The position numbers and the translations under genes were made by a program. A stretch of DNA of 64,000 nucleotides, taken from assembly GCF_029953285.1 (NCBI RefSeq), contig NZ_JASAOI010000057.1, positions 1-64,000 on the forward strand, read 5' to 3'. Below the pieces are notes generated by a model that ran no database searches, had not been told where the DNA came from, and saw only the letters and a program-made list of their open reading frames with translations. This DNA is from Yinghuangia seranimata. GTDB taxonomy: Bacteria; Actinomycetota; Actinomycetes; Streptomycetales; Streptomycetaceae. Positions 1 to 64,000 of this stretch are shown one piece after another (position 1 is the first letter of the stretch; the number at the start of each line of letters is the position of its first letter).

Positions 1-79
1 AGCCACCCGTCGCTGGCAACAGCGGTGCCAGCACGTCCCATTCGGCCTGCGTCAGATCACCACGACCCACGACCAGCAC
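1..79 (-). mobile_element. N-terminal fragment of an IS5-family transposase, cut by the window edge
   Basis: Reading leftwards from about position 79 (GTG) or 70 (GTG), the translation contains VGRGDLTQAEWDVLAPLLP. This is the characteristic opening of IS5-family (IS402-like) DDE transposases, in which a [DE]LT-x3-W-x4-PLLP block precedes the catalytic core. Only about 25 residues lie inside the window, so it cannot be told whether the gene is intact. The element end should lie between about 83 and 146. A sequence starting after CTAG near 124-127 and running into the transposase start is a possible terminus, but no second end is visible to confirm it. The next gene, a MerR regulator ending at 147, begins right behind it. 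Confidence 0.6.
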
Positions 80-146
80 AACGATCGACCGGGACGACAG
101 TCACAAGATCCTCAAAACGCTGCCTAGCGGGCTGGGCGCGCACTCG

Positions 147-560
147 TCATGACTCCGCCGCGTCGGCGGCCACCAGCCGGTTGAAGTGCGGGCACGCGGC
201 CACGTCGTCGCGCTCGCAGCCCAGCGCGCACTCCACGATCTCCAGCGCCGCCGTCGCCGCCGCGATCCTGGCGCGCAGCGCGTCGGCCTCGGCCTCGAGG
301 ACCGCGCGGCGGTCGGTCGACCCCTCGGCGTCGACCAGGAGGCGGATCGCCTCCAGCCCCAGTCCCGCCTTTTTCGCGCGCAGAATGACCGCGACGCGGC
401 GTTCCTCGGCCGGGCCGTACCGGCGCCGGCCGGCCGGGTCGCGGTCGGGGGTGAGCAGGCCTACGGACTCCCAGTGGCGCAACACGTGCGCGGCCAGCCC
501 GAACCGCGCGGCCAGCGCGCCGATCCCCGTCGCCGTCGCGGGCGTGGCGGTTGACGTCAT
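147..560 (-). CDS. MerR-family transcriptional regulator
   Basis: A 137-residue protein with an N-terminal MerR winged helix: FGLAAHVLRHWESVGLLTP is the recognition region at about residues 15-33, followed by GRRRY wing residues. A leucine/alanine-rich dimerisation helix runs over residues 75-115. The C-terminus has CxxxxxDVxxCPHF, so Cys residues are present, but no metal-binding pattern of a named subfamily is clear. The frame is open further upstream. ATG at 560 was chosen because the MerR fold begins right after it and the upstream extension has poor GC3. The gene stands alone, with an IS5 fragment downstream. The ligand and target genes are unknown. Confidence 0.85.
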   Translation of the reverse strand: MTSTATPATATGIGALAARFGLAAHVLRHWESVGLLTPDRDPAGRRRYGPAEERRVAVILRAKKAGLGLEAIRLLVDAEGSTDRRAVLEAEADALRARIAAATAALEIVECALGCERDDVAACPHFNRLVAADAAES

Positions 561-802
561 GTCGGCATTAAGTCGCAGGCCGGCCCGCGTGTCGAAGCGA
601 TCCGCCTCCCCTGTCCCGGACTTCGCGCACAACGACCTGCCGGCCCGCCCCGACGGAGCCGGAAAGCGCCCCGACGCCGCGCGTCGCCGCGACCACCCCA
701 CCGGGTCTCGGGCCGGACAAAATCCTATAAACAGAACGTTGCGTTTCGTGATCTCCGGGTACCAGTCGATCGGGTGCACCCTTTACGACGAAAGGCAACG
801 TC

Positions 803-1060
803 ATGAGCGGTTTTCTCGACCGGGCCATGGAAAAGGCCAAGGAGACGGTTGCCACCGGCAAGCACAAGGCCGACGAGTTCCAGGCGAACCGCGCGCAGGG
901 CGACCTGTACAAGCAACTCGGTGCCGCCTACTACGCCGAGCAGCGACAGGGCGCGTCGCACGACGAGGTCGCCCGGCTGCTGGGTCTGCTCGAGGAGCAC
1001 GAGCGCGTCCACGGGCGCAGCACCGGCAACCCCGAGGACGGGCCCATGGGCCTCGCCTGA
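803..1060 (+). CDS. Small conserved hypothetical protein
   Basis: An 85-residue, highly charged protein predicted to be mostly helical. The N-terminus (MSGFLDRAMEKAKETVATGKH) is amphipathic, and the middle QGDLYKQLGAAYYAEQRQG resembles a short helical hairpin. AAAGG stands about 10 bases before the ATG, and third positions are strongly GC. There is no signal peptide, membrane segment or catalytic motif. Proteins of this kind are common as orphan genes in Streptomyces, but I do not recognise a function. A TATAAA at 726-731 is a possible -10 element with no convincing -35. The methyltransferase downstream is convergent. Confidence 0.7.
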   Translation: MSGFLDRAMEKAKETVATGKHKADEFQANRAQGDLYKQLGAAYYAEQRQGASHDEVARLLGLLEEHERVHGRSTGNPEDGPMGLA

Positions 1061-1135
1061 CCGCGCCGCGTCCGGCGCACGCCCGACCCATGCAGGCCCG
1101 CCCGCCGCACCGCCACGGCGCCTCCGCCGCCCCGC

Positions 1136-2047
1136 TCAGTCCGTCCCGTCCACCCCTGACTCCGCCTCCGGACCGGCCTTCGGTGTGTCGGTCGCCGCGC
1201 CCGGCCCGAACCGCACCACCGTGATCGACGGCCGCCGGTTCCGCACCACCGGGATCAGGTGCGCGTGCGGCGCGACGCGCGTGTAGAAGAACCCGCGTCC
1301 GGGAGCGAGCGCGAGGTCGCGGATCTCGACGATGTTCGGGTGGGCGCCGTGCAGCTTCCAGCGCTCCGACGCGTCCATCCCCCACGGCATCGGCGGAGCG
1401 ACATAGCCCTCGCGGGTCTTCATGCGGCCCTTGACGGTCTGCGCGCTGAACCACCGCGGCACGGCGTCCAGCACCAGTTCGCCGCCGGGGAAGCGTTCCG
1501 CGCACCGCGCGATCAGCAGCCGCACCTCGGCGGGCTTGAGGTACATGAGCAGGCCCTGCGCGGTGACGACGACGCCGCGGGACGCGTCGACCTCGTCCAT
1601 CCACCGGTCGTCCAACGCCGAGCACGCGACGTGCCGCACGCGCGGTTCGGCCGGCAGCAGCTTGCGGCGCAGCTCGACGATGTCGGGCAGGTCGACGGAC
1701 AGCCAGGTCAGCCGCCCGTTGTCGACGCGCCAGAACTGCGTCTCGAGGCCTTCGCCGAGTGCGACGACGGTCGCCTCGGGGTGCTCGTCGAGGAACGCGC
1801 GGATGCGTTCGTCGAACGTGCGCGCCCGCAGCGCCTGCCCCTGCGCGCTGCCCATGTGGGCCTTGCCGAACCGGCGTTCGAACGGATAGTCGATGCCGTC
1901 GAGCAGTTCGACGGCCATCGGGTCGTCGAGCACCGCGTCCGGCCGCCGCGCCTCCATCGCGCGGTGGTAGAGCGTCCACAGCAGCGTCTCCGCCACCCCG
2001 TCGAGTGCGACCCGGGTACGCGGACCGTTCATCGTCGCCGGCGCCAT
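1136..2047 (-). CDS. Class I SAM-dependent methyltransferase of the leucine-carboxyl-methyltransferase type
   Basis: A 303-residue enzyme of the LCMT-like family (Pfam PF04072 type). Markers are VAETLLWTLYHRAMEARRPDAV near the N-terminus, the Rossmann glycine motif VVALGEGLETQFWR near residue 98, VDLPDIVELRR at the SAM ribose position, and ARGLLMYL-like VVTAQGLLMYLKP. In actinomycetes such proteins methylate small molecules, often polyketides; the substrate here is unknown. ATG at 2047 is preceded by AGGAGGAGG at ideal spacing, which is much better than the upstream in-frame start. It is followed by the EamA exporter on the same strand, but about 130 bases and a hairpin separate them, so it is probably a separate unit. 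Confidence 0.85.
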   Translation of the reverse strand: MAPATMNGPRTRVALDGVAETLLWTLYHRAMEARRPDAVLDDPMAVELLDGIDYPFERRFGKAHMGSAQGQALRARTFDERIRAFLDEHPEATVVALGEGLETQFWRVDNGRLTWLSVDLPDIVELRRKLLPAEPRVRHVACSALDDRWMDEVDASRGVVVTAQGLLMYLKPAEVRLLIARCAERFPGGELVLDAVPRWFSAQTVKGRMKTREGYVAPPMPWGMDASERWKLHGAHPNIVEIRDLALAPGRGFFYTRVAPHAHLIPVVRNRRPSITVVRFGPGAATDTPKAGPEAESGVDGTD

Positions 2048-2136
2048 GTCGACCTCCTCCTGCCGCCCTCTCCCGACCACGCTAGTGCGCACGCCGGGAA
2101 AACACCGGCAAGTCGGCCGTGAAGCCGCGCGATCCT

Positions 2137-2176
2137 GACGACCCGGCGCGCGGCGGCCGTCGCGCGGCGGGTCGTC
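2137..2176 (-). terminator. Strong hairpin at the end of the EamA exporter gene
   Basis: GACGACCCG at 2137-2145 pairs with CGGGTCGTC at 2168-2176. After one G-G mismatch, CGCGCG pairs with CGCGCG, enclosing an 8-base loop. The hairpin overlaps the stop codon of the leftward EamA gene and lies upstream of the methyltransferase promoter region. There is no U-tract, as is usual for high-GC actinomycetes. Confidence 0.6.
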
Positions 2177-3041
2177 ACGCGTGGGCGACCGCGAGCACCG
2201 CGACGCCGGTCAGCACCGCCGCGCCCGCGGTCAGGCGGAGGTAGCCGAGGCGTTCGCGGAAGACGACCGTCCCGATGACGGCCGCGAACAGGATGCTCGT
2301 CTCGCGAAGTGCCGCCACGGTGGCGAGGTTGCCGTGCGTCTGCGCCCAGATCACCACGCCGTACGCGATGAGCGACAGCACGCCGCCCACCAGGCCGGGG
2401 ACGAGCGCGGGTCGCAGCTGTCCCGCGAGCGCACGCCCGCGCCGGGCCCGGGCGGACAGGATCAGGAGCGGTGCGTGGCACAGGAACATCCACGCCAGGT
2501 AGCCGACCACGGTTCCCGATTCGCGGCCGCCGGTGCCGTCGACGACGGTGTACGCGGCGATCACCACGCCTGTTCCCGCGGCCGCGCCGAGCGCGGGCAG
2601 TTGGGCGCGGCGCGGAAGCCCGTCCTCGAAAGCGAGCCCGACCAGCCCGCACGAGACCACCAGCACCCCGGCTGCGGTGCCCGGCGAGAGCGGCTCGGCG
2701 AGGACGGTCGCCGACACCACCGCGACGAGCAGCGGGGCGGTGCCGCGCGCGATCGGGTACATCTGGCCGAAGTCGCCCAGCTCGTACGCCCGCAGCAGCA
2801 GCGCCTGGTAGGCCACGTGCAGCACGGCCGACGCCGCGATGTACGGCCACGCCGCGGCGTGCGGCAGCGGCACCAGGCAGACCAGGACCGCCGAGCAAGC
2901 CGTGTACGCGATGTTCATCAGCGTGAAGCCGACGAGCTTGTCCTTCATGCCGTGCGCGAGCGCGTTCCACGTCGCGTGCATGACGGCCGCGCCGAGCACG
3001 GCCGCAGGGACGACGGCGCCCACCCCGATCGCCGGAAGCAT
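2175..3041 (-). CDS. EamA-family (drug/metabolite superfamily) transporter
   Basis: A 288-residue integral membrane protein with about ten hydrophobic segments in two EamA-like halves. HATWNALAHGMKDK at the start and the internal ARGTAPLLVAVVSATVLAE are typical of DMT exporters, as is the second-repeat ETSILFAAVIGTVVFRERL. Such carriers usually export metabolites or amino acids. ATG at 3041 was chosen because GGAGGGG precedes it. The gene is divergent from an RpiR regulator 50 bases away, across two identical-pattern operators (3063-3106), so the regulator probably controls this exporter. The MurR/RpiR partner hints at a phosphosugar or amino-sugar signal, but the substrate is not visible. 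Confidence 0.85.
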   Translation of the reverse strand: MLPAIGVGAVVPAAVLGAAVMHATWNALAHGMKDKLVGFTLMNIAYTACSAVLVCLVPLPHAAAWPYIAASAVLHVAYQALLLRAYELGDFGQMYPIARGTAPLLVAVVSATVLAEPLSPGTAAGVLVVSCGLVGLAFEDGLPRRAQLPALGAAAGTGVVIAAYTVVDGTGGRESGTVVGYLAWMFLCHAPLLILSARARRGRALAGQLRPALVPGLVGGVLSLIAYGVVIWAQTHGNLATVAALRETSILFAAVIGTVVFRERLGYLRLTAGAAVLTGVAVLAVAHA

Positions 3042-3062
3042 TCCGTACTCCCCTCCGCTCTC

Positions 3063-3106
3063 GGAATCCCGTTCCGCGATACTATGCATTCATGGAATCT
3101 GGTTCC
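3063..3106. promoter_or_regulatory. Twin operators between the EamA exporter and the RpiR regulator
   Basis: Two 13-bp copies with the pattern GGAAT-N3-GTTCC occur: GGAATCCCGTTCC at 3063-3075 and GGAATCTGGTTCC at 3094-3106. Each is a partial palindrome (GGAA/TTCC). Their centres are 31 bp apart, about three helical turns, so two dimers would bind the same face of the DNA. The second copy overlaps the regulator start codon at 3092, which suggests autorepression. Confidence 0.65.
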
Positions 3107-3946
3107 ACTGCGGGTCAGGAGCTGGCCGCCCGGATCCGCGCCGGGCTGCCCGAACTGCGCGAGACCGAGGCCCGCGTCGCCCGCGTGCTCCTCGACAAGG
3201 GCGCCGATCTGCTGCATCTGAGCGTGAGCGACGTCGCGGAACTCGCCGGCACCGCACCGTCGTCCGTCGTGCGCGCCTGCCAACGGCTGGGTTTCCGCGG
3301 ATACCAGGAGGTCAAGATCGCGGCCGCCCGCATGGCGCCCGCCGCTGCGCCGGACGCCGACGCGGACGCCGATCCGGCCGCGCGGGCGCTCGCCGACACC
3401 GTGCGCGCGGCGAAGGCCGCCCTCGACGGCCTGGCCGTGACCGCGCCGCCCGAACGGCTGCGCGCCGCCGCCGACGCGCTGGCCGCCGCGTCGCAGGTGC
3501 TCGTCGTCGGCATCGGCCTGTCCGGCGCGGTGGCGGCCGACGCGGCGTACCGGCTGCGCGCGCTGGGGCTGTTCGTGGACGCGCCCGCAGACGCCATGAC
3601 GGCGCAGCTCGCCGCCGGGCGGTTGAACGCGGATGCGGTGTGCCTCGCGGTCAGCCACTCGGGCGCGTCCCGCAGCGTCGTCGACGCGGCCCGGCGGGCC
3701 CGCGCCGGCGGCGCGTCGGTCGTCGCGCTCACCAGCTACGCCCGTTCACCGCTGACCGAGACGGCCACGCACACCCTGGTCGCGGGCGGCCAGGACGCCG
3801 TGTTCGGCCTGGAGACCACCGCCAGCCGCCTCGCGCACCTCGCCGTCGTGGACGCCCTCGCGCTCACCGTGCTGGCGCTGCGCGGCGAACCCGCCGAACA
3901 GGCACTGCGGCGCTCGGCGGACGTCAACGCGGATCACGCGTACTGA
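3092..3946 (+). CDS. MurR/RpiR-family transcriptional regulator with SIS domain
   Basis: A 284-residue regulator. The N-terminal RpiR HTH occupies about residues 10-75, with LSVSDVAELAGTAPSSVVRACQRLGF as the recognition helix region and GYQEVKI following. The C-terminal SIS domain (about 110-240) shows VLVVGIGLSGAVAADAAYRL and CLAVSHSGASRSVVDAARRA, the phosphosugar-binding GxGxSG and SxSG loops. SIS effectors are usually phosphorylated sugars. It is divergent from an EamA transporter and sits beside twin GGAAT-N3-GTTCC sites, which suggests it controls that transporter and itself. The start codon lies inside the second operator. Confidence 0.88.
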   Translation: MESGSTAGQELAARIRAGLPELRETEARVARVLLDKGADLLHLSVSDVAELAGTAPSSVVRACQRLGFRGYQEVKIAAARMAPAAAPDADADADPAARALADTVRAAKAALDGLAVTAPPERLRAAADALAAASQVLVVGIGLSGAVAADAAYRLRALGLFVDAPADAMTAQLAAGRLNADAVCLAVSHSGASRSVVDAARRARAGGASVVALTSYARSPLTETATHTLVAGGQDAVFGLETTASRLAHLAVVDALALTVLALRGEPAEQALRRSADVNADHAY

Positions 3947-3983
3947 GACGCCGGCTTGCCCGCAAGGCGGCCCGCGTCCGGGG

Positions 3984-4547
3984 TCAGTCCGTGCGCGGCA
4001 GACCGGGCCAGACCTCGACCGCCCGGGCCGCGGCGTCGCGTACCGCGGTGGCGTCCAGTTCCACGGCGGTCTCCGGGACGCCCTCGGCGGGCCATGCGAC
4101 CACCAGCGTCAGCGGTCCTGCGGTCGGCAGCTGGGACAGGTGCAGGTCCACGTCGTAGTGGTGGGCGCCGCCGGTGTGCGGGCTCAGGGTCAGGGTCAAC
4201 GGGTCGGCTTCTCCGCGCTGTTCGCCGTCCAGGGTGGTGACGCGCCGCCCGTCGGACAGCCGCAGGCCGCAGCGCAGCCCGTCGGCCGAGTCCGGGCCCA
4301 CGTGGTCGAACAACCGACTTGTGCGGACACGGCGCAGGAACACCGCCAACCGCAACGTCACGGAGTACGGCCAGACCTGCCAGCCCGTCAGGAACACGCG
4401 TGCGTCCGGCCCGGCGGCGACCGGCCGGGTGTCGTCTATGTACGCCGGGACGAACCAGTCCGTCGGCGCGAACTCCTTGCCGCCGCCGGGGACGTACGCG
4501 CTGAGCACCATCTCGTCCGGCACCTGCCGCTGAGGCGGATCAGGCAT
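3984..4547 (-). CDS. Conserved actinobacterial hypothetical protein
   Basis: A 187-residue soluble protein with no signal peptide. It reads like a beta-rich domain: VFLTGWQVWPYSVTLRLAVFL in the first third, then LTLTLSPHTGGAHHYDVDLHLSQLP and PLTLVVAWPAEGVPETAVELD. The alternation suggests a jelly-roll or immunoglobulin-like fold. An in-frame ATG at 4571 exists, but the ATG at 4547 has GAAGG seven bases upstream, while the longer start has no visible site. The stop is 37 bases from that of the convergent RpiR gene. I do not recognise a function. Confidence 0.7.
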   Translation of the reverse strand: MPDPPQRQVPDEMVLSAYVPGGGKEFAPTDWFVPAYIDDTRPVAAGPDARVFLTGWQVWPYSVTLRLAVFLRRVRTSRLFDHVGPDSADGLRCGLRLSDGRRVTTLDGEQRGEADPLTLTLSPHTGGAHHYDVDLHLSQLPTAGPLTLVVAWPAEGVPETAVELDATAVRDAAARAVEVWPGLPRTD

Positions 4548-4721
4548 GACGAGACCTTCGAAGAAACCCATGTGGCCAGCGTCTCAGTTGCCACCGACAC
4601 CACCACGCGCCCCGCAGGCCAGGCGAGTTCACCGGCGCACCGCACGCGCACCCGGATGCGGCCGAAAAGAGATCCACAAAACGCCGGGCACCGGAGACGC
4701 TCCACCACTACCGTGCCCCGC

Positions 4722-5156
4722 ATGCCACTCGCCTACATCGCCCTCGCCTCCGGTCGGTCCGTCGAGCTCACCGACCTGCGTGTGGACATGACGTACGCCG
4801 GCGTGCTCGAGGGCGGTCCGTTCAAACGGCTGAACGACGAGATCGTCGCGTCCTCGGTCCGGTACGCCGAAAAGGCCTTCCCCGGGACCCCCGTGCACCT
4901 GGTCGAGCCCGTGCGCACGCCGCTCGACCGGGAGCCGAACCCGCGCCGCGGACCGGCCGAACTGCTCCCGTCGGTGCGGTGCGTCGGCGGGTTCAGCTCG
5001 GCACCGCTCGACACGGACCTCGAGTCCGGACTCGACTACTCCCGGCTCGTGGTGGTCTGGTTCCAGCCCGAGCCCGCGCTGCCGACGTCCGAGGGCACGC
5101 AGGCCCTGCTGCGCGACATCCCGTGGGAGAGCCTGGCCGAGGACCGCGCGGACTGA
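4722..5156 (+). CDS. Conserved hypothetical protein, 144 residues
   Basis: A small soluble protein beginning MPLAYIALASGRSVELTDL. It has a central block, GPFKRLNDEIVASSVRYAEKAFPG, and ends SGLDYSRLVVVWFQPEPALPTSEGTQ. The layout (a short beta segment, a helix, then a WF strand) suggests a compact alpha/beta domain, but I recognise no active site. A GTG nine bases upstream (4713) is in frame and could be the start; neither has an ideal ribosome-binding site. Codon usage is typical of the neighbourhood. It is divergent from the hypothetical gene at 3984-4547, with about 175 bases between them. Confidence 0.7.
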   Translation: MPLAYIALASGRSVELTDLRVDMTYAGVLEGGPFKRLNDEIVASSVRYAEKAFPGTPVHLVEPVRTPLDREPNPRRGPAELLPSVRCVGGFSSAPLDTDLESGLDYSRLVVVWFQPEPALPTSEGTQALLRDIPWESLAEDRAD

Positions 5157-5274
5157 GCGGCATACCCGAGGGGGTTCCCTCGATCTTGCATCCCCGCTGG
5201 CCAGATCACCTGTCGCGGCATCCATACTGCTGCCAGCACGAAGGTCGTCGGGACGGGGGTACGGGGGTGCGACG

Positions 5275-6654
5275 GTGGCGACAGCGATAGCGCCGGGGAG
5301 TTCGGCAACGGGGACGGCACCGGCCGCGCGGCCCGTGCCCGAGCCCCCGGCGGCGCCCGACCCGGGCGTCGGCAGGGTGCGTCGGCTGCGCGCCGCGGTG
5401 GCGACGACGCCTGGGCGGCTGCGGCTCGCGAGTGCCGTACTCGCCGTGCTGATGGTCACGTTCGCGGCGGTGGCCGCGTTGCAGGCGTTCGACCGGGCGA
5501 GCGCGGCCGACCGGCTCGCGAGCGACACAGGACCGCTCAGCCGCCGGGCCACCGAGATCTACCGCTCGCTCGCCGACGCCGACACCACGGCCGCCGGCGG
5601 GTTCCTGCTCGGCGACAAGGAGCCGCCCGCCCTACGTCAGCGGTACCAGGACGACCTGGCGACCGCCGCGCGGCTGTTGACGGAGTCCGCCACGTCCAGC
5701 GGCGGTTCGGCCGAGGCGCAGCGGCTCATCGCCTCGCTGAACACGCAACTCCCGCAGTACGCCGGCCAGGTGGAGACCGCGCGGGCACTGTCCCGGCAGC
5801 GCCTGCCGCTCGGCGGGGCGTACCTGCGCTACGCCTCCGCGCAGATGCAGGACACCATGCTCGCCGACGCCCAGCGCCTGGTCGACACGCAGCAGCGGCG
5901 CCTGGACGACGACTTCGCCGCGGCCGAGGCGTTCCCGACAACGGCCGTCCTGCTCGCCGCGGTCACGCTGCTGGCCCTCGGCTACTGCCAGCTGGCGCTG
6001 TTCCGGCGTACGTCCCGGGTGTTCAACATCGGGCTGCTGGCGGCGTCGGCGGCGGTGCTCGTCGGCATGCTGTGGCTCGCCGTCGGCGCGGTGTCCGCGG
6101 GCGACGCCCTGGCGAAGGGGCGCGACGACGGCGCGCACCCGCTGCGCCTGCTCGGCCAGGCCCGCATCGACGCGTTGCAGGCGCACGCCGCCGAGAACCT
6201 GGACCTGGTGGCGCGCGGCGGCAGCGAGAAGTACACCGTGCGCTGGAACGAGGAGCAGAACACCCTCGCGCCCGCCGACCCGGCCAAGGGCACGCTGCGC
6301 GACGCGGTGCGTGCCGCCCCGGACGCCGCACGGACGCAAATGGCCTCCGGTGTGGCCCAGTTCGAGCAGTGGAAGGCCCGCCACGGCGCCGCCGCCGCGA
6401 AGGGCACCGACTACGACGCGCAGCTCGCGCTGACCATCAGCGCCACGGCCGCCGACACGTCCGACGCCGCGTTCACCGCGATGGACGGCAGCCTCGCGCA
6501 GGCCGCGGCGGCCGAGGACAAGGCGTTCGCGGACGCGGTGCACGGCGTGGACGGCGACCTGCGCATCCTGGGCATCGGCGTCGCCGTGCTGGCCGTGCTC
6601 GGCGCGGCGAGCGCGGTCCGCGGAATCGACCGCCGCCTGGCGGAATACCGGTAG
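5275..6654 (+). CDS. glnX: GlnX-type membrane protein of the GlnH/GlnX amino-acid sensing system
   Basis: A 459-residue membrane protein. After a proline/alanine-rich cytoplasmic N-terminus come a membrane helix (about 50-72), an extracellular helical domain with TEIYRSLADADTTAAGGFL (4-helix-bundle sensor type), two adjacent membrane helices (about 220-275), a second extracellular domain, and a last membrane helix near the C-terminus. This architecture, together with the GlnH-like binding protein nine bases downstream, matches GlnX of mycobacteria and streptomycetes. There it relays Asp/Glu binding by GlnH to the kinase PknG. GTG at 5275 is used as start. No pknG is present in this neighbourhood. 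Confidence 0.75.
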   Translation: MATAIAPGSSATGTAPAARPVPEPPAAPDPGVGRVRRLRAAVATTPGRLRLASAVLAVLMVTFAAVAALQAFDRASAADRLASDTGPLSRRATEIYRSLADADTTAAGGFLLGDKEPPALRQRYQDDLATAARLLTESATSSGGSAEAQRLIASLNTQLPQYAGQVETARALSRQRLPLGGAYLRYASAQMQDTMLADAQRLVDTQQRRLDDDFAAAEAFPTTAVLLAAVTLLALGYCQLALFRRTSRVFNIGLLAASAAVLVGMLWLAVGAVSAGDALAKGRDDGAHPLRLLGQARIDALQAHAAENLDLVARGGSEKYTVRWNEEQNTLAPADPAKGTLRDAVRAAPDAARTQMASGVAQFEQWKARHGAAAAKGTDYDAQLALTISATAADTSDAAFTAMDGSLAQAAAAEDKAFADAVHGVDGDLRILGIGVAVLAVLGAASAVRGIDRRLAEYR

Positions 6655-6663
6655 GGGGCCGAA

Positions 6664-7605
6664 GTGCTGCAGCGAATCAACCGGTTCGGCCGCCGGGCGG
6701 CCGCCGCCTCGGCGACGCTCGTCCTCGTCGCCGCCGTCGCGAACGCCGACGGCTCCCCCGCTGTCTCGCAGGCGCCGCCCCCCGAGGTCCGGGTCGCCGC
6801 CGCGCCGCAGGCCGACGACACCTGCGACACCAAGTCCAGCCTGCCGCCCGCGAAGAACGTGAACGGCGCGAAGATCCAGAAGATCCGCGCCGCCGGCACC
6901 CTGGTCGTGGGCATCGACCTGAACAGCTACCACTGGGGCTACCGGAACCCGGGCACCGGCAAGATCGAGGGCTTCGACATCGACCTCGCGCACGCGATCG
7001 CCGCGTCGGTCCTCGGCGACCCGAACAAGATCACGTACAAAGCCGTGCCGACCGCGCGCCGCATCGACGCCCTCAAGTCGGGTGAGGTCGACATGATCGT
7101 CCGCACGATGACGATCACCTGCGACCGGCTGAAGGACATCTCGTTCTCGGTCCCGTACTTCCGCGTCAGCCAGTCCGCGGTGGTCCCGGTCAGCGCGCCG
7201 GAGGCCGCCACGATAGACCAGGCGCTCGTCGGGAAGCGGGTGTGCGCCGCCGACAAGTCGTCCTCGTCCACCGAACTGGCCACCGGCAAGTACCCGGCCA
7301 CGTCCGTCACCATCGTGGAGAACCAGCTCGACTGCCTGGTGCTCATGCAGCTCGGCAAGATCGACACGACGCTCGCGGACACCGTCCTCGCGTACGCACA
7401 GGCCGCGCAGGACCCGGGGGTCCGCGTCGAGAAGCCCCGGATCGTCCCGGCCTACATGGGCGTCGGCATGAACAAGGCCGACACCGACCTGATCGCGTGG
7501 GTCAACCAGGTCATCGCGGACTACCGGTCCAGCGGCGGCTGGCAGACCAGCTACGACCAGTGGCTCAGGCCGACGATGGAAGACCCCGGGCAGTACCTGC
7601 CGTGA
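6664..7605 (+). CDS. glnH: GlnH-type amino-acid (glutamate/aspartate) binding protein
   Basis: A 313-residue periplasmic-binding-protein fold (SBP family 3). The N-terminus is a secretion signal (residues 1-30, twin Arg before LVLVAAVANA), but no lipobox cysteine is evident, unlike mycobacterial GlnH. Family blocks are GTLVVGIDLNSYHWGYRNP, GFDIDLAHAIAASVLGD, ALKSGEVDMIVRTMTITCDR and ISFSVPYFRVSQSAVVP. The double-cysteine TITCDR motif is typical of actinobacterial GlnH. It starts (GTG) nine bases after GlnX, with GGGGGCC as ribosome-binding site, so the two are co-transcribed. The likely role is ligand sensing rather than ABC uptake, since no permease or ATPase gene is linked. Confidence 0.85.
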   Translation: MLQRINRFGRRAAAASATLVLVAAVANADGSPAVSQAPPPEVRVAAAPQADDTCDTKSSLPPAKNVNGAKIQKIRAAGTLVVGIDLNSYHWGYRNPGTGKIEGFDIDLAHAIAASVLGDPNKITYKAVPTARRIDALKSGEVDMIVRTMTITCDRLKDISFSVPYFRVSQSAVVPVSAPEAATIDQALVGKRVCAADKSSSSTELATGKYPATSVTIVENQLDCLVLMQLGKIDTTLADTVLAYAQAAQDPGVRVEKPRIVPAYMGVGMNKADTDLIAWVNQVIADYRSSGGWQTSYDQWLRPTMEDPGQYLP

Positions 7606-7610
7606 CGCCC

Positions 7611-7633
7611 GCCCGTGGCGCCGTGCCACGGGC
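7611..7633 (+). terminator. Hairpin after GlnH
   Basis: GCCCGTGGC at 7611-7619 and GCCACGGGC at 7625-7633 form a 9-bp perfect stem with a 5-base loop, starting six bases after the GlnH stop codon. There is no U-tract. Confidence 0.6.
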
Positions 7634-7699
7634 ACCTCGGCGCGGATGCCCCGCGACCCGACAAGATAGGGGTGCGGGGCACGACGACGAGGAGAGCGC

Positions 7700-8701
7700 A
7701 TGAGCGGGTTCGCCGACGACCGATACGACCGGATGGTGTACCGGCGCTGTGGGCGCAGCGGGCTCCGGCTGCCGGAGATCTCCCTCGGCCTGTGGCAGAA
7801 CTTCGGCGACGAGAAGCCGCTGTCGACGTCGCGGGCCATCCTGCGGCGGGCCTTCGACCTCGGCGTCACGCACTTCGACCTCGCCAACAACTACGGCAAG
7901 CCGTACGGCTCCGCCGAGACCAACTTCGGCCGGATCCTGCGCGAGGACTTCGCCGGGCTCCGCGACGAGCTGGTCATCTCGACCAAGGCCGGCTGGGACA
8001 TGTGGCCGGGCCCGTACGGCGACCTCGGCTCGCGCAAGTACCTGACGGCGAGCCTCGACCAGAGCCTGAAGCGCATGGGCCTGGACTACGTGGACGTCTT
8101 CTACTCGCACCGGCCCGACCCGGAGACGCCGCTCGAAGAGACGATGGGCGCGCTGGACCACGCCGTGCGGCAGGGCAAGGCGCTGTACGTGGGCATCTCC
8201 TCGTACAACGCGGAGCAGACCCACGAGGCGGTGCGGATCCTGCGCGAGATGGGGACACCGCTGCTGATCCACCAGCCGGCGTACTCGATGCTGGACCGCT
8301 GGGTGGAGCCGCACCTGATGGACGTGCTGGGTGCGGAAGGCGTCGGGTGCATCGCGTTCTCGCCGCTCGCGCAGGGGCTGCTGACGAGCCGCTACCTGGA
8401 GGGCATCCCGGAGGGCTCGCGTGCGACGCAGGGCTACTCGCTGGGCTCCGACCGGGTCACGGAGGACCTGCGCGAAACGCTGCGCGCCCTGAACGCCCTT
8501 GCCGCCGGGCGCGGGCAGACGCTGGCGCAGATGGCGCTCGCGTGGGTGCTGCGCGACCCGCGCATGACGTCGGCCCTGATCGGCGCGAGCAGCGTGACGC
8601 AGCTGGAGGAGAACCTCGCCGCCCGCGACAACCTGGCCTTCGACGAGGCCGAGCTGGCAGAGATCGACAAGCTGCTGGCGGGGCGGACGGTCGAGTCCTG
8701 A
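7700..8701 (+). CDS. Aldo/keto reductase, L-glyceraldehyde-3-phosphate reductase (YghZ) type
   Basis: A 333-residue NADPH-dependent reductase of the AKR14/YghZ group. The catalytic tetrad is visible: Asp in VTHFDLANNYG, Tyr in the same NNYGKPYGSAE loop, Lys in ISTKAGWDMWPGPYG, and His in FYSHRPDPETP. The WPGPYG and GDLGSRKYL blocks are diagnostic of the YghZ branch, which reduces L-glyceraldehyde 3-phosphate and methylglyoxal. The C-terminal LIGASSVTQLEENL is the cofactor-binding segment. GAGGAG precedes the ATG. A perfect bidirectional terminator follows. The gene is a single unit, with no linked regulator. Confidence 0.92.
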   Translation: MSGFADDRYDRMVYRRCGRSGLRLPEISLGLWQNFGDEKPLSTSRAILRRAFDLGVTHFDLANNYGKPYGSAETNFGRILREDFAGLRDELVISTKAGWDMWPGPYGDLGSRKYLTASLDQSLKRMGLDYVDVFYSHRPDPETPLEETMGALDHAVRQGKALYVGISSYNAEQTHEAVRILREMGTPLLIHQPAYSMLDRWVEPHLMDVLGAEGVGCIAFSPLAQGLLTSRYLEGIPEGSRATQGYSLGSDRVTEDLRETLRALNALAAGRGQTLAQMALAWVLRDPRMTSALIGASSVTQLEENLAARDNLAFDEAELAEIDKLLAGRTVES

Positions 8702-8708
8702 CGGCGTG

Positions 8709-8752
8709 GGACGGGCGCGGCCGGCACTCGTTCCTGCCGGCCGCGCCCGTCC
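8709..8752. terminator. Perfect 18-bp hairpin between convergent genes
   Basis: Bases 8709-8726 (beginning GGACGGGCGCGG) are exactly complementary to 8735-8752, with an 8-base loop. The hairpin sits between the stop of the rightward aldo/keto reductase (8701) and the stop of the leftward SDR (8758), so it can terminate both transcripts. Confidence 0.85.
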
Positions 8753-8757
8753 GAGCG

Positions 8758-9543
8758 TCAATCGTCCAGCGTGCCCATGGTCAGGTTCAGCGTGGTGCCG
8801 GTCAGCCCGCCCGCCCGGTCCGACGCCGCGAACACCGCGGCGCCGGCGACCTCGTCGAGGACCATCACGCGGCCGGTGTGGTTCATACCCGCCAGGTAGC
8901 CCTGGAACTGCTCCCAGTCCAGGTCGGACGGCTTGGACGCGAAGACCTCCCGCATCAGGCTCGACTCGGGGATGCCGGCCGGGCGCAGGCCGACCACGCG
9001 CAGGCCCTGCGGGCCGAGTTCGGCGGAGAGGTCGCGGGTGAGCGCCTCCTTGGCGGCGGCAGCGGCGCCGTACCCGCCGTTCAGCTGCGTGCCGGCCCGC
9101 GACAGCAGCGGGGTGACGGTCATGATGACGCCGGACCGGTTCGGGAGCATGTGCCGGGCCGCGGCCGTCGCGGTGAGGAAGTACGAGCGGGTGAACTCCG
9201 CGATCGGCGTGTCGAACCGCTCGGCGTCCAGCTCCACGAGCGGCGTGCCGATGAGCCCGCGGCCCGGGACGCCGACCGCGTTGAAGGAGACGTCGACCCG
9301 GCCGGCCCGCTCGACCACCGACCGCAGGTGCCGCCCGATCGCCTCCTCGTCGAGCGCGTCGACCTCGGTGGCGTCGGCCGACCCGCCCGCCGCGGCGATC
9401 TCCTTGGCGACCGCATCGACGGGGCCGAGGCGACGGCCGGTGAGGTAGACGTCCGCCCCCTCGGCGGCGAACGCGCGTGCCACCGCACCGCCGATCGCGC
9501 CCCCGGCGCCGTAGACGACGGCGGCCTTGTTCTGCAGGAACAT
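8758..9543 (-). CDS. SDR-fold protein with altered catalytic residues
   Basis: A 261-residue Rossmann protein. The cofactor motif VVYGAGGAIGGAVARAFA (GxxxGxG type) and the DVSFNAVG region are intact. The usual YxxxK is replaced: the aligned segment reads YGAAAAAKEALTRDL, with Ala where Lys is expected and a Lys three positions later. The serine normally 13 residues before Tyr is Pro/Thr in this alignment. It may therefore be a non-catalytic or atypical SDR. ATG at 9543 follows AAGGGGA; the longer frame has no support. It is divergent from an ECF sigma factor about 160 bases away, and homologous SDRs often accompany such sigma factors. Confidence 0.8.
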   Translation of the reverse strand: MFLQNKAAVVYGAGGAIGGAVARAFAAEGADVYLTGRRLGPVDAVAKEIAAAGGSADATEVDALDEEAIGRHLRSVVERAGRVDVSFNAVGVPGRGLIGTPLVELDAERFDTPIAEFTRSYFLTATAAARHMLPNRSGVIMTVTPLLSRAGTQLNGGYGAAAAAKEALTRDLSAELGPQGLRVVGLRPAGIPESSLMREVFASKPSDLDWEQFQGYLAGMNHTGRVMVLDEVAGAAVFAASDRAGGLTGTTLNLTMGTLDD

Positions 9544-9704
9544 CTCGATTTCCCCTTCTCGCCCGACGGCCCCACCGCGGAACCGCCGTGCATGCAGACA
9601 CCCCGGTCCCGGGAAAACGGTCGGCCGAGGACCGCCCAGTTCGGGCCTCGGCCGGTGTCCGTACAGGCAAGGAGTCAACGGACGGAAGGCGAGGCCGAGC
9701 CGCG

Positions 9705-10706
9705 GTGGAGACGACGGACCTGATCACCCGGGCGCGCGCAGGCGACGGCGACGCGTTCCGCAAGCTGACCGAGCCGCACTGGCACGAGCTGCAGGTGCAC
9801 TGCTACCGGATGCTCGGGTCGTTCCAGGACGCCGAGGACGTCCTCCAGGAGACGCTGCTCGCGGCGTGGCAGGGGCTCCGCTCGTTCCAGGGGCGGGCGT
9901 CGCTGCGGACGTGGCTCTACCGGATCGCGACCAACCGCTGCCTCAACGCCCGTCGGTCGGCGGGACGGCGGGCGGCCAAGGAGTGGGACATCCCCGGCAT
10001 CGAGCCGCCGGAGCCGACGCGGCTCGGCGAGGTCGTGTGGCTGGAGCCGTACCCGGACGCCCTGCTCGCAGACGCGGTCCCGGTCGGACCAGAGGCGCGC
10101 TACGAGCAGACCGAGTCGATGACGCTGGCCTTCGTGACGGCGCTGCAACTGCTCCCGCCGCGCCAGCTCGCCGTGTTGATCCTGCGCGACGTCCTCGGCT
10201 TCCACGCCCACGAGGTGGCCGACATGCTCGACACCTCCCTCGACTCCGTCAACAGCGCCCTCCGCCGCGCCCGCGCGGGCCTCGAACGCCGCCGCCGGCC
10301 CGACACCGACGGTGAGCCCGCCCCCGCCGCCGGGTCCCCGGCCGAGGAGGCCATCGTGGCGCGCTTCGTCAGCGCGTACGAATCGGCGGACCTGGACGCG
10401 GTCGTCGAACTGCTGACCGACGACGTGTTCATCTCGATGCCGCCGATGCCGCTGGAGTACGAGGGCCGGGTTGCGGCGGCCGCCTTCTGCGCCGAACTCT
10501 TCGGCTCGGGACGGCGCTTCGACCTCGTTCCGACGCGGGCGAACGGCCAGCCGGCCTTCGGCGCGTACCTGAGGACCCCGGGCGGGGTGCGGCACGGCAT
10601 CGGCCTGCTGGTGCTGAGGCTGAGCGGCGACCGGATCAGCGCGATGACGAGGTTCGAGAGCGGTTCGCTGGCATGGTTCGGGTTGCCGCGGTCGCTACCG
10701 AGCTGA
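9705..10706 (+). CDS. ECF sigma factor with C-terminal SnoaL-like domain
   Basis: A 333-residue ECF sigma factor. Sigma region 2 spans about residues 5-75 (HCYRMLGSFQDAEDVLQETL, then FQGRASLRTWLYRIATNRCLN). Sigma region 4 spans 135-190 (LPPRQLAVLILRDVLGFHAHEVADML). The roughly 120 C-terminal residues form an NTF2/SnoaL-type domain (VARFVSAYESADLDAVVELLTDD, MPPMPLEYEG). Members of this group (SigG/SigX5 type, related to SigJ) have no anti-sigma partner; the fused domain acts as an internal regulator, and none is linked here. The start is uncertain: GTG at 9705 gives the standard N-terminus. It is divergent from the SDR, which may be its target. Confidence 0.88.
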   Translation: METTDLITRARAGDGDAFRKLTEPHWHELQVHCYRMLGSFQDAEDVLQETLLAAWQGLRSFQGRASLRTWLYRIATNRCLNARRSAGRRAAKEWDIPGIEPPEPTRLGEVVWLEPYPDALLADAVPVGPEARYEQTESMTLAFVTALQLLPPRQLAVLILRDVLGFHAHEVADMLDTSLDSVNSALRRARAGLERRRRPDTDGEPAPAAGSPAEEAIVARFVSAYESADLDAVVELLTDDVFISMPPMPLEYEGRVAAAAFCAELFGSGRRFDLVPTRANGQPAFGAYLRTPGGVRHGIGLLVLRLSGDRISAMTRFESGSLAWFGLPRSLPS

Positions 10707-10757
10707 GCCGGGTCCGTCCTTGGGGATGCCCTCGCTCTCCTGAGTGGCGTCGCGCGG

Positions 10758-11297
10758 TCACTTCGTCAGGCCGTGCCTCCGCCGGTAGTCGCGCACGATG
10801 AACAGGACCAGCGGCCCCCACAACACCGTTGGCAGGTACGCGAATCCGACCCAGAACGCCCCGCTGTCCGTCATGTCGTCGTGCGGCATGAGCCACCAGA
10901 GCAGGAACTGCCCCCACAGGAGGACCAACACGACCCCGACGACCGTCCACGTACGGGCGACACGCCGAGGGGCGAGGTACTTTCCGCCGATGCGCGGGAC
11001 CCACCTGGGGACGACCTCGCCCCATGGCCGGACGAGGGAGAGCGTGAGCAGCGCGAGGACTTCACTGCCGACGGTCAGGAAGAGCATCCATGCGCCGCCC
11101 CAGCCCTGGGCGTTCATGTCGTGGTAGCCGGCATCCGTATAGCCGCTGTGCGACCCGGCTATCAGCGACAGCCGCCACAGGCCCGCCGGCAGGGACACGA
11201 TCGTGGTGACGTGCGCCGCCCACACCGCCCTGTGCGGGGCCGGGGCGACGGGCGTGGCGGCGGGACGGGACGCGGCGGGATCCGTGGTGGTGGGCAC
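10758..11297 (-). CDS. Four-helix hypothetical membrane protein
   Basis: A 179-residue protein with about four hydrophobic segments: VWAAHVTTIVSLPAGLWRLSL, MLFLTVGSEVLALLTLSLV, VGVVLVLLWGQFLLWWLM and GFAYLPTVLWGPLVLFIV. A short Thr/Ala/Pro-rich N-terminus precedes them, and the C-terminus is basic (RDYRRRHG). Membrane proteins of this shape are frequent in streptomycetes, but I know no function. GTG at 11297 is an approximate start; upstream codons have weaker GC3. No regulator or partner is obviously linked. It is convergent with the sigma factor gene, 51 bases away. Confidence 0.65.
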   Translation of the reverse strand: MPTTTDPAASRPAATPVAPAPHRAVWAAHVTTIVSLPAGLWRLSLIAGSHSGYTDAGYHDMNAQGWGGAWMLFLTVGSEVLALLTLSLVRPWGEVVPRWVPRIGGKYLAPRRVARTWTVVGVVLVLLWGQFLLWWLMPHDDMTDSGAFWVGFAYLPTVLWGPLVLFIVRDYRRRHGLTK

Positions 11298-11444
11298 CCT
11301 GCCATCGTGACGATCTTCGCGGCGCGGAACCTCGTCCGCGCGGACCGGATCGGAATCCTGCCCGAAGACGATGCCCCTCTGCGCGCAAACCTGCTGCTCG
11401 GCGCCCTGATCCCGAAGAACCAGGGCCACCCGAGCCGCGGCCCC

Positions 11445-12254
11445 TCACCCCAACCGCTCGTCGAGGAACCCCCGGACCAACGCGGCGAACTCAGCGGTAT
11501 GCGTCAGGTAGAAGTCGTGTCCCGCGCCGCCGATCTCGACGAGGCCGGTGTTGGCGCGCCGAGCGACCATGTCCTTCGCGTGGTGCGGTTCGACGGCTTC
11601 GCTGTCGCCGCCGCGCACGAGGAGCGCGGGCATGGTCGAGGCGGTCCACGCGGACCACCAGTCGCCGCGCGTAGCCCGCCTGGCCGCGAAGACGTTCTCG
11701 GCGCGCCACAGGAAGCCCCACCCGTCGGGGTGTTCGACGGCGCTCTCGTAGAAGTGGCCGATGTCGCCGCCGACGTACGGCGCGAGCGCGTGGCTGAGGG
11801 CGGCGAAGCTCGGGAACCGTCGCGGTAGTCCGGACAGCGGGTCGGGGATACCTCCGGCCGGGGGCCGCAGGTCGACGGCCTGGTCGGCGATGACGAGCGC
11901 GCTGACGAGCTCGGGCCGGCGCGCCGCGAGGTGATACGCGACGGCACCGCCCAGCGAGTGCCCGATGACGGCGGTGGGGCCGAGCCCAAGCCCCTCAATC
12001 ACCGCCGCCGCGTCCCCGACGAGCCCGTCGAGCGTGTACTCGTCGGGGTGGTCGGACAGCCCGTGGCCGCGCTGGTCGTACGCGACGAGCCGGTACGCGG
12101 GGCCCAGTTCCGCGCCGAGGCCGAGCAGCGAGCGGCCGCGCCCGTACGCCCCGTGCAGCGCGAGGACGGGCCGTCCGGGCCCGCCGAGGTCGACGTAACT
12201 GAGCCGGGTGCCGTCGTGCGAGACCAGGTTGCGGGCGGTGACGGTAGCGGTCAT
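11445..12254 (-). CDS. Alpha/beta hydrolase
   Basis: A 269-residue alpha/beta-hydrolase fold protein. Nucleophile elbow GHSLGG (Ser, about residue 101), oxyanion block VLALHGAYGRG, a YDQRGHGLSD loop, acid in LLVRGGDSEAV, and catalytic His in GGAGHDFYL. The sequence resembles haloperoxidase/lactone-hydrolase-type enzymes; the substrate is unknown. ATG at 12254 was preferred to the longer frame because the fold starts directly after it. It is divergent from a PadR regulator across three GAGTTA repeats, so it is probably repressed by that PadR protein until a ligand appears. Confidence 0.85.
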   Translation of the reverse strand: MTATVTARNLVSHDGTRLSYVDLGGPGRPVLALHGAYGRGRSLLGLGAELGPAYRLVAYDQRGHGLSDHPDEYTLDGLVGDAAAVIEGLGLGPTAVIGHSLGGAVAYHLAARRPELVSALVIADQAVDLRPPAGGIPDPLSGLPRRFPSFAALSHALAPYVGGDIGHFYESAVEHPDGWGFLWRAENVFAARRATRGDWWSAWTASTMPALLVRGGDSEAVEPHHAKDMVARRANTGLVEIGGAGHDFYLTHTAEFAALVRGFLDERLG

Positions 12255-12303
12255 GGAGGTGTCCTCGTCGTCAGCAGGGAGCGTGGGGCGGCAGCCGCGG
12301 CTG

Positions 12304-12352
12304 ACTCTAACAGAGTTATCTCGTTTAGAGTTAGCTCGATCACGAGTTATCG
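12304..12352. promoter_or_regulatory. Repeat operator between the hydrolase and PadR genes
   Basis: Three direct copies of GAGTTA[TG]C occur at 12313-12323 (GAGTTATCTCG), 12328-12338 (GAGTTAGCTCG) and 12344-12352 (GAGTTATCG), spaced 15 and 16 bases. An inverted ACTCTAAC at 12304-12311 pairs with the second copy. The AT-rich island contrasts with the GC-rich surroundings and fits a PadR operator controlling both divergent genes. Confidence 0.65.
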
Positions 12353-12376
12353 TTCTCCCACGCACGAGGAGGAACG

Positions 12377-12901
12377 TTGCTGACGCTGAGCATCCTGGGG
12401 TTCCTGTACGAAGGCCCCCTGCACGCGTACGACCTGCGCGCCCGCATCTCCGGCCTGAGCGGCCACGTCCGCCCGGTCAGCGACGGCGCGCTCTACCCGG
12501 CACTCGACCGCCTGGAGAAGGCCGGCCACCTGACCCGCCACACCGAACCGGGCCACGGCGCCGCCCCCCGCCGCGTCCTGACCCTCACCGACACCGGCCG
12601 CGCCGAACTCCTCCGCCGCCTCGCGGACCCCGCCGACGTCGAGATCACCGACCGCAACAGCTTCTTCGTCCTCCTGGCCTTCCTCGGCCACCTCCAGGAC
12701 CGCACCGCCCAGGCCCAGGTCCTCCGCCGCCGCCTGGACTTCATGGACAAGCCCGCCAGCTTCTTCTACGCCGACGGCAAGCCCCTCCGCGCCGAACAGT
12801 TCGACGACCCCTTCCGCCGAGGCATGCTCACCCTCGCCCGCGCCACCAGCAAGTCCGACCGCACCTGGCTCCGCGAAACCATCGCCGAACTGGAGGCATA
12901 G
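12377..12901 (+). CDS. PadR-family transcriptional regulator
   Basis: A 174-residue PadR protein of the longer (subfamily-1) type. The winged helix spans residues 5-75 (LSILGFLYEGPLHAYDLRARI, then VSDGALYPALDRLEKAGHL, and wing RRVLTLTDTGRAEL). The C-terminal Vir-type helical dimerisation domain spans 85-170. The start codon is TTG at 12377: AGGAGG lies at ideal spacing before it, and the protein begins exactly at the family N-terminus. It is divergent from the alpha/beta hydrolase, and the repeats upstream are its likely operator. Confidence 0.9.
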   Translation: MLTLSILGFLYEGPLHAYDLRARISGLSGHVRPVSDGALYPALDRLEKAGHLTRHTEPGHGAAPRRVLTLTDTGRAELLRRLADPADVEITDRNSFFVLLAFLGHLQDRTAQAQVLRRRLDFMDKPASFFYADGKPLRAEQFDDPFRRGMLTLARATSKSDRTWLRETIAELEA

Positions 12902-13109
12902 GGCCGTACGGGCTCAACCGGATTGCCCTGCGGGCCGCCCTCGATCCATGTTCTTCCGCGCTGTCGCGATGAACGGATGCCCTGGGCCAGCGACTGTGCG
13001 CAGAGCGATCTTCGCGGCAGGTTGAAGCAGACGCTCCCCGGGCCGCGCGTGCCCCGGGCACGCAGGCGTACCCTCGCGCGGCGCCGCGCGGTCCCTCAAC
13101 CGGCGAAGG

Positions 13110-13739
13110 TCACGCCTCTGTGCCTGTCAGCAGTGGCTGGATCAGGGGCACGTACCGGTCGGCGATCTCGTCGTGGGTCATGTCGCGTAGGTGCTTTGCG
13201 CGGACCATCGCGTACAGGGCGCCGAGCCCGAGGAGGACGCCGATGGCCATTTCGGCGCGGAGGGGGGCGTCCGGGCCGGGGAGGCGGGCGGCTAGGCGGG
13301 TGACGACCTGGGCGCGGAAGTTGATGCGGGCTTCGCGGCCCTGTTCTTCGTGTTGGCGGGAGAAGGCGATGCGGAGGAGCGGGTCGCGGGTCTGTTCGAC
13401 CTGGGTGGCGAGGAGGTGGAGGACCATGTGGCGGGCGAGGCCGTCGAGGGGGGCGTCGAAGAGGGCGGTGGCGTCTTCTTCGAAGGTGAAGACCTGGGCG
13501 AACAGGTGTTCCTTGCTGCCGAAGTACTTCATCACCAGCGCCGGGCTGACCCCGGCGTCGCTCGCGATGGCCGCGATGGTGGTGTCGGCGTACGCGTGCC
13601 GGGCGAAGGCCCGCCGCGCCGCGGCGAGGATGTCCGCGCGGCGGGCGTCCGCGTCACGCGGACGGTTCACCGGCGCGGGCGCCGCGCTCGACTCCTGAGG
13701 CTTCGGCGGCGTCAGATGTGCTTCGGACAACGGTCTCAC
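13110..13739 (-). CDS. TetR-family repressor of the adjacent MFS exporter
   Basis: A 209-residue TetR protein. Residues 33-80 form the HTH (RRADILAAARRAFARHAYADTTIAAIA, then SPALVMKYFGSKEHLF). The remainder is the ligand-binding helical domain. The GTG start at 13739 has CGGAGA just upstream. A GTG at 13670 is an alternative; both overlap the end of the MFS gene (stop at 13654), so translation of the two is coupled. Twin GGTGAA-N6-TTCACC palindromes upstream of the MFS gene (15165-15215) are the expected binding sites, giving a repressor/exporter autoregulated operon. Confidence 0.88.
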   Translation of the reverse strand: MRPLSEAHLTPPKPQESSAAPAPVNRPRDADARRADILAAARRAFARHAYADTTIAAIASDAGVSPALVMKYFGSKEHLFAQVFTFEEDATALFDAPLDGLARHMVLHLLATQVEQTRDPLLRIAFSRQHEEQGREARINFRAQVVTRLAARLPGPDAPLRAEMAIGVLLGLGALYAMVRAKHLRDMTHDEIADRYVPLIQPLLTGTEA

Positions 13740-15150
13740 TCTCCGGGGTACGCGGTTGCCGCGCGTGGCGCGGGATGAAGCAGGCTGCCGCGCAAGCGAG
13801 CAGCGCCACCGCGCCCGCCAGCACGAACGCGATGCGGTACCCGTCGAGCGTAGGCGCGGTCACGCCTTCGCCGAACGCCCGCGTGTGGGACGCGAGGACG
13901 GACGCGACCGCCGCGCTGCACAACGCCTGGCCGATGGTGCGCATCAGCACGTTGAGCCCGTTCGCCGCCGCGGTCTGCTCGATCGGTACGGCGCGCATGA
14001 CGAGCATCGGCAGTGCCGAGTACGCGAGCGCGGTGCCCAGGGACACCACCGCCGCCCCCGCGATGACCGCCCACAGCTCGCGGCTGTCGGCGATGCGGAC
14101 GACGTAGCCCAGCGCGATCACCGCGGCCCCGATCGCCAGTGTCACCTTCGCTCCGCGCGCGGCGGAGATCCGGGCGGAGACGGGTGCGCACAGGGTCATG
14201 ATGACGCCCGCCGGGAGCAGGCACAGGCCGGCCGCGACGACGGACAGGCCCAGCCCGTAGCCGGTGGCCTCCGGCGCCTGGACGAGCTGCGCGGTCACCA
14301 GCGAGTTGGCGTAGAACGCGAACCCGGCCAGCAGCGCCGCGACGTGCGGCAGCAGGACGGCCGGACGCGCGGCCAGCCGCAGGTCCACGAGCGGCAGCGC
14401 CGCGCCCCACTGGTAGCGGCCCCACGCCGCCAGGACGACGAGCCCCGCGCCGGCGAGGCCGAGCGTGCGGGTGTCCGCCCACCCCCAGTCGCCGCCCTTC
14501 GAGACGGCGAGCAGCAGGCACACCATCCCGGCGGCGAGCCCGAGGGCGCCGGGTATGTCGAAGCGGCCGGGCGACCGCCCCGGCACCTCGTCGACGAAGC
14601 GCCAGGCCAGGACGAACACGAGCGCGCCGAGGCCGGTCGTCGCCCAGAACATCGCGTGCCAGTCGGCGTATTGCACGAGCAGCGCCGCGAGCGGCAGGCC
14701 GAACGCGGCGCCGATGCCGACCGTGGAGCTCATCAAAGCGACGGCCGATCCCGTGCGTTCGGGCGGCAGCAGGTCGCGCAGGATGCTGATCGCGAGCGGT
14801 ATGACGGCGGCGCCGACGCCCTGCAGACCACGCCCGACGATGAGCCACGCCAGGTCGGACGTCAGCCCGCACAGCAACGAGCCGAGGGTGAGCGCGGCGA
14901 GGGACAGCAGCAGCACGCGCCGCTTGCCGTACATGTCACCGGCGCGGCCGAGGAGCGGAGTGGCGACGGCCGCGGCGAGGAGCGTGATCGTGACGACCCA
15001 CCCGACGTCCACGGGCGCCGAACCGGTCAGCCTCGGCAGTTCGGGCAGCAGCGGGACGACCGCGGTCTGCACGAGCGTCGTGACGATGCCGCCGAACGCG
15101 AGCACGGGGACGACCCCGCGGCTGCGAATCGCGGGCACGGCTGTGCGCAC
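13654..15150 (-). CDS. MFS drug exporter, 14-helix type
   Basis: A 498-residue major-facilitator protein of the DHA2-like type with about 14 hydrophobic segments. Motif A appears as LLGRAGDMYGKRRVLLL after helix 2, motif C-like VGIGAAFGLPLAALL in helix 5, and ARGLQGVGAAVIPL around helix 4. The C-terminus is Glu/Arg-rich and cytoplasmic. The GTG at 15150 has GAGGAG eight bases upstream. The gene is transcribed leftwards with the TetR gene, whose start overlaps its 3-prime end. Two perfect operators lie 15-65 bases upstream. It probably exports a toxic small molecule that is also the TetR ligand. Confidence 0.9.
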   Translation of the reverse strand: MRTAVPAIRSRGVVPVLAFGGIVTTLVQTAVVPLLPELPRLTGSAPVDVGWVVTITLLAAAVATPLLGRAGDMYGKRRVLLLSLAALTLGSLLCGLTSDLAWLIVGRGLQGVGAAVIPLAISILRDLLPPERTGSAVALMSSTVGIGAAFGLPLAALLVQYADWHAMFWATTGLGALVFVLAWRFVDEVPGRSPGRFDIPGALGLAAGMVCLLLAVSKGGDWGWADTRTLGLAGAGLVVLAAWGRYQWGAALPLVDLRLAARPAVLLPHVAALLAGFAFYANSLVTAQLVQAPEATGYGLGLSVVAAGLCLLPAGVIMTLCAPVSARISAARGAKVTLAIGAAVIALGYVVRIADSRELWAVIAGAAVVSLGTALAYSALPMLVMRAVPIEQTAAANGLNVLMRTIGQALCSAAVASVLASHTRAFGEGVTAPTLDGYRIAFVLAGAVALLACAAACFIPRHARQPRTPESETVVRSTSDAAEASGVERGARAGEPSA

Positions 15151-15164
15151 GGGCGTACTCCTCA

Positions 15165-15215
15165 GCGAGGTGAATGGCTGTTCACCAACGGTAGGTGAAC
15201 AGTCATTCACCTCGC
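15165..15215. promoter_or_regulatory. Twin TetR operators upstream of the MFS exporter
   Basis: Two 18-bp palindromes of the form GGTGAA-N6-TTCACC lie at 15169-15186 and 15194-15211, centres 25 bp apart. The two together form a larger inverted repeat: the 22-base arms 15165-15186 and 15194-15215 match at 21 of 22 positions. This is the standard layout for an autoregulated TetR/MFS pair. Confidence 0.85.
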
Positions 15216-15241
15216 AAGGCTGATCCCGGACGGCACCGCAT

Positions 15242-15288
15242 CGTCAATTTCAGATTGACGAGCAGAAGACGTCAACCTACGGTTGACG
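15242..15288 (+). promoter_or_regulatory. Leaderless promoter covered by two palindromic operators
   Basis: Two 19-bp palindromes, CGTCAAT-N5-ATTGACG (15242-15260) and CGTCAAC-N5-GTTGACG (15270-15288), have centres 28 bp apart. A promoter is embedded in them: -35 TTGACG at 15255-15260, a 17-bp spacer, and -10 TACGGT at 15278-15283. The ATG of the next gene lies at 15290, seven bases after the -10, so transcription should start at or next to the A of the start codon. There is no ribosome-binding site, which fits a leaderless mRNA. Confidence 0.75.
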
Positions 15289-15289
15289 C

Positions 15290-15982
15290 ATGAGCCCACT
15301 CAACATCAGCCTCGCCGACCTGATCGCCCGTATCGACGAGGAACTCCCCGACGCCGGCGACCTGGCCCGCATCAGCGAGGCGCACCTGCGCGCCCAGACC
15401 CTGTCCGCCCTCGGCGACCAGCTCCTCGACCACTACGTCGGCAAGGCCAGGCAGGCCGGCGTGCCCTGGAGCGAGATCGGCAACGCCATCGGAGTGTCCA
15501 AACAGGCCGCCCAACAACGCCATGCCTTCGAGCGGTTCACCGACCTGAACCGGCACTGCATCGTGCTGGCGCAGGAGGCCGCCCGCACGCACAAGCACGA
15601 CTCCATCGGCACCGAGCACATCCTGCTCGGCCTCCTCGGTGAGACGCGGGGCCTGGCGTACGAGGTGCTGACGGCGAAGACCGGGTCGGAGCAGCGCGTC
15701 CGCGACGCGATCGAGGAAGCGATGCAGCCGGCCGGGACCAAGGCGCCGCGCGGCCACATCGCGTTCCGCCCGGAGAGCAAGGAGGCCATCGAACAGGCGT
15801 CCCGGGCATCGGCCGACCTCGGCCACGACTGGGTCGGCACGGAACACATGCTGCTGGGCCTGATCCGCGTCGAAGCGAGCGTGGCGGCCCGGATCCTGCA
15901 CGACCTCGGCTTCACGTCGGACGAACTGCACGAGACGGTCAGGGCCGGGACCAGCCAACAATCCGCCGCGCGCGACAAGTAG
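15290..15982 (+). CDS. HTH plus Clp_N-repeat protein, probable autoregulator
   Basis: A 230-residue protein. Residues 15-80 contain a helix-turn-helix (VPWSEIGNAIGVSKQAAQQRH). Residues 85-220 hold two Clp amino-terminal repeats: RHCIVLAQEAARTHKHDSIGTEHILLGLL and a second with ADLGHDWVGTEHMLLGLI. No AAA ATPase module follows, so this is not a ClpA/ClpC unfoldase. It resembles actinobacterial Clp_N-only proteins that combine DNA binding with a substrate- or ligand-binding Clp_N module. The promoter is covered by two palindromes that its own HTH could bind. The leaderless start at 15290 is supported by the -10 spacing. Its physiological target is unknown. Confidence 0.82.
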   Translation: MSPLNISLADLIARIDEELPDAGDLARISEAHLRAQTLSALGDQLLDHYVGKARQAGVPWSEIGNAIGVSKQAAQQRHAFERFTDLNRHCIVLAQEAARTHKHDSIGTEHILLGLLGETRGLAYEVLTAKTGSEQRVRDAIEEAMQPAGTKAPRGHIAFRPESKEAIEQASRASADLGHDWVGTEHMLLGLIRVEASVAARILHDLGFTSDELHETVRAGTSQQSAARDK

Positions 15983-16167
15983 CCGCTGGACGCACGGCGT
16001 TCGGCCCAGCCCGAAAGGCATGACGCATCAGGTGCCGCGCCCCAACGATGAACGGCCGACCGCCCCTGTCGCCGTGTCGCGGGACGGCCCTTGTGCGGGT
16101 CGCCGCGACGGCGGCCCTCGCGTCCGGGTCGCCGTGGGCGAGCGAGGCCACCCAGGTCGGCGCCCGG

Positions 16168-17361
16168 CTACCCGCCCGACACCACCGGCAGCACGGCCAG
16201 TCCGCGCACCCGCAGCGACGGACGCCACTCCGCCGTACGCGACGCCGACAGCCGCAGCCCCGGCAGGCGGTCGAGCAGCACTCCCAGCGCCACCTCCGCC
16301 TCCAGCCGGGCGAGCGGGGCGCCGATGCAGTAGTGGATGCCCTGCCCGAAGCTGAGGTGCCGCTGCAGGTCCTCGCGTGCGGTGTCGACCACGTCGGGGG
16401 CGACAAAACGGCGCGGGTCGCGGTTGGCGGTGGCCAGGGACAGCATGACGGTGTCGCCCGCCGGGATCTTCGTTCCGCCGATCTCGACGTCCTCGACCGG
16501 GAAGCGCCGGATCGCCAGCAGCGCGGGCGACTCGTGCCGGGCGACCTCGTCCACGAGTGCGGCGATCCCGGCCCCGTCGCCCTCCGCCGCGGCCGCGCGC
16601 ACCGCCGGGTCGGCCAGCAGCGCATGCGCCGAACTCGCGATCAGGTTCGCCGAGTTCTCGTAGCCCGCGAACAGCAGCAGGAACGCCAGCGAGGTCAACT
16701 CGTCCTCGCTGAGCCGGTCGTCGGCGTCCCGCGCGGCGACCAGCGCCGACAGCAGGTCGACGCCCGGGTCGGCGCGCTTCTCCGCCACCAGAGCGGTGAA
16801 GAACGCGTACATCTCGCGGACGACCGCCGCCATGCCCTCACGGGTCGCGCCCGCACCCAGCAACCCCGCCGTCCAGTCGCGGAAGCGGACCCTCGACTCC
16901 TCGGGCACGCCCAGCAGTTCGGAGATGGCGAGCACCGCGTACGGCGTCGCGAAGCCGGCCACCAGGTCCGCCTCGCCCGCCGCCTCGAGGTCCGCCGCCA
17001 GGCCGTCGGCGAGCCGCTGCGCCGCGGCCTCCAACCGGGGCCGCAGTTCGGCGACGCGGCGGGCCGTGAACGCCGGCCCTGCGAGACGCCGCAGCCGGGT
17101 GTGGTCCGGCGGATCGAGGTTGAGCAGGTTCGCGTCGAGCGCGGGCGGCAGCGAAAAGCCCTGGTAGCCACCGGGCTTGGCGTTGCGCTTGGACAGCGAC
17201 AGGCGCGGGTCCGCGAGCGCCGCGTGTACGTCGGCGTAGCGGGTGACCAGCCACACCGAGGTGCCGTCCGGCATCGCCACCTGGTGCACGGGCCCGGCTT
17301 CGCGCAGCCGGGCGCCGATGCCGTGCGGGTCCTCTGCGTACGCCGTCGCCATGTCGCTCAT
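16168..17361 (-). CDS. Cytochrome P450
   Basis: A 397-residue class I bacterial P450. The heme loop FGQGIHYCIG (axial Cys about residue 342) is intact, as is the K-helix ExxR (EVAR) followed by IRRFPVEDVEIGGTKIPAG. The I-helix reads LLLFAGYENSANLI: the conserved acid-alcohol pair (usually ET/DT) is replaced by Glu-Asn-Ser, which can change oxygen activation. No ferredoxin or reductase gene is adjacent. ATG at 17361 has no strong ribosome-binding site; ATG at 17352 is an alternative. It is an orphan, so the substrate cannot be inferred. Confidence 0.9.
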   Translation of the reverse strand: MSDMATAYAEDPHGIGARLREAGPVHQVAMPDGTSVWLVTRYADVHAALADPRLSLSKRNAKPGGYQGFSLPPALDANLLNLDPPDHTRLRRLAGPAFTARRVAELRPRLEAAAQRLADGLAADLEAAGEADLVAGFATPYAVLAISELLGVPEESRVRFRDWTAGLLGAGATREGMAAVVREMYAFFTALVAEKRADPGVDLLSALVAARDADDRLSEDELTSLAFLLLFAGYENSANLIASSAHALLADPAVRAAAAEGDGAGIAALVDEVARHESPALLAIRRFPVEDVEIGGTKIPAGDTVMLSLATANRDPRRFVAPDVVDTAREDLQRHLSFGQGIHYCIGAPLARLEAEVALGVLLDRLPGLRLSASRTAEWRPSLRVRGLAVLPVVSGG

Positions 17362-17520
17362 CCGGCGATCATGCCATCGGTGCGGACGCACCGCTAATGA
17401 GCTGGACACGGCACGTGACGGTGACGCAAGATCGGTGCAGAGCACGGCGCGAAGAGCACGCGGGGCCCACCCGCGAAGGCGCTTCGGCCGACTGTGAACG
17501 CACCTCCCGGTGCGCCACGT

Positions 17521-17573
17521 CCCGGTTACTTCTTTCCTCAAGAATCCGATACCGGGCGTATTTCGATCTCGGG
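17521..17573 (+). ncRNA. Short Y-RNA-like element upstream of the main Y RNA
   Basis: CCCGGT (17521-17526) pairs with ACCGGG (17551-17556); inside, TTCTT pairs with AAGAA. The 5-prime strand shares CGGTTACTTC (17523-17532) exactly with the main Y RNA (17609-17618). The 3-prime strand plus flank, ACCG through GATCTCGGG (17551-17573), aligns base-for-base in spacing with the copy ending at 17724. It looks like a tandem paralogue that keeps the stem expected to bind Ro60 but lacks the tRNA-like insert. Whether it is a separate RNA, part of one long RNA or a decayed copy cannot be told. Confidence 0.5.
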
Positions 17574-17603
17574 AGGACGGGTGTGGTGGGTGTCCGGTGC
17601 GCA

Positions 17604-17710
17604 GGCATCGGTTACTTCATTGGATATCGCTGTCGCGGGTTCAAATCCCGCTCGCCGGCCTTCGGGCCGGCGGTAGCTCAGCTTGGTAGAGCACGATAAT
17701 TACCGAAGCC
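17604..17710 (+). ncRNA. Bacterial Y RNA (YrlA-like) with a circularly permuted tRNA-like module
   Basis: The terminal stem pairs GGC/GCC (17604-17606 with 17708-17710), UCGGU/ACCGA (17608-17612 with 17702-17706) and UAUCG/CGAUA (17625-17629 with 17694-17698), with an asymmetric internal loop. Inside, in permuted order, lie a T arm (GCGGG, 7-base loop TTCAAAT, CCCGC; 17635-17651), an acceptor-like 7-8 bp stem closed by a TTCG tetraloop (17653-17672), TA, and a D arm (GCTC, loop AGCTTGGTA with the GG pair, GAGC; 17676-17692). There is no anticodon arm; the RNA ends emerge there. It lies 73 bases before the Ro60 gene on the same strand, as expected for a Y RNA bound by Rsr/Ro60. Confidence 0.85.
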
Positions 17711-17782
17711 GCTTTGATCTCGGGCGCCCTCCACACCCTCCGATCCTCCCCTCCGCAGCCTTTCCCACGGGGGGATTTCCGC

Positions 17783-19369
17783 ATGTCCAAGTTCAACACC
17801 CGCGCCGCGCGGGCCGTTCCGACCGGCCCGGTGCGGACCACGTCCGACACCGCCCGAACGTACGAGGGCGGGCCTGCCTACCTGCGCGAACCGCGCGGTG
17901 AGCTGCTGCTGTTCGCGCTGACCAACATGGTCGGCGAGGACACCTTCTACGAGTCGGCCACCGCCCGCGACCAGCGCTTCAACGACCTCGTGCACACCGT
18001 CGCCGTCGAGGACGGCTACTGGATGCTCGGCTTCGTCGGCTGGCTGCGGGACGCCGCCGGCATGCGCTCGGCGAGCCTGGTCGCCGCGGCCGAGGCCGTG
18101 CACGCGCGGCTGACGGCCCGCACGCTGAACGGCTTCAACCGGCAGATCATCGGCGCGGCGCTGAAGCGCCCCGACGAGCCGGGCGAGATGCTCGCGTACT
18201 GGACGGCACGGCACGGCCGGAAGATCCCGAAGCCGGTCAAGCGCGGTGTCGCCGACGCGGCGGCGCGGCTCTACAGCGAGCGGTCGCTGCTCAAGTACGA
18301 CACCGACAGCAAGGGCTTCCGGTTCGCCGACGTCCTGGAGCTGACGCACGCCTCCCCGGCCGACGACAAGCCGTGGCAGGGCGAGCTGTTCAAGCACGCC
18401 ATCGACCGGCGGCACAAGCGGGACGAGACGGTGCCCGAGCGCCTGCGCACGATCGCGGCCAACCGCGCGCTGCGCGAGGCGGCCGAGGCCGACCCGGAGG
18501 TGCTGCTCGACGCGGAGGCGCTGCGCGCGGCGGGCATGACGTGGGAGGACGTGCTCTCGCTCGCGGGCCCGCGGGTCGACAAGGCGAAGCTGTGGACGTC
18601 CATCGCTCCGTCGATGGGCATCATGGCGCTGATCCGCAACGTGCGGAACTTCGACCAGGCGCGGCTGCCGGACGACGTGGCCGAGGCCATCGCGGCGCGC
18701 ATCTGCGACCCGGAGGCCATCGCCGCGTCGCGGCTGTTCCCGTACCGCTTCCTGTCCGCGCACCGCGCGGCGCCGACGCAGCGGTGGGGCCACGCGCTCG
18801 ACAAGGCGCTGACCGCGGCGACGGCGAACGTCCCGGCGCTGCCCGGGCGGACGCTGGTCCTGGTCGACACGTCCGGCAGCATGCTCAGCACCGTGTCGAA
18901 GCGCTCGCAGGTGCGGCACGTCGACATCGGCGCGCTGTTCGGCGTCGCCCTGGCCCACCGCGGCGCGGAGGTCGACCTGGTCGGCTTCGCGAACGGGCAC
19001 TTCAGGCAACCGCTGCGCAAATGGGGCTCCGCGCTGGCCGACATCGACCGGTTCTGCGCGCGCGTCGGCGAAGTCGGCCACGGGACGGAGACGGTCGCGG
19101 CGCTGAAGGCCACGTACAACGGGCACGACCGCGTGGTCCTGATCTCGGACATGCAGGCGTTCCGCTGGGCGGGCGACAGCGAACTGACGGTGTCCGAGGC
19201 CATCCCGGCCGACGTGCCCATGTTCGGCGTGAACACGACCGGCTACGCCCCGACCGTGATCGCGAGCGGCACCCCGAACCGCTACGAGATCGGCGGGTTC
19301 AGCGACAAGCTGTTCACGCTGATGGAACTCCTGGTGCAGGGCAAGGACGCCGGCTGGCCGTGGGAGTAG
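17783..19369 (+). CDS. rsr: TROVE-domain (Ro60/Rsr) RNA-binding protein
   Basis: A 528-residue Ro60 orthologue of normal length. The TROVE HEAT-repeat ring spans about residues 15-340: YEGGPAYLREPRGELLLFALTNMVGEDTFYE is the family opening, and LWTSIAPSMGIMALIRNVRNF the closing block. The C-terminal vWA domain spans about 355-528, with the MIDAS metal site DTSGSM and the later LISDM. Ro60 rings bind misfolded RNA ends in the central cavity and Y RNAs on the outer surface, in RNA quality control and stress. ATG at 17783 follows GGGGGGA; an upstream in-frame ATG overlaps the Y RNA flank and is unlikely. No RtcB or PNPase gene is adjacent. Confidence 0.93.
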   Translation: MSKFNTRAARAVPTGPVRTTSDTARTYEGGPAYLREPRGELLLFALTNMVGEDTFYESATARDQRFNDLVHTVAVEDGYWMLGFVGWLRDAAGMRSASLVAAAEAVHARLTARTLNGFNRQIIGAALKRPDEPGEMLAYWTARHGRKIPKPVKRGVADAAARLYSERSLLKYDTDSKGFRFADVLELTHASPADDKPWQGELFKHAIDRRHKRDETVPERLRTIAANRALREAAEADPEVLLDAEALRAAGMTWEDVLSLAGPRVDKAKLWTSIAPSMGIMALIRNVRNFDQARLPDDVAEAIAARICDPEAIAASRLFPYRFLSAHRAAPTQRWGHALDKALTAATANVPALPGRTLVLVDTSGSMLSTVSKRSQVRHVDIGALFGVALAHRGAEVDLVGFANGHFRQPLRKWGSALADIDRFCARVGEVGHGTETVAALKATYNGHDRVVLISDMQAFRWAGDSELTVSEAIPADVPMFGVNTTGYAPTVIASGTPNRYEIGGFSDKLFTLMELLVQGKDAGWPWE

Positions 19370-19375
19370 CGCGCC

Positions 19376-20089
19376 CTAGTCGATGAGGGCGGCCGGCAGT
19401 TCGTCCAGCGTCTGCAGGACGCGGATGCCCGGCTCGACCGTCGTGGCGGAAGCGGTACGCCCGCGGTCGAGCCAGTAGGCGCGCAGCCCCGCCTCACGGG
19501 CGCCGACGGCGTCGAGGTCGTACTTGTCCCCGACGTACGCCACTTCGTGGGGCGGGAGTCCGAGAGCGCGGCAGCCCGCGGCGAAGATACTCGCCGCGGG
19601 CTTCGCCGCGCCGTGCTGCTCCGAGCAGACCAGCGCGTCGGCGACGTAGGGCAGCAGGCCGATGACGTCGAGCTTGTGGCGCTGGTGGTCGGCCGAGGAG
19701 TTGGACACGATGCCGAGGCGGTAGTCCGGGGCGAGCTTGCGGAGCACGGGCTCGGCGTCGGGGAACGCCGCCCAGTTGGCGTTGCGGAGGACGGTGTAGC
19801 GGCCGAACCATGCGGCGGCCTCGTCGTCCGAGACCTCCGACGGCCCGGCGTGGGCGAGGAACCTCCGGGCGCGCTCGCGCTGTTGCTGCGCGAAGGTGAG
19901 CTCGCCGTTCAGGAAGCGCGTGTACTCCTCCACCATGATCCGATGCCACAGGTCGAACGCCGCGGCCGGCTCGGGGAACGCGTCGATCAACCCCTCCGCC
20001 CGCAGATGGGCAATAACACCGACCCGGTCCGAGCCGGTGTAGTCGAAGAGGGTGTCGTCCACGTCGAACAACACACCACGGATCGGCAT
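19376..20089 (-). CDS. HAD-superfamily hydrolase
   Basis: A 237-residue HAD phosphatase of the haloacid-dehalogenase/YjjG-like subgroup. Motif I DVDDTLFDYT carries the nucleophile Asp and acid Asp near residue 10. Motif II is IVSNSSADH. Motif III Lys lies in HGAAKPAASIF, and motif IV in VAYVGDKYDLDAVGAREAG. An all-helical C1 cap lies between motifs I and II. The substrate is probably a small phosphometabolite. GAAGGGA precedes the ATG. The gene is convergent with Ro60 (six bases between stops) and just downstream of selB, with which it may share a transcript. Confidence 0.88.
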   Translation of the reverse strand: MPIRGVLFDVDDTLFDYTGSDRVGVIAHLRAEGLIDAFPEPAAAFDLWHRIMVEEYTRFLNGELTFAQQQRERARRFLAHAGPSEVSDDEAAAWFGRYTVLRNANWAAFPDAEPVLRKLAPDYRLGIVSNSSADHQRHKLDVIGLLPYVADALVCSEQHGAAKPAASIFAAGCRALGLPPHEVAYVGDKYDLDAVGAREAGLRAYWLDRGRTASATTVEPGIRVLQTLDELPAALID

Positions 20090-20128
20090 CAGGTCTGTCC
20101 CTTCGGGGCTGTGCGGGAGGTCGAACGG

Positions 20129-22015
20129 TCAGCGAGGCGGTTCGGGACCGCCACGACGATCCTGCCTCAGCCCGCCTCCTCCATGATCACCCGGGCCCGG
20201 CCGTCGGCGAGCCTGAACCGCCCTGAGCACCCGCAGCTCCGGTGACACCCTGCGGGTCACGCCGACCCGGTCGAGGTGTTCCATCAGGGGCACGGCCACC
20301 CGACGTGTCGTGCCCAGCGCCTCGCGGGCCTGGCTCAGGGTGAAGGGTTCGGCCAGGAGGGAGAGTTCCGCGGCCGCGAGCTCCGCGGCGGACGGCAGCA
20401 GGTAGACGTCGCCGCCCACTCTGAGCAACCGCCCCGCCGCCACGGCGACGGAGAGCTCACGCGTTGTCAGCCCGGCCGCGTCCAGCTCCGCAGCCGACGG
20501 TGCCGTGAACGGCGTTGCCCGCAGGGCGGCTTCGACCTGCCGCAGGGCGCGCTCCGCTCGCTCGGGCAGCGTGGCCGCCACGCCGGGACGGTGGACCCCC
20601 CACCCGTCCGAGACCAGACGCGTCTCGGCCACCAAGGCGTCGAGCAGCTTCACGTCGGGCAGCCCGAGGTCGCGTGCCGCCGCCTCGCCGGGCAGCCCCG
20701 GGGCGAGCGGATGGGCGGCGGCGCGGGTGTCCACGGCAGCGAGCAGGGCCTCGCGCCACGCATCCCATCGCGCCGGGTCGACGAGCCATCCGGCCGCTGA
20801 CACCACCGTCGCAGGATCGGCATCGTCCGCACTCAAAATGTCCAGGGCCAGGAGGAGTTCGCGACGTACCGCGCCCCGCCGCACGACCTCACCCGCTGGA
20901 TCGGGCCGCCGCGCCACCCCCTCCAACACGAGAGCCCGCGCGGCCCGTGCCCTGCGGCCGCTCAGTCTCGGCGGGGCGGCGTCGATGACGTCTGCCCCCG
21001 CGACGACGCTTCGCCGTCCCGGGTCGTGCAACGCCACGCGTTCCCCGTGGGCGACCGGCAGCGGGGTGGCCAGGGTCAGGCGTGCCGTGTCCGAGCCGCC
21101 GAGCGTCCGGGTGCGCACGGGCACCGCCGCCGATCCGATGTGCAGGGTCAACTGCTCGGGCAGCGCGCGCCTTCGCGCCTCGTCCGTCGGCCGAAGGTCG
21201 TGGAGTCGTACGTCGAGTTCGGCGGTGCTGTGCCATCCTCCCGGCGCGATCAGGGCATCCCCGCGCCGGACTTCGTCCCTGCCGACACCCCGCAGGTTGA
21301 CCGCGACCCGGGCCACCGCGTCGGCGCGGTCCACGGTCGTCTTGAGCGACTCGAGGCCGCGGATCCCGACCGGTCGCCCGGAGGGCACAAGCACCAGCTC
21401 GTCCCCGGCCGCGAGCGTCCCGCCGCCCAGGGTTCCGGTGACCACAGTCCCGGCGCCGCGGACGGTGAACACCCGGTCCACCCACAGCCGGGCGGGCCGA
21501 ACGAGGTCCGGCGCGGGCAGCCGTCGCGCCAGCCGGTCCAGGGCGTCGCGCAGTTCCGGCAGTCCTTCCCCGGTCACGCCGCTGACCGCCACGTGCTCCG
21601 CGTCCGCGAGCGGCGTGCCGGCCAGATGCAACGCGGCTTCCTCCGAGGCCAGTTCGGCGTCCCCGAGGTCGGATCGGGTGATCGCCACGACGCCGTGCCG
21701 TACGTCCAATGCCCTTAGCGCCGCGACGTGTTCGCTCGTCTGCCGGCACCAGCCCTCGTCCGCCGCGACCACGAGCAGCACGGCCGGGACGGGCCCGAAC
21801 CCGGCCAGGGCGTTGCCGAAGAACCGCTGGTGTCCCGGGACGTCCACGAAGGCCGCGACTGCGCCCGACGGCAGCGTCGTCCACACGTACCCGAGGTCGA
21901 TGGTCATGCCGCGCCGCCGTTCCTCCGCCCAGCGGTCCGGCTCCATGCCGGTCAGGGCGCGCAGCAGCGTCGACTTGCCGTGGTCCACGTGCCCGGCGGT
22001 CGCGATGACGTGCAT
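20129..22015 (-). CDS. selB: Selenocysteine-specific elongation factor SelB, C-terminus frameshifted
   Basis: A 628-residue GTPase delivering Sec-tRNA to UGA codons. G1 GHVDHGKSTL, switch RRRGMTIDLGYVWT, G3 DVPGHQRFF, and a G4 variant (ITRSD in place of NKxD, as in many SelB). EF-Tu-like domains II-III follow, then C-terminal winged helices (PLAPGLPGEAAARDLGLPDVKLLDALVAE onwards). The last winged helix ends abnormally. Removing one G of the GGG opposite 20221-20223 gives RFRLADGRARVIMEEAG and a stop at 20167-20169, with GC in every third position; the actual frame has roughly half. This is either a sequencing error or a real mutation altering the SECIS-binding tail. The start ATG lies one base after the selA stop. 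Confidence 0.9.
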   Translation of the reverse strand: MHVIATAGHVDHGKSTLLRALTGMEPDRWAEERRRGMTIDLGYVWTTLPSGAVAAFVDVPGHQRFFGNALAGFGPVPAVLLVVAADEGWCRQTSEHVAALRALDVRHGVVAITRSDLGDAELASEEAALHLAGTPLADAEHVAVSGVTGEGLPELRDALDRLARRLPAPDLVRPARLWVDRVFTVRGAGTVVTGTLGGGTLAAGDELVLVPSGRPVGIRGLESLKTTVDRADAVARVAVNLRGVGRDEVRRGDALIAPGGWHSTAELDVRLHDLRPTDEARRRALPEQLTLHIGSAAVPVRTRTLGGSDTARLTLATPLPVAHGERVALHDPGRRSVVAGADVIDAAPPRLSGRRARAARALVLEGVARRPDPAGEVVRRGAVRRELLLALDILSADDADPATVVSAAGWLVDPARWDAWREALLAAVDTRAAAHPLAPGLPGEAAARDLGLPDVKLLDALVAETRLVSDGWGVHRPGVAATLPERAERALRQVEAALRATPFTAPSAAELDAAGLTTRELSVAVAAGRLLRVGGDVYLLPSAAELAAAELSLLAEPFTLSQAREALGTTRRVAVPLMEHLDRVGVTRRVSPELRVLRAVQARRRPGPGDHGGGGLRQDRRGGPEPPR

Positions 22016-22016
22016 G

Positions 22017-23366
22017 TCAGGCCGCGCCCAGTGCCCGCGCCACCACGTGCACGGCGTCATACAGCAGGTCGTCGTCGTGCGGCGGCACACACCGCAGGTC
22101 CAGGACGCACCGGCCGCGTTCGACCCGGCCCACCACGCACGGCCGTCCGGTGCGCAGCGGTTCGGCGTACGCCTCGGGCACCCGTACCGCCCAGCCGGGC
22201 AGCACCACGCCGGGCGCGCCTCCCCCGCCGACCGCACCGTCGCTTGAAGCGGCCTCCGCGTCGATCCCGTCCACCGCCAGCCGCGCCGCAAGCGCCCGGG
22301 CGCGTGCCTCCAGCAGCCCGGCGTCGGCGTGCAGTGCGGCGTGTGTGGGGGTGGCGGGCACCGCCAACGTGGCCTCCAGCGCGGCCAGGGTGAGCTTGTC
22401 GACGCGCAGTGCGCGCGCGAGCGGGTGGCGCCGCAAGCCTTCCACCAACTCCCGCTCCCCCAGCAGGAGTCCGGCCTGGGGCCCGCCGAGGAGTTTGTCG
22501 CCGCTGGCGGTGACGAGGTCGGCGCCGGCGGTGAGCCAGGTGGCGGCGTCGGGCTCGTCGGCCAGGAGCGGGTCGGGGGCGAGCAGTCCGGACCCGATGT
22601 CGGCGACGACGAGGGCGTCCAACGCGGCGAGTTCGCGCACCGGGACGTCGCGCGTGAAGCCCTCGATGCGGAAGTTCGACGGGTGGATCTTGAGGATGAA
22701 CCCGGTGTCGGGGCCGATCGCGTCCGCGTAGTCGCGCAGGTGGGTGCGGTTGGTGGTGCCGACCTCGCGCAGCCGCGCGCCGGTGCTCGCAAGGAGGTCA
22801 GGGATGCGGAACCCGTCGCCGATCTCGACGAGTTCGCCCCGGCTGACGATGATCTCGCGGCCCGAGGCAAGCGCGGTGGCGGCCAGCACGAGCGCGGCCG
22901 CGCCGTTGTTGACGACGTGCACGGCCCCGGCGGCGGGCACCTTGCGGGCGAGCAGGTCGAGCGCGCCGCGGCCGCGCCGGGCGCGGCCGCCGGTCGCGGT
23001 GTCGAACTCCACGTCCACATACCCGGCGGCCAGCGCCACCGCGTCGACGGCCTGGCGCGCCAGCGGGGCGCGACCGAGGTTGGTGTGCAGGACGACACCG
23101 GTCGCGTTGACCACCGGGGTGAGGCCGACGGGCGGGTCCGACACACCCTCGTGCCCCGTGCCCAGCAGGGCCCGGACGGTGTCCGGGACGGCCTCCGGTG
23201 CGATGTGCCCGTCCCGGGCGCGCTGCTGCGCCTCGCGGACGGCGGCCTTGACGACGTCGCGGCCGAGCCGCGCCTCAGCGGCGTGCAGTTGCGGGTGCGA
23301 GAGAAGGATGTCGGTGCGCGGGATGGCACGCCGCGGGTCGGCGGCGGCGCGTTCGTCCGCGGTCAC
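22017..23366 (-). CDS. selA: L-seryl-tRNA(Sec) selenium transferase
   Basis: A 449-residue PLP enzyme converting Ser-tRNA(Sec) to Sec-tRNA(Sec) with selenophosphate. Blocks seen are PVVNATGVVLHTNLGRAPL near residue 80, VNNGAAALVLAATALA, EVGTTNRTHLRDY, and the PLP lysine in ASGDKLLGGPQAG near residue 285. The length is normal. GTG at 23366 overlaps the selD stop codon by four bases (GTGA), and the stop is one base before selB, so selD-selA-selB are translationally coupled in one leftward operon. Confidence 0.95.
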   Translation of the reverse strand: MTADERAAADPRRAIPRTDILLSHPQLHAAEARLGRDVVKAAVREAQQRARDGHIAPEAVPDTVRALLGTGHEGVSDPPVGLTPVVNATGVVLHTNLGRAPLARQAVDAVALAAGYVDVEFDTATGGRARRGRGALDLLARKVPAAGAVHVVNNGAAALVLAATALASGREIIVSRGELVEIGDGFRIPDLLASTGARLREVGTTNRTHLRDYADAIGPDTGFILKIHPSNFRIEGFTRDVPVRELAALDALVVADIGSGLLAPDPLLADEPDAATWLTAGADLVTASGDKLLGGPQAGLLLGERELVEGLRRHPLARALRVDKLTLAALEATLAVPATPTHAALHADAGLLEARARALAARLAVDGIDAEAASSDGAVGGGGAPGVVLPGWAVRVPEAYAEPLRTGRPCVVGRVERGRCVLDLRCVPPHDDDLLYDAVHVVARALGAA

Positions 23367-24430
23367 CGCACCACCAGCGTCCGCTCGCCCCGCGCGACGA
23401 GTTCGCCGATCACCGGCGCCCCCGGCACCTCGCCCGCGACCAGGAGCCCGCCCGACGTCTGTGCGTCGGCCAGCAGCAGACGGTCCTCCTCCCCCACGTG
23501 CGGCCCCCATGCGGTGTGCGGCTCCACCCAGGCCAGGTTGCGCCGCGTGCCGCCGCTCACGTGCCCGGCCCGCACCGCCTCGCGCGCGCCGTCGAGGTAC
23601 GGCACGGCCGCCGCGTCCACGACCGCGGTGACGCCGCTGGCGCGGGCCAGCTTGTAGAGGTGGCCGAGCAGCCCGAAGCCCGTGACGTCGGTCGCGCACT
23701 CGGCCCCTGCGGCCAGTGCCGCGCGCGAGGCGTCGGCGTTGAGCGCCGTCATGGCCTCGACGGCGGCGGGGAACGCCTCGCCGGTGGCTTTGTGACGGGT
23801 GTTCAGCACCCCGATGCCCAGCGGCTTCGTCAGCGACAGCGGCACTCCCGCCCGGCCGCGGTCGTTGCGCAGCAGGCGTTCCGGGTCGGCGATGCCGGTG
23901 ACCGCGAGCCCGTACTTGGGTTCGGCGTCGTCGACGCTGTGCCCTCCGGCCAGGTGGCAGCCCGCCGCCGAGGTGACGTCGAGGCCGCCGCGCAGCACCT
24001 CGCGGGCCAGTTCGAGCGGCAGCAGGTCGCGCGGCCAGGCCAGCAGGTTGACGGCGACGAGCGGCGTGCCGCCCATCGCGTACACGTCCGAGAGGGCGTT
24101 GGCGGCGGCGATGCGGCCCCAGTCGTAGGGGTCGTCGACGACCGGGGTGAAGAAGTCCGTGGTGAGCACGACGGCCCGTCCGCCCTCGATCCGGACCACC
24201 GCCGCGTCGTCGCCGTGCTCCAGCCCGACGACGAGTCCGTTCGATGCCAGGGGAGTTCCGGAAGCGCCGGGCAACGACGCGACGACCGCCTCGAGTTCGC
24301 CCGGAGGGATCTTGCAGGCGCAGCCGCCGCCGCGCGCGTACTGCGTCAGCCGGGAGGTCGGCGCCGAGGCCGGTCGGCGTGCCTCGTCGGCCTGTTCGGC
24401 GGCGGTCTGCGGGTCTCCCACATGCGTCAT
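23363..24430 (-). CDS. selD: Selenophosphate synthase
   Basis: A 355-residue enzyme making selenophosphate from selenide and ATP. The glycine-rich catalytic loop is GGGCACKIPPGEL, with two Cys (not selenocysteine) and the catalytic Lys. Downstream blocks are LTTDFFTPVVDDPYDWGRIAAANALSD, LAGGHSVDDAEPKYGLAVTG and ADAQTSGGLL, all characteristic. ATG at 24430 gives an N-terminus with a roughly 30-residue extension before the catalytic loop; the ribosome-binding site is modest. It is first in the selDAB operon and divergent from tRNA-Sec, 59 bases away. Confidence 0.95.
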   Translation of the reverse strand: MTHVGDPQTAAEQADEARRPASAPTSRLTQYARGGGCACKIPPGELEAVVASLPGASGTPLASNGLVVGLEHGDDAAVVRIEGGRAVVLTTDFFTPVVDDPYDWGRIAAANALSDVYAMGGTPLVAVNLLAWPRDLLPLELAREVLRGGLDVTSAAGCHLAGGHSVDDAEPKYGLAVTGIADPERLLRNDRGRAGVPLSLTKPLGIGVLNTRHKATGEAFPAAVEAMTALNADASRAALAAGAECATDVTGFGLLGHLYKLARASGVTAVVDAAAVPYLDGAREAVRAGHVSGGTRRNLAWVEPHTAWGPHVGEEDRLLLADAQTSGGLLVAGEVPGAPVIGELVARGERTLVVR

Positions 24431-24489
24431 ACGCTGCGCTGCTCCGTATCGGTGATCGACTGCGCGGGTGGCGGGATAGGGTGTGCGGC

Positions 24490-24583
24490 GGTGGCGTGTG
24501 GGTTCCTGGTGGGCCCCTCCGCCTTCAAAGCGGCTGGGGCGGGGCGTGCCTCGCCCGGCGGGTTCGATTCCCGTCCGCCACCG
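24490..24583 (+). tRNA. selC: tRNA-Sec (anticodon UCA)
   Basis: Acceptor strand GGTGGCGT (24490-24497) pairs with CCGCCACC (24575-24582), with a mismatch at the innermost of eight positions. The D arm has a long six-pair stem (GGGTTC/GGGCCC). The anticodon loop is CTTCAAA (24523-24529) with anticodon TCA at 24525-24527. The long variable arm is GGGCGGGG/CCTCGCCC with loop CGTG. The T arm is GCGGG, loop TTCGATT, CCCGT. The discriminator G is at 24583 and CCA is not encoded. TAGGGT at 24477-24482 is a possible -10. It is on the opposite strand to selDAB. Confidence 0.93.
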
Positions 24584-24640
24584 CCGACTTCCCTCCCCGG
24601 CGGCCCCGAACATGCCGGGGCTGCCGGGGTGTTCCGGGTC

Positions 24641-24925
24641 TCAGCCGCCGAGCAGCGGCCCGTAGCCCCGGTTGCGGCCGCGGATGTGGACGACGTGGCC
24701 CGCGTCCTTGGTCACCTGCACGGCCTCGGTGGTGCGCCGCATCGCGCCGACGGCGACGGTGCGCACGTCGTCGGCGACGGCGACGCGGTCGCGGTTGAAG
24801 TGCACGGCGAAGATGTCCTCGGGCGCGTCGTCGGTGCCCACCCCGACGGCCACGTAGACATCCGTGGTGCCGTCGGCGTTGGTCTTCAGGTACGCGTAGC
24901 CGCGGTCGGTGGGGCTGGCCCTCAT
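24641..24925 (-). CDS. Small hypothetical protein, last gene of the MauE/MauD-like operon
   Basis: A 94-residue soluble protein: GYAYLKTNADGTTDVYVAVGVGTD, then FAVHFNRDRVAVADDVRTVAVGAM, then GHVVHIRGRNRGYGPLLGG. It is predicted beta-rich, without Cys, signal or membrane segment. Its ATG overlaps the stop codon of the upstream gene (ATGA), so it is translationally coupled to the operon. No known family is recognised. The conserved placement suggests a cytoplasmic accessory to the exported peptide system. Confidence 0.7.
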   Translation of the reverse strand: MRASPTDRGYAYLKTNADGTTDVYVAVGVGTDDAPEDIFAVHFNRDRVAVADDVRTVAVGAMRRTTEAVQVTKDAGHVVHIRGRNRGYGPLLGG

Positions 24926-25353
24926 GTCGGGCTCCTCTCGTCTTCCAGGTGGCGGGCGGGCGTGCTGGGGCGCAGGGGTTCGGCGCGTTCGGGGACGGGG
25001 CCGCCGAACAGGACGGCCCGCCAGTCCCCGCTGAACGCGTAGAGCCCGCTGCTGGTGGTGATGCCGTAGCGGCCGGGGACGCGCGCGGCCAGGATGTGGC
25101 GTTGCGAACTCCCCATGCCGTACAGGCTGTCGAGATCGGACCAGAGCGTGACGCTGAGCACGGTCCGGCGGCGCCAGTCGACGATGTGGGCGGCGCCCAG
25201 GAAACCGTCGGCGACCCGCCGGACCTCCTTCTCGATCGAGCGGTGCATGTGCAGGATCCGCAGCAGGTTGCGCAGCGTGTGGCACTCGAACCGCGTGACG
25301 GCGACGTGCCCGCGCGGATCGCTGGCCCGGTAGTGGGACGTGGTTCCGGTCAT
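24922..25353 (-). CDS. Hypothetical protein resembling antibiotic-biosynthesis-monooxygenase folds
   Basis: A 143-residue soluble protein. HVAVTRFECHTLRNLLRILHMHRSIEKEVRRVADGFLGAAHIVDW, followed by RRTVLSVTLWSDLDSLYGMGSSQRHILAARVPGRYGITTSSGLYAFSGDW, has the spacing of a ferredoxin-like ABM/DUF3291 domain: strand, helix, VLSVTLW strand, helix, strand. One Cys and several His are present, but no metal motif is clear. The start lies one base after the stop of the membrane protein upstream, and the stop overlaps the next gene. The family assignment is weak and rests on the pattern only. Confidence 0.65.
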   Translation of the reverse strand: MTGTTSHYRASDPRGHVAVTRFECHTLRNLLRILHMHRSIEKEVRRVADGFLGAAHIVDWRRRTVLSVTLWSDLDSLYGMGSSQRHILAARVPGRYGITTSSGLYAFSGDWRAVLFGGPVPERAEPLRPSTPARHLEDERSPT

Positions 25354-25354
25354 G

Positions 25355-25936
25355 TCACACCCACCCGGCCCCCGCGGTCGCGGCGGCGGCGAGCACGACG
25401 AGCCCGGCTCCGGAGAGCAGCCGGACACGGCCGTGCCAGCGACGTCCCCGGTCGCCGCGCCACGACGGCCGGGTGAGCATGAACCAGATGCTGCGGACGC
25501 TGATCACCGCCATCCCCACGGTGGTCATGCCCGGCAGCACCAGCCACGCCGACGACGGTGCCAGCAGCACCACGCCGACGAGTGCGCCCCACGTCAGGGA
25601 GGTGCTCTTCTGGGTGGTGAACAGCAGCCCCAGGTCGAATCCCCAGACCAGCCCGAGCCGCCCGGGGGCGAGCTTGCGGACGTACGCCTGGGGCACCTGC
25701 CGCCACACGTGCCAGGTCCGGTCGCGGGCGTCGGCGATGCCGAGCACCAGCAGGACCAGGCCCGCGGCGATCTGCCGGCCGAGGGTCGGGACGGCCCAGG
25801 CGATGAGCTCGCCCAGTCCGTACGCGATCGAGGCCAGCAGCGCGGCGGCGCCCAGCCCGCCGACCAGGAGGCCGAGCAGGAAGCGCGTGCCCTGGAGCTT
25901 GCTGCGTTGGAGCATCGGGCCGGCGACCCCGGCCAT
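25355..25936 (-). CDS. Integral membrane protein of the MauE/MauD-like operon
   Basis: A 193-residue protein with about five or six membrane helices: FLLGLLVGGLGAAALLASIAYG, QIAAGLVLLVLGIAD, WGALVGVVLLAPSSAWLVL, TTVGMAVISVRSIWFML and AGLVVLAAAATAGAG. A polar loop, RLGLVWGFDLGLLFTTQKSTS, sits between the second and third. It lacks Cys pairs, so it is not an obvious thiol carrier such as CcdA. Its place after the exported Cys-rich peptide, in a fully coupled operon, suggests a role in handling or membrane association of that peptide. The start ATG at 25936 has GAGG upstream. Confidence 0.75.
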   Translation of the reverse strand: MAGVAGPMLQRSKLQGTRFLLGLLVGGLGAAALLASIAYGLGELIAWAVPTLGRQIAAGLVLLVLGIADARDRTWHVWRQVPQAYVRKLAPGRLGLVWGFDLGLLFTTQKSTSLTWGALVGVVLLAPSSAWLVLPGMTTVGMAVISVRSIWFMLTRPSWRGDRGRRWHGRVRLLSGAGLVVLAAAATAGAGWV

Positions 25937-25945
25937 GGACTGGCC

Positions 25946-26005
25946 TCAAGGGCTGTAGACCTGCAGCGTGGCCGCGACGCCCGCGACCACCAGCCATGTC
26001 ACCAT
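25946..26005 (-). CDS. Possible 19-residue hydrophobic peptide
   Basis: Between the Cys-rich peptide gene and the membrane protein gene lies an ATG-initiated frame of 19 codons (MVTWLVVAGVAATLQVYSP) ending TGA. AGGAG stands about 11 bases upstream, and the next start codon lies nine bases after its stop. The product would be a single short membrane helix. GC3 is high. So short a frame can arise by chance, so this is only a candidate. Confidence 0.3.
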   Translation of the reverse strand: MVTWLVVAGVAATLQVYSP

Positions 26006-26053
26006 GCGGCCTGGCTCCTGCCTTCCTCGATGCGGGGGGTGGGTGTGCGCCGG

Positions 26054-26386
26054 TCAGTTGTAGCGGCAGTCGGCGGCCGAGTAGCGGTCGTTGTCCGCCT
26101 CGCAGCAGGAGCAGTGCAGGGAGCCGTTGACGCTGCAGTACCAGATGTAGGTCTTGTGGTTGTAGCACCACGTATAGGTGGTGTTGGCCGGGTAGTTGGC
26201 GAGGCTGCAGCACAGTGGCGCGGCGGACGCCTCTTGCGTCGCGGCGAAGACGCCGGCCGAGGTCATGAGGCCGAGTGCGCCGATGCGGCCGAGGATCCGG
26301 CGGCGGCCGACCTTCTCCGGCGCTGCCGCGTCCGGTTCGGCGGCCTCGTCCCGGCCGGCTTTGGCGGAGTTGCGGAACTTGATCAT
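26054..26386 (-). CDS. Tat-exported Cys-rich peptide resembling a truncated MauA (methylamine dehydrogenase light chain)
   Basis: A 110-residue precursor. Residues 1-56 hold a twin-arginine signal (GRRRILGRIGALGLMTSAGVFAA) with a polar N-region. The roughly 54-residue mature part has eight Cys (LCC, TWC, WYC, LHCSCC, DC), two Trp and many Tyr. Its TTYTWCYN...YCSVNGSLHCSCC pattern recalls the MauA segment around the TTQ tryptophan (SWxxSCYN...CCGYNVSGxCPC). The distal MauA half carrying the second TTQ tryptophan is absent, so a classical TTQ cofactor is doubtful. No MauB heavy chain is present. The ATG overlaps the stop of the MauD-like gene (ATGA). Most likely a disulfide-rich exported peptide of unknown role. 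Confidence 0.75.
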   Translation of the reverse strand: MIKFRNSAKAGRDEAAEPDAAAPEKVGRRRILGRIGALGLMTSAGVFAATQEASAAPLCCSLANYPANTTYTWCYNHKTYIWYCSVNGSLHCSCCEADNDRYSAADCRYN

Positions 26387-27024
26387 TGCGCTCCTTCCGG
26401 TGCGTGCGGGGTGTGCACGGGCTGCGGTGCCCGGTGCGGTGCGGTGGCGCCGATCCGGGGGCGACGGGTGCGTTCCTCGAGGTGGTCGAGGATGTTGGTG
26501 AGCCTGCCGAAGGAGTAGGCCTCGGCGACGGTGCCGGTCTCCAGGACCAGCGCGGTGGGGCTGAGGTTCACCCCGAAGGTCCCGGTGGACCATTCGCCGC
26601 CCTCGTCGACGAGGCACGGCACGCCGGCCTGGGCGAGCGGGTGGCGGTTCAGGAACTCCTGGCCGGACGCGGCGTCGCGGCAGGAGACGACGACGGCGAG
26701 CGGCGCGTCGTCCGCGGCGTGGCCGTGTCCGGCGTGCTTGCGGCGGTGCTCGACGAGCTGCCCGGCGACCTTGTCGCAGGTCGCGCAGATCGGGCTGAGG
26801 ACGAGGATCGCGGCGTCGCGGCGGCCGGCGAGCGGCGCGAGCGGCTCCGGCCACGTGTCGGGCGTGACGCCGAGCGGGACGTCCTCGAGCGGCGTCAGGT
26901 GCCCGGGGTCCTCGGCGGGCGCCGCGTCGCGCGGCAGGCGGGACGCGAGCTCGCCCATCATGGCGTACAGCAGCACGACCGCCGCCGCCAGCACGAGCAG
27001 GGCGATGGAGCCGACGACGATCAC
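26383..27024 (-). CDS. MauD-like membrane-anchored thioredoxin-fold protein
   Basis: A 213-residue protein with one N-terminal membrane helix (residues 1-24), an acidic/proline linker, and a thioredoxin-like domain outside. The active-site motif is LSPICATCDKV, a CxxC typical of MauD/TlpA-like oxidoreductases. SCRDAASGQEFLNRH and FGVNLSPTALVLE supply the cis-Pro loop region. In methylamine-dehydrogenase operons MauD is needed to form the six disulfides of MauA, and here it directly precedes the eight-Cys peptide. The GTG start overlaps the MauE-like stop (GTGA), and its stop overlaps the peptide start. The basic proline-rich tail is unusual. Confidence 0.85.
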   Translation of the reverse strand: MIVVGSIALLVLAAAVVLLYAMMGELASRLPRDAAPAEDPGHLTPLEDVPLGVTPDTWPEPLAPLAGRRDAAILVLSPICATCDKVAGQLVEHRRKHAGHGHAADDAPLAVVVSCRDAASGQEFLNRHPLAQAGVPCLVDEGGEWSTGTFGVNLSPTALVLETGTVAEAYSFGRLTNILDHLEERTRRPRIGATAPHRAPQPVHTPHAPEGAQ

Positions 27025-27596
27025 CCGGATACCTCCGACCGTTGGGCGGACTGGCGGACGCGCTGGCGGAGCAGTTCGCCGACGACGACGCGGGCCTCGG
27101 CGCGGACGGCGACGAACTGCCAGACCATGAGTACGACGACGCCGGACAGTGCGGTGGCCGCGGCCTCGTCGGACGACATGCCGCCACGGAAAGCGAGGTT
27201 CGCGCCGGCCACGGCGGCGAGGGCGAGCCCCATGAGAACGTTGCCGGCCCCGAGCGGACGGCTGCTCGCGGCGCCGAAGCAGCCGCAGGGCTCACTGCTG
27301 CCGCGCAGCGCGCCGAGGACACCGGCGGCCGCGAAGACCAGGCCGAGGATGATCACCAACGCCCGGTCCGCGACGCGCAGTTGCGGAACGGCGGCGGCGA
27401 TGCCGGCGGCGAGTTCGGCCACGGCCAGCGCCCGCACGGCAGCGGTGGGCGGCGGCATCCCGCGCCCACGCGGCACGAGTTCGGCCACGGCGGCCGCACC
27501 GGCGGCCGGGGAGACGAGTTTGACGGCGCCCGCCTGGACGAGCACCGCGATCACGAGTGCGTCAATGAGCGTTAAGAGCCAGTCCGCGGAATCCAT
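27021..27596 (-). CDS. MauE-like membrane protein (DoxX/VKOR-related redox partner)
   Basis: A 191-residue protein with about four to five membrane helices. It has the MauE hallmark PCGCFGAASSRPLG, a CxC-F motif next to a membrane helix, plus an N-terminal DALVIAVLVQAGAVKLVSP helix of DoxX type. MauE proteins work with MauD to oxidise or shuttle thiols for the exported substrate. It is first in a leftward operon in which each of the first three genes overlaps the next by four bases. ATG at 27596 has GGGGTGG upstream. Confidence 0.85.
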   Translation of the reverse strand: MDSADWLLTLIDALVIAVLVQAGAVKLVSPAAGAAAVAELVPRGRGMPPPTAAVRALAVAELAAGIAAAVPQLRVADRALVIILGLVFAAAGVLGALRGSSEPCGCFGAASSRPLGAGNVLMGLALAAVAGANLAFRGGMSSDEAAATALSGVVVLMVWQFVAVRAEARVVVGELLRQRVRQSAQRSEVSG

Positions 27597-27925
27597 GTGC
27601 CACCCCGTGCCCGCAGGAAGTCCCCGGCCGTTCAAGCCGGTTCACGCGTCCACTGATCGAGGTCGGATGCTGGCACGCACCTAGGGGGCGGACAAGACGC
27701 CGCGCGCCATCGGGATGATCCGCCCGGAACCCCCGAAGGAGAACCACGATCTCGTCTACACGAACGCGCCTCCCCCGAACTCCCTTGTCCTGCAAGGGAT
27801 ACAGCCGACCAACGGCCTCCCGGTCACGCAACACCACCGGATCCGGAATCTCATCCGCCGGGACACCTGTCAGCTTGCTGCCAAAAGTGTTTGCGGAACC
27901 GTCTCCCGTGGCACGCCGTGCCGAA
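27597..27925. other. Non-coding stretch upstream of the MauE-like operon
   Basis: About 330 bases without a convincing gene, between the start of the MauE-like gene and the stop of the YjbR-like gene. A leftward frame at about 27660-27840 (VLRDREAVGRLYPLQDKGVRGRR) reads partly protein-like but has no start, partner or recognisable domain, and may be a remnant. The operon promoter should lie here; no clear -35/-10 pair is seen. Confidence 0.5.
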
Positions 27926-28330
27926 TCAGGCCTCCCCGGGCGGGATTTCCTCCGAACGCGCCCGCTCCCCCGGCCAGTCCAGCTTGAGCCGCTCCATCCG
28001 CGGCAGCTTGGAGACGATCAGGTCGTACGAGTCCTCGATCATGTCGAGCACCAGCGCGTCCTCGAGCGACCCGTCGAGGGTGACGGTGTTCCAGTGCCGC
28101 TTGTTGAGGTGGTAGCCCCCGACGATCGCCGGATACTCCGCCCGCAACCGCAGCGCCAGCTCCGGATCGCACTTGAGGCTCACCGTCAGCGGCTTGTCCG
28201 TGAGCGTCGACAGCGCGAAGATCTTCCCGCCGACCTTGAACACCGACACGTCAGGGTTGCGGGGAAACGGAAACTCCTCACCACTCCCGTTGAAGGCAAG
28301 ACAGGCGGCCTTCAGCTGCTCAGGCGTCAT
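27926..28330 (-). CDS. MmcQ/YjbR-family protein
   Basis: A 134-residue protein of the YjbR fold (double-wing, cyaY-like). Family markers are PFPRNPDVSVFKVGGKIFALSTL near residue 25, VSLKCDPELALRLRAEYP, and GYHLNKRHWNTVTLDGSL. The family is small and single-domain, sometimes called DNA-binding, but its function is not established. ATG at 28330 has no ribosome-binding site; TACTGT four bases upstream may be a -10 of a nearly leaderless transcript. It stands alone. Confidence 0.88.
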   Translation of the reverse strand: MTPEQLKAACLAFNGSGEEFPFPRNPDVSVFKVGGKIFALSTLTDKPLTVSLKCDPELALRLRAEYPAIVGGYHLNKRHWNTVTLDGSLEDALVLDMIEDSYDLIVSKLPRMERLKLDWPGERARSEEIPPGEA

Positions 28331-28407
28331 GATCACAGTATGTCGGGCCGGGCCGACGTCGCCGTGTACGCGCTCCGGGCGTCCCGCACTCTGGACCACC
28401 GTGCGGC

Positions 28408-29547
28408 CTAGCGCCGCGACACGCCCCGGTCGCGGGCCCACGAGCCGAGGTCGGCCGCCACGGTTTGGTACTGCTCGGGCGAGTGGGCGTTGCGGCCGGC
28501 GATGAGGGTGAGCGCGTCGGCGAGCACCTGGGCCGGCGTGTCCGTTCGGAACGTGTCGGTCAGCGTCTCGAGCGGAATCCCGCCGCCGAAGCGCCCGTCC
28601 ACCGACGCCCAGCCGGCGATCAAGGCCGCGGCCCTCGGTGCGAGCAGGACCGCGTCTTGGCCCTCGCGGTAGACCGTCACGAACTCCTTGAACCGCTCGG
28701 GGACCGGGTCCGGTGGGGGCGGGGGCGGTTTGGGGGTGCAGTAGTGCACGATCACGCTCTCGGCGACGGCCTCCAGTTGGACGGCCAGTTCGTCGGCGAC
28801 CGTCGTCACGGTCGGCGTGACGGCGTCGAAGGCGGTCGTGACCGCCGCCTCCTGGTCCGCCAGTGCACGCCCGAGCCCGGAGCGCAGGGCGCGGTCGGCG
28901 TCGGCGCCCGCCCGCGCCGCGTCCGAGAGCAGGGCGTGGCCGGATCTGTGGGCCTCCCAGAACGCGGGGTCGATCGCCGCGAGCAGGGCCACGCGGTCGG
29001 GGTAGACGTCGACGAGGGCCTTGATCCGGTCGCCTCGCGCGACGCGGCCGGCCAGTCGGCGCGACGCGGCGGTGAGTTCGGAGTCCTTGCGGACGCGTAC
29101 CGTCTCCAGCCGCAGCGCGCCGCCGGCCAGGTCCGCGATGCGCTTGGCGAAGTCGGCGGTGATCGCGGCCAGCTCACGCCCGGCGGCCGTCGCGGCGACG
29201 GCGTCGGCGAGCATACGGTCGGTGGCCGGGCCCTGGGCGAGGTCCTGGTCGGTCGGACGCGGGGTGGTGTCCCGCAGTGCGGCGTACGCCTGTTCCCCGG
29301 CCGGGCCGCGGCGCTTGGCGGCCTCGGCCGCGAGTTCGCGAGCGCGTTCCTCGACGAAGGTCCTGAGTAACTCCCGCCACAGCTCCAGGCGTTGCTCGGA
29401 CGGAACGCCGCCCAGCAGCCGGTCGGCGGTCGCGGGCGCGCGCCACGTGAGCTCGAACTCCTTCGGCCTGTCGCTGGCCCATCGCTCCGCCGCCCGCTGG
29501 GCGCTCGCCCGTAACTGCGCGTCGCTCGCCGGAATCGGTGTCGGCAT
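28408..29547 (-). CDS. Hypothetical helical protein with a proline-rich linker
   Basis: A 379-residue soluble protein, mostly predicted helix with many Ala/Arg/Asp. Residues 1-120 contain EFELTWRAPATADRLLGG and a conserved-looking RELLRTFVEERARELAAEAAKRRG coiled region. The middle (140-260) is a long amphipathic helical array. A PKPPPPPPDPVP linker near residue 277 leads to a C-terminal domain (FVTVYREGQDAVLLAPRAAALIAGWASVDGRF). I recognise no family. ATG at 29547 has GGGGGGA at -8. It is transcribed leftwards and is not clearly linked to its neighbours. Confidence 0.7.
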   Translation of the reverse strand: MPTPIPASDAQLRASAQRAAERWASDRPKEFELTWRAPATADRLLGGVPSEQRLELWRELLRTFVEERARELAAEAAKRRGPAGEQAYAALRDTTPRPTDQDLAQGPATDRMLADAVAATAAGRELAAITADFAKRIADLAGGALRLETVRVRKDSELTAASRRLAGRVARGDRIKALVDVYPDRVALLAAIDPAFWEAHRSGHALLSDAARAGADADRALRSGLGRALADQEAAVTTAFDAVTPTVTTVADELAVQLEAVAESVIVHYCTPKPPPPPPDPVPERFKEFVTVYREGQDAVLLAPRAAALIAGWASVDGRFGGGIPLETLTDTFRTDTPAQVLADALTLIAGRNAHSPEQYQTVAADLGSWARDRGVSRR

Positions 29548-29627
29548 CAGGCTTCCCCCCTGTGTCGCCGCCAAGGCATACCTGGGGAGTGTCGCACCGG
29601 CGGCCGCGCCGACTCCGGCGAACCGCA

Positions 29628-30077
29628 TTAATTCCCAAGGACCTTGACAGGACGCTCCACCGGCGGTTCCGCGCTCGGCCGTGTCGAGCTGTGGGGCTGT
29701 GCGTTGTTGGCGGCGCGACTGATTCCGCGCAGCAGCAGGACGGCGGCGGCTACCACCAGTGGCGCCGGGGTCGGCTCGACGACGACGGCGCACACGGTGC
29801 TCCACGCCAGCACCGACCAGCCGAGGAACGCGGGCGGGGTGATGCCGTGGCGGTCCATCCACACCACCAGCAGGCCCACGAGAGCCAGCGGCAGGCCGAA
29901 GCCGGCCGGGTTGGCCCAGAAGGCGTTGGCCGGCGGGGTGTCGTTCCACCAGTTCCCCCACAGTCGCAACAACAGCCAGTCCCCGAAGGAGGCGTGGCTG
30001 AGCAGCAGCCCGACGGCCAGGTGCCCGGCGCCGATGATCGCGATGACGCGGCCGGCCCATGTGATCACGTGAGTCAT
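29628..30077 (-). CDS. DUF6463-type four-helix membrane protein
   Basis: A 149-residue protein with four hydrophobic segments: AGRVIAIIGAGHLAVGLLLS, LPLALVGLLVVWMD, GWSVLAWSTVCAVVVEP and APLVVAAAVLLLRG. The WAGRVIAIIGAGH...LPLALVGLLV...ITPPAFLGW layout is that of the DUF6463 family, small actinobacterial membrane proteins of unknown function typically paired with TetR regulators. The gene at 31749-32225 is a second member. It is divergent from a TetR gene across a 25-bp palindrome at 30084-30108, so it is probably the target of that regulator. Confidence 0.78.
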   Translation of the reverse strand: MTHVITWAGRVIAIIGAGHLAVGLLLSHASFGDWLLLRLWGNWWNDTPPANAFWANPAGFGLPLALVGLLVVWMDRHGITPPAFLGWSVLAWSTVCAVVVEPTPAPLVVAAAVLLLRGISRAANNAQPHSSTRPSAEPPVERPVKVLGN

Positions 30078-30083
30078 CCTCCA

Positions 30084-30108
30084 TCCATACAGTGCTGTAC
30101 TGTATGGA
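30084..30108. promoter_or_regulatory. TetR operator palindrome
   Basis: TCCATACAG (30084-30092) and its exact inverse CTGTATGGA (30100-30108) flank a 7-base centre. The 25-bp site starts seven bases upstream of the DUF6463 start codon, between the two divergent genes. Such a site would block leftward translation-start-proximal transcription when bound. Confidence 0.75.
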
Positions 30109-30178
30109 CAGAAGCTAGACTCCTCACGACGACAAGCGCAAGGCGGCGTGGCACACACCGCGCCGAGAGGAGAAGACG

Positions 30179-30727
30179 ATGGCGGCGCCGGCACGCACCC
30201 CGCGCAGCACGTGGATCGAGCAGGCGCTCGCGGCCCTCGCCGAGGGCGGCCCCGACGCGGTCCGGGTCGACGTGCTGGCCAAGGAACTCGGCGTCACCCG
30301 AGGCAGTTTCTACTGGCACTTCAAGGACCGCGGCGCCCTCCTGGAGGCGCTGCTGGACACCTGGGAGCAGAAGGGCGCCGACGAGGTCATCGCGCGCGCG
30401 GAGGCCGCGGGCGCGGATCCGCGGGACAAGGTGCGGGTGCTGGGCACCTCCGTCCCGGCCTCGCCCCTGATGCCCGTCGACCTCGCGATCCGCGACTGGG
30501 CCCGCCGCGACCCGGCGGTCGCCGAGCGCCTCCGCCGCGTCGACAACCGGCGCATGGACTACCTGCGCACACTGTTCAGGTCCTTCTGTCCCGACCCCGA
30601 CGACGTCGAGGCCCGCTGCATGCTCGCGTTCTCGCTCGGCGTCGCCAACCAGTCCCTCGCCGCCGAACACGGCCCCCGCAGCCGCGCCGACGTGCTCGAC
30701 CTGGCCGTCGAGTACTTGCTCGCCTAA
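30179..30727 (+). CDS. TetR-family regulator of the DUF6463 pair (copy 1)
   Basis: A 182-residue TetR protein. The HTH (residues 8-55) contains WIEQALAALAEGGPDAVRVDVLAKELGVTRGSFYWHFKDRGALL, with the canonical YWHF end of the recognition helix. The C-terminal domain fits the TetR ligand domain (MPVDLAIRDWARRDPAVAERLRRVDNRR). AGGAGA is correctly spaced before the ATG. It is divergent from the DUF6463 membrane gene. TAGACT at 30116-30121 is a possible -10. It is convergent with the LLM oxidoreductase, seven bases from its stop. Confidence 0.9.
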   Translation: MAAPARTPRSTWIEQALAALAEGGPDAVRVDVLAKELGVTRGSFYWHFKDRGALLEALLDTWEQKGADEVIARAEAAGADPRDKVRVLGTSVPASPLMPVDLAIRDWARRDPAVAERLRRVDNRRMDYLRTLFRSFCPDPDDVEARCMLAFSLGVANQSLAAEHGPRSRADVLDLAVEYLLA

Positions 30728-30734
30728 TCCGCTA

Positions 30735-31637
30735 TCAGCGACTCGGCGCGGCCCCGGGCTTCGCGAGCGCTGCGAGGACCTCGTCGGCGAGCCAGGCCAT
30801 GGCGTCGTGCAGTTGGGGTGTGGGGACGGGGAGCCACAGCGAGTACGAGGACAGGCCCGTCTCGGCGAGCTCGGCCAGTTCGTCGAGGATGCTAAGGGCG
30901 GTGGCGCGTTCGCCGCCCAGCAGGTGGCCGGGAGCTCGGCCGACCGCTGTGAAGCCGGGCGGGACGACGAAGCCGCCCGCGGTGAGGGCGGTCGGGGACG
31001 GGGCGCGGCCGTCGCGTTCGGCGTGGGCGTCCGCGAGCTCGGCGAGCCGGCCGCGCACCTGGGCGAGCGCGGCGGGCTCGACGGCGGAGCCGTGCCAGGC
31101 GTCGCCGTGCCGGACCGCGCGGCGCAGCGCGGCGTCGCTGTGGCCGCCGACCCATACCTTCGGCCCGCCGGGGGTGCGGGGCGCGACGCCGAGTCGGAGG
31201 CCGGGGTCCTCGCCGCGCCAGAGCGTCCGCAGGCGGGCGAGGTGGGCATCGGCCCGGGCGCCCCGCCCGTCGAACGGCACGCCGACCGCGTCGAACTCGG
31301 CGCGGTCCCAGCCGGTGCCGACGCCGAGCGTGAAGCGGCCACGGGAGAGCCGGTCGAGCGTCGCCGTCTGGTGCGCGAGGACGACGGGGTTGTAGAGCGG
31401 CAGGATCAGCACGCTGGTGACGACGCCTATCCGGGTCGTGGCCCCGGCGATCGCGGACAGCGTCACCAGCGGGTCGGGGGTCACGCCGACCTCGGTCTCC
31501 AGGACGTGGCTGCTCGCGATGACGTGGTCGAAGCCGAGCTCCTCGGCGAACACGGCGGCCTCCAGCACGCCGTCGAGCTCGCGCTCGCCGTCGGCCCAGA
31601 GGCGGTGCGGTGCCACGCCGAGGCGCAGGGTCGTCAT
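30735..31637 (-). CDS. LLM-class F420-dependent oxidoreductase
   Basis: A 300-residue TIM-barrel luciferase-like oxidoreductase of the TIGR03619-type group. Blocks include AAVFAEELGFDHVIASSHVLE near residue 30, RIGVVTSVLILPLYNPVVLAHQTATLDRLSRGRFTLGVGTGWD (the F420/FMN-binding core), and VWVGGHSDAALRRAVRHGDAWHG. The substrate is unknown; these enzymes reduce or oxidise diverse small molecules with deazaflavin F420. AAAGGG lies nine bases before ATG 31637. It is placed between the two DUF6463/TetR pairs. Confidence 0.9.
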   Translation of the reverse strand: MTTLRLGVAPHRLWADGERELDGVLEAAVFAEELGFDHVIASSHVLETEVGVTPDPLVTLSAIAGATTRIGVVTSVLILPLYNPVVLAHQTATLDRLSRGRFTLGVGTGWDRAEFDAVGVPFDGRGARADAHLARLRTLWRGEDPGLRLGVAPRTPGGPKVWVGGHSDAALRRAVRHGDAWHGSAVEPAALAQVRGRLAELADAHAERDGRAPSPTALTAGGFVVPPGFTAVGRAPGHLLGGERATALSILDELAELAETGLSSYSLWLPVPTPQLHDAMAWLADEVLAALAKPGAAPSR

Positions 31638-31748
31638 GGTGGGGCCCTTTCGTCTGCCGGTTACGGTCCGCGGCCGCACACGGCGACCTCGTGGTCGCGA
31701 CAACGCGCACGGCGGCGGATCCCATCCGGCGGGTCCGGGCCCGGGAGG

Positions 31749-32225
31749 CTAATCGGCGCGGAGAGCCTTGGAGTTGACGTGGTGCGCGGCGATGAACATC
31801 CCGGCGGGGACGACGCCGAGGAGGAACCCGGACGGTAGCAGGATGCCGCCGCACACCACGATCCAGGCGGCGAACGTCCAGCCGACGTAGCCGGGCAGCG
31901 CGCGGCCGCTGCGGGCGAGGCGGGAGGCGACGAGGGCGAGCAGCACCATCGGGACGACGAAGCTCGCGGGAAGCTGCCAGAAGTCGCGGGCCGTCTCCAT
32001 GTGCGCGGCATCGCGGGCGCCGGATCCCCACAGCTCGCCGGTCAGCCAACCGCCCCAGCTGCCATGGGTTCTGACGGCGAAGTAGACGGTGTGGGCGACT
32101 CCGATGAGGACGGTGGCACGGGCGCCCCAGACGGTGAGCGTGCGTGCGCGGGCGCTGACCAGTGCGTCGGATATCGGGCGGTCGACGGACGGCACGACTT
32201 CCGCTACTCGAGTTTCGAAACTCAT
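31749..32225 (-). CDS. DUF6463-type membrane protein (copy 2)
   Basis: A 158-residue protein with about four hydrophobic segments (TVWGARATVLIGVAHTVYFAV, FWQLPASFVVPMVLLALVAS, GWTFAAWIVVCGGILLP, FLLGVVPAGMFIAA). It shares with 29628-30077 the order GxxxxxIGxAH, a WxxPAxFxxPxxLLxLV helix and a LPGYVGW turn. A cytoplasmic N-terminal extension of about 25 residues is present. The start codon lies inside the operator region shared with the divergent TetR gene at 32244. Function unknown. Confidence 0.78.
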   Translation of the reverse strand: MSFETRVAEVVPSVDRPISDALVSARARTLTVWGARATVLIGVAHTVYFAVRTHGSWGGWLTGELWGSGARDAAHMETARDFWQLPASFVVPMVLLALVASRLARSGRALPGYVGWTFAAWIVVCGGILLPSGFLLGVVPAGMFIAAHHVNSKALRAD

Positions 32226-32237
32226 GTTTCGTATAGT
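32210..32237. promoter_or_regulatory. Overlapping palindromes and leaderless promoter of the second TetR gene
   Basis: GAGTTTCGAAACTC (32210-32223) is a perfect 14-bp palindrome; GAAAC-N4-GTTTC (32217-32230) overlaps it. TATAGT (32232-32237) is a good -10 followed by six bases and the ATG of the TetR gene, which implies leaderless or near-leaderless translation. The AGGGAG in that gap is too close to the ATG to act as a ribosome-binding site. The start codon of the leftward DUF6463 gene lies within the palindromes. Confidence 0.65.
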
Positions 32238-32243
32238 AGGGAG

Positions 32244-32846
32244 ATGCCCCCGCCCCCGCAACGCCGCGGCCGTCCGCGCGACGACCGCATCGACACCGCC
32301 GTCCTGCGCACAGCGCGCGAACTCATGGACGAGGTCGGCTACTCCGCGCTGACCGTCGACGCGGTCGCCGCCGCGGCGGGCGTCAGCAAGACCGCCATCT
32401 ACCGGCGCTTCCCGTCCAAGGCGGAGATGGCCTTCGCCGCGGCCGTCCACGACACCGAGCTGCCGGCCCCGCCCGACACCGGGACGCTGCGCGGCGACCT
32501 GCGCGCGATGATCCGGATCATTCACGGCGCCATGACCGCCCCGGCCGCCCGCGCCCTCGCCCCGGCCCTCATGGCCGAACTGGCGAAGGACCCGGGGACG
32601 GCCGAGCGGTTCCAGAAGTCCGTCCTCGCGGCCGAACGGGCGCACTTCGCCGCGATCCTCGGGCAGGCGGCCGCGCGCGGCGAGGTGCGGGAGGACGTCC
32701 GCGCCGACGTCGCGCACCTGCTGCTCGCGGGGCCGGTCTTCTACGCGCTCTTCGGCTTCGGTCTGGTGGTCGACACCATGCTGGACGCGATCGCGGACAC
32801 CGTGGCGGCGGGACTGGCCGAGGACGGGACGCCGGCGTCCGGCTGA
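32244..32846 (+). CDS. TetR-family regulator of the DUF6463 pair (copy 2)
   Basis: A 200-residue TetR protein. The HTH spans residues 10-60 (RIDTAVLRTARELMDEVGYSALTVDAVAAAAGVSKTAIYRRFPSKAEM). The C-terminal part matches the TetR_C_16-like helical ligand domain (LAPALMAELAKDPGTAERFQKSVLAAERAHF). It is divergent from DUF6463 copy 2. The ATG at 32244 fits the family start and lies six bases after a TATAGT -10. Its sequence is only distantly similar to the first TetR protein, and its operator is different. Confidence 0.9.
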   Translation: MPPPPQRRGRPRDDRIDTAVLRTARELMDEVGYSALTVDAVAAAAGVSKTAIYRRFPSKAEMAFAAAVHDTELPAPPDTGTLRGDLRAMIRIIHGAMTAPAARALAPALMAELAKDPGTAERFQKSVLAAERAHFAAILGQAAARGEVREDVRADVAHLLLAGPVFYALFGFGLVVDTMLDAIADTVAAGLAEDGTPASG

Positions 32847-32924
32847 CCTGCGCGGAACTCCCTGGAACCACATTCGGTTTCGTCGCGTCCAACCGGCCTT
32901 ATCAGCACGACGCAAGGGGGCACC

Positions 32925-34166
32925 ATGGCCCAGCACGACGCGACACCGACACCAAAACCGGAAGGCTCCGCCGACGGCGGTGCGGAGACGACCGCGGCGG
33001 CCGCCGCCGGGGACCGGGTCGGGCCGCTCGAATCCGGGACCTTGGAAAGCGGTTCCGCACTGACTGACAACCCTGGAACGCCGTCGACGTCGACCGCGCG
33101 GTCGCGGAAGCGGCTGTGGGGCATCACCGCGGCCGTCGCCCTGGTCGTGGCCGCCGCGGCGGGGACGACCGTGTTCGCCGCTTCGAACGGTTCGGACGGT
33201 GCGGGCGGTTCGGGAACCGCCGCGAAGCCGCAGGCCGGATCGGCGCCCGGCGGCGCGCCGACCGCCGCACCGCTCGACTGCCCGGCGACACCCGACGCGG
33301 TCCCGCCGCTGCCCGCCCCGGACGGCCTCCTGCTGCCGAAGGGCGCGGTCGCGGCGCGGTTCTGCGTGTACCCGTTCCCGACACCGGCGGGTCAAGCCCA
33401 GCCCCCGGCCCGTCCGGCCGACACGCTGCCGAACCGCGTCCCCACACCGACGACCCTCTACCTCGACGCCGACGCCCTCGTCGACGTGGTCAACACGCTG
33501 CCCGACAAGCCGCGAGGCGACGGCTGCACGCTCGAGCTGGCCGCGCCGCGCACTCTGCTCCTGCGCTACGCCGACGGCCGGACCGCCTCCGTCGCCTACG
33601 GCTCCTGCAGCAGCGTGACCGTTGGCGATCAAAAGCGCTACGAGTCCTACAGCGTGGAGGGCCGCTTCAACCAACTCCTGGAAGCCCAAAGGCTCGCCGG
33701 GCCCACCGTCACCACGCCGCCGGTCTGCGACCCCGTCCGGCACACGATGGGCGAGGGCATCCCTGAGGTGTGGCCGCGCAAGGACTCGCTCGCACCGATG
33801 AACCAGCCCGTGCCGTACGCCCCGACCGGGGCCGTCCTGTGCCAGTACGCCCTCGGCCCCGGCACCGGCGAACTGCACCTGACCGGCACCGTGGACGTCA
33901 CGGCGAAGGCCGCGGAGCTGCGCACGAGGATCAACGACGCCTACCCCGACGACATGATGGGGCTGGGGGTGGGCTGCCCGAACCTGCAGCCCGGGAACAT
34001 CTCGGTCCTGACCTTCGGCGACACCGTCGGCGGCCAGTACGAGGTGATCTTCCGCCAGGGCTGCACATCGATGTTCGCAAACCTGCACACCAGCAGGGGG
34101 TCCGGCCTGATGGGGGCCACCGCACCGCCGGAGGTCCTGCAGGCCCTCGGCCTCCCCGCGGCGTGA
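32925..34166 (+). CDS. Membrane-anchored extracellular hypothetical protein
   Basis: A 413-residue protein. A Ser/Thr/Gly-rich cytoplasmic N-terminus (1-62) ends in basic residues (RSRKRLWG) before one membrane helix (about 63-88, ITAAVALVVAAAAGTTVFAA). A Gly/Ala/Pro linker and a large extracellular part follow. The external part contains about seven spaced Cys (for example LDCPATP, ARFCVYPF, DGCTLEL, YGSCSSV, PPVCDP, VLCQYAL, VGCPN, RQGCTSM), so it is probably disulfide-stabilised. It includes a repeated layout of short beta segments. No catalytic motif is seen; it may sense or bind something at the cell surface. Confidence 0.75.
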   Translation: MAQHDATPTPKPEGSADGGAETTAAAAAGDRVGPLESGTLESGSALTDNPGTPSTSTARSRKRLWGITAAVALVVAAAAGTTVFAASNGSDGAGGSGTAAKPQAGSAPGGAPTAAPLDCPATPDAVPPLPAPDGLLLPKGAVAARFCVYPFPTPAGQAQPPARPADTLPNRVPTPTTLYLDADALVDVVNTLPDKPRGDGCTLELAAPRTLLLRYADGRTASVAYGSCSSVTVGDQKRYESYSVEGRFNQLLEAQRLAGPTVTTPPVCDPVRHTMGEGIPEVWPRKDSLAPMNQPVPYAPTGAVLCQYALGPGTGELHLTGTVDVTAKAAELRTRINDAYPDDMMGLGVGCPNLQPGNISVLTFGDTVGGQYEVIFRQGCTSMFANLHTSRGSGLMGATAPPEVLQALGLPAA

Positions 34167-34410
34167 CACACGCGGTTCCCCCGGGCCGGCCCCCGGGGGA
34201 ACCGCCGTCCGGGAACGACGAACCGCAGCAGTCGCCGACGCCGGAAGCCGACGTTTCCGACATCGCCGACGAGGAAACGGCTGCCGGCCGTACGGCGCGA
34301 AGCTTCGCGTTAAGAAGACGTCAAGGCCTCAAGACAGTTGGTGGGAAGGCGCGCACAATCGCCGCGTCGTGTCCGGGCGCCCGCCCGGATCGCACCACTG
34401 GGGGACCACC

Positions 34411-35265
34411 ATGTCGTCGCCGCAAGACCCGTACGCCCAACCCGCGCCCGCTGCCGGCCCCGCGCCGGTGTCGGCCGTCGGGCCCGACCCGCTGCCCGGC
34501 TCCGCGCCGGGCCCGATGCCCGGTCCTGTGCCCGGCTACGTGCCCGGCCTCGCCGTCGCGCCACCGCCCGGGCCGTGGGGCGTCCGGACCATGCGCCCGC
34601 TGGGCACGCTCGCCGGATGGCTGTACGGGCTCATCGCAGCCTCCATGCTCGGCGCCGCGGTCGCCGTCTGGGCGTACCTCCACCGCGCCTCGGTGATCGA
34701 CGACGCGCTCGACGGCAGTCCCGTGTCGTCGAGCGACGCCGACGACGCCGACGGCCTCGTCGGCACGGCCGGGTTCACGATGCCGGTCGTGCTGGCCGCC
34801 GGCATCGTGTTCATCGTGTGGCTCCACCGCGCACGCAAGAACATCGAGCTGTTCAGCCCCCACCGGCCCGACCTGACGGCCGGGTTCGCGGTCGGCGCGT
34901 GGTTCATCCCGATCGCGAACCTGTGGATGCCCAAGACCGTCACCGACGACGTGTGGAAGGTGTCCGACCCCGCGCCGAGCCCCACCGGCACCGGACTCCG
35001 GCTCGCGTGGTGGCTGACCTGGGCGCCGAGCCAACTGCTGTTCTTCGTCGCGACGTTCTACCGCGGCAACGACGGCACCACGAACGGCGTGCAGAAGCTC
35101 ACCGACGCGACCGACCTCGACAAGTGGCAGACAGCCGACGAGATGACGGCGGCCGCCTACGCACTGCTGGTGGTCGCCGGCGGCTTCGCGATCGCGGTCG
35201 TACGCCGCATCACGGGATTCCAGGACGCCCGCGCCGCAGGGTCGGTCGGCTCGATTACCGCCTGA
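34411..35265 (+). CDS. DUF4328-family membrane protein
   Basis: A 284-residue protein. The first roughly 65 residues are Pro/Ala/Gly-rich and cytoplasmic. The rest has five to six helices typical of DUF4328: LAGWLYGLIAASMLGAAVAVWA, AGFTMPVVLAAGIVFIVWLHRARKNIELF, AGFAVGAWFIPIANLWMPKTVTDDVWKVS and LAWWLTWAPSQLLFFVA. The WFIPIANLWMP block is diagnostic. Function unknown; the family is abundant in streptomycetes. GGGGGACC precedes the ATG. The preceding gene is about 245 bases away, and no gene is seen in that gap. Confidence 0.85.
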   Translation: MSSPQDPYAQPAPAAGPAPVSAVGPDPLPGSAPGPMPGPVPGYVPGLAVAPPPGPWGVRTMRPLGTLAGWLYGLIAASMLGAAVAVWAYLHRASVIDDALDGSPVSSSDADDADGLVGTAGFTMPVVLAAGIVFIVWLHRARKNIELFSPHRPDLTAGFAVGAWFIPIANLWMPKTVTDDVWKVSDPAPSPTGTGLRLAWWLTWAPSQLLFFVATFYRGNDGTTNGVQKLTDATDLDKWQTADEMTAAAYALLVVAGGFAIAVVRRITGFQDARAAGSVGSITA

Positions 35266-35364
35266 CTCCCTTACTCCCGAAGCCTCGTGCTCCGGCCGCA
35301 CGGAACCGCTGTCCCGCCCCTCGCGTCCAACCGCCACAGCAGCGCGACGCGAGGGGCGGACGCC

Positions 35365-35640
35365 ATGGCCGATCTCCACGAACCCGGACCCGCACCCGAC
35401 CCCGCCTCGGGTCGACCGCGGAGGCGGTGGCCGATCGTCGTCGTGGTGGTGCTGGTAGCGGCGTTCCTGGCCGCCGTCGCCGTCCTCTCCTCGACCCGCT
35501 CCTCGCCCGCGCGGACTGACCCGCCGTCACGACCGCGCTCAGCTGCCGGTTTCCCGCATCCGCGGGGTACGCTGCCGCCGCAGGTCCCCGCCGCACGGCG
35601 CCGGCCGGCGCAGCGGCCACGTCAGGTGGAGGACGCGTGA
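35365..35640 (+). CDS. Small single-pass membrane protein coupled to the hexosaminidase
   Basis: A 91-residue protein: a Pro-rich N-terminus, basic RPRRRWP, then one strong helix (PIVVVVVLVAAFLAAVAVLSS) and a Ser/Pro/Arg-rich exterior tail. GAGGGGCGG lies upstream of the ATG. Its stop codon overlaps the start of the GH20 gene (GTGA), implying translational coupling. It may anchor or localise partners at the membrane; nothing more can be said from sequence. Confidence 0.6.
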   Translation: MADLHEPGPAPDPASGRPRRRWPIVVVVVLVAAFLAAVAVLSSTRSSPARTDPPSRPRSAAGFPHPRGTLPPQVPAARRRPAQRPRQVEDA

Positions 35641-37163
35641 GCAGTGAAGCGAACCTGATCCCCGCCCCTCGCCGGGTCGAACCGCACGGTGGTGTGGGGC
35701 CGTTCCTCGGCGAAGTCCGCGCGATCGTCGACACCACCCTCGGGCCCGAGGCGTACCGCCTGACCGTCGCCGCGGACGGCGTCGAGATCGTCGGCGGCGA
35801 CGAGGCCGGGGTGTTCTGGGGCCGCCAGACGCTGCGCCAGTTGCAGGGCCCGGACGCGTTCCGGCAGGCCTCGATCGACCCGGCGCCGACCGAACTCCCC
35901 TACCTGACCGTCGAGGACGCACCACGCTTCGCTTGGCGCGGCTTCATGCTGGACGTCGCACGGCACTTCCTGCCCAAGGACGACGTGCTGCGCTTCGTCG
36001 ACGCCCTCGCCGCGCACAAGCTCAACGTCCTGCACCTGCACCTGACCGACGACCAGGGCTGGCGGATCGAGATCAAGCGCCACCCGAAGCTGACCGAGGT
36101 GGGCGCATGGCGACCGCGCACCAAACTCGGTTGGGGCGGCGAGCCGTTGCTGTGGGACGAGCGTCCGCACGGCGGCTTCTACACGCAGGACGACCTGCGC
36201 GAGATCGTCGCCTACGCCGCCGAGCGCCACATCACCGTCGTCCCCGAGATCGACCTGCCCGGGCACTCGCAGGCCGCCGTCGCCGCGTACCCGGAACTGG
36301 GTAACCGCGACGTCGTCGACACCGCCGCGCTCGGTGTGAAGACCGACTGGGGCATCAGCCCGCACGTGCTCTCCCCGCTCGACAGCACGATCGCGTTCTA
36401 CGAGGGGGTGCTGGAGGAGGTCCTCGACCTGTTCCCGAGCCGGTTCGTCCACATCGGCGGCGACGAGTGCCTCAAGGACGAGTGGCGCAAGTCCCCCGCC
36501 GCGCAGGCCCGCATCGCCGAACTCGGGCTCGCCGACGAGGACGAGCTGCAGTCGTGGATGATCCGGCACTTCGACCGGTGGCTCGCCGCGCGCGGCCGCC
36601 GGCTCATCGGCTGGGACGAGATCCTGCAGGGCGGCCTCGCGCCCGGTGCGGCCGTCATGTGCTGGCGCTGGTACCGCGGCGGGGTCGCGGCCGCCGAGGC
36701 CGGGCACGACGTGGTGATGTGCCCTCAACAGGAGGTCTACTTCGACCACGTGCAGTCCGACGACCCGCGCGAGCCGGTCCCGTTCGGCTGGGTGCACACC
36801 CTCGAGGACGTCTACCGCTTCGAGCCCGTTCCACCGAGCCTCGCGGGAACTCCCCACGAGACAAGGGTGATCGGCGCGCAGGCCAATCTGTGGACCGAGG
36901 TCGTGGAGAGCAGGGCGCGCGTCGACTACCAGGCGTTCCCGAGGCTGGCGGCGTTCGCCGAGGCGGTGTGGTCGGACCTCCCGGGGCCGGGCGACCGGGA
37001 CTTCGCGGACTTCGCGCGCCGGATGGACACGGCGCACTACGCCCGGCTGGACGCACTGGGCATCGCCTACCGGCCGCCGGGCGGCCCACACCCGTGGCAG
37101 CGGCGCCCGGGTATCCCGGGCCGCATGCACGGGTCGGCGCGGAAGACATGGGAGAACGCCTGA
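35637..37163 (+). CDS. Beta-N-acetylhexosaminidase, glycoside hydrolase family 20
   Basis: A 508-residue GH20 enzyme releasing terminal GlcNAc/GalNAc. The N-terminal GH20b domain (about 1-95) precedes the TIM barrel, which starts at RFAWRGFMLDVARHFLPKDDVLRFVD. The HLTDDQGWRIEI strand, the catalytic Asp-Glu pair in FVHIGGDECLKDEW, and IGWDEILQGGLAPGAAVMCWRW for substrate binding are all intact. No signal peptide is seen, so it may act on chitobiose or cell-wall fragments in the cytoplasm, unlike secreted chitinolytic relatives. The GTG start overlaps the upstream small membrane protein gene. Confidence 0.93.
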   Translation: MSSEANLIPAPRRVEPHGGVGPFLGEVRAIVDTTLGPEAYRLTVAADGVEIVGGDEAGVFWGRQTLRQLQGPDAFRQASIDPAPTELPYLTVEDAPRFAWRGFMLDVARHFLPKDDVLRFVDALAAHKLNVLHLHLTDDQGWRIEIKRHPKLTEVGAWRPRTKLGWGGEPLLWDERPHGGFYTQDDLREIVAYAAERHITVVPEIDLPGHSQAAVAAYPELGNRDVVDTAALGVKTDWGISPHVLSPLDSTIAFYEGVLEEVLDLFPSRFVHIGGDECLKDEWRKSPAAQARIAELGLADEDELQSWMIRHFDRWLAARGRRLIGWDEILQGGLAPGAAVMCWRWYRGGVAAAEAGHDVVMCPQQEVYFDHVQSDDPREPVPFGWVHTLEDVYRFEPVPPSLAGTPHETRVIGAQANLWTEVVESRARVDYQAFPRLAAFAEAVWSDLPGPGDRDFADFARRMDTAHYARLDALGIAYRPPGGPHPWQRRPGIPGRMHGSARKTWENA

Positions 37164-37248
37164 ACTACGGGTCGTCGTCGGGCACGGCGGCAAGGCGGCG
37201 GTCGGACCGGAACCGCGACAGGCCAGGCGCGCCCTGGGCACCAAGCCG

Positions 37249-38139
37249 TCAACCCGCAACCGCCGCCGTCAGTGCCGCGACGAGTTCCGCCGCCGTGTCG
37301 CCCGTGCGTGCCGCGTGCAGGGTCTCCGTGCGGTGGACGACACGCGGCTGGCCGACGGGCACGGCGGTCACACCCGCCATGCCCTCGAGGGCCGGCGTCG
37401 GCAGGACGGTGAGCCCGTGCCCCGCGGCGGCCAGGCCGACGAGGGCGCGGACGTCGTCACCCTTGTACCGCAGCGCGGGCCGGAACCCGTCGCCGCCCAC
37501 GGCCCGCCGCAGTTGGGCGAGCGGGATCCCGGTGTCCGGGGCGTCGATCCACTGCGCGTCGGTCAGGTCGGCGAGCCGCAGGCCGGGGCGCCCGGCGAGA
37601 GGGTGCCCGGCCGGGAGCGCGACGGCGAGCGGCTGCTCGGTGACGCGCGCGGAGGTGAGCGGGGTGGCCTCCCCCATGTGGAGGGGGTCGGTGGGGGCGG
37701 CCATGCCGTCGACGAGGCCGACGTCCAGCGCGCCGGTGGCGACCTCGCGGGCGACGGACTCGCGGCCGAGCACCCGCACCGTGACGACGAGGCCCGGGTG
37801 GGCGCGGCGGACGGCGGCCAGGGCGCCCGGGAGTTCGGCGGCCCCGAGCGGGGTGGCCCCGATCGCGAGGCGGTCGGTCGGCGCGGACGTCAGCCGGGCG
37901 ATATCGGCCCGCGCGGCGTCGAGCCTCAGCAGCAGCGGGCCGGCGTGCTCCAGCAGGCGTGCGCCGACCGGTGTCGGCGCGACGGGGCGGCGGCCCAACA
38001 GCGGTGCGCCGAGGTCGTGTTCGAGGGCGGCGATGTGCTGGGACACCGCCGACTGCGTGTAGCCGAGTTCGCGGGCCGCCGCCGAGAACGAGCCGAGGCG
38101 GGCGACGGCCACGAACGTGCGGAGCAGGTGCGGGTCCAT
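37249..38139 (-). CDS. LysR-family transcriptional regulator
   Basis: A 296-residue LysR protein. The winged HTH occupies residues 1-65 (LLRTFVAVARLGSFSAAARELGYTQSAVSQHIAALEHDLGAPLLGR), and the effector domain about 90-296. Its start codon (38139) abuts a 25-bp perfect palindrome that contains T-N11-A and separates it from the divergent glutamine-amidotransferase-like gene. Autoregulation and control of that neighbour are likely. The effector is unknown. Confidence 0.92.
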   Translation of the reverse strand: MDPHLLRTFVAVARLGSFSAAARELGYTQSAVSQHIAALEHDLGAPLLGRRPVAPTPVGARLLEHAGPLLLRLDAARADIARLTSAPTDRLAIGATPLGAAELPGALAAVRRAHPGLVVTVRVLGRESVAREVATGALDVGLVDGMAAPTDPLHMGEATPLTSARVTEQPLAVALPAGHPLAGRPGLRLADLTDAQWIDAPDTGIPLAQLRRAVGGDGFRPALRYKGDDVRALVGLAAAGHGLTVLPTPALEGMAGVTAVPVGQPRVVHRTETLHAARTGDTAAELVAALTAAVAG

Positions 38140-38164
38140 GGTCCATCAGTATCACTGATGGACC
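38140..38164. promoter_or_regulatory. 25-bp perfect palindrome, LysR binding site
   Basis: Arms GGTCCATCAGT (38140-38150) and its exact inverse (38154-38164) flank ATC. The core ATCAGTATCACTGAT has the T-N11-A form of LysR boxes. The site directly adjoins the LysR start codon and lies about 52 bases upstream of the rightward gene. Confidence 0.8.
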
Positions 38165-38216
38165 GGTCACAGATCATCGTTGGCGCTGAACTCGCCGAGG
38201 GAGCCACGATGGCGTC

Positions 38217-38942
38217 ATGAACACACCACCCGCCACCGCCCCGCGCCTCGCCGTCGTCGCCGACCGCTCCCCCGGCGTCAGGGCGCACGCCCGCATCCCC
38301 GGCCTGCTCGAAGCCCTGGCGACCGACCACGGGCTGGTGCTCGACGCGTACTGGATCCCCACCGAGGACGTCACCTCCAGCACCGCACTCGCAGGCTTCG
38401 ACGGCGTGTGGCTGCCGCCGGGCAGCCCGTACGCCAGCGAGGCGGGAGCGCTGACCGCCGTCCGCACCGCCCGCGAGCTCGGCATCCCGTTCCTGGGCAC
38501 CTGCGCGGGATTCCAGCACGCGCTCCTGGAGTTCGCCCGCAACGCCGCCGGGCTCCCCGACGCGGCGCACGCCGAGAACGACCCCTCCGCCGCGGACCCG
38601 CTGATCACGCAGCTGGCCTGCTCCCTCGTCGGCCACGAGGGCGCCGTGGTCCTGGCCCCGGGCTCCCGCGCCGCCGCGATCCTCGGCGCCGAACGCACCG
38701 TCGAGCGGTACCACTGCAGCTACGGCCCCAACCCGGCCTACCTCGACCAGCTCCGCGCACATGGCATCGAGTTCACCGGAACCGACGAGTCCGGCGACGC
38801 CCGCATCGCCGAACTCCCGGACCACCCGTTCTTCATGGCCACCCTGTTCCAACCGGAACTCGCCGACGACGGCACCCGCCCCCACCCGGTCATCCGAGCC
38901 TTCGCCGAGGCGGTGGCCGCCCACGCAAGCGTGGGCGTGTAA
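38217..38942 (+). CDS. CTP-synthase-like class I glutamine-amidotransferase domain protein
   Basis: A 241-residue stand-alone amidotransferase fold. The nucleophile elbow is LGTCAGFQHALLE (Cys, TGC codon, about residue 96). The region where CTP synthase has FHPE reads ATLFQPEL, so the catalytic His is Gln. The protein belongs to the CTP synthase C-terminal region-related group, some members of which carry selenocysteine at the nucleophile. This one has an ordinary Cys although selABD lies in the same window. The lack of His suggests non-amidotransferase chemistry. It is divergent from LysR across the palindrome and probably its target. Confidence 0.82.
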   Translation: MNTPPATAPRLAVVADRSPGVRAHARIPGLLEALATDHGLVLDAYWIPTEDVTSSTALAGFDGVWLPPGSPYASEAGALTAVRTARELGIPFLGTCAGFQHALLEFARNAAGLPDAAHAENDPSAADPLITQLACSLVGHEGAVVLAPGSRAAAILGAERTVERYHCSYGPNPAYLDQLRAHGIEFTGTDESGDARIAELPDHPFFMATLFQPELADDGTRPHPVIRAFAEAVAAHASVGV

Positions 38943-39110
38943 GGCACCCGGTTTCCACGAGTTCTACGAGCGGGAAGGCGGCACCTCGCACCTGCACAGC
39001 CACCTGGACGCCGTCCCGGACATCGGCATTCGTGCGTGCCGACCAAGATCAGCGGAATTTTCGTTCGCGGCGACGAGATCTGCGCGAGAATAGGTACGTA
39101 GCCTGCTGAA

Positions 39111-40790
39111 ATGATGCCGCTCGTGACTGCCGGCCCCCGCAAGAGCCTCCGCCGTGTCCTCGAGGACTTCGGTCCCACGCTCCTGGATCTGGTGCACGGC
39201 GACGCCCAGTCGGACCGGGCCGTCGGCGGGGTGGTCATCCATGACCCACGGGACGAGCCCGCCTACCCGCAGCACGCGATCGTGCTCGGGATCGCGCTGT
39301 ACGACGCCGACGGGATCGCCGGGCTGCTGCGCGATCTGGGGGCGCACGATGCGGCGGCCCTGGTCGTGCGCGCGCCGGTCGAGGACACCCCGGGCATTGC
39401 GGCGGCCGCGCGGGAGTCCGGGGTGGCGCTGCTGGCGCTCACGCCGGGGGCGGCGTGGTCGCAGTTGGCCGCGATGCTGCGCACGCTGATCACCGAGGGG
39501 GACGTCGGCGACGCCGGGAGCGAGACGCTCGGCGGCGTCCCCTCCGGTGACCTGTTCGCGCTGGCCAACGCGGTGGCGACGCTGTTGGACGCGCCGATCA
39601 CGATCGAGGACCGCCAGTCGCGGATCCTGGCGTTCTCCGGCCGGCAGGACGAGGCCGACTACTCGCGGGTCGCGACGATCCTCGCGCGCAAGGTCCCGGA
39701 GGGGTATCTGCGGATCTACGACGACCGCGGGGTCTTCGGCGAGCTCTACCGCAGCGACCGCCCCGTCATGGTCAGCCCGGCCACCGTGGAGGAGGGGGAG
39801 ACGGCACTGCCGCGCGCGGCCATCGCGGTCCGGGCCGGCGGCGAGATCCTCGGGTCGATGTGGGCCGCGGTGAAGGAGCCGCTCAGCCCGGCGCGCGAAG
39901 AGGCGTTCCGGGAGGCCGCCCAGTTGGTGGCGCTGCACATGCTGCGGGTGCGGGCCGGCGCCGACGCCGAGAACCGGCTGCGGGCGGACCTGGTGACCAC
40001 GGTGCTCGAGGGCGGCCGGGGCGCGGGGGACGCGCTGGACCGGCTCGGCCTGGTGCACGAGCCGACGGTGGTGATCGCCCTGGGCCTCGCCCCCGGCGGT
40101 GCCGCCGACCACGCGTTCGTCGCCGCGGAACGGGAACGGCTGGCGGGCGCGTTGGCGATCCACCTCAATGCGGTGCAGCCGCGCTCCGCGGTGGCGCTGC
40201 TGGGCGAGGTCGCGTACGCGATCGTCCCGGTGCCGGACGGGCCGGCGGCGGGCCGCGAGCGTGCCCGGCAGATCGCGTCGAGCTTCCTGGAACGGACCGG
40301 CAGCCGGGTCCCGGCGGTGATCGGGATCGGGTCGACCGCGACCGAGCCCGGCGCGCTGGGGCGTTCCCGGGCGAACGCGGACCGTGCGCTGCGGGTCCTG
40401 TTCAGCGGGCAGGTCGCCAAGCGCGTCGCGGTGATCGCCGATGTGCAGATCGAGGCGCTGCTGCTGGAGATGCGCGACCTCGCGGCCGCGAACGGCGACG
40501 AACTGCTGGGTTCCATCGCACGGTTGGTGGCGTACGACGCCAAGCACCAGTCGAGTCTCGTCGAGACGCTGCGGGCGTGGCTGGACGCGTTCGGCGACAT
40601 CGTGGCGGCGTCCTCGAGTCTGTTCGTGCACCCCAACACCTTCCGGTACCGCATCCGCAGGGTGGCCGAGGTGAGCGGCATCGACCTGCAGGACCCCGCG
40701 GAGCGGTTCGCCGCCATGGTGCAGCTGCGGCTCATGCGGCCGGCGCCGCACTCCGCGGACGGATCCCGGGCCGCCGGGCGCCCCGAGTAG
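39111..40790 (+). CDS. PucR/CdaR-family transcriptional regulator
   Basis: A 559-residue regulator. The N-terminal half holds a PucR-type ligand region (QHAIVLGIALYDADGIAGLLRDL) and a GAF-like segment (LANAVATLLDAPITIEDRQSRILAFSG). A GGDEF-like CdaR domain spans about 310-430. The C-terminal PucR HTH (about 490-550) reads SLVETLRAWLDAFGDIVAASSSLFVHPNTFRYRIRRVAEVSGIDL. PucR-type regulators respond to purine, amino-acid or polyamine metabolites. It is convergent with the N-acyl amino acid racemase operon and could be its regulator. ATG ATG at 39111/39114: either may start. Confidence 0.9.
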   Translation: MMPLVTAGPRKSLRRVLEDFGPTLLDLVHGDAQSDRAVGGVVIHDPRDEPAYPQHAIVLGIALYDADGIAGLLRDLGAHDAAALVVRAPVEDTPGIAAAARESGVALLALTPGAAWSQLAAMLRTLITEGDVGDAGSETLGGVPSGDLFALANAVATLLDAPITIEDRQSRILAFSGRQDEADYSRVATILARKVPEGYLRIYDDRGVFGELYRSDRPVMVSPATVEEGETALPRAAIAVRAGGEILGSMWAAVKEPLSPAREEAFREAAQLVALHMLRVRAGADAENRLRADLVTTVLEGGRGAGDALDRLGLVHEPTVVIALGLAPGGAADHAFVAAERERLAGALAIHLNAVQPRSAVALLGEVAYAIVPVPDGPAAGRERARQIASSFLERTGSRVPAVIGIGSTATEPGALGRSRANADRALRVLFSGQVAKRVAVIADVQIEALLLEMRDLAAANGDELLGSIARLVAYDAKHQSSLVETLRAWLDAFGDIVAASSSLFVHPNTFRYRIRRVAEVSGIDLQDPAERFAAMVQLRLMRPAPHSADGSRAAGRPE

Positions 40791-40858
40791 GTCCACGGAG
40801 CGGGCCCGCGGTCGTGGGCGGCGCCGGGCGAGTGCCGGACAGACCGCGCGCGGGCAGG

Positions 40859-40904
40859 CCGAAGGGGGCCGCCCCGCCCTTCGGCTCGGGGCGGCCCCCT
40901 TCGG
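40859..40904. terminator. 17-bp hairpin between PucR and the racemase operon
   Basis: CCGAAGGGGGCCGCCCC (40859-40875) is perfectly complementary to 40888-40904, with a 12-base loop that itself contains a TTCGG turn. It lies between converging stops and can end both transcripts. Confidence 0.85.
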
Positions 40905-40910
40905 TACGGC

Positions 40911-42014
40911 TCAGAGTTCGATCCACTCCGTGGACGTGGTCACGTCGTCGAGGATGTCGGCGACCGGTTCGACGCCCAGGCCCGGGCCCGCGGGGACGGC
41001 CAGGTGGCCGTCGGCGAGCTCGAACGGCGCGGTGACGTCGGTGGCGAAGTAGCGCCGCGAGCCGGACGTGTCACCCGGGAGCGTGAAGCCGGGAAGCGCG
41101 GCGAGGGCCACGTTGGCGGCCCGGCCGAGGCCGGTCTCCAGCATGCCGCCGCACCACACCGGGACACCGTGGGCGACGCACACGTCGTGGATGGCCTTCG
41201 CCTCCAGGTACCCGCCGACGCGTCCCGGCTTGATGTTGATGATCGACGCCGCCCCGAGGGTGATCGCGGCGGCGGCGTCCTCGGCCGACTCGATCGACTC
41301 GTCCAGGCACACCGGGGTCTTCAGCAGCTTCGCGAGGGCGGCGTGCTGGACCATGTCGTCGTCGGCGAGCGGCTGTTCGATCAGCAGCAGGTCGAACGCG
41401 TCGAGTTTGGCGAGCTGCCGCGCGTCGGCCAGCGTGTAGGCGGCGTTCGCGTCGACCTGCAGGAGCAGGTCGTCGCCGAACCGCTCGCGCACCGCGCGGA
41501 CCGGCGCCACGTCCCAGCCCGGTTCGATCTTCAGCTTGATGCGGACGTAGCCCTCGTCGAGGAACCCGCCGACCGTGTCGAGGAGTTCGGGGATCGAGTC
41601 CATGATTCCGACCGAGACCCCGCACGGGACCCGGTCGCGCGCTGCGCCCAGGTAGCCGCCGAACGACTCGCCGGCGGTGCGGAGCTGGGCGTCCAGGACG
41701 GCGGTCTCCAGCGCGGCCTTGGCCATCTTGTGGCCCTTGAACGGGGCGAACGCCCGCTTGACGGCGTGCGCGTCGGCCCGGCCGGCCGGAAGTGCCGGGA
41801 TCAGGAAGCGGCGCAGCACGTCCGCCGCGCCGTCGACGTACTCGGAGCAGTAGCGGGGCTCGGACATGGCCACGCACTCGCCCCACCCCTCCGCCTCGGG
41901 GGTGACGACGCGCACGAGCAGCACGTCGCGTGTGGTCTCGACGCCGAAGGAGGTGCGGAACGGGGCCCGCAGGGGCATGGCGATCCGCCGCAGTTCGATG
42001 CCTGTGATCTTCAT
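40911..42014 (-). CDS. N-acylamino-acid racemase (enolase superfamily, OSBS/NSAR group)
   Basis: A 367-residue enolase-superfamily enzyme. Acid/base residues are the RIKLKIEPGWD Lys-x-Lys at the second strand and Lys in NIKPGRVGG. The metal ligands are QVDANAAY (Asp), LIEQPLADDD (Glu) and CLDESI (Asp). Length and the KPGRVGGYLEA block place it in the OSBS/NSAR branch rather than dipeptide epimerases. No menaquinone genes are nearby. The next genes upstream are a COG3375-type GNAT and an M20 deacylase. This is the gene set of the N-succinylamino-acid racemase pathway for irreversible conversion of D- to L-amino acids. Confidence 0.88.
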   Translation of the reverse strand: MKITGIELRRIAMPLRAPFRTSFGVETTRDVLLVRVVTPEAEGWGECVAMSEPRYCSEYVDGAADVLRRFLIPALPAGRADAHAVKRAFAPFKGHKMAKAALETAVLDAQLRTAGESFGGYLGAARDRVPCGVSVGIMDSIPELLDTVGGFLDEGYVRIKLKIEPGWDVAPVRAVRERFGDDLLLQVDANAAYTLADARQLAKLDAFDLLLIEQPLADDDMVQHAALAKLLKTPVCLDESIESAEDAAAAITLGAASIINIKPGRVGGYLEAKAIHDVCVAHGVPVWCGGMLETGLGRAANVALAALPGFTLPGDTSGSRRYFATDVTAPFELADGHLAVPAGPGLGVEPVADILDDVTTSTEWIEL

Positions 42015-42054
42015 GGTGCCGGACTCCTGGAGAGGGTCGTGGGTCGGTGTCGGG

Positions 42055-42837
42055 TCATGCGGAAGAGCGGGTGACGATGTACCCGGCCCGCCGGTCGAAG
42101 CCGGTGACCGCGGCGCCGTCCGCCATGAGGCCGCCGAGCACGTCGCGCAGCGCCGCGCGCCAGCTCCGTGCGGCCGCCGGGTCGGTCCGGCGGAGCGATT
42201 CGATGTCCGGGGGCAGGCCCACGAGCAGCGTCGCGGCGTCCGTGCGCCCGGTCACGGGTCGGCCGTCGCGGTCGTACAGTGCGATCGCCGCGCCGTCCGG
42301 GACCCGCGCGGGCAGCGGCGCGAGGGCGGCCGCCGCGACGGCTTCCGGCGATGCCAGCTCCCACGAGACCAGGACGCGGTCGGTCTCGTCGCCGCCGTTG
42401 ATGGCGTCGTGCATGTGCCCGTAGAAGCGGGGCAGGTACTCGGCCGGGCGGGCGCCGAGCTTGGCCAGGTTGAAGTGGGCGTTGCGGCGGATGAGCGGGT
42501 CGAACGTCCAGGTGACGCGTGTGAGTCCGCGTTCCAGGGCCCAGTCTCGCTGGTGCTGCTTGAGCGCGAACCCCGCCGCGTAGCCGGGCAGTGCGCCCGT
42601 GACGTGCGAGTGCATGGCCTGGCCGACCGGGGCGGCGAAGAACCCCACCGTCGCGCCGACCAGCCGGTCCCCGGAGTACGCGCCGGCGACGTAGTTGCCG
42701 GCGTGGGACAGCGCCCGCATCTGCTCCGCCGTGATCGGCGCGCTGCCGGGCTCGGAGCGCCAGATCGTGTGGAAGAGCGCGTAGACGGCTTCGAGGTCGT
42801 CGAGCGCGTGCAGCTCGCGGACCGTCAGGTCGCTCAT
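42055..42837 (-). CDS. GNAT-family N-acyltransferase, COG3375 type
   Basis: A 260-residue GNAT protein. VRELHALDDLEAVYALFHTIWRSEP leads into the acetyl-CoA fold. The block ALKQHQRDWALERGLTRVTWTFDPLIRRNAHFNLAKLGA, then YLPRFYGHMHDAINGG and DRVLVSWEL, is the fingerprint of the COG3375 group. In characterised NSAR operons this protein is the N-succinyltransferase acting on D-amino acids. The start overlaps the M20 stop by four bases (ATGA). The C-terminal roughly 90 residues are an extra domain typical of the group. Confidence 0.88.
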   Translation of the reverse strand: MSDLTVRELHALDDLEAVYALFHTIWRSEPGSAPITAEQMRALSHAGNYVAGAYSGDRLVGATVGFFAAPVGQAMHSHVTGALPGYAAGFALKQHQRDWALERGLTRVTWTFDPLIRRNAHFNLAKLGARPAEYLPRFYGHMHDAINGGDETDRVLVSWELASPEAVAAAALAPLPARVPDGAAIALYDRDGRPVTGRTDAATLLVGLPPDIESLRRTDPAAARSWRAALRDVLGGLMADGAAVTGFDRRAGYIVTRSSA

Positions 42838-43958
42838 CGGGTCACCGCCTGGGTCAGGGCCGCGAGCAGCCGCGAGCGCGGCACCATCTCCGCGACCAGT
42901 ACGTGTTCGTGGTCGGCGTGCGCGCCGCCGCCGACCGCGCCCAGGCCGTCGAGGGTCGGGCATCCGACACCGGCGGTGAAGTTCCCGTCGGACGCGCCGC
43001 CGACGGCCGCCGACTGCGGCGGCGCAAGGCCCTCCGCGGCGGCGACGACGCCGGCCAGGTCGAACAGGGCACGGGAGGAGGCCTCTTCGAGCGGCGGGCG
43101 GTTCGGGCCGCCGACGACGTCGACCGTGGCGCCGGGCACCGTCGTGGCCAGGCCGCGGATGATCCGGTCCACGTGGTCCTGTGCCTTGAGGGTGGGGACA
43201 CGCACGTCCACGGTGACCGTGGCCCGCGCGGGGACCGTGTTGGTCGCGGAACCGGCCTGCACCACCGTGGGTACTACGGTCGTCCGCCAGTCGGCGGGCG
43301 CACCGTCGTTGACCTCCGCCGCGACGCGGTCGAGGGCCAGGACCAGGTGCGCCGCCTCGACGGCCGCGTTGACGCCCTTCTCGGGCTCCAGGCCCGAGTG
43401 CGCGGCGCGTCCGTGGACGACCAGCTCGTAGAGCGAGGTCCCCTTGCGGCCCGTCTTCAGCGCACCGCCGTCGGCGGTCGCTTCGAGGACGAACGTGGCC
43501 GCGCAGGCGCGTGCCGCCTCCTCGACCAGCGCCCGCGACGTCGTCGACCCGACCTCCTCGTCGCCGGTGACCACCACGCAGACGCCGTCCAGCGACGGCA
43601 GGGCGGCCAGGGCGTGGAACATCTGCACCAGGCCCGCCTTCATGTCGAAGACCCCGGGGCCGCGCGCGACGCCGCCGTCGACCGACCACGGGTGGGTGGC
43701 CAGCGAGCCCGTCGGCCACACCGTGTCGTGGTGGCCGAGCAGCAGGACGCGGGGCGTGCCGAACATCCAGCGCAGATGGGTGACACCGTCGATCACGATC
43801 CGCTCGGGACGCCCGCCCAGGTGCCGCAGGCCCTGCGCGGCGACGACGTCGGCGCTGCGGGCGACCGCGTCCAGGTCGGCGGAGTACGACTCGCAGACCA
43901 CGAGTTCCTCGAGGTCCGCCAGCATCGTGTCCACCTCGAAGACGGCTCCGGCGCTCAT
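42834..43958 (-). CDS. M20-family metallopeptidase/deacylase (desuccinylase type)
   Basis: A 374-residue M20 dizinc hydrolase of the carboxypeptidase-G2/ArgE-like group. Metal ligands and catalytic residues are visible: LLLGHHDTVWP (His, catalytic Asp), GVFDMKAGL (Asp), VTGDEEVGS (catalytic and metal Glu), FVLEATADG and GGAHADHEHV (His). A small dimerisation domain with RKGTSLYELVVHGRAAHSGLEPEKGVNA lies in the middle. In the NSAR route it removes the N-succinyl group from the L-isomer. It is coupled at both ends by ATGA overlaps, to the M19 remnant and to the GNAT gene. Confidence 0.9.
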   Translation of the reverse strand: MSAGAVFEVDTMLADLEELVVCESYSADLDAVARSADVVAAQGLRHLGGRPERIVIDGVTHLRWMFGTPRVLLLGHHDTVWPTGSLATHPWSVDGGVARGPGVFDMKAGLVQMFHALAALPSLDGVCVVVTGDEEVGSTTSRALVEEAARACAATFVLEATADGGALKTGRKGTSLYELVVHGRAAHSGLEPEKGVNAAVEAAHLVLALDRVAAEVNDGAPADWRTTVVPTVVQAGSATNTVPARATVTVDVRVPTLKAQDHVDRIIRGLATTVPGATVDVVGGPNRPPLEEASSRALFDLAGVVAAAEGLAPPQSAAVGGASDGNFTAGVGCPTLDGLGAVGGGAHADHEHVLVAEMVPRSRLLAALTQAVTR

Positions 43959-44377
43959 CGGGACCACCCCCGGTTCTCGCGGAACAGCCGCAGCACCTTC
44001 CCGCCCAGGACCGCCGTGATGTCCTCCTCGGGCATGCCGCACGTGAGCATGGCCTCGGTGAGGGCGGGCAGTTCGGCGGGGCCGTCGAGACCGGGCAGCG
44101 AGGTGTCGAGCGGAATGCCGGTGTGGTCGGCGTCGCAGCACGGCGGTGTTGCGCACTCGATCATGCGAAGGGTACGGCGCAGCGCGCCCTCCGGACGGAA
44201 CTGGTCGTCGACGAACACGGGCAGCACCTGCACGTCGACCCCGCCCGTGCGCAGCTGCGGAAGCCACCGCTCGCGGAAGAACTCCGCCCAGCGCTCGGGT
44301 GGCCGCTCGACGACCGCCATCAACAGGTCGTTGTGCGTGTCCGCGACGACCGCGCGGTCGTGCAGTTCAACGCTCAC
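43955..44377 (-). pseudogene. Internally deleted membrane (M19) dipeptidase
   Basis: A 140-residue frame. Its first 75 residues match the start of M19 dipeptidases (VVADTHNDLLMAVVERP, with the zinc HxN/D site, then RTGGVDVQVLPVFVD). Its last 55 residues match the end (GLDGPAELPALTEAMLTCGMPEEDITAVLGGKVLRLF). The roughly 220 residues between, including the catalytic and remaining zinc ligands, are missing, apparently by an in-frame deletion near RRTLRMIECA. The GTG start retains an excellent GGGAGG and an overlap with M20, so it may be kept as a translated leader. It cannot be an active dipeptidase. Confidence 0.8.
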
Positions 44378-44497
44378 GTCGATTCCTCCCTATAGGTCTT
44401 CCGTCGACGCTATGAGAGGAGGGGGGCGAGGGCTTCGTGCCTGGCTCCAATACCGGGCGCCGATTCCGTGCCCGCGCACCAAGCGCGCCGCGGCGGA

Positions 44498-44810
44498 CTA
44501 TGCGCTCGAACCCGGGCCGGCGGCGACGTACCGGTGGTCCCGCAGCTGCGCGACCACCGTCTCGACCGGGCTCGCGGTCGAGTCGACCACCGGAAGCAGC
44601 CGTGCCGCCCGGCAAGCTGACAAGGGGGATCTCGGTGCATGCCGCGATCACCACCTGCGCGCCCTGTGCGCCGAGCGTCTCGGCGGCCGTCTCGTACAGC
44701 TCGGCCGCGCGCGTGCCCCGGGTGGACAGCACGCCGACACGCGACACGTCGGGCGTCCCGCAGCGCGGCGCCGATCATGTCGAGGACGGAGAGGTGACTC
44801 GATTCAGCTT
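44498..44810 (-). pseudogene. Frameshifted C-terminal remnant of an Asp/Glu (hydantoin-type) racemase
   Basis: One frame reads VGVLSTRGTRAAELYETAAETLG, then QVVIAACTEIPLV, the second cysteine motif of aspartate/glutamate racemases. A second frame continues PVVDSTASPVETVVAQLRDHRYVAAG to a TAG at 44498-44500. A third, upstream, reads LSVLDMIGAALRDARRV. The switching frames imply at least two frameshifts, and the N-terminal half is missing. It lies at the head of the NSAR operon, which suggests that a larger D-amino-acid gene set has decayed. Confidence 0.7.
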
Positions 44811-44817
44811 CGCGTTG

Positions 44818-45684
44818 TCATCCTCTGCTCGCGGGGTCGGTGGGGGCGGGCAGGGAGTACCGGAGGGTCCCGTCGGCGGCGTGTTCGAGGAGTCCTGCGC
44901 TGGGTGTGGGGAAGTGCGTGCCGATGACGAGCGTGCCGGTGTCGGCGTACCGCGCGACGAACTTCCTTCGGGTCTCCGCGGCTTGGTCGGCATCGGTGTC
45001 GGCGAGGCTGGCCACGTCCGGCTGGACGAACTGCACCGGGTGGTGGACGAGGTCGCCGGTGATCACCGCCCGCTCCCCCGCGGACTCGACGACCACCGCG
45101 ACCTGCCCCGGGGTGTGTCCGGGAGCCGGCTCGAGGCGAACGCCGTCGCACACCTGGTGGTCGGCGTCGACGAAGTCGACCAGTCCCGCGTCGACCAGCG
45201 GATAGACGGTGTCGCTCAGGGTCCCGGGCTCCGTCGCGGTCCAGTACTCCCACTCGGTGCGGGTGATCAGGTGGCGTGCGTTGGGGAACGTCGGGGTCCA
45301 CGCGCCGTCCACCAGACGGGTGTTCCACCCGACGTGGTCGAAGTGGAGGTGCGTGCACACCACGGTGTCGATCGTCTCCGCCGGCCAGCCGAGCGCGGCG
45401 AGGTCGTCGAGCCAGGTGGTGTCGAGCATCTGGAGCATGGGCACCGAGGCCCGGCCGTTGCCCACGCAGGTGTCGACCAGGATCCGGGCGGCACCGGTGT
45501 CGATCAGGAGCGCGTGGACGGACAGCAGGTACGTACCGTCCTCGCGGCTGTAGTCGGGGCCGGGCCACTCGTGGCCCTTGAGGAGCCCCGCGTCCTCAGT
45601 ACGCAGGGCGCCCGCGGCAGGAACGGGCAACTCCGTTTCAAGAACCTTGTGGACAACCGTTGTTCCGATGCGCCACGACGTCAT
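44818..45684 (-). CDS. MBL-fold metallo-hydrolase
   Basis: A 288-residue metallo-beta-lactamase-fold protein. The dizinc motif THLHFDHVGWN (HxHxDH) lies near residue 103, with further ligands His in PAPGHTPGQVAV, Asp in ITGDLVHHP and His in VIGTHFP. The arrangement resembles lactonase/organophosphate-hydrolase-like members; the substrate is unknown. ATG 45684 has GGAGGAGG at good spacing. It is upstream of, and on the same strand as, the racemase remnant and NSAR operon, but probably a separate gene. Confidence 0.9.
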   Translation of the reverse strand: MTSWRIGTTVVHKVLETELPVPAAGALRTEDAGLLKGHEWPGPDYSREDGTYLLSVHALLIDTGAARILVDTCVGNGRASVPMLQMLDTTWLDDLAALGWPAETIDTVVCTHLHFDHVGWNTRLVDGAWTPTFPNARHLITRTEWEYWTATEPGTLSDTVYPLVDAGLVDFVDADHQVCDGVRLEPAPGHTPGQVAVVVESAGERAVITGDLVHHPVQFVQPDVASLADTDADQAAETRRKFVARYADTGTLVIGTHFPTPSAGLLEHAADGTLRYSLPAPTDPASRG

Positions 45685-45822
45685 ACGACCTCCTCCGAGA
45701 GACCGGACAGTTGACGCATCAGTATTGACGATCGTCGCCAACGGGCGCCGGAAATACGCCGACGAAGGGCCGAACGCGCCGCGCGGCGGGACCGCCCGCC
45801 CGGGCCTGGTTAGCCTCGGCGT

Positions 45823-46257
45823 ATGACGACCTCGCTCTGGGCCCCCGACTCCCCTGGTGTGCTGCGACTGCCCTCGGGGCGCCTCGTGCGCGGGCGCGGG
45901 CTGCGGCGCCCGTTGGCGGACGACGGGCCCGCGCCCACGTTCGGGCTGTACCTGCTCGGCCACGAGCCGCCGGAGGTCGCGTGGGCCTCCCGGTGGCTGC
46001 GCTGGCCGGATTTCCGACTGCCTTCCGATCGAACGGACGCCGCCGATGCGCTGCGCGACGCGTGGTCCCGCGCCGCCGCCGAACGTGTCGAGGTGGCGTG
46101 CGGCGGCGGGCGCGGGCGCACGGGAACGGCCTTGGCGTGCCTGGCGGTTCTCGACGGCGTACCGAACGACGAGGCGGTCGCCTACGTGCGGACCCACTAC
46201 GCGAAGGGCGCGGTCGAGACGCCGTGGCAGCGGAGGTACGTGCAGCGGTTCGGCTAG
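45823..46257 (+). CDS. Small cysteine-dependent protein phosphatase
   Basis: A 144-residue DSP/PTP-like protein. The P-loop VACGGGRGRTGTALACLAVL provides Cx5R (Cys about residue 90), although the His that usually precedes Cys is Ala. A likely general acid Asp is in RWPDFRLPSD about 20 residues upstream. The C-terminal DEAVAYVRTHYAKGAVETPWQRRYV matches the helix following the P-loop in actinobacterial protein-tyrosine-phosphatase-like proteins. The size is typical of minimal phosphatases. It is divergent from the MBL gene. Confidence 0.8.
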   Translation: MTTSLWAPDSPGVLRLPSGRLVRGRGLRRPLADDGPAPTFGLYLLGHEPPEVAWASRWLRWPDFRLPSDRTDAADALRDAWSRAAAERVEVACGGGRGRTGTALACLAVLDGVPNDEAVAYVRTHYAKGAVETPWQRRYVQRFG

Positions 46258-46355
46258 GACGACGCCGTCCAACTCGTGTCGCGCACCCCGTGCCGCGGTC
46301 GCACGTCAACGGTCCGAGCGGTGACACGCACCTGAGCGCACCCCGCCCACGCGCG

Positions 46356-47234
46356 CTACGGCTTGGCGTCCGCCACCACGTTGTCGCCCCCCGCACCGCC
46401 CGGGCCCGGGACGGCGCCCGCCGGAAGCTCGCCGCCGTCCGCACCCTCGCCGGCCTCGACCGCGGCCGCCTCCTGCTGGGCCTTCCGCAGCCGCTCGGCC
46501 ATCGCGTCGGTGCGGGCGCGCAGGGCGCGGACGCGCTCGGCGTCGTCCTGGGTGATCGGGGCCGCCGCCGTCACCTGAACGCCCTTGGCCCGCGCGGTCG
46601 CCAGCAGGCTCGCGGAGACGGCGGGCTGCTGGGCGAGCAGCGCGGTCGCGAACAGGCTCGCGCGCAGCGTCTTCTGACGCCCCAGCAGGCCCTTGTACGT
46701 GATCTCGCACGGCACCTCGATCAGGTCGAGCCGGTCCTCGGCCGCCTGTTCGAGGGACGCCAGCGCCACCGTCGCGACCGCTTCGACGACCTTGGTGACC
46801 GCCCACTTGCGGCCCGGCACCGGCGGCAGGACCTCGCGGACGCGGTCGACCTCACCGTCCAGCGCGTCGGTCGTCATGGCCGCGAACGCGTCGTGCACCC
46901 GCAGGCCGAGGACCTTCTCCCACGGCACGAACTCGCCGTCGAAACCGATCCCGTCCGGCCCGAACTTCACGGCGCCCAGCGAGTCCAGCGGACGCAGGAG
47001 CCGAGCCGTCGCGGACGGAATCCGCGGGTGCAGGCACACGAGGACGCCGACCGAGTATTCCCAGGTCGCGACGGCGGGCGAGGCCGGCACCGGCAGCGCA
47101 CCGAGCGCGTTGCGCGCCCAGTCCCCGGACACGACACTCGCCCGACCCGCGCCGACCCGACGGCTGACCGCGTCCCGCCCGCCAGCCGCCGCCGACCCGA
47201 TCGCGCCGCCGATTCCCCGTATCCGGTCCCTCAT
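46356..47234 (-). CDS. Conserved actinobacterial hypothetical protein
   Basis: A 292-residue soluble protein with a Gly/Ala/Arg-rich N-terminus (RDRIRGIGGAIGSAAAGG) that could bind membrane or nucleic acid. A central domain begins ARLLRPLDSLGAVKFGPDGIGFDGEFVPWEKVLGLRVHDAF, resembling a PH-like beta sandwich. A helical region (VTKVVEAVATVALASLEQAAEDRLDL) and a Glu/Ala-rich coiled coil with Gly/Pro tail follow. AAAGG lies before ATG 47234. Function unknown. Confidence 0.72.
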   Translation of the reverse strand: MRDRIRGIGGAIGSAAAGGRDAVSRRVGAGRASVVSGDWARNALGALPVPASPAVATWEYSVGVLVCLHPRIPSATARLLRPLDSLGAVKFGPDGIGFDGEFVPWEKVLGLRVHDAFAAMTTDALDGEVDRVREVLPPVPGRKWAVTKVVEAVATVALASLEQAAEDRLDLIEVPCEITYKGLLGRQKTLRASLFATALLAQQPAVSASLLATARAKGVQVTAAAPITQDDAERVRALRARTDAMAERLRKAQQEAAAVEAGEGADGGELPAGAVPGPGGAGGDNVVADAKP

Positions 47235-47510
47235 GCCCAGCCTTTCGCCTTCGTCGTGACACGGCGGCCGGGCGCACTCAAGTACCGATACCGGCCACCG
47301 CCAACCCGCGACTCTACTGGGCACAAAGTCGCACCGCTGACCTACGGAACCAGGGCATGTCCCAGGACTGACCAGGTGAGACCCGGTCGGCCCTCACCCC
47401 CGCTCCGGGCGACGCTCGGCCAGCCCGCAACCCGCCGGCAACCGTCGAGTTGCAAAGCGTCGGGAAGGATCGTTTGACTCTCCCCCGGGTGGAGACCCGA
47501 GGGTGGGGGC

Positions 47511-48506
47511 ATGGACGGCAGCAGGCTGTACTCGATCGGTGAACTCGCGCAACGCACGGGTCTGACCGTCAAGACGATCCGGTTCTACTCCGACCGCGGC
47601 GTCGTGACCCCGGCCGGGCGCACCGCCGCCGGATACCGGTGCTACGGCGCGGACGCCGTGGCCCGGCTCGCCCTCGTGCGCACCCTGCGCGAACTCGGGC
47701 TCGGGCTCGACGACATCCGGCGCGTCGCCGACCGCGAGCTCACGCTCGGCGAGGTCGCCGCCGAGCACGCGGCCGCCCTGGACGTGCAGATGCGCGTCCT
47801 GCGTCTGCGGAAGGCGGTGCTGACCGCCGCCGCCCGACGCGAACCCACCTTCGAGGAGATGGAGCGCATGCACCGACTCGCCATGTTGTCCGAGGCCGAA
47901 CGGCGGCGGCTGACCGAGGCGTTCCTCGCCGACGTCTTCGACGGCCACCGCGACGATCCCCGCCACGCCGCTCCGCAGCGGTCGATGACGCCCGAACTCC
48001 CCGACGACCCCACGCCCGAACAGGTCGAGGCCTGGGTCGAGCTCGCGGAACTGTCCCTCGACCCGGGCTTCCGCGCCGCCCTGCGCAGCCTGGTCGACGA
48101 CCACACCGCACACCACCCGGCGGACGGCTCCACGCCACCACGCCCCGACCCCGTCGCGATGGTCCGCGACACCGTCGCCGCGGCCGTGGCGTCCGGCATG
48201 AGTCCCGACGCGCCCGAGGCCGATCCGGTGGTCGCCGCGTTCACCGCCCGGTGCGCGGCCACCACCCACCGCCCCGACGACGCCGACCTGCGCACCTGGC
48301 TGCTGGAGCGCCTCGAGCCCGCGAGCGATCCCCGCAAAGACCGCTATTGCACGCTGCTCGCCACGGTCAACGGCTGGCCGCCGCCGGAGCCCCTCGCGCC
48401 GGCGATCGTCTGGACCGTACGCGCGCTGAAGGCCCGAACGCCGGTGACGGGTCCACCTCGCCGGACTGACCGACGCCCCGCGCCCGAAGACCCCCGGCTC
48501 GCTTGA
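47511..48506 (+). CDS. MerR-family regulator with large C-terminal domain
   Basis: A 331-residue MerR protein. The HTH (residues 5-75) includes LYSIGELAQRTGLTVKTIRFYSDRGVVTP and AGYRCYGADAVARLALVRTLRELG. The roughly 200-residue C-terminus is helical and looks like a ligand domain (EQVEAWVELAELSLDPGFRAALRSLV). Upstream, TTGACT at 47474-47479 is followed by a CTCCCCCGGGTGGAG-like dyad, the usual MerR site placed in its own promoter. No target gene is adjacent on the other strand. The unrelated hypothetical gene ends 277 bases upstream, and I see nothing else in that gap. Confidence 0.88.
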   Translation: MDGSRLYSIGELAQRTGLTVKTIRFYSDRGVVTPAGRTAAGYRCYGADAVARLALVRTLRELGLGLDDIRRVADRELTLGEVAAEHAAALDVQMRVLRLRKAVLTAAARREPTFEEMERMHRLAMLSEAERRRLTEAFLADVFDGHRDDPRHAAPQRSMTPELPDDPTPEQVEAWVELAELSLDPGFRAALRSLVDDHTAHHPADGSTPPRPDPVAMVRDTVAAAVASGMSPDAPEADPVVAAFTARCAATTHRPDDADLRTWLLERLEPASDPRKDRYCTLLATVNGWPPPEPLAPAIVWTVRALKARTPVTGPPRRTDRRPAPEDPRLA

Positions 48507-48611
48507 GGGCCTGCGACCGCCGCCAACCTCTCAACCGGTTGTTCCTTCACCGGAACCCCGCCGAGCCCCTTTCGTGACCGCCGCACGGCGCCGAACAGTC
48601 ATCATCCGTAA

Positions 48612-49460
48612 ATGAGTTCACGGGGGGAGCGGATTCTCAGGACCGTGGTGAACACGGTCGGCTTTCTTGTCGCGTTCGGGATGCTGGCTGCGTTCGCGGC
48701 CGCGGTCTACGTCAGCCACGTCCTGTCGGAGGCGGCGAAGGACCCGGAACCGCCGGATGTCGACCGCGTCGCCGCACAGCCGCAGGTGCGGCAGGCGCAG
48801 GCGGACGCCGCTCGCGCGATCGAAGCGGCGTACACGTCGTTCGAACAAGCCCTCGACGCACAGCCGGGCGGCGGCGCGCAGGCGGTGTGGGACGTGTGCG
48901 GAAGTGACCTCCAGTACGGCGGGTTCTTCTCAGGAGGCTCGTGGTCGCAAGTCGCCTGCGAGCGGACGGTCACGCGGGCTTACGTCGTCCCGTCCGGCAG
49001 GTCCGAGGCGGCGGCCCGCGTGAGTCTCACGCTCGACGGCCACGGGTGGAGCATCGACGCCGCGAGTCGGGCCAAGGTGGCTACTCCTCCGCCTCCGAAC
49101 CCGTCCGCGAGCCCGGACGCCGGCGTGCCGACGAGCCCGCCTCCGTCCGCACGTCCCCCGTTCTGCGGTCGGGTTCCGTCGTCGACTCCGACCACGGCGG
49201 GCGGGACGGTCGACGCCGAGAACCCGTGCAAGATCACCGGAACGAACCTCGCCGGGCCGGAGTTGCAGGCCGACTTCTGGGAACACGACCGAACCGTGCA
49301 CCGGCCCACGGCGCCCATCCAGTCGTCGAGAACGTCGAGAACGTCGACGACGAGCATCACCGAAGCCCTCCGCACGCCGAACAGCACGACCACGGACCGG
49401 CCGGAAGGCACCACGCTCGTGATCGTGTCGATCCGCGTCGCGTACTTCCATCAGCAGTAG
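48612..49460 (+). CDS. Membrane-anchored extracellular hypothetical protein
   Basis: A 282-residue protein. Residues 12-36 form a membrane anchor or uncleaved signal (VVNTVGFLVAFGMLAAFAAAVYVSHV). An extracellular domain has two Cys (DVCGSDLQYGG and VACERTV), followed by a Pro/Ser-rich linker (ATPPPPNPSASPD...PTSPPPSARPP) and a C-terminal segment with two more Cys. Three GTCGA[GC]AACGTCGA-like microrepeats at about 49326-49354 make the Ser/Thr run SSRTSRTSTTS. Overall it resembles small streptomycete cell-surface proteins of unknown role. Confidence 0.68.
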   Translation: MSSRGERILRTVVNTVGFLVAFGMLAAFAAAVYVSHVLSEAAKDPEPPDVDRVAAQPQVRQAQADAARAIEAAYTSFEQALDAQPGGGAQAVWDVCGSDLQYGGFFSGGSWSQVACERTVTRAYVVPSGRSEAAARVSLTLDGHGWSIDAASRAKVATPPPPNPSASPDAGVPTSPPPSARPPFCGRVPSSTPTTAGGTVDAENPCKITGTNLAGPELQADFWEHDRTVHRPTAPIQSSRTSRTSTTSITEALRTPNSTTTDRPEGTTLVIVSIRVAYFHQQ

Positions 49461-49743
49461 CGGCACATCCCACAGTCCGAACGCCCGACTGCGTCCAAGG
49501 ACTTCGTCGCCGCTGCCACGGGGCCCTGACCACGCACCGCTCGGCGGTGAAGGCGAGGTCGGCGCGCAGGCAACCGGCACGGGTGCCGCCGTTCGGGGGA
49601 CACTGTGGCGAAGAAATGAAAATGATCCGAAATCAGGCTGGGATCGATATTTCTCCGTTTTGAGTAACTTGACCCCTCGGGAGCCGTTAGCGTCTTCGCG
49701 GGAACAGGTCCCGCCTTCTGTCGCCGAAGGGGCTGGGGTTCCC

Positions 49744-50253
49744 GTGCAGCACATCTCAAGGAAGAGCCTGTTGGTCGCTGTCGCCGCGTCTGGCGCGCTT
49801 GCCGCCGCGGTCGGGGGCGTCGCGCATGCCGAGAGCGGTGCCAACGGGGCCGCCGCGGATTCACCCGGCGTGGGCAGCGGGAACACCGTGGGCGTCCCGG
49901 TCGACGTTCCCGTGAACGTGTGCGGCAACGGCCTTCACGTGGTGGGCCTGCTGAGCCCCGTCTTCGGAAACACCTGCGCCAACGCGGCTCCGGCCGAGAC
50001 CGCGCCGGAGATCCCCCTCCCGCCTTCGGAGACGCCGCACCCGCGCACGATGCCGACGCCTCCCCCGCCGCAGAACCCCGTCACGCCTCCCCCGGTCCAG
50101 CGCGAGGCACCGGTCGCGGCCCCCGCGCCGCGGCCTGTCCGTCTCGCGGAGACCGGTGCCGGCACCGAAACCGCCGCGCTGGCCGGGGCCGGCATCGCGT
50201 TCCTTCTCGCCGGCACGATCCTCTACCGCCGCGCCACTCCGCTGCCTGCCTGA
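49744..50253 (+). CDS. Sortase-anchored chaplin with a single chaplin domain
   Basis: A 169-residue secreted protein: signal peptide (residues 1-31, SLLVAVAASGALAAAVGGVAHA), one chaplin domain (GVGSGNTVGVPVDVPVNVCGNGLHVVGLLSPVFGNTCAN, two Cys), and a Pro-rich wall-spanning stretch. A sorting signal follows: LAETG, hydrophobic helix (AALAGAGIAFLLAGTILY), basic tail. Long chaplins ChpA-C have two domains, so the single domain is unusual. Chaplins make the hydrophobic surface of aerial hyphae. GTG at 49744 follows GGGGCTGGGG; an upstream in-frame start would disrupt the signal. TTGACC at about 49670 is a possible -35. Confidence 0.88.
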   Translation: MQHISRKSLLVAVAASGALAAAVGGVAHAESGANGAAADSPGVGSGNTVGVPVDVPVNVCGNGLHVVGLLSPVFGNTCANAAPAETAPEIPLPPSETPHPRTMPTPPPPQNPVTPPPVQREAPVAAPAPRPVRLAETGAGTETAALAGAGIAFLLAGTILYRRATPLPA

Positions 50254-50310
50254 CGGTTGACGTCGCCGGGAACCGTCGTGGGGTCCCCCTAGGCCCCCGC
50301 GAGGGCCTGC

Positions 50311-50346
50311 CTCGACGAGGTCGAAGTCGGCTTCGACCTCGTCGAG
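50311..50346 (+). terminator. Perfect 16-bp hairpin downstream of the chaplin
   Basis: CTCGACGAGGTCGAAG (50311-50326) pairs with 50331-50346 around loop TCGG. It lies 58 bases after the chaplin stop and no U-tract follows. It could terminate the chaplin transcript, or be the remains of the coding sequence of the decayed WYL gene. Confidence 0.6.
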
Positions 50347-50361
50347 ACAGAAGGGAGCGGA

Positions 50362-50490
50362 GCCCGGGACGGAGCCGACGGTGGGAGCGCGCTGCAACGG
50401 CGCCGGGTCGAGCCGTACCGCCGGGTCGCCTCGGACCGGCGCTGGTACCTGCTCGCCTATGACCTCGACCGATCGCCCCGCGAGCCCCGG
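50362..50490 (+). pseudogene. Remnant of a WYL-domain (YafY-type) regulator
   Basis: One frame reads RRRVEPYRRVASDRRWYLLAYDLDR, the canonical WYL motif region of YafY-like transcriptional regulators, with GC at nearly every third position. No HTH half precedes it and the rest of the domain is missing, so this is a short 3-prime-truncated fragment. It overlaps the 3-prime end of the leftward TPR gene. Confidence 0.6.
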
Positions 50491-52424
50491 CGCCACCGGC
50501 TGAAGAGGGAGCGGCGCTGCGGCCGGTCCGGCTCAGGCTGCGCCTGCACGCGTCCCGACGTATGTTCCGGCTCGCCGTCCTCCGCGTCCCGGCAGCGGCG
50601 GGCCAGGTCGCGCAGGGCCGGCGGCATGCTCGGGGTCGCGAGGACCAGGTCCGCCAGCGAGGACAGCACCGAGACCTCGCGGGTCTGCGTCGCCTTCACC
50701 GCGTCGAGGAACCGGTTCCCGACCAGTTCCGCCACGTCGTCGCGAACGTCCGGCACCAGCCACGCCGTCGCCACCAGCGCGAACAGCGCCGCGTCACTCA
50801 CCCAGTCCTCGGGTCCGAACGCGAGGTCCACCAGGACCTCGCGCCGCACCGATCCCTCCCACGGCTCGTCGGCCTTGTGGTGCGCGATGCCGAGGCACGC
50901 CCACACCTGGACGATCCGCAGCCACAACGCCGCGTGTTCGCGTCCGAGCGGGAGCCCGTCCGCGGTGGCCTCAGGCACCGCGGGCGGGTGGACGAGTGCA
51001 CCCAGCAGGTCGCCCAACGGGCACCCCGCGAGCAGCACCGCCTGGTCGTACGCGGCTGCCGGATGTGTCCACGCCGGCCCCGCGACGCCGGCGACCGCGG
51101 CCGCGACCTGCGGAGCCGGCGGCCCCGGCACCGGCCGCGCCTGTGTCTCGCCGGACGGGTAGGACCACACCGCGTACTTCCCCGCCCGCAGCGGCACCCG
51201 CATGTCGGGCTCGCGCACGGACTGCACGGTGACACCGAGCCGCGGGTACAGGAGGTGCACCGCACGCACCGCGCTGGGCACCTCCAGGGCGCTCACGTCG
51301 AAGCGGATCCCCTCCGCATCGCCCGGAGTGCCCTTCTCCACCAGCACAGGCAGCAGCTTGGTCACGGCCTCGGTGGGCAGGGGTACGTGCCGTAGCCACG
51401 TCCCTTCGCAGGCACCGGTGAGCAGGTGGAGCGCGTACGGGTGGTCCGGGTGCGCGCGCAGGTGGTCGGCGAGGGCCACCAGGTGCGCGACGTCGTGGTC
51501 GCGCGCCCACCGCACGCCGTGTACCGCCGGGCCCGCCGTGGGGTGCGCGGGGTCGATCGCGAGCCCGCGTTCGATCCACTCCTCCGCCTCGTCGAACCGC
51601 CCCATGCGGGCGAGCAGTTCGCCCAGGTCGACGTGCATCTCGACGTCGTCCGGGTGGTCCCGCAGCACCGAGGTCCACAGTTCGACCGTGTCGGCTTCGC
51701 GGCCCATCCGACGCCAGACACCGCCGAGCACGGCGGCCGCCGGCTTCGACTGTTCAAGCGTCCACGCGAGGGACGCCCAGTCGACCGCCTCGTCGAACGC
51801 CCCCAGCCGGCGCATGAACGCCGCCGACGCCCACAGCAGCACTCCGTGCTCCGGGTGCGCGGCGGTCATAGCGCGCGTGAGCTCGGCGAACGGGCCCATG
51901 GCCGAGAGCCGTTCGTCCCCCAGCGTGCGGTCGAGGGTCTGCGCCGCCTGCATGACGTCCACGGCGAACGCGTCGGGGTCCAAGCGGGCCGCGAGCCCGG
52001 GGACCAGCCACGGTGCGGACGCACCCCACGGCCGGTCCGGCTCGCTCACGGCGACCTGCAGCAGCCCTGACACGGCGCGGTCGACGTCGCCCGTCGCGGC
52101 GTTCAGGTGCGCGAGCGCGGCCGCGCTGCCGGCGAACATGCCGCCGTGCTCGTCGGGTCCGTACAGTCCGGTCCCGCCCGCGGGGTCGAGTGCGGCCAGT
52201 TCGCGCAGCAGCTCGTGCGCTTCGGGCAGCGCGGGCTCGTGGAACAACGCGCCGGCCACGTGGGCGGCCGCGTGGGCCACGTCCCCCTCGGCCAGCGCGA
52301 GCCGGGCGACGGCCACCTCCCCGAGCGCCTCCTGAACGGGATCCCCCACACCTTCGGCGTGGCCGCACGTGTCCTGCTGCGGATGCGGAAACTGCTGTGC
52401 TGCCACGTTGAGTTGAGCCCCCAC
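50457..52424 (-). CDS. Tetratricopeptide-repeat protein
   Basis: A 655-residue cytoplasmic protein built of TPR-like helix pairs in its first half: VARLALAEGDVAHAAAHVAGALFHEP, then MFAGSAAALAHLNAATGDVDRAVSGLL, LGAFDEAVDWASLAWTL and MHVDLGELLARMGRFDEAEEWIERGLAIDP. The C-terminal half is a separate domain (VRAVHLLYPRLGVTVQSVREPD...GLPLGREHAALWLRIVQVW) ending in a basic Arg/Ser tail. It probably scaffolds protein interactions; the partners are unknown. GTG at 52424 has AAGGA eight bases upstream; the frame stays open further upstream only through the PfpI remnant. Confidence 0.8.
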   Translation of the reverse strand: MGAQLNVAAQQFPHPQQDTCGHAEGVGDPVQEALGEVAVARLALAEGDVAHAAAHVAGALFHEPALPEAHELLRELAALDPAGGTGLYGPDEHGGMFAGSAAALAHLNAATGDVDRAVSGLLQVAVSEPDRPWGASAPWLVPGLAARLDPDAFAVDVMQAAQTLDRTLGDERLSAMGPFAELTRAMTAAHPEHGVLLWASAAFMRRLGAFDEAVDWASLAWTLEQSKPAAAVLGGVWRRMGREADTVELWTSVLRDHPDDVEMHVDLGELLARMGRFDEAEEWIERGLAIDPAHPTAGPAVHGVRWARDHDVAHLVALADHLRAHPDHPYALHLLTGACEGTWLRHVPLPTEAVTKLLPVLVEKGTPGDAEGIRFDVSALEVPSAVRAVHLLYPRLGVTVQSVREPDMRVPLRAGKYAVWSYPSGETQARPVPGPPAPQVAAAVAGVAGPAWTHPAAAYDQAVLLAGCPLGDLLGALVHPPAVPEATADGLPLGREHAALWLRIVQVWACLGIAHHKADEPWEGSVRREVLVDLAFGPEDWVSDAALFALVATAWLVPDVRDDVAELVGNRFLDAVKATQTREVSVLSSLADLVLATPSMPPALRDLARRCRDAEDGEPEHTSGRVQAQPEPDRPQRRSLFSRWRRGSRGDRSRS

Positions 52425-52604
52425 CCGGGTCCTTGACGACACGCCGACGGCCCGCGGCCCGACGGCGCGGAGGGCCGTCGGCCCGGACCCGGCGCCGATG
52501 ATCAGCAGAAGGTATCCGAGCCCACGGACAAGGCCCGGTCCGGGGTCACGCGCCCCAGGAGCACGATCACGTGCCCTTCCGCTGGAGCGGCGCTGGCGGG
52601 CAGG

Positions 52605-52910
52605 CGGCGCGCCGAGCGCTTCGAGGAGCCGAGCGGCCAGCCGCGCCGAGGAGGCGGGGTTCTGCCCGGTGTGGAGGTTGCGGTCGACGGTGATGAAGGG
52701 CATCAGCGGCAGCCGGGCCTTGACGTAGCGGGCGCCGTTGCCGCGCAACCGGTCCTCGAGCAGCCAGGGGGCCTTGCGGCCGAAGCTGTTGAGCTTCTCC
52801 TCCATGTTGGACAGGCCGGTCATCCGGTAGCCGGCGAAAGGCCAGGTCCCGTCCTCGTTGCGCGCGGCGAGCAGGGCGGCGGGAGCACGGCACAGCAGGG
52901 CGAGAGGTCG
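52605..52910 (-). pseudogene. C-terminal remnant of a DJ-1/PfpI-family (type 1 glutamine-amidotransferase-like) gene
   Basis: The frame reads RPLALLCRAPAALLAARNEDG (nucleophile elbow, Cys present), then MTGLSNMEEKLNSFGRKAPWLLEDRLR and VDRNLHTGQNPASSARLAARLLEALG, the C-terminal half of Hsp31/PfpI-type proteins. The N-terminal half is absent, and the frame runs into the TPR gene without the expected stop. Part of the locus was evidently deleted. Confidence 0.7.
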
Positions 52911-53004
52911 GCCGGACTGCGCCGACCGACCCGCCTGGCGTGCCGCCGACCGGCGGAGGGCCTGCCGCGCTGCCGCGGTCCACGCCCTACCTCACGCGGC
53001 CGGC

Positions 53005-54585
53005 CTACGGCTCGGGATCGAGGGCGCCGTGCCACAGTTCGCGCTCGAAGGAGCGCGGGTCGTTCACCATTCCGGTGGTGTCGGTGTTGTCGGTGCAGAA
53101 GCTCATCACGGGTCGTTCCCGCAGGTGGTACTGCTCCCAGTCCTCGAGGTGGCCCTTCTTGGCGAACTCCACCCATCGTGCGTGTATCCGCCGGGCCAGG
53201 CCCGCGGGCGGGTCGGCGATCAGCTTGTCCACACCTTCGGCCTCGACGGTGTCCCACACGAACGGGATCTCGCTGACGTGGCAGGCCCCGAGCGCGACTC
53301 CGGGCAGGTAGTCGGCCTTGCCGGTGCGCCAGCCGAGCTCGTAGACGTACGTGGTGGACGGCGACGGGACGTTGGCGCGGGCCTCGGCGACGCGGTAGCT
53401 CGGGATCCGGAAGAGCCGGTCGGTCATGACCGCCGCGAAGACCTCGGCGGGGAGCTCGCGGGGGTAGGCCTCTTTCCGGGCCTCCACGTACCAGTCGTAC
53501 AGGGCCTTCGCCTTGGGGACGCCGTACACCGTCAGGCGCTGCTGCCAGTCCTCCGGGCGCGGCGGGAACTCCGGCGCCTCGTTCTGCAGGACGAAATAGC
53601 GGTTCTCCTCGACCGTGGTGCCGATCAGCAGCGGCACGCCGCTGCCCGCGCCGCGGTTGGCGATCAGGTCGATCGGCCGACCCCTCAGGGGCGAGGCGTC
53701 GACCACGGGCTGGAAGGACATGCCGCACGAGTCGATGGTGGTCTGCCCGAAGCGGACGGCATCGGCGGTGGCCACCACGTCGTTGTGCACCGACTGCTGG
53801 GCCGCGATCAGGCTTTCGGGCGAGAACTTGCTCAACGCGGCGAAACTCGGCTCCACCGGGGAACCCTGCTCGGCGCTCAGCTTCTCGGCGAGCTCCTTGG
53901 TCAGCAGCAGCGCGTCGGTGGAGGTCTGGGACAGGTGGGCGGTACCGCTCTGCACGATGGCCCGCTCGAACAGCCCGAGTTCGGCCGAGAGCATCGCGAG
54001 GATGCTCATCGCGCCGGCGGACTCCCCGAACACGGTGACGGTGGACGGGTCTCCGCCGAAGTGCTGGATGTTGTACCGCACCCATCGCAGGGCCAAGGCC
54101 TGGTCGAGCAGGCCGCGGTTGGCGGGGACCGGGGCGTCGGGGATGTAGGCGAACCCCTCGACGCCCAGCCGGTAGTTGACGCTGACGCAGACCACGCCGT
54201 CGCGCGCGAACGTGGACCCGTCGTACGCGGTCCCGGCCGAGGACCCACGCAGGAACGCGCCGCCGTGGATCCAGACCATGACGGGCAGACGTTCCGACGG
54301 CTGGGTGTCGGGTGTCCAGACGTTGACCGTCAGCCACCCGTCACCGGGCACCGGGGTTCCACCCAGCAGCCGGTCGAACCTGCCGCCGCTGTCGCGCGGA
54401 GCGGTCGGGCCGAAGGCCAGTGCGGGCAGCGGCTCGGTCCACGCGTCGGGCTCGACCGGCTCGTTGAACCGGTTGGCGCCGACCGGCGGTGCCGCGTACG
54501 GGACTCCGAGGAAGCTGGTGACGCCGTCCGTGGTTCGTCCGGTAACCGGACCGTGCGCGGTCTGGACTTCGACGTTCGAGGGCAT
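53005..54585 (-). CDS. Type-B carboxylesterase/lipase
   Basis: A 526-residue alpha/beta hydrolase of the COesterase family. Oxyanion motif VWIHGGAFLRGSS, nucleophile VFGESAGAMS (Ser about residue 195), a catalytic acid likely in TTVEENRYF, and His in ALGACHVSEIPFVW. DQALALRWVRYNIQHFGGDP is the family signature. There is no signal peptide, so it is cytoplasmic, unlike most secreted type-B esterases. Its substrate is an ester of unknown type. The gene stands alone in the scar region; its 3-prime end is near the PfpI remnant. Confidence 0.92.
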   Translation of the reverse strand: MPSNVEVQTAHGPVTGRTTDGVTSFLGVPYAAPPVGANRFNEPVEPDAWTEPLPALAFGPTAPRDSGGRFDRLLGGTPVPGDGWLTVNVWTPDTQPSERLPVMVWIHGGAFLRGSSAGTAYDGSTFARDGVVCVSVNYRLGVEGFAYIPDAPVPANRGLLDQALALRWVRYNIQHFGGDPSTVTVFGESAGAMSILAMLSAELGLFERAIVQSGTAHLSQTSTDALLLTKELAEKLSAEQGSPVEPSFAALSKFSPESLIAAQQSVHNDVVATADAVRFGQTTIDSCGMSFQPVVDASPLRGRPIDLIANRGAGSGVPLLIGTTVEENRYFVLQNEAPEFPPRPEDWQQRLTVYGVPKAKALYDWYVEARKEAYPRELPAEVFAAVMTDRLFRIPSYRVAEARANVPSPSTTYVYELGWRTGKADYLPGVALGACHVSEIPFVWDTVEAEGVDKLIADPPAGLARRIHARWVEFAKKGHLEDWEQYHLRERPVMSFCTDNTDTTGMVNDPRSFERELWHGALDPEP

Positions 54586-54783
54586 CGGATCAAGGCCCTT
54601 TCTGTACGCGACGGGTGGGCGCCCTGGTGCTCGGGCTCGCCGGTCCTACCCGCCGGTACACACGCGCCACACCTACCGGATGGGTGGCGTGGACTGGCGA
54701 ATCACGGACGAACTCGCCGGTGCGTCAGGCGTCGCCGCGTATCTCCGCGACGCCGTCGCACGAACCGCGCCCGCGGCGCGGGG

Positions 54784-55578
54784 TCAGCCCTGTGTGATCC
54801 CCAGCGCGCTCCCGATCAGGTCGCTCAGCCCGGTGCGCGTCCCGGCGAGGAAGCCGCCGTCGACGGCGAGGGCCTGGCCGGTGACGAACGACGCCTCGTC
54901 GGAGGCGAGGAACAGCGCCGCGGCGGCGATCTCGTCCGGCCGTCCGAAGCGGCCGAGCATGTGGAGTTCGCGGTACTCCTCGCGGTACTGCGTCATGTTG
55001 CCGGTGCCCATCACGGCCCGGAACATCGGCGTGTCGATGAAGCCGGGGCAGATGGCGTTCACCCGGATGCCGGCCCGCCCGTAGTCGATCGCCATGTTGC
55101 GCGTCAGCGTCACCACGGCGCCCTTCGAGGCGTTGTACGCGCTGCCGCCCTCGGTGCCCTGGAGGCCCTCCACACTCGCGATGTTGACGATGCTGCCGGA
55201 CTGCTGACGGATCATCACGCGCAGGGCGTGCTTGGCGACCAGGAACGTGCCCTTGAGGTTCACGTCGATGACGCGGTCCCACTCGGCGGTCTCCAGCGCG
55301 TGGACGACGCCTCCGCCGGAGACCCCCGCCGAGTTGACGACCACGTCGAGCCGCCCGTGCTCCGCGGCGACCCGCTCGACGGCCGCCGCGACCGCCGCCT
55401 CGTCCCGCACGTCGGCCCCGACCAGCTCCGCGCCCGCGAACTCCGGGTCCGGCTTGGCGAGATCGAGGCCGACCACGACCGCGCCCTCGGCAACGAAGCG
55501 CTCGACACACGCGAGCCCGATCCCGGACGCGCCGCCGGTGACGAGGGCCACCTTTCCGTCCAGCCTGCTACCGCTCAT
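54784..55578 (-). CDS. SDR-family oxidoreductase (FabG/glucose-1-dehydrogenase type)
   Basis: A 264-residue classical SDR. Cofactor motif VTGGASGIGLACVERF, NSAG in VVVNSAGVSGGG, catalytic Ser in IVNIASVEGLQG, and Tyr-Lys in SAYNASKGAVVTLTRN. The C-terminal block GRPDEIAAAALFLASDEASFVTGQALAVDGG is typical. It acts on an alcohol or ketone with NAD(P)H; the Asp in VGLDLAKP favours NAD. GGAGGAG precedes ATG 55578. No linked pathway genes. Confidence 0.92.
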   Translation of the reverse strand: MSGSRLDGKVALVTGGASGIGLACVERFVAEGAVVVGLDLAKPDPEFAGAELVGADVRDEAAVAAAVERVAAEHGRLDVVVNSAGVSGGGVVHALETAEWDRVIDVNLKGTFLVAKHALRVMIRQQSGSIVNIASVEGLQGTEGGSAYNASKGAVVTLTRNMAIDYGRAGIRVNAICPGFIDTPMFRAVMGTGNMTQYREEYRELHMLGRFGRPDEIAAAALFLASDEASFVTGQALAVDGGFLAGTRTGLSDLIGSALGITQG

Positions 55579-55735
55579 GGCTCCTCCTCGGTCCGGGTCC
55601 CGGCCGGGGAAGGTAGGGCAGCTGGGCGGGCGCGGCAAGAGGAACGGGTGTGCATTCTCGACGGGTTCGTCCTTCGTGCCCCTGGCCGGCGGTCCGAGGC
55701 GCGCCGCCCGAGCGCGTCGCGTCTCTGGGCGCGCG

Positions 55736-56785
55736 TCAGGCGTTCGCGGGCGGTGTTTGGGCGCCGCGCGGTCGAAGGCGTCGGATGAACAGGACCGCGG
55801 CGATCAGTAGCGCTCCGACGATGCCTACCACGATGGGCAGGACGGTTCCCAGGATCAAGATGGCGTCGTGGGCGTCGTTGGCGTCGCCCGCCGCGTCCTT
55901 CACGGACTTGGGTGTCTGCTGGTACGAGACGTCGGAGACCGGCAGCAGCGGGACGAAGGCGCCGCTGCTCGGGGCGATCACTCCGGCCACGCGCTGCTGG
56001 GACCGCTGCGTGTCGACCACAATGCCGGTCTCGGGATGAACCCAGAACGTGTCGGCGCTCTCCAGCGTGTATGCGAGCGGCACCGGGTCACCCAACGTCG
56101 GTAGCAACGCGGCCAGTTGCTCCTTGGCCGCGGGCGGGAGGGTCCCGAGTTGGGCGACCAGCGCCAGGGTTGCCCGCGGGACGGCCGGCGGCAGGCTGGC
56201 GAGCACCTGGGAGTCGGTGATCCGGGTGGGCGGTAGGTGCGCTTCGTACACGTACGTGCTGACGCCCGACTTGCTCTCCGTTCGCGCGTACGTGAGCGGC
56301 GTCGTGGTCATGGTCTCCGGCCGCCAGCCGACGTACGTCTTCTTCTGCGCGCCGAGCGGCCAACTCACGGTCAGTCCTTTGGCGTCGACCACTGTCCAGT
56401 CCGCCGGGTGGCTGGTGGCCGGCTGGAGTGTCTTGCGGTTGACGGCGTACTTCCAATCCGTCTTCTCGACCTGGGTGCCTGCCGCGCTGGTCGTCCGGCT
56501 GTCGCTGACCAGGGCGGTGTTGCCCGAGGTCGCCTCGACCTTCACGGTCCGCTGGACGGCCATGGGGACGTCTCGCTTGATGGCCGCCGCGATGTTGCCC
56601 TTCGCCACCTCCTGGGCGTCGACCAGGGTTCTGAAGGTGCCGGCATACGAGCGCGTGACGTCGGTGTCGCCGGGCACCCGTTCCACGTAGTCCGGCGTGA
56701 TGACGTACGCGAGCACGAAAGCACCGGCGATCAGCGCCAGACCCACAACGACGCCGATACCGCGGAGCACGGTGTTCGTCCGCAT
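55736..56785 (-). CDS. DUF3068 (PorA-family-annotated) membrane protein
   Basis: A 349-residue protein with a membrane helix at each end: residues 8-28 (GIGVVVGLALIAGAFVLAYVI) and about 305-335 (ILILGTVLPIVVGIVGALLIAAVLFIRR). The external part (30-300) is beta-rich and bears the DUF3068 markers WKYAVNRKTLQPATSH and FWVHPETGIVVDTQRSQQ. The family is widespread in actinobacteria, sometimes labelled porin PorA, without proven porin activity. The gene is monocistronic. Confidence 0.88.
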   Translation of the reverse strand: MRTNTVLRGIGVVVGLALIAGAFVLAYVITPDYVERVPGDTDVTRSYAGTFRTLVDAQEVAKGNIAAAIKRDVPMAVQRTVKVEATSGNTALVSDSRTTSAAGTQVEKTDWKYAVNRKTLQPATSHPADWTVVDAKGLTVSWPLGAQKKTYVGWRPETMTTTPLTYARTESKSGVSTYVYEAHLPPTRITDSQVLASLPPAVPRATLALVAQLGTLPPAAKEQLAALLPTLGDPVPLAYTLESADTFWVHPETGIVVDTQRSQQRVAGVIAPSSGAFVPLLPVSDVSYQQTPKSVKDAAGDANDAHDAILILGTVLPIVVGIVGALLIAAVLFIRRLRPRGAQTPPANA

Positions 56786-56960
56786 AGTCCGCTCTCCCAG
56801 GCAATAGGTCCGTGATCACACCCTGTCTGAGTTCAGTGTTTCGGGGATGCCCCGATGCCGCCCCCGCTGACTGCCATCTGTGTGACGCTGCCGCCGATCG
56901 GGTGATGCTCACCGCCGGGGCAGGCCACGGGTGCGCGACCCCGCCGGACAACGACGAATA

Positions 56961-56999
56961 CGTCACCGTGGTGGCCGCCCGGCGACCACCACGGTGACG
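56961..56999 (-). terminator. 14-bp hairpin after the NAD(P)-binding protein gene
   Basis: CGTCACCGTGGTGG (56961-56974) is exactly complementary to 56986-56999, with an 11-base loop. It lies 40 bases beyond the stop of the leftward gene that ends at 57039. No U-tract. Confidence 0.7.
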
Positions 57000-57038
57000 T
57001 CTCCAACCCCTATACGAGACAAGACAAACCGCAGCTGC

Positions 57039-57674
57039 TCAGTACGCCAGCGTGAACCGCCGCCGGATGTGCCGGGGCTCCTCCGCCTCGTCGATCAGCG
57101 CGACCGCGAGGTCCTCCATGGAGATCGCGGACGTGCCGTCGGCCGCCACCACGAGCTCGTCGGTGCCGAGCCGGAACCGCCCCGTCCGGGTGCCGGGTTC
57201 GAGCATCGCGGCCGGGCTCAGGTACGTCCATGCCAGGTCGTCGGCGGCCCGCACCGCGGCCAGCTGCGCGTTGCACGCCTCCGCGATCGGACGCCAGGAC
57301 GGCGGGAAGTCGGGCTGGTCGATGACCGTGCCGTCGGTGCCCGGGACGTTCAGGCTTCCGGCGCCGCCGACGACCAGCAGCCGTACGCCCGTGCCCGCGA
57401 GCCCCGCGAGCAGCCCGCGCGTCGCGGCGACCAGGCCCTCCTCCGCGCCGACCGGCGGCCGGGTCGCGGCGACGACGAGGTCCTGGCCGGCGGCCAGTTC
57501 CGCGACGCGCGCCGGGTCGGTCGCGTCGCCGACGGCGGGCAGCGCCCCGTCGGGTAGTTCGGCGAACCTCGCCGGGTCGCGGACGACGGCGGTGACCTCG
57601 TGGCCGCGGGCGACGGCCTCGGCGACGACGCGGCTGCCGACGCTTCCGGCGGCCCCGAAGACGGTGATGCGCAT
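57039..57674 (-). CDS. NAD(P)-binding atypical SDR (NmrA-like)
   Basis: A 211-residue Rossmann protein. It opens with ITVFGAAGSVGSRVVAEAVARGHEVTAVVRDPARF (GxxGxxG) and contains LLVVGGAGSLNVPGT and WTYLSPAAMLEPGTRTGRFRLG, the blocks of the NAD(P)H-binding PF13460 group. A YxxxK is absent, as in NmrA-like sensors or flavin reductase types. It is divergent from a MarR regulator across twin CTCTTA-N4-TAAGAG operators, so it is likely controlled by it. Possibly a redox enzyme for quinones or electrophiles. Confidence 0.88.
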   Translation of the reverse strand: MRITVFGAAGSVGSRVVAEAVARGHEVTAVVRDPARFAELPDGALPAVGDATDPARVAELAAGQDLVVAATRPPVGAEEGLVAATRGLLAGLAGTGVRLLVVGGAGSLNVPGTDGTVIDQPDFPPSWRPIAEACNAQLAAVRAADDLAWTYLSPAAMLEPGTRTGRFRLGTDELVVAADGTSAISMEDLAVALIDEAEEPRHIRRRFTLAY

Positions 57675-57740
57675 GGTGGTGCTCCTTGCTTCCGTGCGTG
57701 TGCGGGCGTGCTCATCCGTACCGACGCCCTGGGCGTCGAT

Positions 57741-57790
57741 CTCTTAACGCTAAGAGACTTTATCTTAATGCTAAGAGATCTGGCTACACT
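57741..57790. promoter_or_regulatory. Twin MarR operators and leaderless promoter
   Basis: CTCTTA-N4-TAAGAG at 57741-57756 and a near-identical [AC]TCTTA-N4-TAAGA site at 57762-57777, centres 21 bp (two turns) apart. TACACT at 57785-57790 is a -10 lying seven bases before the GTG at 57798, so the MarR mRNA is probably leaderless. The first site covers the region of the leftward promoter. Confidence 0.75.
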
Positions 57791-57797
57791 CGATCAT

Positions 57798-58322
57798 GTG
57801 ACCGACCACGTAGACCGCGTCCTAGCCCAGTGGAACCGGCAGCGCCCCGACCTCGACGTCTCGCCGATGGCCGTCCTCGGCCGCATGTCGCGGCTGTCCC
57901 GGCTGGTCAGCGAGGAGCTGCGCCACACCTTCGCCGCGCACGGCCTGGACTCCGCGTCCTTCGACATGCTCGCGACGCTGCGCCGCGCCAACGACGCGCA
58001 CCGGCTCACGCCGGGCGAGCTCACCCGCGAGTCGATGGTCACCTCCGGGGCGATCAGCCAGCGACTCGACCGGCTGGAGGAACGGGGGCTCGTGACCCGT
58101 ACGCCCAGCACCGCCGACGCACGCCGCGTCGACGTCGCGCTGACCGAGGACGGGCTGGCGCTCATCGACCGGGTGCTGCCCGAGCACGTCGCCAACGGGC
58201 ACCGGCTGCTCGCCCCGCTCGACGAGGCCAGGCGGGCCGAGGTCGCGGACGCGCTGCGCGTCCTGCTCGAGGCTCTCGGCGACGGTGTGGCGGACGGCTC
58301 CGATGTCGGCGGGTCCGCCTAG
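57798..58322 (+). CDS. MarR-family regulator (copy 1)
   Basis: A 174-residue MarR protein. Winged HTH about residues 45-115: SFDMLATLRRANDAHRLTPGELTRESMVTSGAISQRLDRLEERGLVTRTPSTADARRVDVALTEDG, with the Asp-Arg wing. The GTG at 57798 is favoured over an upstream ATG at 57768 because that ATG lies inside the operator, while the GTG sits seven bases after a TACACT -10. The target is presumably the divergent NAD(P)-binding gene, and itself. Confidence 0.9.
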   Translation: MTDHVDRVLAQWNRQRPDLDVSPMAVLGRMSRLSRLVSEELRHTFAAHGLDSASFDMLATLRRANDAHRLTPGELTRESMVTSGAISQRLDRLEERGLVTRTPSTADARRVDVALTEDGLALIDRVLPEHVANGHRLLAPLDEARRAEVADALRVLLEALGDGVADGSDVGGSA

Positions 58323-58384
58323 GGTCGAAGACTTGCCCGCCGGCCGACGAGCGGCCGACGTCCTCCTCCGAAAGGACCTCCGAG

Positions 58385-58873
58385 ATGGCGCGCTGGGCGG
58401 ATGTGGCCGAGGCGGAACCCGAGTTCGCGGCGGAGGTCGCGGCCGCACTCGACGCCTACATGCACAAGACGCTCGCCACGCTGCGCGCCGACGGGTCGCC
58501 GCGCATCAGCGGCCAGGAAGCCCGCTTCGTCGAGGGCGACCTGTACTTCGGGAGCATGCCGGGCGCGCTCAAGGCCAGGGACCTGCGCCGCGACCCGCGC
58601 TTCGCGCTGCACGGCGGCACGGGCGACGTCAGCGGCGAGACGTGGGAGCGCGACGTCAAGGTGGCCGGCCGCGCCGTCGAGATCACCGATGCGGACGAGC
58701 GCAAGCGGATCTTCGAGGCCTGGGGCAGCGAGGTCCCGGAAGGGCCGAGCCACCTGTTCCGCGCCGACCTGACGGAGGTCATCGCGATCGGCCTGAACGA
58801 GGCCAAGTCCGCGCTGGTCATCCGCACGTGGACGGCCGACGGCCGCGGGCTGCGGACGATCGAGCGCGCCTGA
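58385..58873 (+). CDS. Pyridoxamine-5-phosphate-oxidase-family (split-barrel FMN/F420) protein
   Basis: A 162-residue split-barrel protein: HKTLATLRADGSPRISGQEARFVEGDLYFGSMPGALKARDLRRDPRFALHGGTG is the FMN/F420 binding core, followed by VKVAGRAVEITDADERKRIF. A C-terminal strand, ALVIRTWTADGRGLRTIER, ends it. The family includes F420-dependent reductases and heme/biliverdin enzymes; the substrate is not evident. It is 62 bases after the MarR stop, with GAAAGGA before the ATG, so read-through co-expression is possible. Confidence 0.88.
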   Translation: MARWADVAEAEPEFAAEVAAALDAYMHKTLATLRADGSPRISGQEARFVEGDLYFGSMPGALKARDLRRDPRFALHGGTGDVSGETWERDVKVAGRAVEITDADERKRIFEAWGSEVPEGPSHLFRADLTEVIAIGLNEAKSALVIRTWTADGRGLRTIERA

Positions 58874-59009
58874 CCCGCCCCACCCCGGTTCCACCACCCG
58901 GCGTCCGGCCCGCCCGCCTTGACGGACCCGGTACGCTCCGCCCGTCGGCGCGGTCCCATCCGGCCTCGCCGACGGGATCGGATCGGATCGAACGGGGCGG
59001 ATCAGCGGG

Positions 59010-60305
59010 GTGGACGGGCACGTGAGCGAGCTGGAGAGTGCGACCGCGGACGGGCGGGCCGGGGACGGCGTGGCGCTGGAGCCGGTGGCGGAGGATCCCG
59101 GTCCCGCCACCGGACCGGAGCCGGAAGTCCCGGGCGCGACCGAAGACCTGATACCCCGTGAGCAGCGCGTCACGTGGGGCGAGCTGTTCTTCGACGTGGT
59201 GTGGGTCTTCGCCGTCACGCAGTTGTCGGACAGCCTGGCCCACGCGCACGGGCCGGGCGGCGCCGCCAAGGCGTTGCTGCTGCTGGTGCCGCTGTGGTGG
59301 TGCTGGGTCGGCGCGACCGTGCTGGGCAACACCGCGGGCGACGCGGTCGACTCGACGCGCGGCCGCATGGTGCTGTTCGCCCTGGCCGGGTGCGGGCTGG
59401 TGATGTCGGTGGGCATCCCGCGCGCGTACGAAAGCGGCGACCACGGCGGGGCGGTGCTGTTCGCGCTCGCCTACCTCGCGTTGCGTGCAGGCCTGTGGGC
59501 GGCGCTGCGCACCCGTCCGGAGTTCGCGGGCACGCCGTGGAACCCGTTCACGGCGGCGCTGGCCACGGCCGCTCCGCTGTTCCTGCTGGGCGCGGTCCTC
59601 GAGGGCCCGGCCCGGGTCACCGTGTGGGCGGCGGCCGCGGCGGCGGACATCCTGGCGTGGGTACTGCTGAGCTCCAAGCTGTGCCGCATCCGCTTCGAGA
59701 CCGCGCACCTTCCCGAGCGCTTCGGCCTGTTCCTGATCATCGCGCTCGGCGAGACGGTGATGGCCATCGGCACCCAGGCGTCGTCGCACCCGTTCACCGC
59801 GCCGGAGCTGGCCTCGCTGGCCGTCGGGTTCGTGCTGATCCTGCTGCTGTGGTGGACGTACTTCCACTTCGGCGCCCCCGCGGCGCGGCACAGCCTGGAG
59901 ACCGACCCGCGGCAGTCGCGCATCGTGCGGGAGATCTTCACGTACTGCCACGCGCTGTACGTGACCTCGATCATTTTCGTCGCGGTCGGCCTGAAGAAGC
60001 TGATGGCGCACCCGCTCGACGCGCCGGAGGGCACGCCGGCGCTGCTGCTCGCGCCGGGCATCGCGCTGTTCCTACTGACGTTCTGCTACTCGCGCTGGCA
60101 GATGTTCGGCGGCGTCGGCACGATCCGCTTCTGCGGCGGCGTCGCGGCCGTCGTCCTGGCCTGCCTCGCACCGCTGCTCCCGGGCATCGTCGTCGCCGCG
60201 CTCGGCGCCGCGATCCTCAGCACGGTCAACGTGAGCGAGGCGTACGTCGTCGGCTCGGGCCGCACGATCCCGCTGCTGAACCTGCCGTCCTTCCGCGGAC
60301 GCTGA
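59010..60305 (+). CDS. Low-temperature-requirement A (LtrA) family membrane protein
   Basis: A 431-residue polytopic protein with about ten helices. Family markers: RVTWGELFFDVVWVFAVTQLSDSLA near residue 55, LWWCWVGATVLGNTAGDAVDS, and HLPERFGLFLIIALGETVMAIGT. The acidic N-terminus (1-50) is cytoplasmic and disordered. LtrA proteins are linked to cold growth in Listeria, but their molecular role is unclear. GTG 59010 was used as start; a perfect terminator follows the gene. Confidence 0.9.
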   Translation: MDGHVSELESATADGRAGDGVALEPVAEDPGPATGPEPEVPGATEDLIPREQRVTWGELFFDVVWVFAVTQLSDSLAHAHGPGGAAKALLLLVPLWWCWVGATVLGNTAGDAVDSTRGRMVLFALAGCGLVMSVGIPRAYESGDHGGAVLFALAYLALRAGLWAALRTRPEFAGTPWNPFTAALATAAPLFLLGAVLEGPARVTVWAAAAAADILAWVLLSSKLCRIRFETAHLPERFGLFLIIALGETVMAIGTQASSHPFTAPELASLAVGFVLILLLWWTYFHFGAPAARHSLETDPRQSRIVREIFTYCHALYVTSIIFVAVGLKKLMAHPLDAPEGTPALLLAPGIALFLLTFCYSRWQMFGGVGTIRFCGGVAAVVLACLAPLLPGIVVAALGAAILSTVNVSEAYVVGSGRTIPLLNLPSFRGR

Positions 60306-60320
60306 CCGCCCGCATCGCCG

Positions 60321-60356
60321 CGTAGCCCCGCCGTTCACCCGAACGGCGGGGCTACG
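60321..60356. terminator. Perfect 16-bp bidirectional terminator
   Basis: CGTAGCCCCGCCGTTC (60321-60336) pairs with 60341-60356 around loop ACCC. It lies between the stops of the LtrA gene (60305) and the leftward MarR gene; its right arm includes the MarR stop codon. Confidence 0.85.
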
Positions 60357-60789
60357 ACGCGTCCGGCGCCTCCAGCAGCGCGCTCGCGGTGCGCTGGACC
60401 TTGGCCAGCGCGCTGAGGAGCTGCGCCAGTTCGGCCTCGGTCAGGTCGGCGGTGACGCGTTCCTCCAGCGCGCGGCGTTCGGCCTCGACGGGCCCGCGCA
60501 GCGCGCGCCCGGCGTCGGTGAGCCACAGGCGGACGAGGCGGCTGTCGTGGTCGTCGGGCCGCCGGGTGAGCAGTCCGGTGGTGGTCATCCGCGTCGCCGC
60601 TTTGGTGATCGTCGGTGTCGTGACGTGCAGCGCGGCGGCGAGTTCGCCGGGGGTGCGCCCGTCGCGCTCCCACAGCAGCGCGAGCAGGTGGTTCTGCCCG
60701 AGGTGCAGTCCGTGGCGGCGCATGCCGCGGTCGGCGAGGTCGCGCAGCGTCTTCGACGTGGTGCCGTGCAGGTCGAGGAACTCGGGCAT
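60352..60789 (-). CDS. MarR-family regulator (copy 2)
   Basis: A 145-residue MarR protein. The winged HTH includes NHLLALLWERDGRTPGELAAALHVTTPTITKAATRMTTTGLLTRRPDDHDSRLVRLWLTDAG, with the D-x-R wing. The C-terminal helices (EAERRALEERVTADLTEAELAQLLSAL) dimerise. It is divergent from an NmrA-like gene across inverted CGGCTAACG/CGTTAGTCG repeats, a regulator/target arrangement like the first MarR pair. Its ligand is unknown. Confidence 0.9.
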   Translation of the reverse strand: MPEFLDLHGTTSKTLRDLADRGMRRHGLHLGQNHLLALLWERDGRTPGELAAALHVTTPTITKAATRMTTTGLLTRRPDDHDSRLVRLWLTDAGRALRGPVEAERRALEERVTADLTEAELAQLLSALAKVQRTASALLEAPDAS

Positions 60790-60865
60790 CGCGGCCTTCC
60801 GGTGGGTGTGGTGCGGCGTCCCGGACCGCGCGAGGCGGAGGCGACGGCCGACGGGGTCGTTTGAC

Positions 60866-60911
60866 GGCTAATCATTAACCGGCTAACGTCTCGCCACACA
60901 TTCGTTAGTCG
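60866..60911. promoter_or_regulatory. Repeat operators upstream of the NmrA-like gene
   Basis: GGCTAATCATTAACC (60866-60880) is a near-palindrome. CGGCTAACG (60880-60888) and CGTTAGTCG (60903-60911) form an 8-of-9 inverted repeat. Three TTAG/CTAA half sites therefore lie in 45 bases, in an AT-rich island between the divergent MarR and NmrA-like genes. Confidence 0.6.
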
Positions 60912-60932
60912 GCAAATGATCCGAGGTATGCC

Positions 60933-61805
60933 ATGATACTTGTGACCGGATCCACCGGAAACGTCGGCCGCGAGCTGGTCCGCGAACTCGCCGCCCGGGA
61001 CACCCCGTTCCGTGTCCTCGTCCGCGACCGGACCCGCGCCGTCCAGCCACCCGACCACGCCGAGCGCGTCGTCGCCGACCTCGACGACCCGTCCACACTC
61101 CCCGCCGCGTTCGCCGGCGCCGACACGCTGTTCCTCCTCACGCCCGGAATCGGCCTCGCCCACACCGCACACGCCGTCGCCGCCGCGTCGGCCGCCGGGG
61201 TCGGGCGCATCGTGCACCTGTCCTCGTTCAACGTGCTCGGCGACCCGATGCCGGCCATGGGCCGCTGGCACCACGACCGCGAGGAGGCGATCCGCGCGAC
61301 GGGCATCCCCGCCACGTTCCTGCGGCCCGGCGGCTTCATGACCAACGCGCTCGACTGGCTGCCCACTCTCCGCGAGGGCCGGTACGTCCTCGACCCCGCG
61401 GGCCCCGGCCGCTACGCACCCGTCGACCCGGCCGACATCGCCGCCGTCGCCGCGCTCGCCCTGACCGAGGACGGGCACGAGGGCGCGGAGTACGTCCTCA
61501 CCGGCGCCGAGACCTTCACGGTCGCCGAACAGGCCGCCGTCATCGCCGACACCGTCGGCGTGCCCCTGACCGTCCGCGACGTGGCCACCGCCGAGGAGGC
61601 GGTCCGCTCCCGTTTCCCGAACGGCGCGCCGCCCGCCCTCGCCGCCGCACTCGCCGAAGGCTTCGCGCTGATGCGCGCCGACACCGTCGGCCTGCGCACC
61701 GACACGGTCGAGAAGCTGCTCGGACGCGCGCCCGGCACGTTCGCCGCCTGGTGCGCCCGCCACGCCGACGTCTTCCGCGCCGCGGTCACCGACGCCCGGC
61801 CATAG
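60933..61805 (+). CDS. NmrA-like NAD(P)H-dependent oxidoreductase
   Basis: A 290-residue atypical SDR. Opening MILVTGSTGNVGRELVRELAARDTPFRVLVRD (GxxGxxG), FLLTPGIGLAHTAHAVAAASAAGVGRIVHLSS, and TFLRPGGFMTNALDWLP are typical of the NmrA/azoreductase-like group that reduces quinones or senses redox state. The last 20 bases overlap the convergent MFS gene end. It is controlled by the divergent MarR protein, by layout. Confidence 0.9.
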   Translation: MILVTGSTGNVGRELVRELAARDTPFRVLVRDRTRAVQPPDHAERVVADLDDPSTLPAAFAGADTLFLLTPGIGLAHTAHAVAAASAAGVGRIVHLSSFNVLGDPMPAMGRWHHDREEAIRATGIPATFLRPGGFMTNALDWLPTLREGRYVLDPAGPGRYAPVDPADIAAVAALALTEDGHEGAEYVLTGAETFTVAEQAAVIADTVGVPLTVRDVATAEEAVRSRFPNGAPPALAAALAEGFALMRADTVGLRTDTVEKLLGRAPGTFAAWCARHADVFRAAVTDARP

Positions 61806-63003
61806 AAGACGAGGACGCCTGCTCGTTGCCGATCCGGGACGGAGTGCCCGGCCGTGACGCGGCAGGTACACGGGGAAGGACCAGGTAGGTCAGTCCCAGA
61901 CCGGCCAGGCTGAGCACGGCCCCCACAAGTCCCGTCCAGCGCAGCGCGCCCGCGGCGACGAGGAGCCCGCCGAGGGCGGAGCCGGCAGCGGCGCCGAGGT
62001 TGAACGCGCCCACGTTCACGGAGACCGCCAGGGCCGGCGCCGCCCCGGCGTGGCGCAGGATCAGGCCCTGCAAGGGAGCAATGGTGGCGGTGGACAGCAG
62101 GCCCAGGACGAGGACGGCGACGACGGCGGTGGGCTTCCAGACCACAGCGAACGGCACGGCCGCCAGCGCTCCGGTCAGACCGCCGAACACCCCCCGCACG
62201 GTCGCGGACACGGACTTGTCGGTCAGCCTGCCTGCGGCCACGTTGCCCAGGAAGCTGCCGGCGCCGTAGACGAGCAACAGGGCCGAGACGGCGGCCGGCG
62301 AGAAGCCGGCGACGTCGGTGAGCAGCGGCGCGATGTAGGTGAACACGACGGCCACACCGGAGAATCCGACCGCGGTGGTCGCGATGGCCAGCAGCACAGG
62401 CTTGCGGGTCACCACCCGCACCTCGTCGCGCAGACCCGCGACCGGGGCCTGCCGCCTCGGCAGGACCACCGCCAGCAACGCGACGGCGACCAGCGTGAGC
62501 AGGGTGAGGACCGCGAACGGGGCGCGCCACCCGGCAGCGTGTCCCAGCGCCGCGCCCAGCGGCACGCCGAGCAAGGTGGCCACGGCGAATCCCGAGGCCA
62601 CGGTGGCGATAGCCGACCCCGTCCGGTGCTCGGGCACCACACTCGTGGCCGTCACCAACGCCAGCGCCAGGAACGCGGCATGGCTGAGCGAGGAGACCAC
62701 CCGCCCGGCCAGCAGCATCCCGAACGTGGGGGCCAGGGCGCTGAGCGCGCTGCCCGCGGCGAACAGCAGCATCAGCCCGATCGCCAGGCCCTTGCGGGGC
62801 AGCCGCGCGGTCGCGACGGTGACCACGGGGCCGCCGACCACCACCCCGAGCGCGTAGACGGTCACCGCCTGGCCGGCCGTGCCCTGCGAGACCTGAAGGT
62901 CCGCGCCGACCTCGGGCAACATCCCCGCGACCAGGTATTCCGACGTTCCGACGACGAAGACGCTCGCGCACAAAGCGGCGAGCGAAGCGAAGCTCTTACT
63001 CAT
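61786..63003 (-). CDS. MFS exporter, Cmx/AraJ-like 12-helix type
   Basis: A 405-residue 12-helix major facilitator: FVVGTSEYLVAGMLPEVGADLQVSQGTAGQAVTVYALGVVVGGP is the DHA1 opening of AraJ/CmlR-like drug exporters. Motif A-like TARLPRKGLAIGLM and a motif C-like LLGVPLGAALG follow. The C-terminal tail is Ser-rich. The promoter (63011-63041) has a MerR-type long spacer with a dyad, so expression is likely switched on by the divergent MerR protein. Probably exports a toxic hydrophobic compound. Confidence 0.9.
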   Translation of the reverse strand: MSKSFASLAALCASVFVVGTSEYLVAGMLPEVGADLQVSQGTAGQAVTVYALGVVVGGPVVTVATARLPRKGLAIGLMLLFAAGSALSALAPTFGMLLAGRVVSSLSHAAFLALALVTATSVVPEHRTGSAIATVASGFAVATLLGVPLGAALGHAAGWRAPFAVLTLLTLVAVALLAVVLPRRQAPVAGLRDEVRVVTRKPVLLAIATTAVGFSGVAVVFTYIAPLLTDVAGFSPAAVSALLLVYGAGSFLGNVAAGRLTDKSVSATVRGVFGGLTGALAAVPFAVVWKPTAVVAVLVLGLLSTATIAPLQGLILRHAGAAPALAVSVNVGAFNLGAAAGSALGGLLVAAGALRWTGLVGAVLSLAGLGLTYLVLPRVPAASRPGTPSRIGNEQASSSSMAGRR

Positions 63004-63010
63004 GCCCGGA

Positions 63011-63041
63011 CGCTAAAGTCTCACATCTATGTGAGAGTCAA
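63011..63041 (-). promoter_or_regulatory. MerR-type promoter of the MFS exporter
   Basis: On the minus strand, -35 TTGACT (63041-63036) and a -10 near 63017-63011 (TTTAGC or TTAGCG) are 18-19 bases apart, longer than normal. The dyad TCTCACAT-N2-ATGTGAGA (63019-63036) fills the spacer and touches the -35. This is the classic MerR architecture, where the activator untwists an overlong spacer. Confidence 0.78.
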
Positions 63042-63081
63042 GCGGCGTCTCGGCCGCCGAGGCATCAGTGAGGAGGGGCAC

Positions 63082-63486
63082 GTGCGGATCGGCGAACTGT
63101 CCCGCAGGACCGGCGTCCACGAACGGCTTCTGCGCTACTACGAGGAGCAGCACCTGCTCCGGCCCGAGCGCCGCCCCAGCGGCTACCGGGAATACCGTGA
63201 GGCGGACGTGGACACCGTGCGCCGCGTCCGCAGCCTGCTCGGCGCCGGCCTGAACACCGCCACGATCGCCACGATCCTGCCCTGCCTGCGGGACGAGGCC
63301 GACCGCCTGGTGCCGACCTGCTCCGACCTCCTCGCCGACCTGCTCAAGGAACGCGAGCGGATCACCAAGGCCATCACCGACCTGCAGATCTCCCGGTCCG
63401 CGCTGGACACCGTCATCGCCGCGGCCCCCGCCGACGTCACCGAACGCGCGATCGGCGGGGCCACGGCCGCGACTTCCCCTCGCTGA
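63082..63486 (+). CDS. MerR-family activator of the MFS exporter
   Basis: A 134-residue MerR protein: VRIGELSRRTGVHERLLRYYEEQHLLRPERRPSGYREY is the DNA-binding head. A long dimerisation helix follows (CSDLLADLLKERERITKAITDLQISRSALDTVI), with Cys at CLRDE and TCSD. A two-Cys MerR could sense a thiol-reactive ligand. GTG at 63082 has GAGGAGGGG upstream. It is divergent from the exporter it probably controls. Confidence 0.9.
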   Translation: MRIGELSRRTGVHERLLRYYEEQHLLRPERRPSGYREYREADVDTVRRVRSLLGAGLNTATIATILPCLRDEADRLVPTCSDLLADLLKERERITKAITDLQISRSALDTVIAAAPADVTERAIGGATAATSPR

Positions 63487-63511
63487 CCGCGGACCGGGGC
63501 TTCACCGGTGC

Positions 63512-63542
63512 GGGCCGGGACCCCGCCCCGGGATCCCGGCCC
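63512..63542. terminator. Hairpin between the MerR gene and the right-edge gene
   Basis: GGGCCGGGA (63512-63520) pairs with TCCCGGCCC (63534-63542) across a 13-base loop. It is placed between converging stops (63486 and 63557). Confidence 0.6.
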
Positions 63543-63556
63543 ACGTCGTTCTCCGG

Positions 63557-64000
63557 CTAGAGGAAGGGCGAGAACGGCTCTCCGCCCAGCCGCAGGTCGC
63601 CGACCGTTTCGAGCATCCGGTCCTGGACGGCCACGTGCTGGCACGCGGTCACGATGTCGCGCAACTGGCGGTCGAGCGGGGTGCGGTCGGAGTAGACGGC
63701 GTGCGATCCGGCGAGGTCGTACAGCGTCTGGACGGCCTCGCGACAGGCCCGGAAGGCGTAGCGGCGGGCCAGGGCGCCGGGGCCCTTCTCCGGTGTGCCG
63801 CCGGACGTGAGTGCCCGCCAGCTGTCCTCCAGGGTCGTGCGCACGTACGCGCCCGCCGCGCCGACCAGGGTCTCCGCATGGGCGAACTCGGCCTGGACGC
63901 GCGGGTTACGGCCGACCCGCTGCCGAGTCACGGAGTCGGTCTTCGTGCTCAGCAGCTCGCGGGTCGCGTCCAGGGCCGCGCGGCCGATGCCGAGCGCGAC
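63557..64000 (-). CDS. C-terminal part of an acyl-CoA-dehydrogenase-fold flavoprotein, cut by the right edge
   Basis: 148 residues are visible, open at position 64000. It begins VALGIGRAALDATRELLSTKTDSV and continues TRQRVGRNPRVQAEFAHAETLVGAAGAYVRTTLEDSWRAL, then YDLAGSHAVYSDRTPLDRQLRDIVTACQHVAVQDRMLETVG. This is the C-terminal helical domain of the acyl-CoA dehydrogenase fold, close to the flavin-dependent hydroxylase or desulfurisation (DszC/HpaA-like) branch. The N-terminal flavin region lies outside. The stop is at 63557. Confidence 0.85.
   Translation of the reverse strand, partial: VALGIGRAALDATRELLSTKTDSVTRQRVGRNPRVQAEFAHAETLVGAAGAYVRTTLEDSWRALTSGGTPEKGPGALARRYAFRACREAVQTLYDLAGSHAVYSDRTPLDRQLRDIVTACQHVAVQDRMLETVGDLRLGGEPFSPFL

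What the first reader, a model, noticed from the sequence alone, without database searches (positions are those of the whole stretch)
24641..27596. Coupled operon: MauE-like, MauD-like and a Tat-exported eight-Cys peptide without MauB
The first three genes overlap by GTGA and ATGA. Downstream are a membrane protein, a possible 19-residue membrane peptide, an ABM-like protein and a small beta protein, the last three also nearly or fully overlapping. MauE and MauD normally mature the disulfides of methylamine dehydrogenase light chain. Here their apparent substrate is only about 54 mature residues with eight Cys and two Trp, and no heavy chain or electron acceptor is present. This suggests a dedicated secretion-and-oxidation system for a disulfide-rich peptide of unknown function.
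Basis: partly seen in the sequence, partly recalled or inferred. Interest (0 to 1): 0.85.

Follow-up and report, generated by a model that had tools for sequence, protein, structure and literature searches.

The report
Selenium-containing MauF in disulfide-peptide operon
The operon is real and conserved, but two of its predicted genes (a 19-residue peptide and a membrane protein) are one gene read through a UGA codon as selenocysteine, giving an apparently undescribed membrane selenoprotein related to MauF that probably helps build a secreted, disulfide-rich peptide.

Summary
The MauE-MauD-Tat/Cys-peptide operon is confirmed and conserved in 19 actinobacterial loci; MauB was not found in 18 genomes carrying it. 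The "19-residue membrane peptide" and the following membrane protein are one gene joined through an in-frame UGA (25946-25948), read as selenocysteine. Evidence: the UGA and flanking SP-U-GxSMAGVAGPM motif are invariant in all 19 loci, with no Cys version. A SECIS-like hairpin follows at fixed distance, invariant even at silent positions and base-compensated in a divergent relative. tRNA-Sec lies beside the operon here and in four other loci. Bridging sequences show the protein is MauF-like (DsbD/CcdA superfamily), with Sec replacing MauF's invariant Cys. A wider search found 15 genomes with UGA at this site (13 have tRNA-Sec; background 101/395) and two Cys versions in genomes without it. Most wider loci also encode a Tat-exported Cys-rich protein, of at least three unrelated families. 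Best reading: a Sec-MauF/MauE/MauD module that makes and corrects disulfides in exported Cys-rich proteins. Sec identity is strongly supported; redox direction and peptide function are inferred. The family matched nothing in NCBIfam or Pfam and is absent from the 2026 list of 119 selenoprotein families.

The parts
27021..27596 (-). MauE-like membrane protein (CGCFG motif)
   Evidence: Pfam MauE 51.8 bits; homologue in 18 loci
26383..27024 (-). MauD-like membrane-anchored thioredoxin-like protein (CATC motif)
   Evidence: weak BLASTP to P. denitrificans MauD, 6e-4; homologues in all loci; Streptomyces homologue weakly Thioredoxin_2
26054..26386 (-). Tat-exported eight-Cys peptide
   Evidence: RRR leader; conserved CCxL-C-YxWxC-CxCCE-C pattern in 20 homologues
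25355..26005 (-). MauF-like membrane selenoprotein, 216 aa, Sec at residue 20
   Evidence: in-frame TGA conserved in 19 of 19 loci; MauF homology
25946..25948 (-). UGA codon read as selenocysteine
25918..25934 (-). SECIS-like hairpin GGCCGG-GGUCG-CCGGCC, 11 nt after the UGA
   Evidence: invariant codons incl. third positions; compensated stem in L045
24922..25353 (-). ABM-like protein
   Evidence: Monooxy_af470-like below cut-off, E 0.0026; homologues in 18 of the loci
24641..24925 (-). small beta protein of unknown function
   Evidence: homologues in most loci; no family match
24490..24582 (+). tRNA-Sec (anticodon TCA)
   Evidence: ARAGORN; Rfam RF01852 65.3 bits, gathering 47
23363..24430 (-). 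selD (Cys-type, GGGCACKI), start inferred
   Evidence: ORF sequence; same order as annotated selD-selA-selB in S. anthocyanicus
22017..23366 (-). selA, start inferred
   Evidence: ORF sequence and same gene order
20129..22012 (-). selB, start inferred
   Evidence: TIGR00475 287 bits, cut-off 242

Best explanation
The operon encodes a selenium-dependent maturation module for a Tat-exported, disulfide-rich peptide. Its membrane component is a MauF-like member of the DsbD/CcdA superfamily whose redox residue is selenocysteine, inserted at a UGA by SelB, tRNA-Sec and a SECIS hairpin just downstream; in the window genome the tRNA-Sec, selD, selA and selB genes sit directly beside the operon. Shown by sequence: the readthrough frame, the conserved hairpin, the linkage to Sec genes, Cys at the same site in true MauF proteins and in two actinobacterial homologues, and the conserved operon. 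Inferred: Sec20 is the only conserved redox residue in the membrane protein (the window protein has no Cys at all), so it would act by forming a selenenylsulfide with a partner such as the MauD CxxC or the MauE CGC motif, passing redox equivalents across the membrane so that MauD can make and correct up to four disulfides in the exported eight-Cys peptide.
For: TGA in all 19 loci inside an invariant motif; upstream and downstream codons both vary synonymously while the residues are kept, except the hairpin codons GCC GGG GTC GCC, which are identical in 18 of 18 (entropy 0.19 vs 1.28 bits, permutation p=8e-5); hairpin fully paired with 3 of 6 pairs doubly changed in L045; tRNA-Sec beside the operon here and in L005, L006, L008, L009; selB over cut-off in 17 of 18 genomes; no TGA-containing FDH found in G000, G584, G586, G587; MauF Cys invariant at the site; Cys versions only in two genomes without tRNA-Sec, UGA versions 13 of 15 with it, background 101 of 395, Fisher p=7e-7; operon conserved; L046 relative matches DsbD_2 above cut-off.
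Against: No direct detection of selenium or of the protein. The window hairpin alone is not more stable than shuffles. The compensatory changes all come from one sequence, L045. The homology between the window protein and MauF rests on a bridge sequence and profile comparison (probability 86%). Redox direction and the peptide's function are not shown. MAGs G597, G718 and G619 carry the UGA but selB (G597) or tRNA-Sec (G718, G619) was not found, which may be incompleteness.
Confidence: 0.72

Rival explanations
1. Two separate genes: a 19-residue membrane peptide ending at the UGA, and a membrane protein re-initiating at the ATG four codons later.
For: The plasmid annotation starts the membrane protein at that ATG; an ATG lies at the fourth codon after the UGA in all 19 core loci.
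Against: Residues on both sides of the UGA are conserved as one block; MauF proteins have Cys there in one continuous chain; two homologues have TGC there; the stop is always TGA, never TAA or TAG; association with tRNA-Sec.
Confidence: 0.04
2. It is a true selenoprotein with MauE and MauD, but the module does not act on the peptide's disulfides: for example it protects against oxidants or handles selenium or metal, and the peptide is a regulator or metal binder.
For: Peptide function unknown; no structural match; ABM-like and beta proteins are not explained by disulfide formation; eight Cys could bind metal.
Against: MauE and MauD homology and the recurrence of Cys-rich Tat proteins of different families beside MauE/MauD/Sec-MauF in many loci.
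Confidence: 0.2
3. The peptide is a reduced amine dehydrogenase light chain with a Trp-derived cofactor.
For: MauF, MauE and MauD homologues beside a Tat-exported Cys-rich protein.
Against: No MauB or MauA hit in 18 genomes; MauB model rings on Paracoccus; one conserved Trp only; no similarity to MauA beyond the Tat leader.
Confidence: 0.04

Closest known systems
mau maturation proteins MauF, MauE, MauD of Paracoccus denitrificans
   Same: MauE family above cut-off, MauD-like partner, MauF-like membrane protein with the SP-[C/U]-G motif, Tat-exported Cys-rich neighbour
   Different: Sec instead of Cys in MauF; no MauB or MauA found; small eight-Cys peptide; linked to sel genes
DsbD/CcdA transmembrane thiol-disulfide carriers
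   Same: Relative L046 matches DsbD_2 above its cut-off; lone redox residue in an SPC-type motif
   Different: Window protein itself matches no Pfam model; one conserved redox residue rather than a Cys pair (CcdA pair is from memory)
Known membrane selenoproteins (YeeE/YedE type, TsoB rhodanese/DsbD fusion, MerT-like)
   Same: Membrane proteins with Sec
   Different: Different motifs as listed in PMC13188914; no NCBIfam match for the window family
Sec-containing formate dehydrogenase, the usual actinobacterial selenoprotein
   Same: Uses the same SelB/tRNA-Sec machinery
   Different: Unrelated protein; not found with TGA in the genomes where the Sec genes adjoin this operon

Membership tests
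Bacterial selenoprotein | In-frame UGA conserved across homologues, with Cys in others | tested here: met
   19 of 19 core loci TGA; 15 genomes TGA and 2 Cys in wider search
Bacterial selenoprotein | SECIS hairpin just downstream of the UGA | tested here: met
   fixed-distance stem with GGUCG loop, silent-site invariance, compensation in L045; binding by SelB not tested
Bacterial selenoprotein | SelA, SelB, SelD and tRNA-Sec in the genome | tested here: met
   selA and selD by ORF sequence and gene order
Bacterial selenoprotein | Selenium present in the protein | not testable with these tools
   needs 75Se labelling or mass spectrometry
MauF family | Sequence homology over the membrane domain with the invariant SPCG site | tested here: met
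   bridge L046 3e-11 to MauF and 8e-12 to the family; A3 vs A6 probability 86%
Methylamine dehydrogenase (mau) system | MauB heavy chain | tested here: not met
   no PF06433 hit in 18 genomes; control rings at 702 bits
MauA light chain | Sequence homology and two Trp for TTQ | tested here: not met
   no similarity beyond the leader, one conserved Trp; PF02975 search had no positive control
DsbD/CcdA superfamily | Pfam DsbD_2 or DsbD_TM match | tested here: inconclusive
   met for relative L046 (26.2 bits, cut-off 24.9), not for the window protein; no PDB fold match

The most novel reading that the evidence does not exclude
MauF-type proteins are, across Actinomycetes, predominantly selenoproteins, and Sec-MauF with MauE and MauD forms a general, sometimes plasmid-borne, Sec-dependent maturation system for at least three unrelated families of Tat-exported Cys-rich proteins, a branch of oxidative protein folding not described before.
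Probability: 0.6. Interest if true: 0.92.

Novelty: new variant of a known kind. Interest (0 to 1): 0.86.

Why it matters
It adds an apparently undescribed family of membrane selenoproteins, gives a likely client for selenocysteine machinery in Streptomyces relatives in which no Sec-formate dehydrogenase was found, and points to the redox residue of MauF, whose mechanism in methylamine dehydrogenase biogenesis is, as far as I recall, unresolved. It also points to secreted Cys-rich proteins whose folding may depend on selenium. The S. anthocyanicus annotation cuts the gene at the UGA, so such genes are easily missed.

Tried and rejected
Direct peptide search in 200 same-family genomes gave only two weak hits; the one inspected showed no such operon. 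MauD as query found nothing in 396 phylum genomes. No relatives in viral contigs. The peptide gene's own TGA was tested as Sec and rejected: sequence after it is not conserved. PDB sequence and fold searches for the peptide and Sec-MauF gave no significant match. Homology of the peptide and of the type-2 Cys-rich proteins to MauA was tested and not found. A MauB-dependent role was tested and not supported. Paper searches for selenoprotein with MauF or MauE found nothing relevant; the 119-family list was read.

Full report
What is there. On the minus strand of the window six genes lie head to tail: MauE-like (27021-27596), MauD-like (26383-27024), a Tat-leader peptide with eight Cys (26054-26386), a membrane protein, an ABM-like protein (24922-25353) and a small protein (24641-24925). 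The GTGA and ATGA overlaps are as described. Pfam recognises MauE only. ARAGORN found a tRNA-Sec at 24490 and Rfam agrees at 65 bits. selD, selA and selB follow (selB by model; selD and selA by ORF sequence and gene order).

The key observation. A tblastn of the peptide against plasmids hit Streptomyces anthocyanicus. Its plasmid carries the same six genes in order, followed by selD, selA and selB, with a tRNA-Sec between. Reading the two side by side showed that the supposed 19-residue peptide continues, through a TGA, into the membrane protein: MVTWLVVAGVAATLQVYSP-TGA-GQSMAGVAGPML in the window and MVTWFVIAGVAAILQVFSP-TGA-GQSMAGVAGPML in S. anthocyanicus. By contrast, sequence after the peptide gene's own TGA is not conserved, so that one is a stop.

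Conservation. A genome scan gave 17 more loci in Streptomyces, Fodinicola, Flexivirga, Micromonospora, Actinomadura, Virgisporangium, Dactylosporangium and MAGs. All 19 have TGA at the same place in SP-U-GxSMAGVAGPM and none has Cys. MauE, MauD, peptide, ABM and small-protein homologues are neighbours in essentially all loci long enough to show them, with some changes of order. The peptide alignment keeps CCxL-C-YxWxC-CxCCE-C with one invariant Trp; a few homologues lack single Cys positions.

SECIS. After the UGA the codons GCC GGG GTC GCC are identical in 18 of 18 genes, while other conserved codons vary freely (0.19 against 1.28 bits, permutation p=8e-5). They form a six-pair stem with a GGUCG loop, 11 nt after the UGA. 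The divergent relative L045 has GATTGG-CGTGA-CCAATC at exactly that place: three pairs changed on both sides, all cells paired. All three double changes come from that one sequence. A fold of the window sequence alone is not unusual for its composition, so the evidence is comparative.

Machinery and clients. selB is over its cut-off in 17 of 18 genomes holding the gene. In G000, G584, G586 and G587, where tRNA-Sec is next to the operon, no formate dehydrogenase with an internal TGA was found, whereas ten of the other genomes have one. In those four genomes this protein is therefore the likely client of the Sec genes; a full survey of other selenoproteins was not made.

Relation to MauF. P. denitrificans MauF has LLSTWSPCGYSS and RAQVPHDARQRFPKWVIGGLYGLSLGLDYLTY, matching the Sec protein's LQVYSPUGQSM and WRQVPQAYVRKLAPGRLGLVWGFDLGLLFTT. 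Profile comparison with six MauF proteins gives E 4.8e-6, probability 86%. L046, an actinobacterial gene with STWSP-U-GESML next to MauE and MauD, links both: 3e-11 to Indioceanicola MauF and 8e-12 to the Sec family. It also exceeds the DsbD_2 cut-off. The Cys is invariant in the six MauF proteins. The window protein has no Cys besides the Sec site.

Wider family. A combined profile found 17 of 297 Actinomycetes genomes. At the site, 15 genomes have UGA (some twice) and two have TGC. A tRNA-Sec match of 64 bits or more, clearly separate from weaker matches, is in 101 of 395 genomes sampled, in 13 of the 15 UGA genomes (Fisher p=7e-7) and in neither Cys genome. The 101 is my own count from the listed matches, and the 297- and 395-genome samples are overlapping draws, so the p-value is approximate. 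There are three motif types: SP-U-GxSMAG, WSP-U-GESML and SGS[TV]-U-xxNSA. Tat-exported Cys-rich proteins lie beside most of them and fall in different families; one carries LGFP repeats. This suggests that MauE/MauD/Sec-MauF matures exported Cys-rich proteins more generally.

Mechanism. Shown by sequence: readthrough frame, hairpin, linkage, Cys/Sec exchange, operon. Inferred: Sec20, between the first two predicted helices (AF2 pLDDT 89.5), forms a selenenylsulfide with MauD or MauE and passes redox equivalents so that the peptide's disulfides are made or corrected outside the membrane. The direction is open: DsbD/CcdA proteins are known for supplying electrons (established knowledge, not tested here), which would favour a correcting role.

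Novelty. No NCBIfam or Pfam model matches the window protein (two further types checked), and no family with this motif is in the list of 119 prokaryotic selenoprotein families (PMC13188914). No relevant paper in the library links selenoproteins to MauF or MauE. The library holds open papers only.

Noticed in passing
L010:9504-9506 (Flexivirga meconopsidis): The ABM-like gene there has its own in-frame TGA (WDSLQ-TGA-IYDMG), with homology continuing after it; a second Sec site, a decayed gene or a sequencing error.
   Followed up: no
L005 (NZ_CP109276.1, 156-165 kb): The whole operon plus tRNA-Sec, selD, selA and selB sits on a 387-kb linear plasmid: an apparently self-contained, mobile selenoprotein cassette.
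   Followed up: partly
L053:3529-4926 (-): Tat-leader protein with about 25 Cys in its N-terminal part and C-terminal LGFP repeats, encoded just downstream of a Sec-MauF of the WSP-U-GESML type; no Pfam family for the Cys-rich part.
   Followed up: partly
L014 and L016, 10.8-12.3 kb: In two Micromonospora loci a second MauD-like gene and the peptide gene lie downstream of the ABM-like gene instead of upstream of Sec-MauF.
   Followed up: no
L067, L068, L069, L070, L071, L072, L074, L075: A third, divergent Sec-MauF type (SGS[TV]-U-[STR]xNSA), mostly beside Tat proteins with a NAWRW...CSD pattern; in G115 and G744 a tRNA-Sec lies within about 8 kb.
   Followed up: partly
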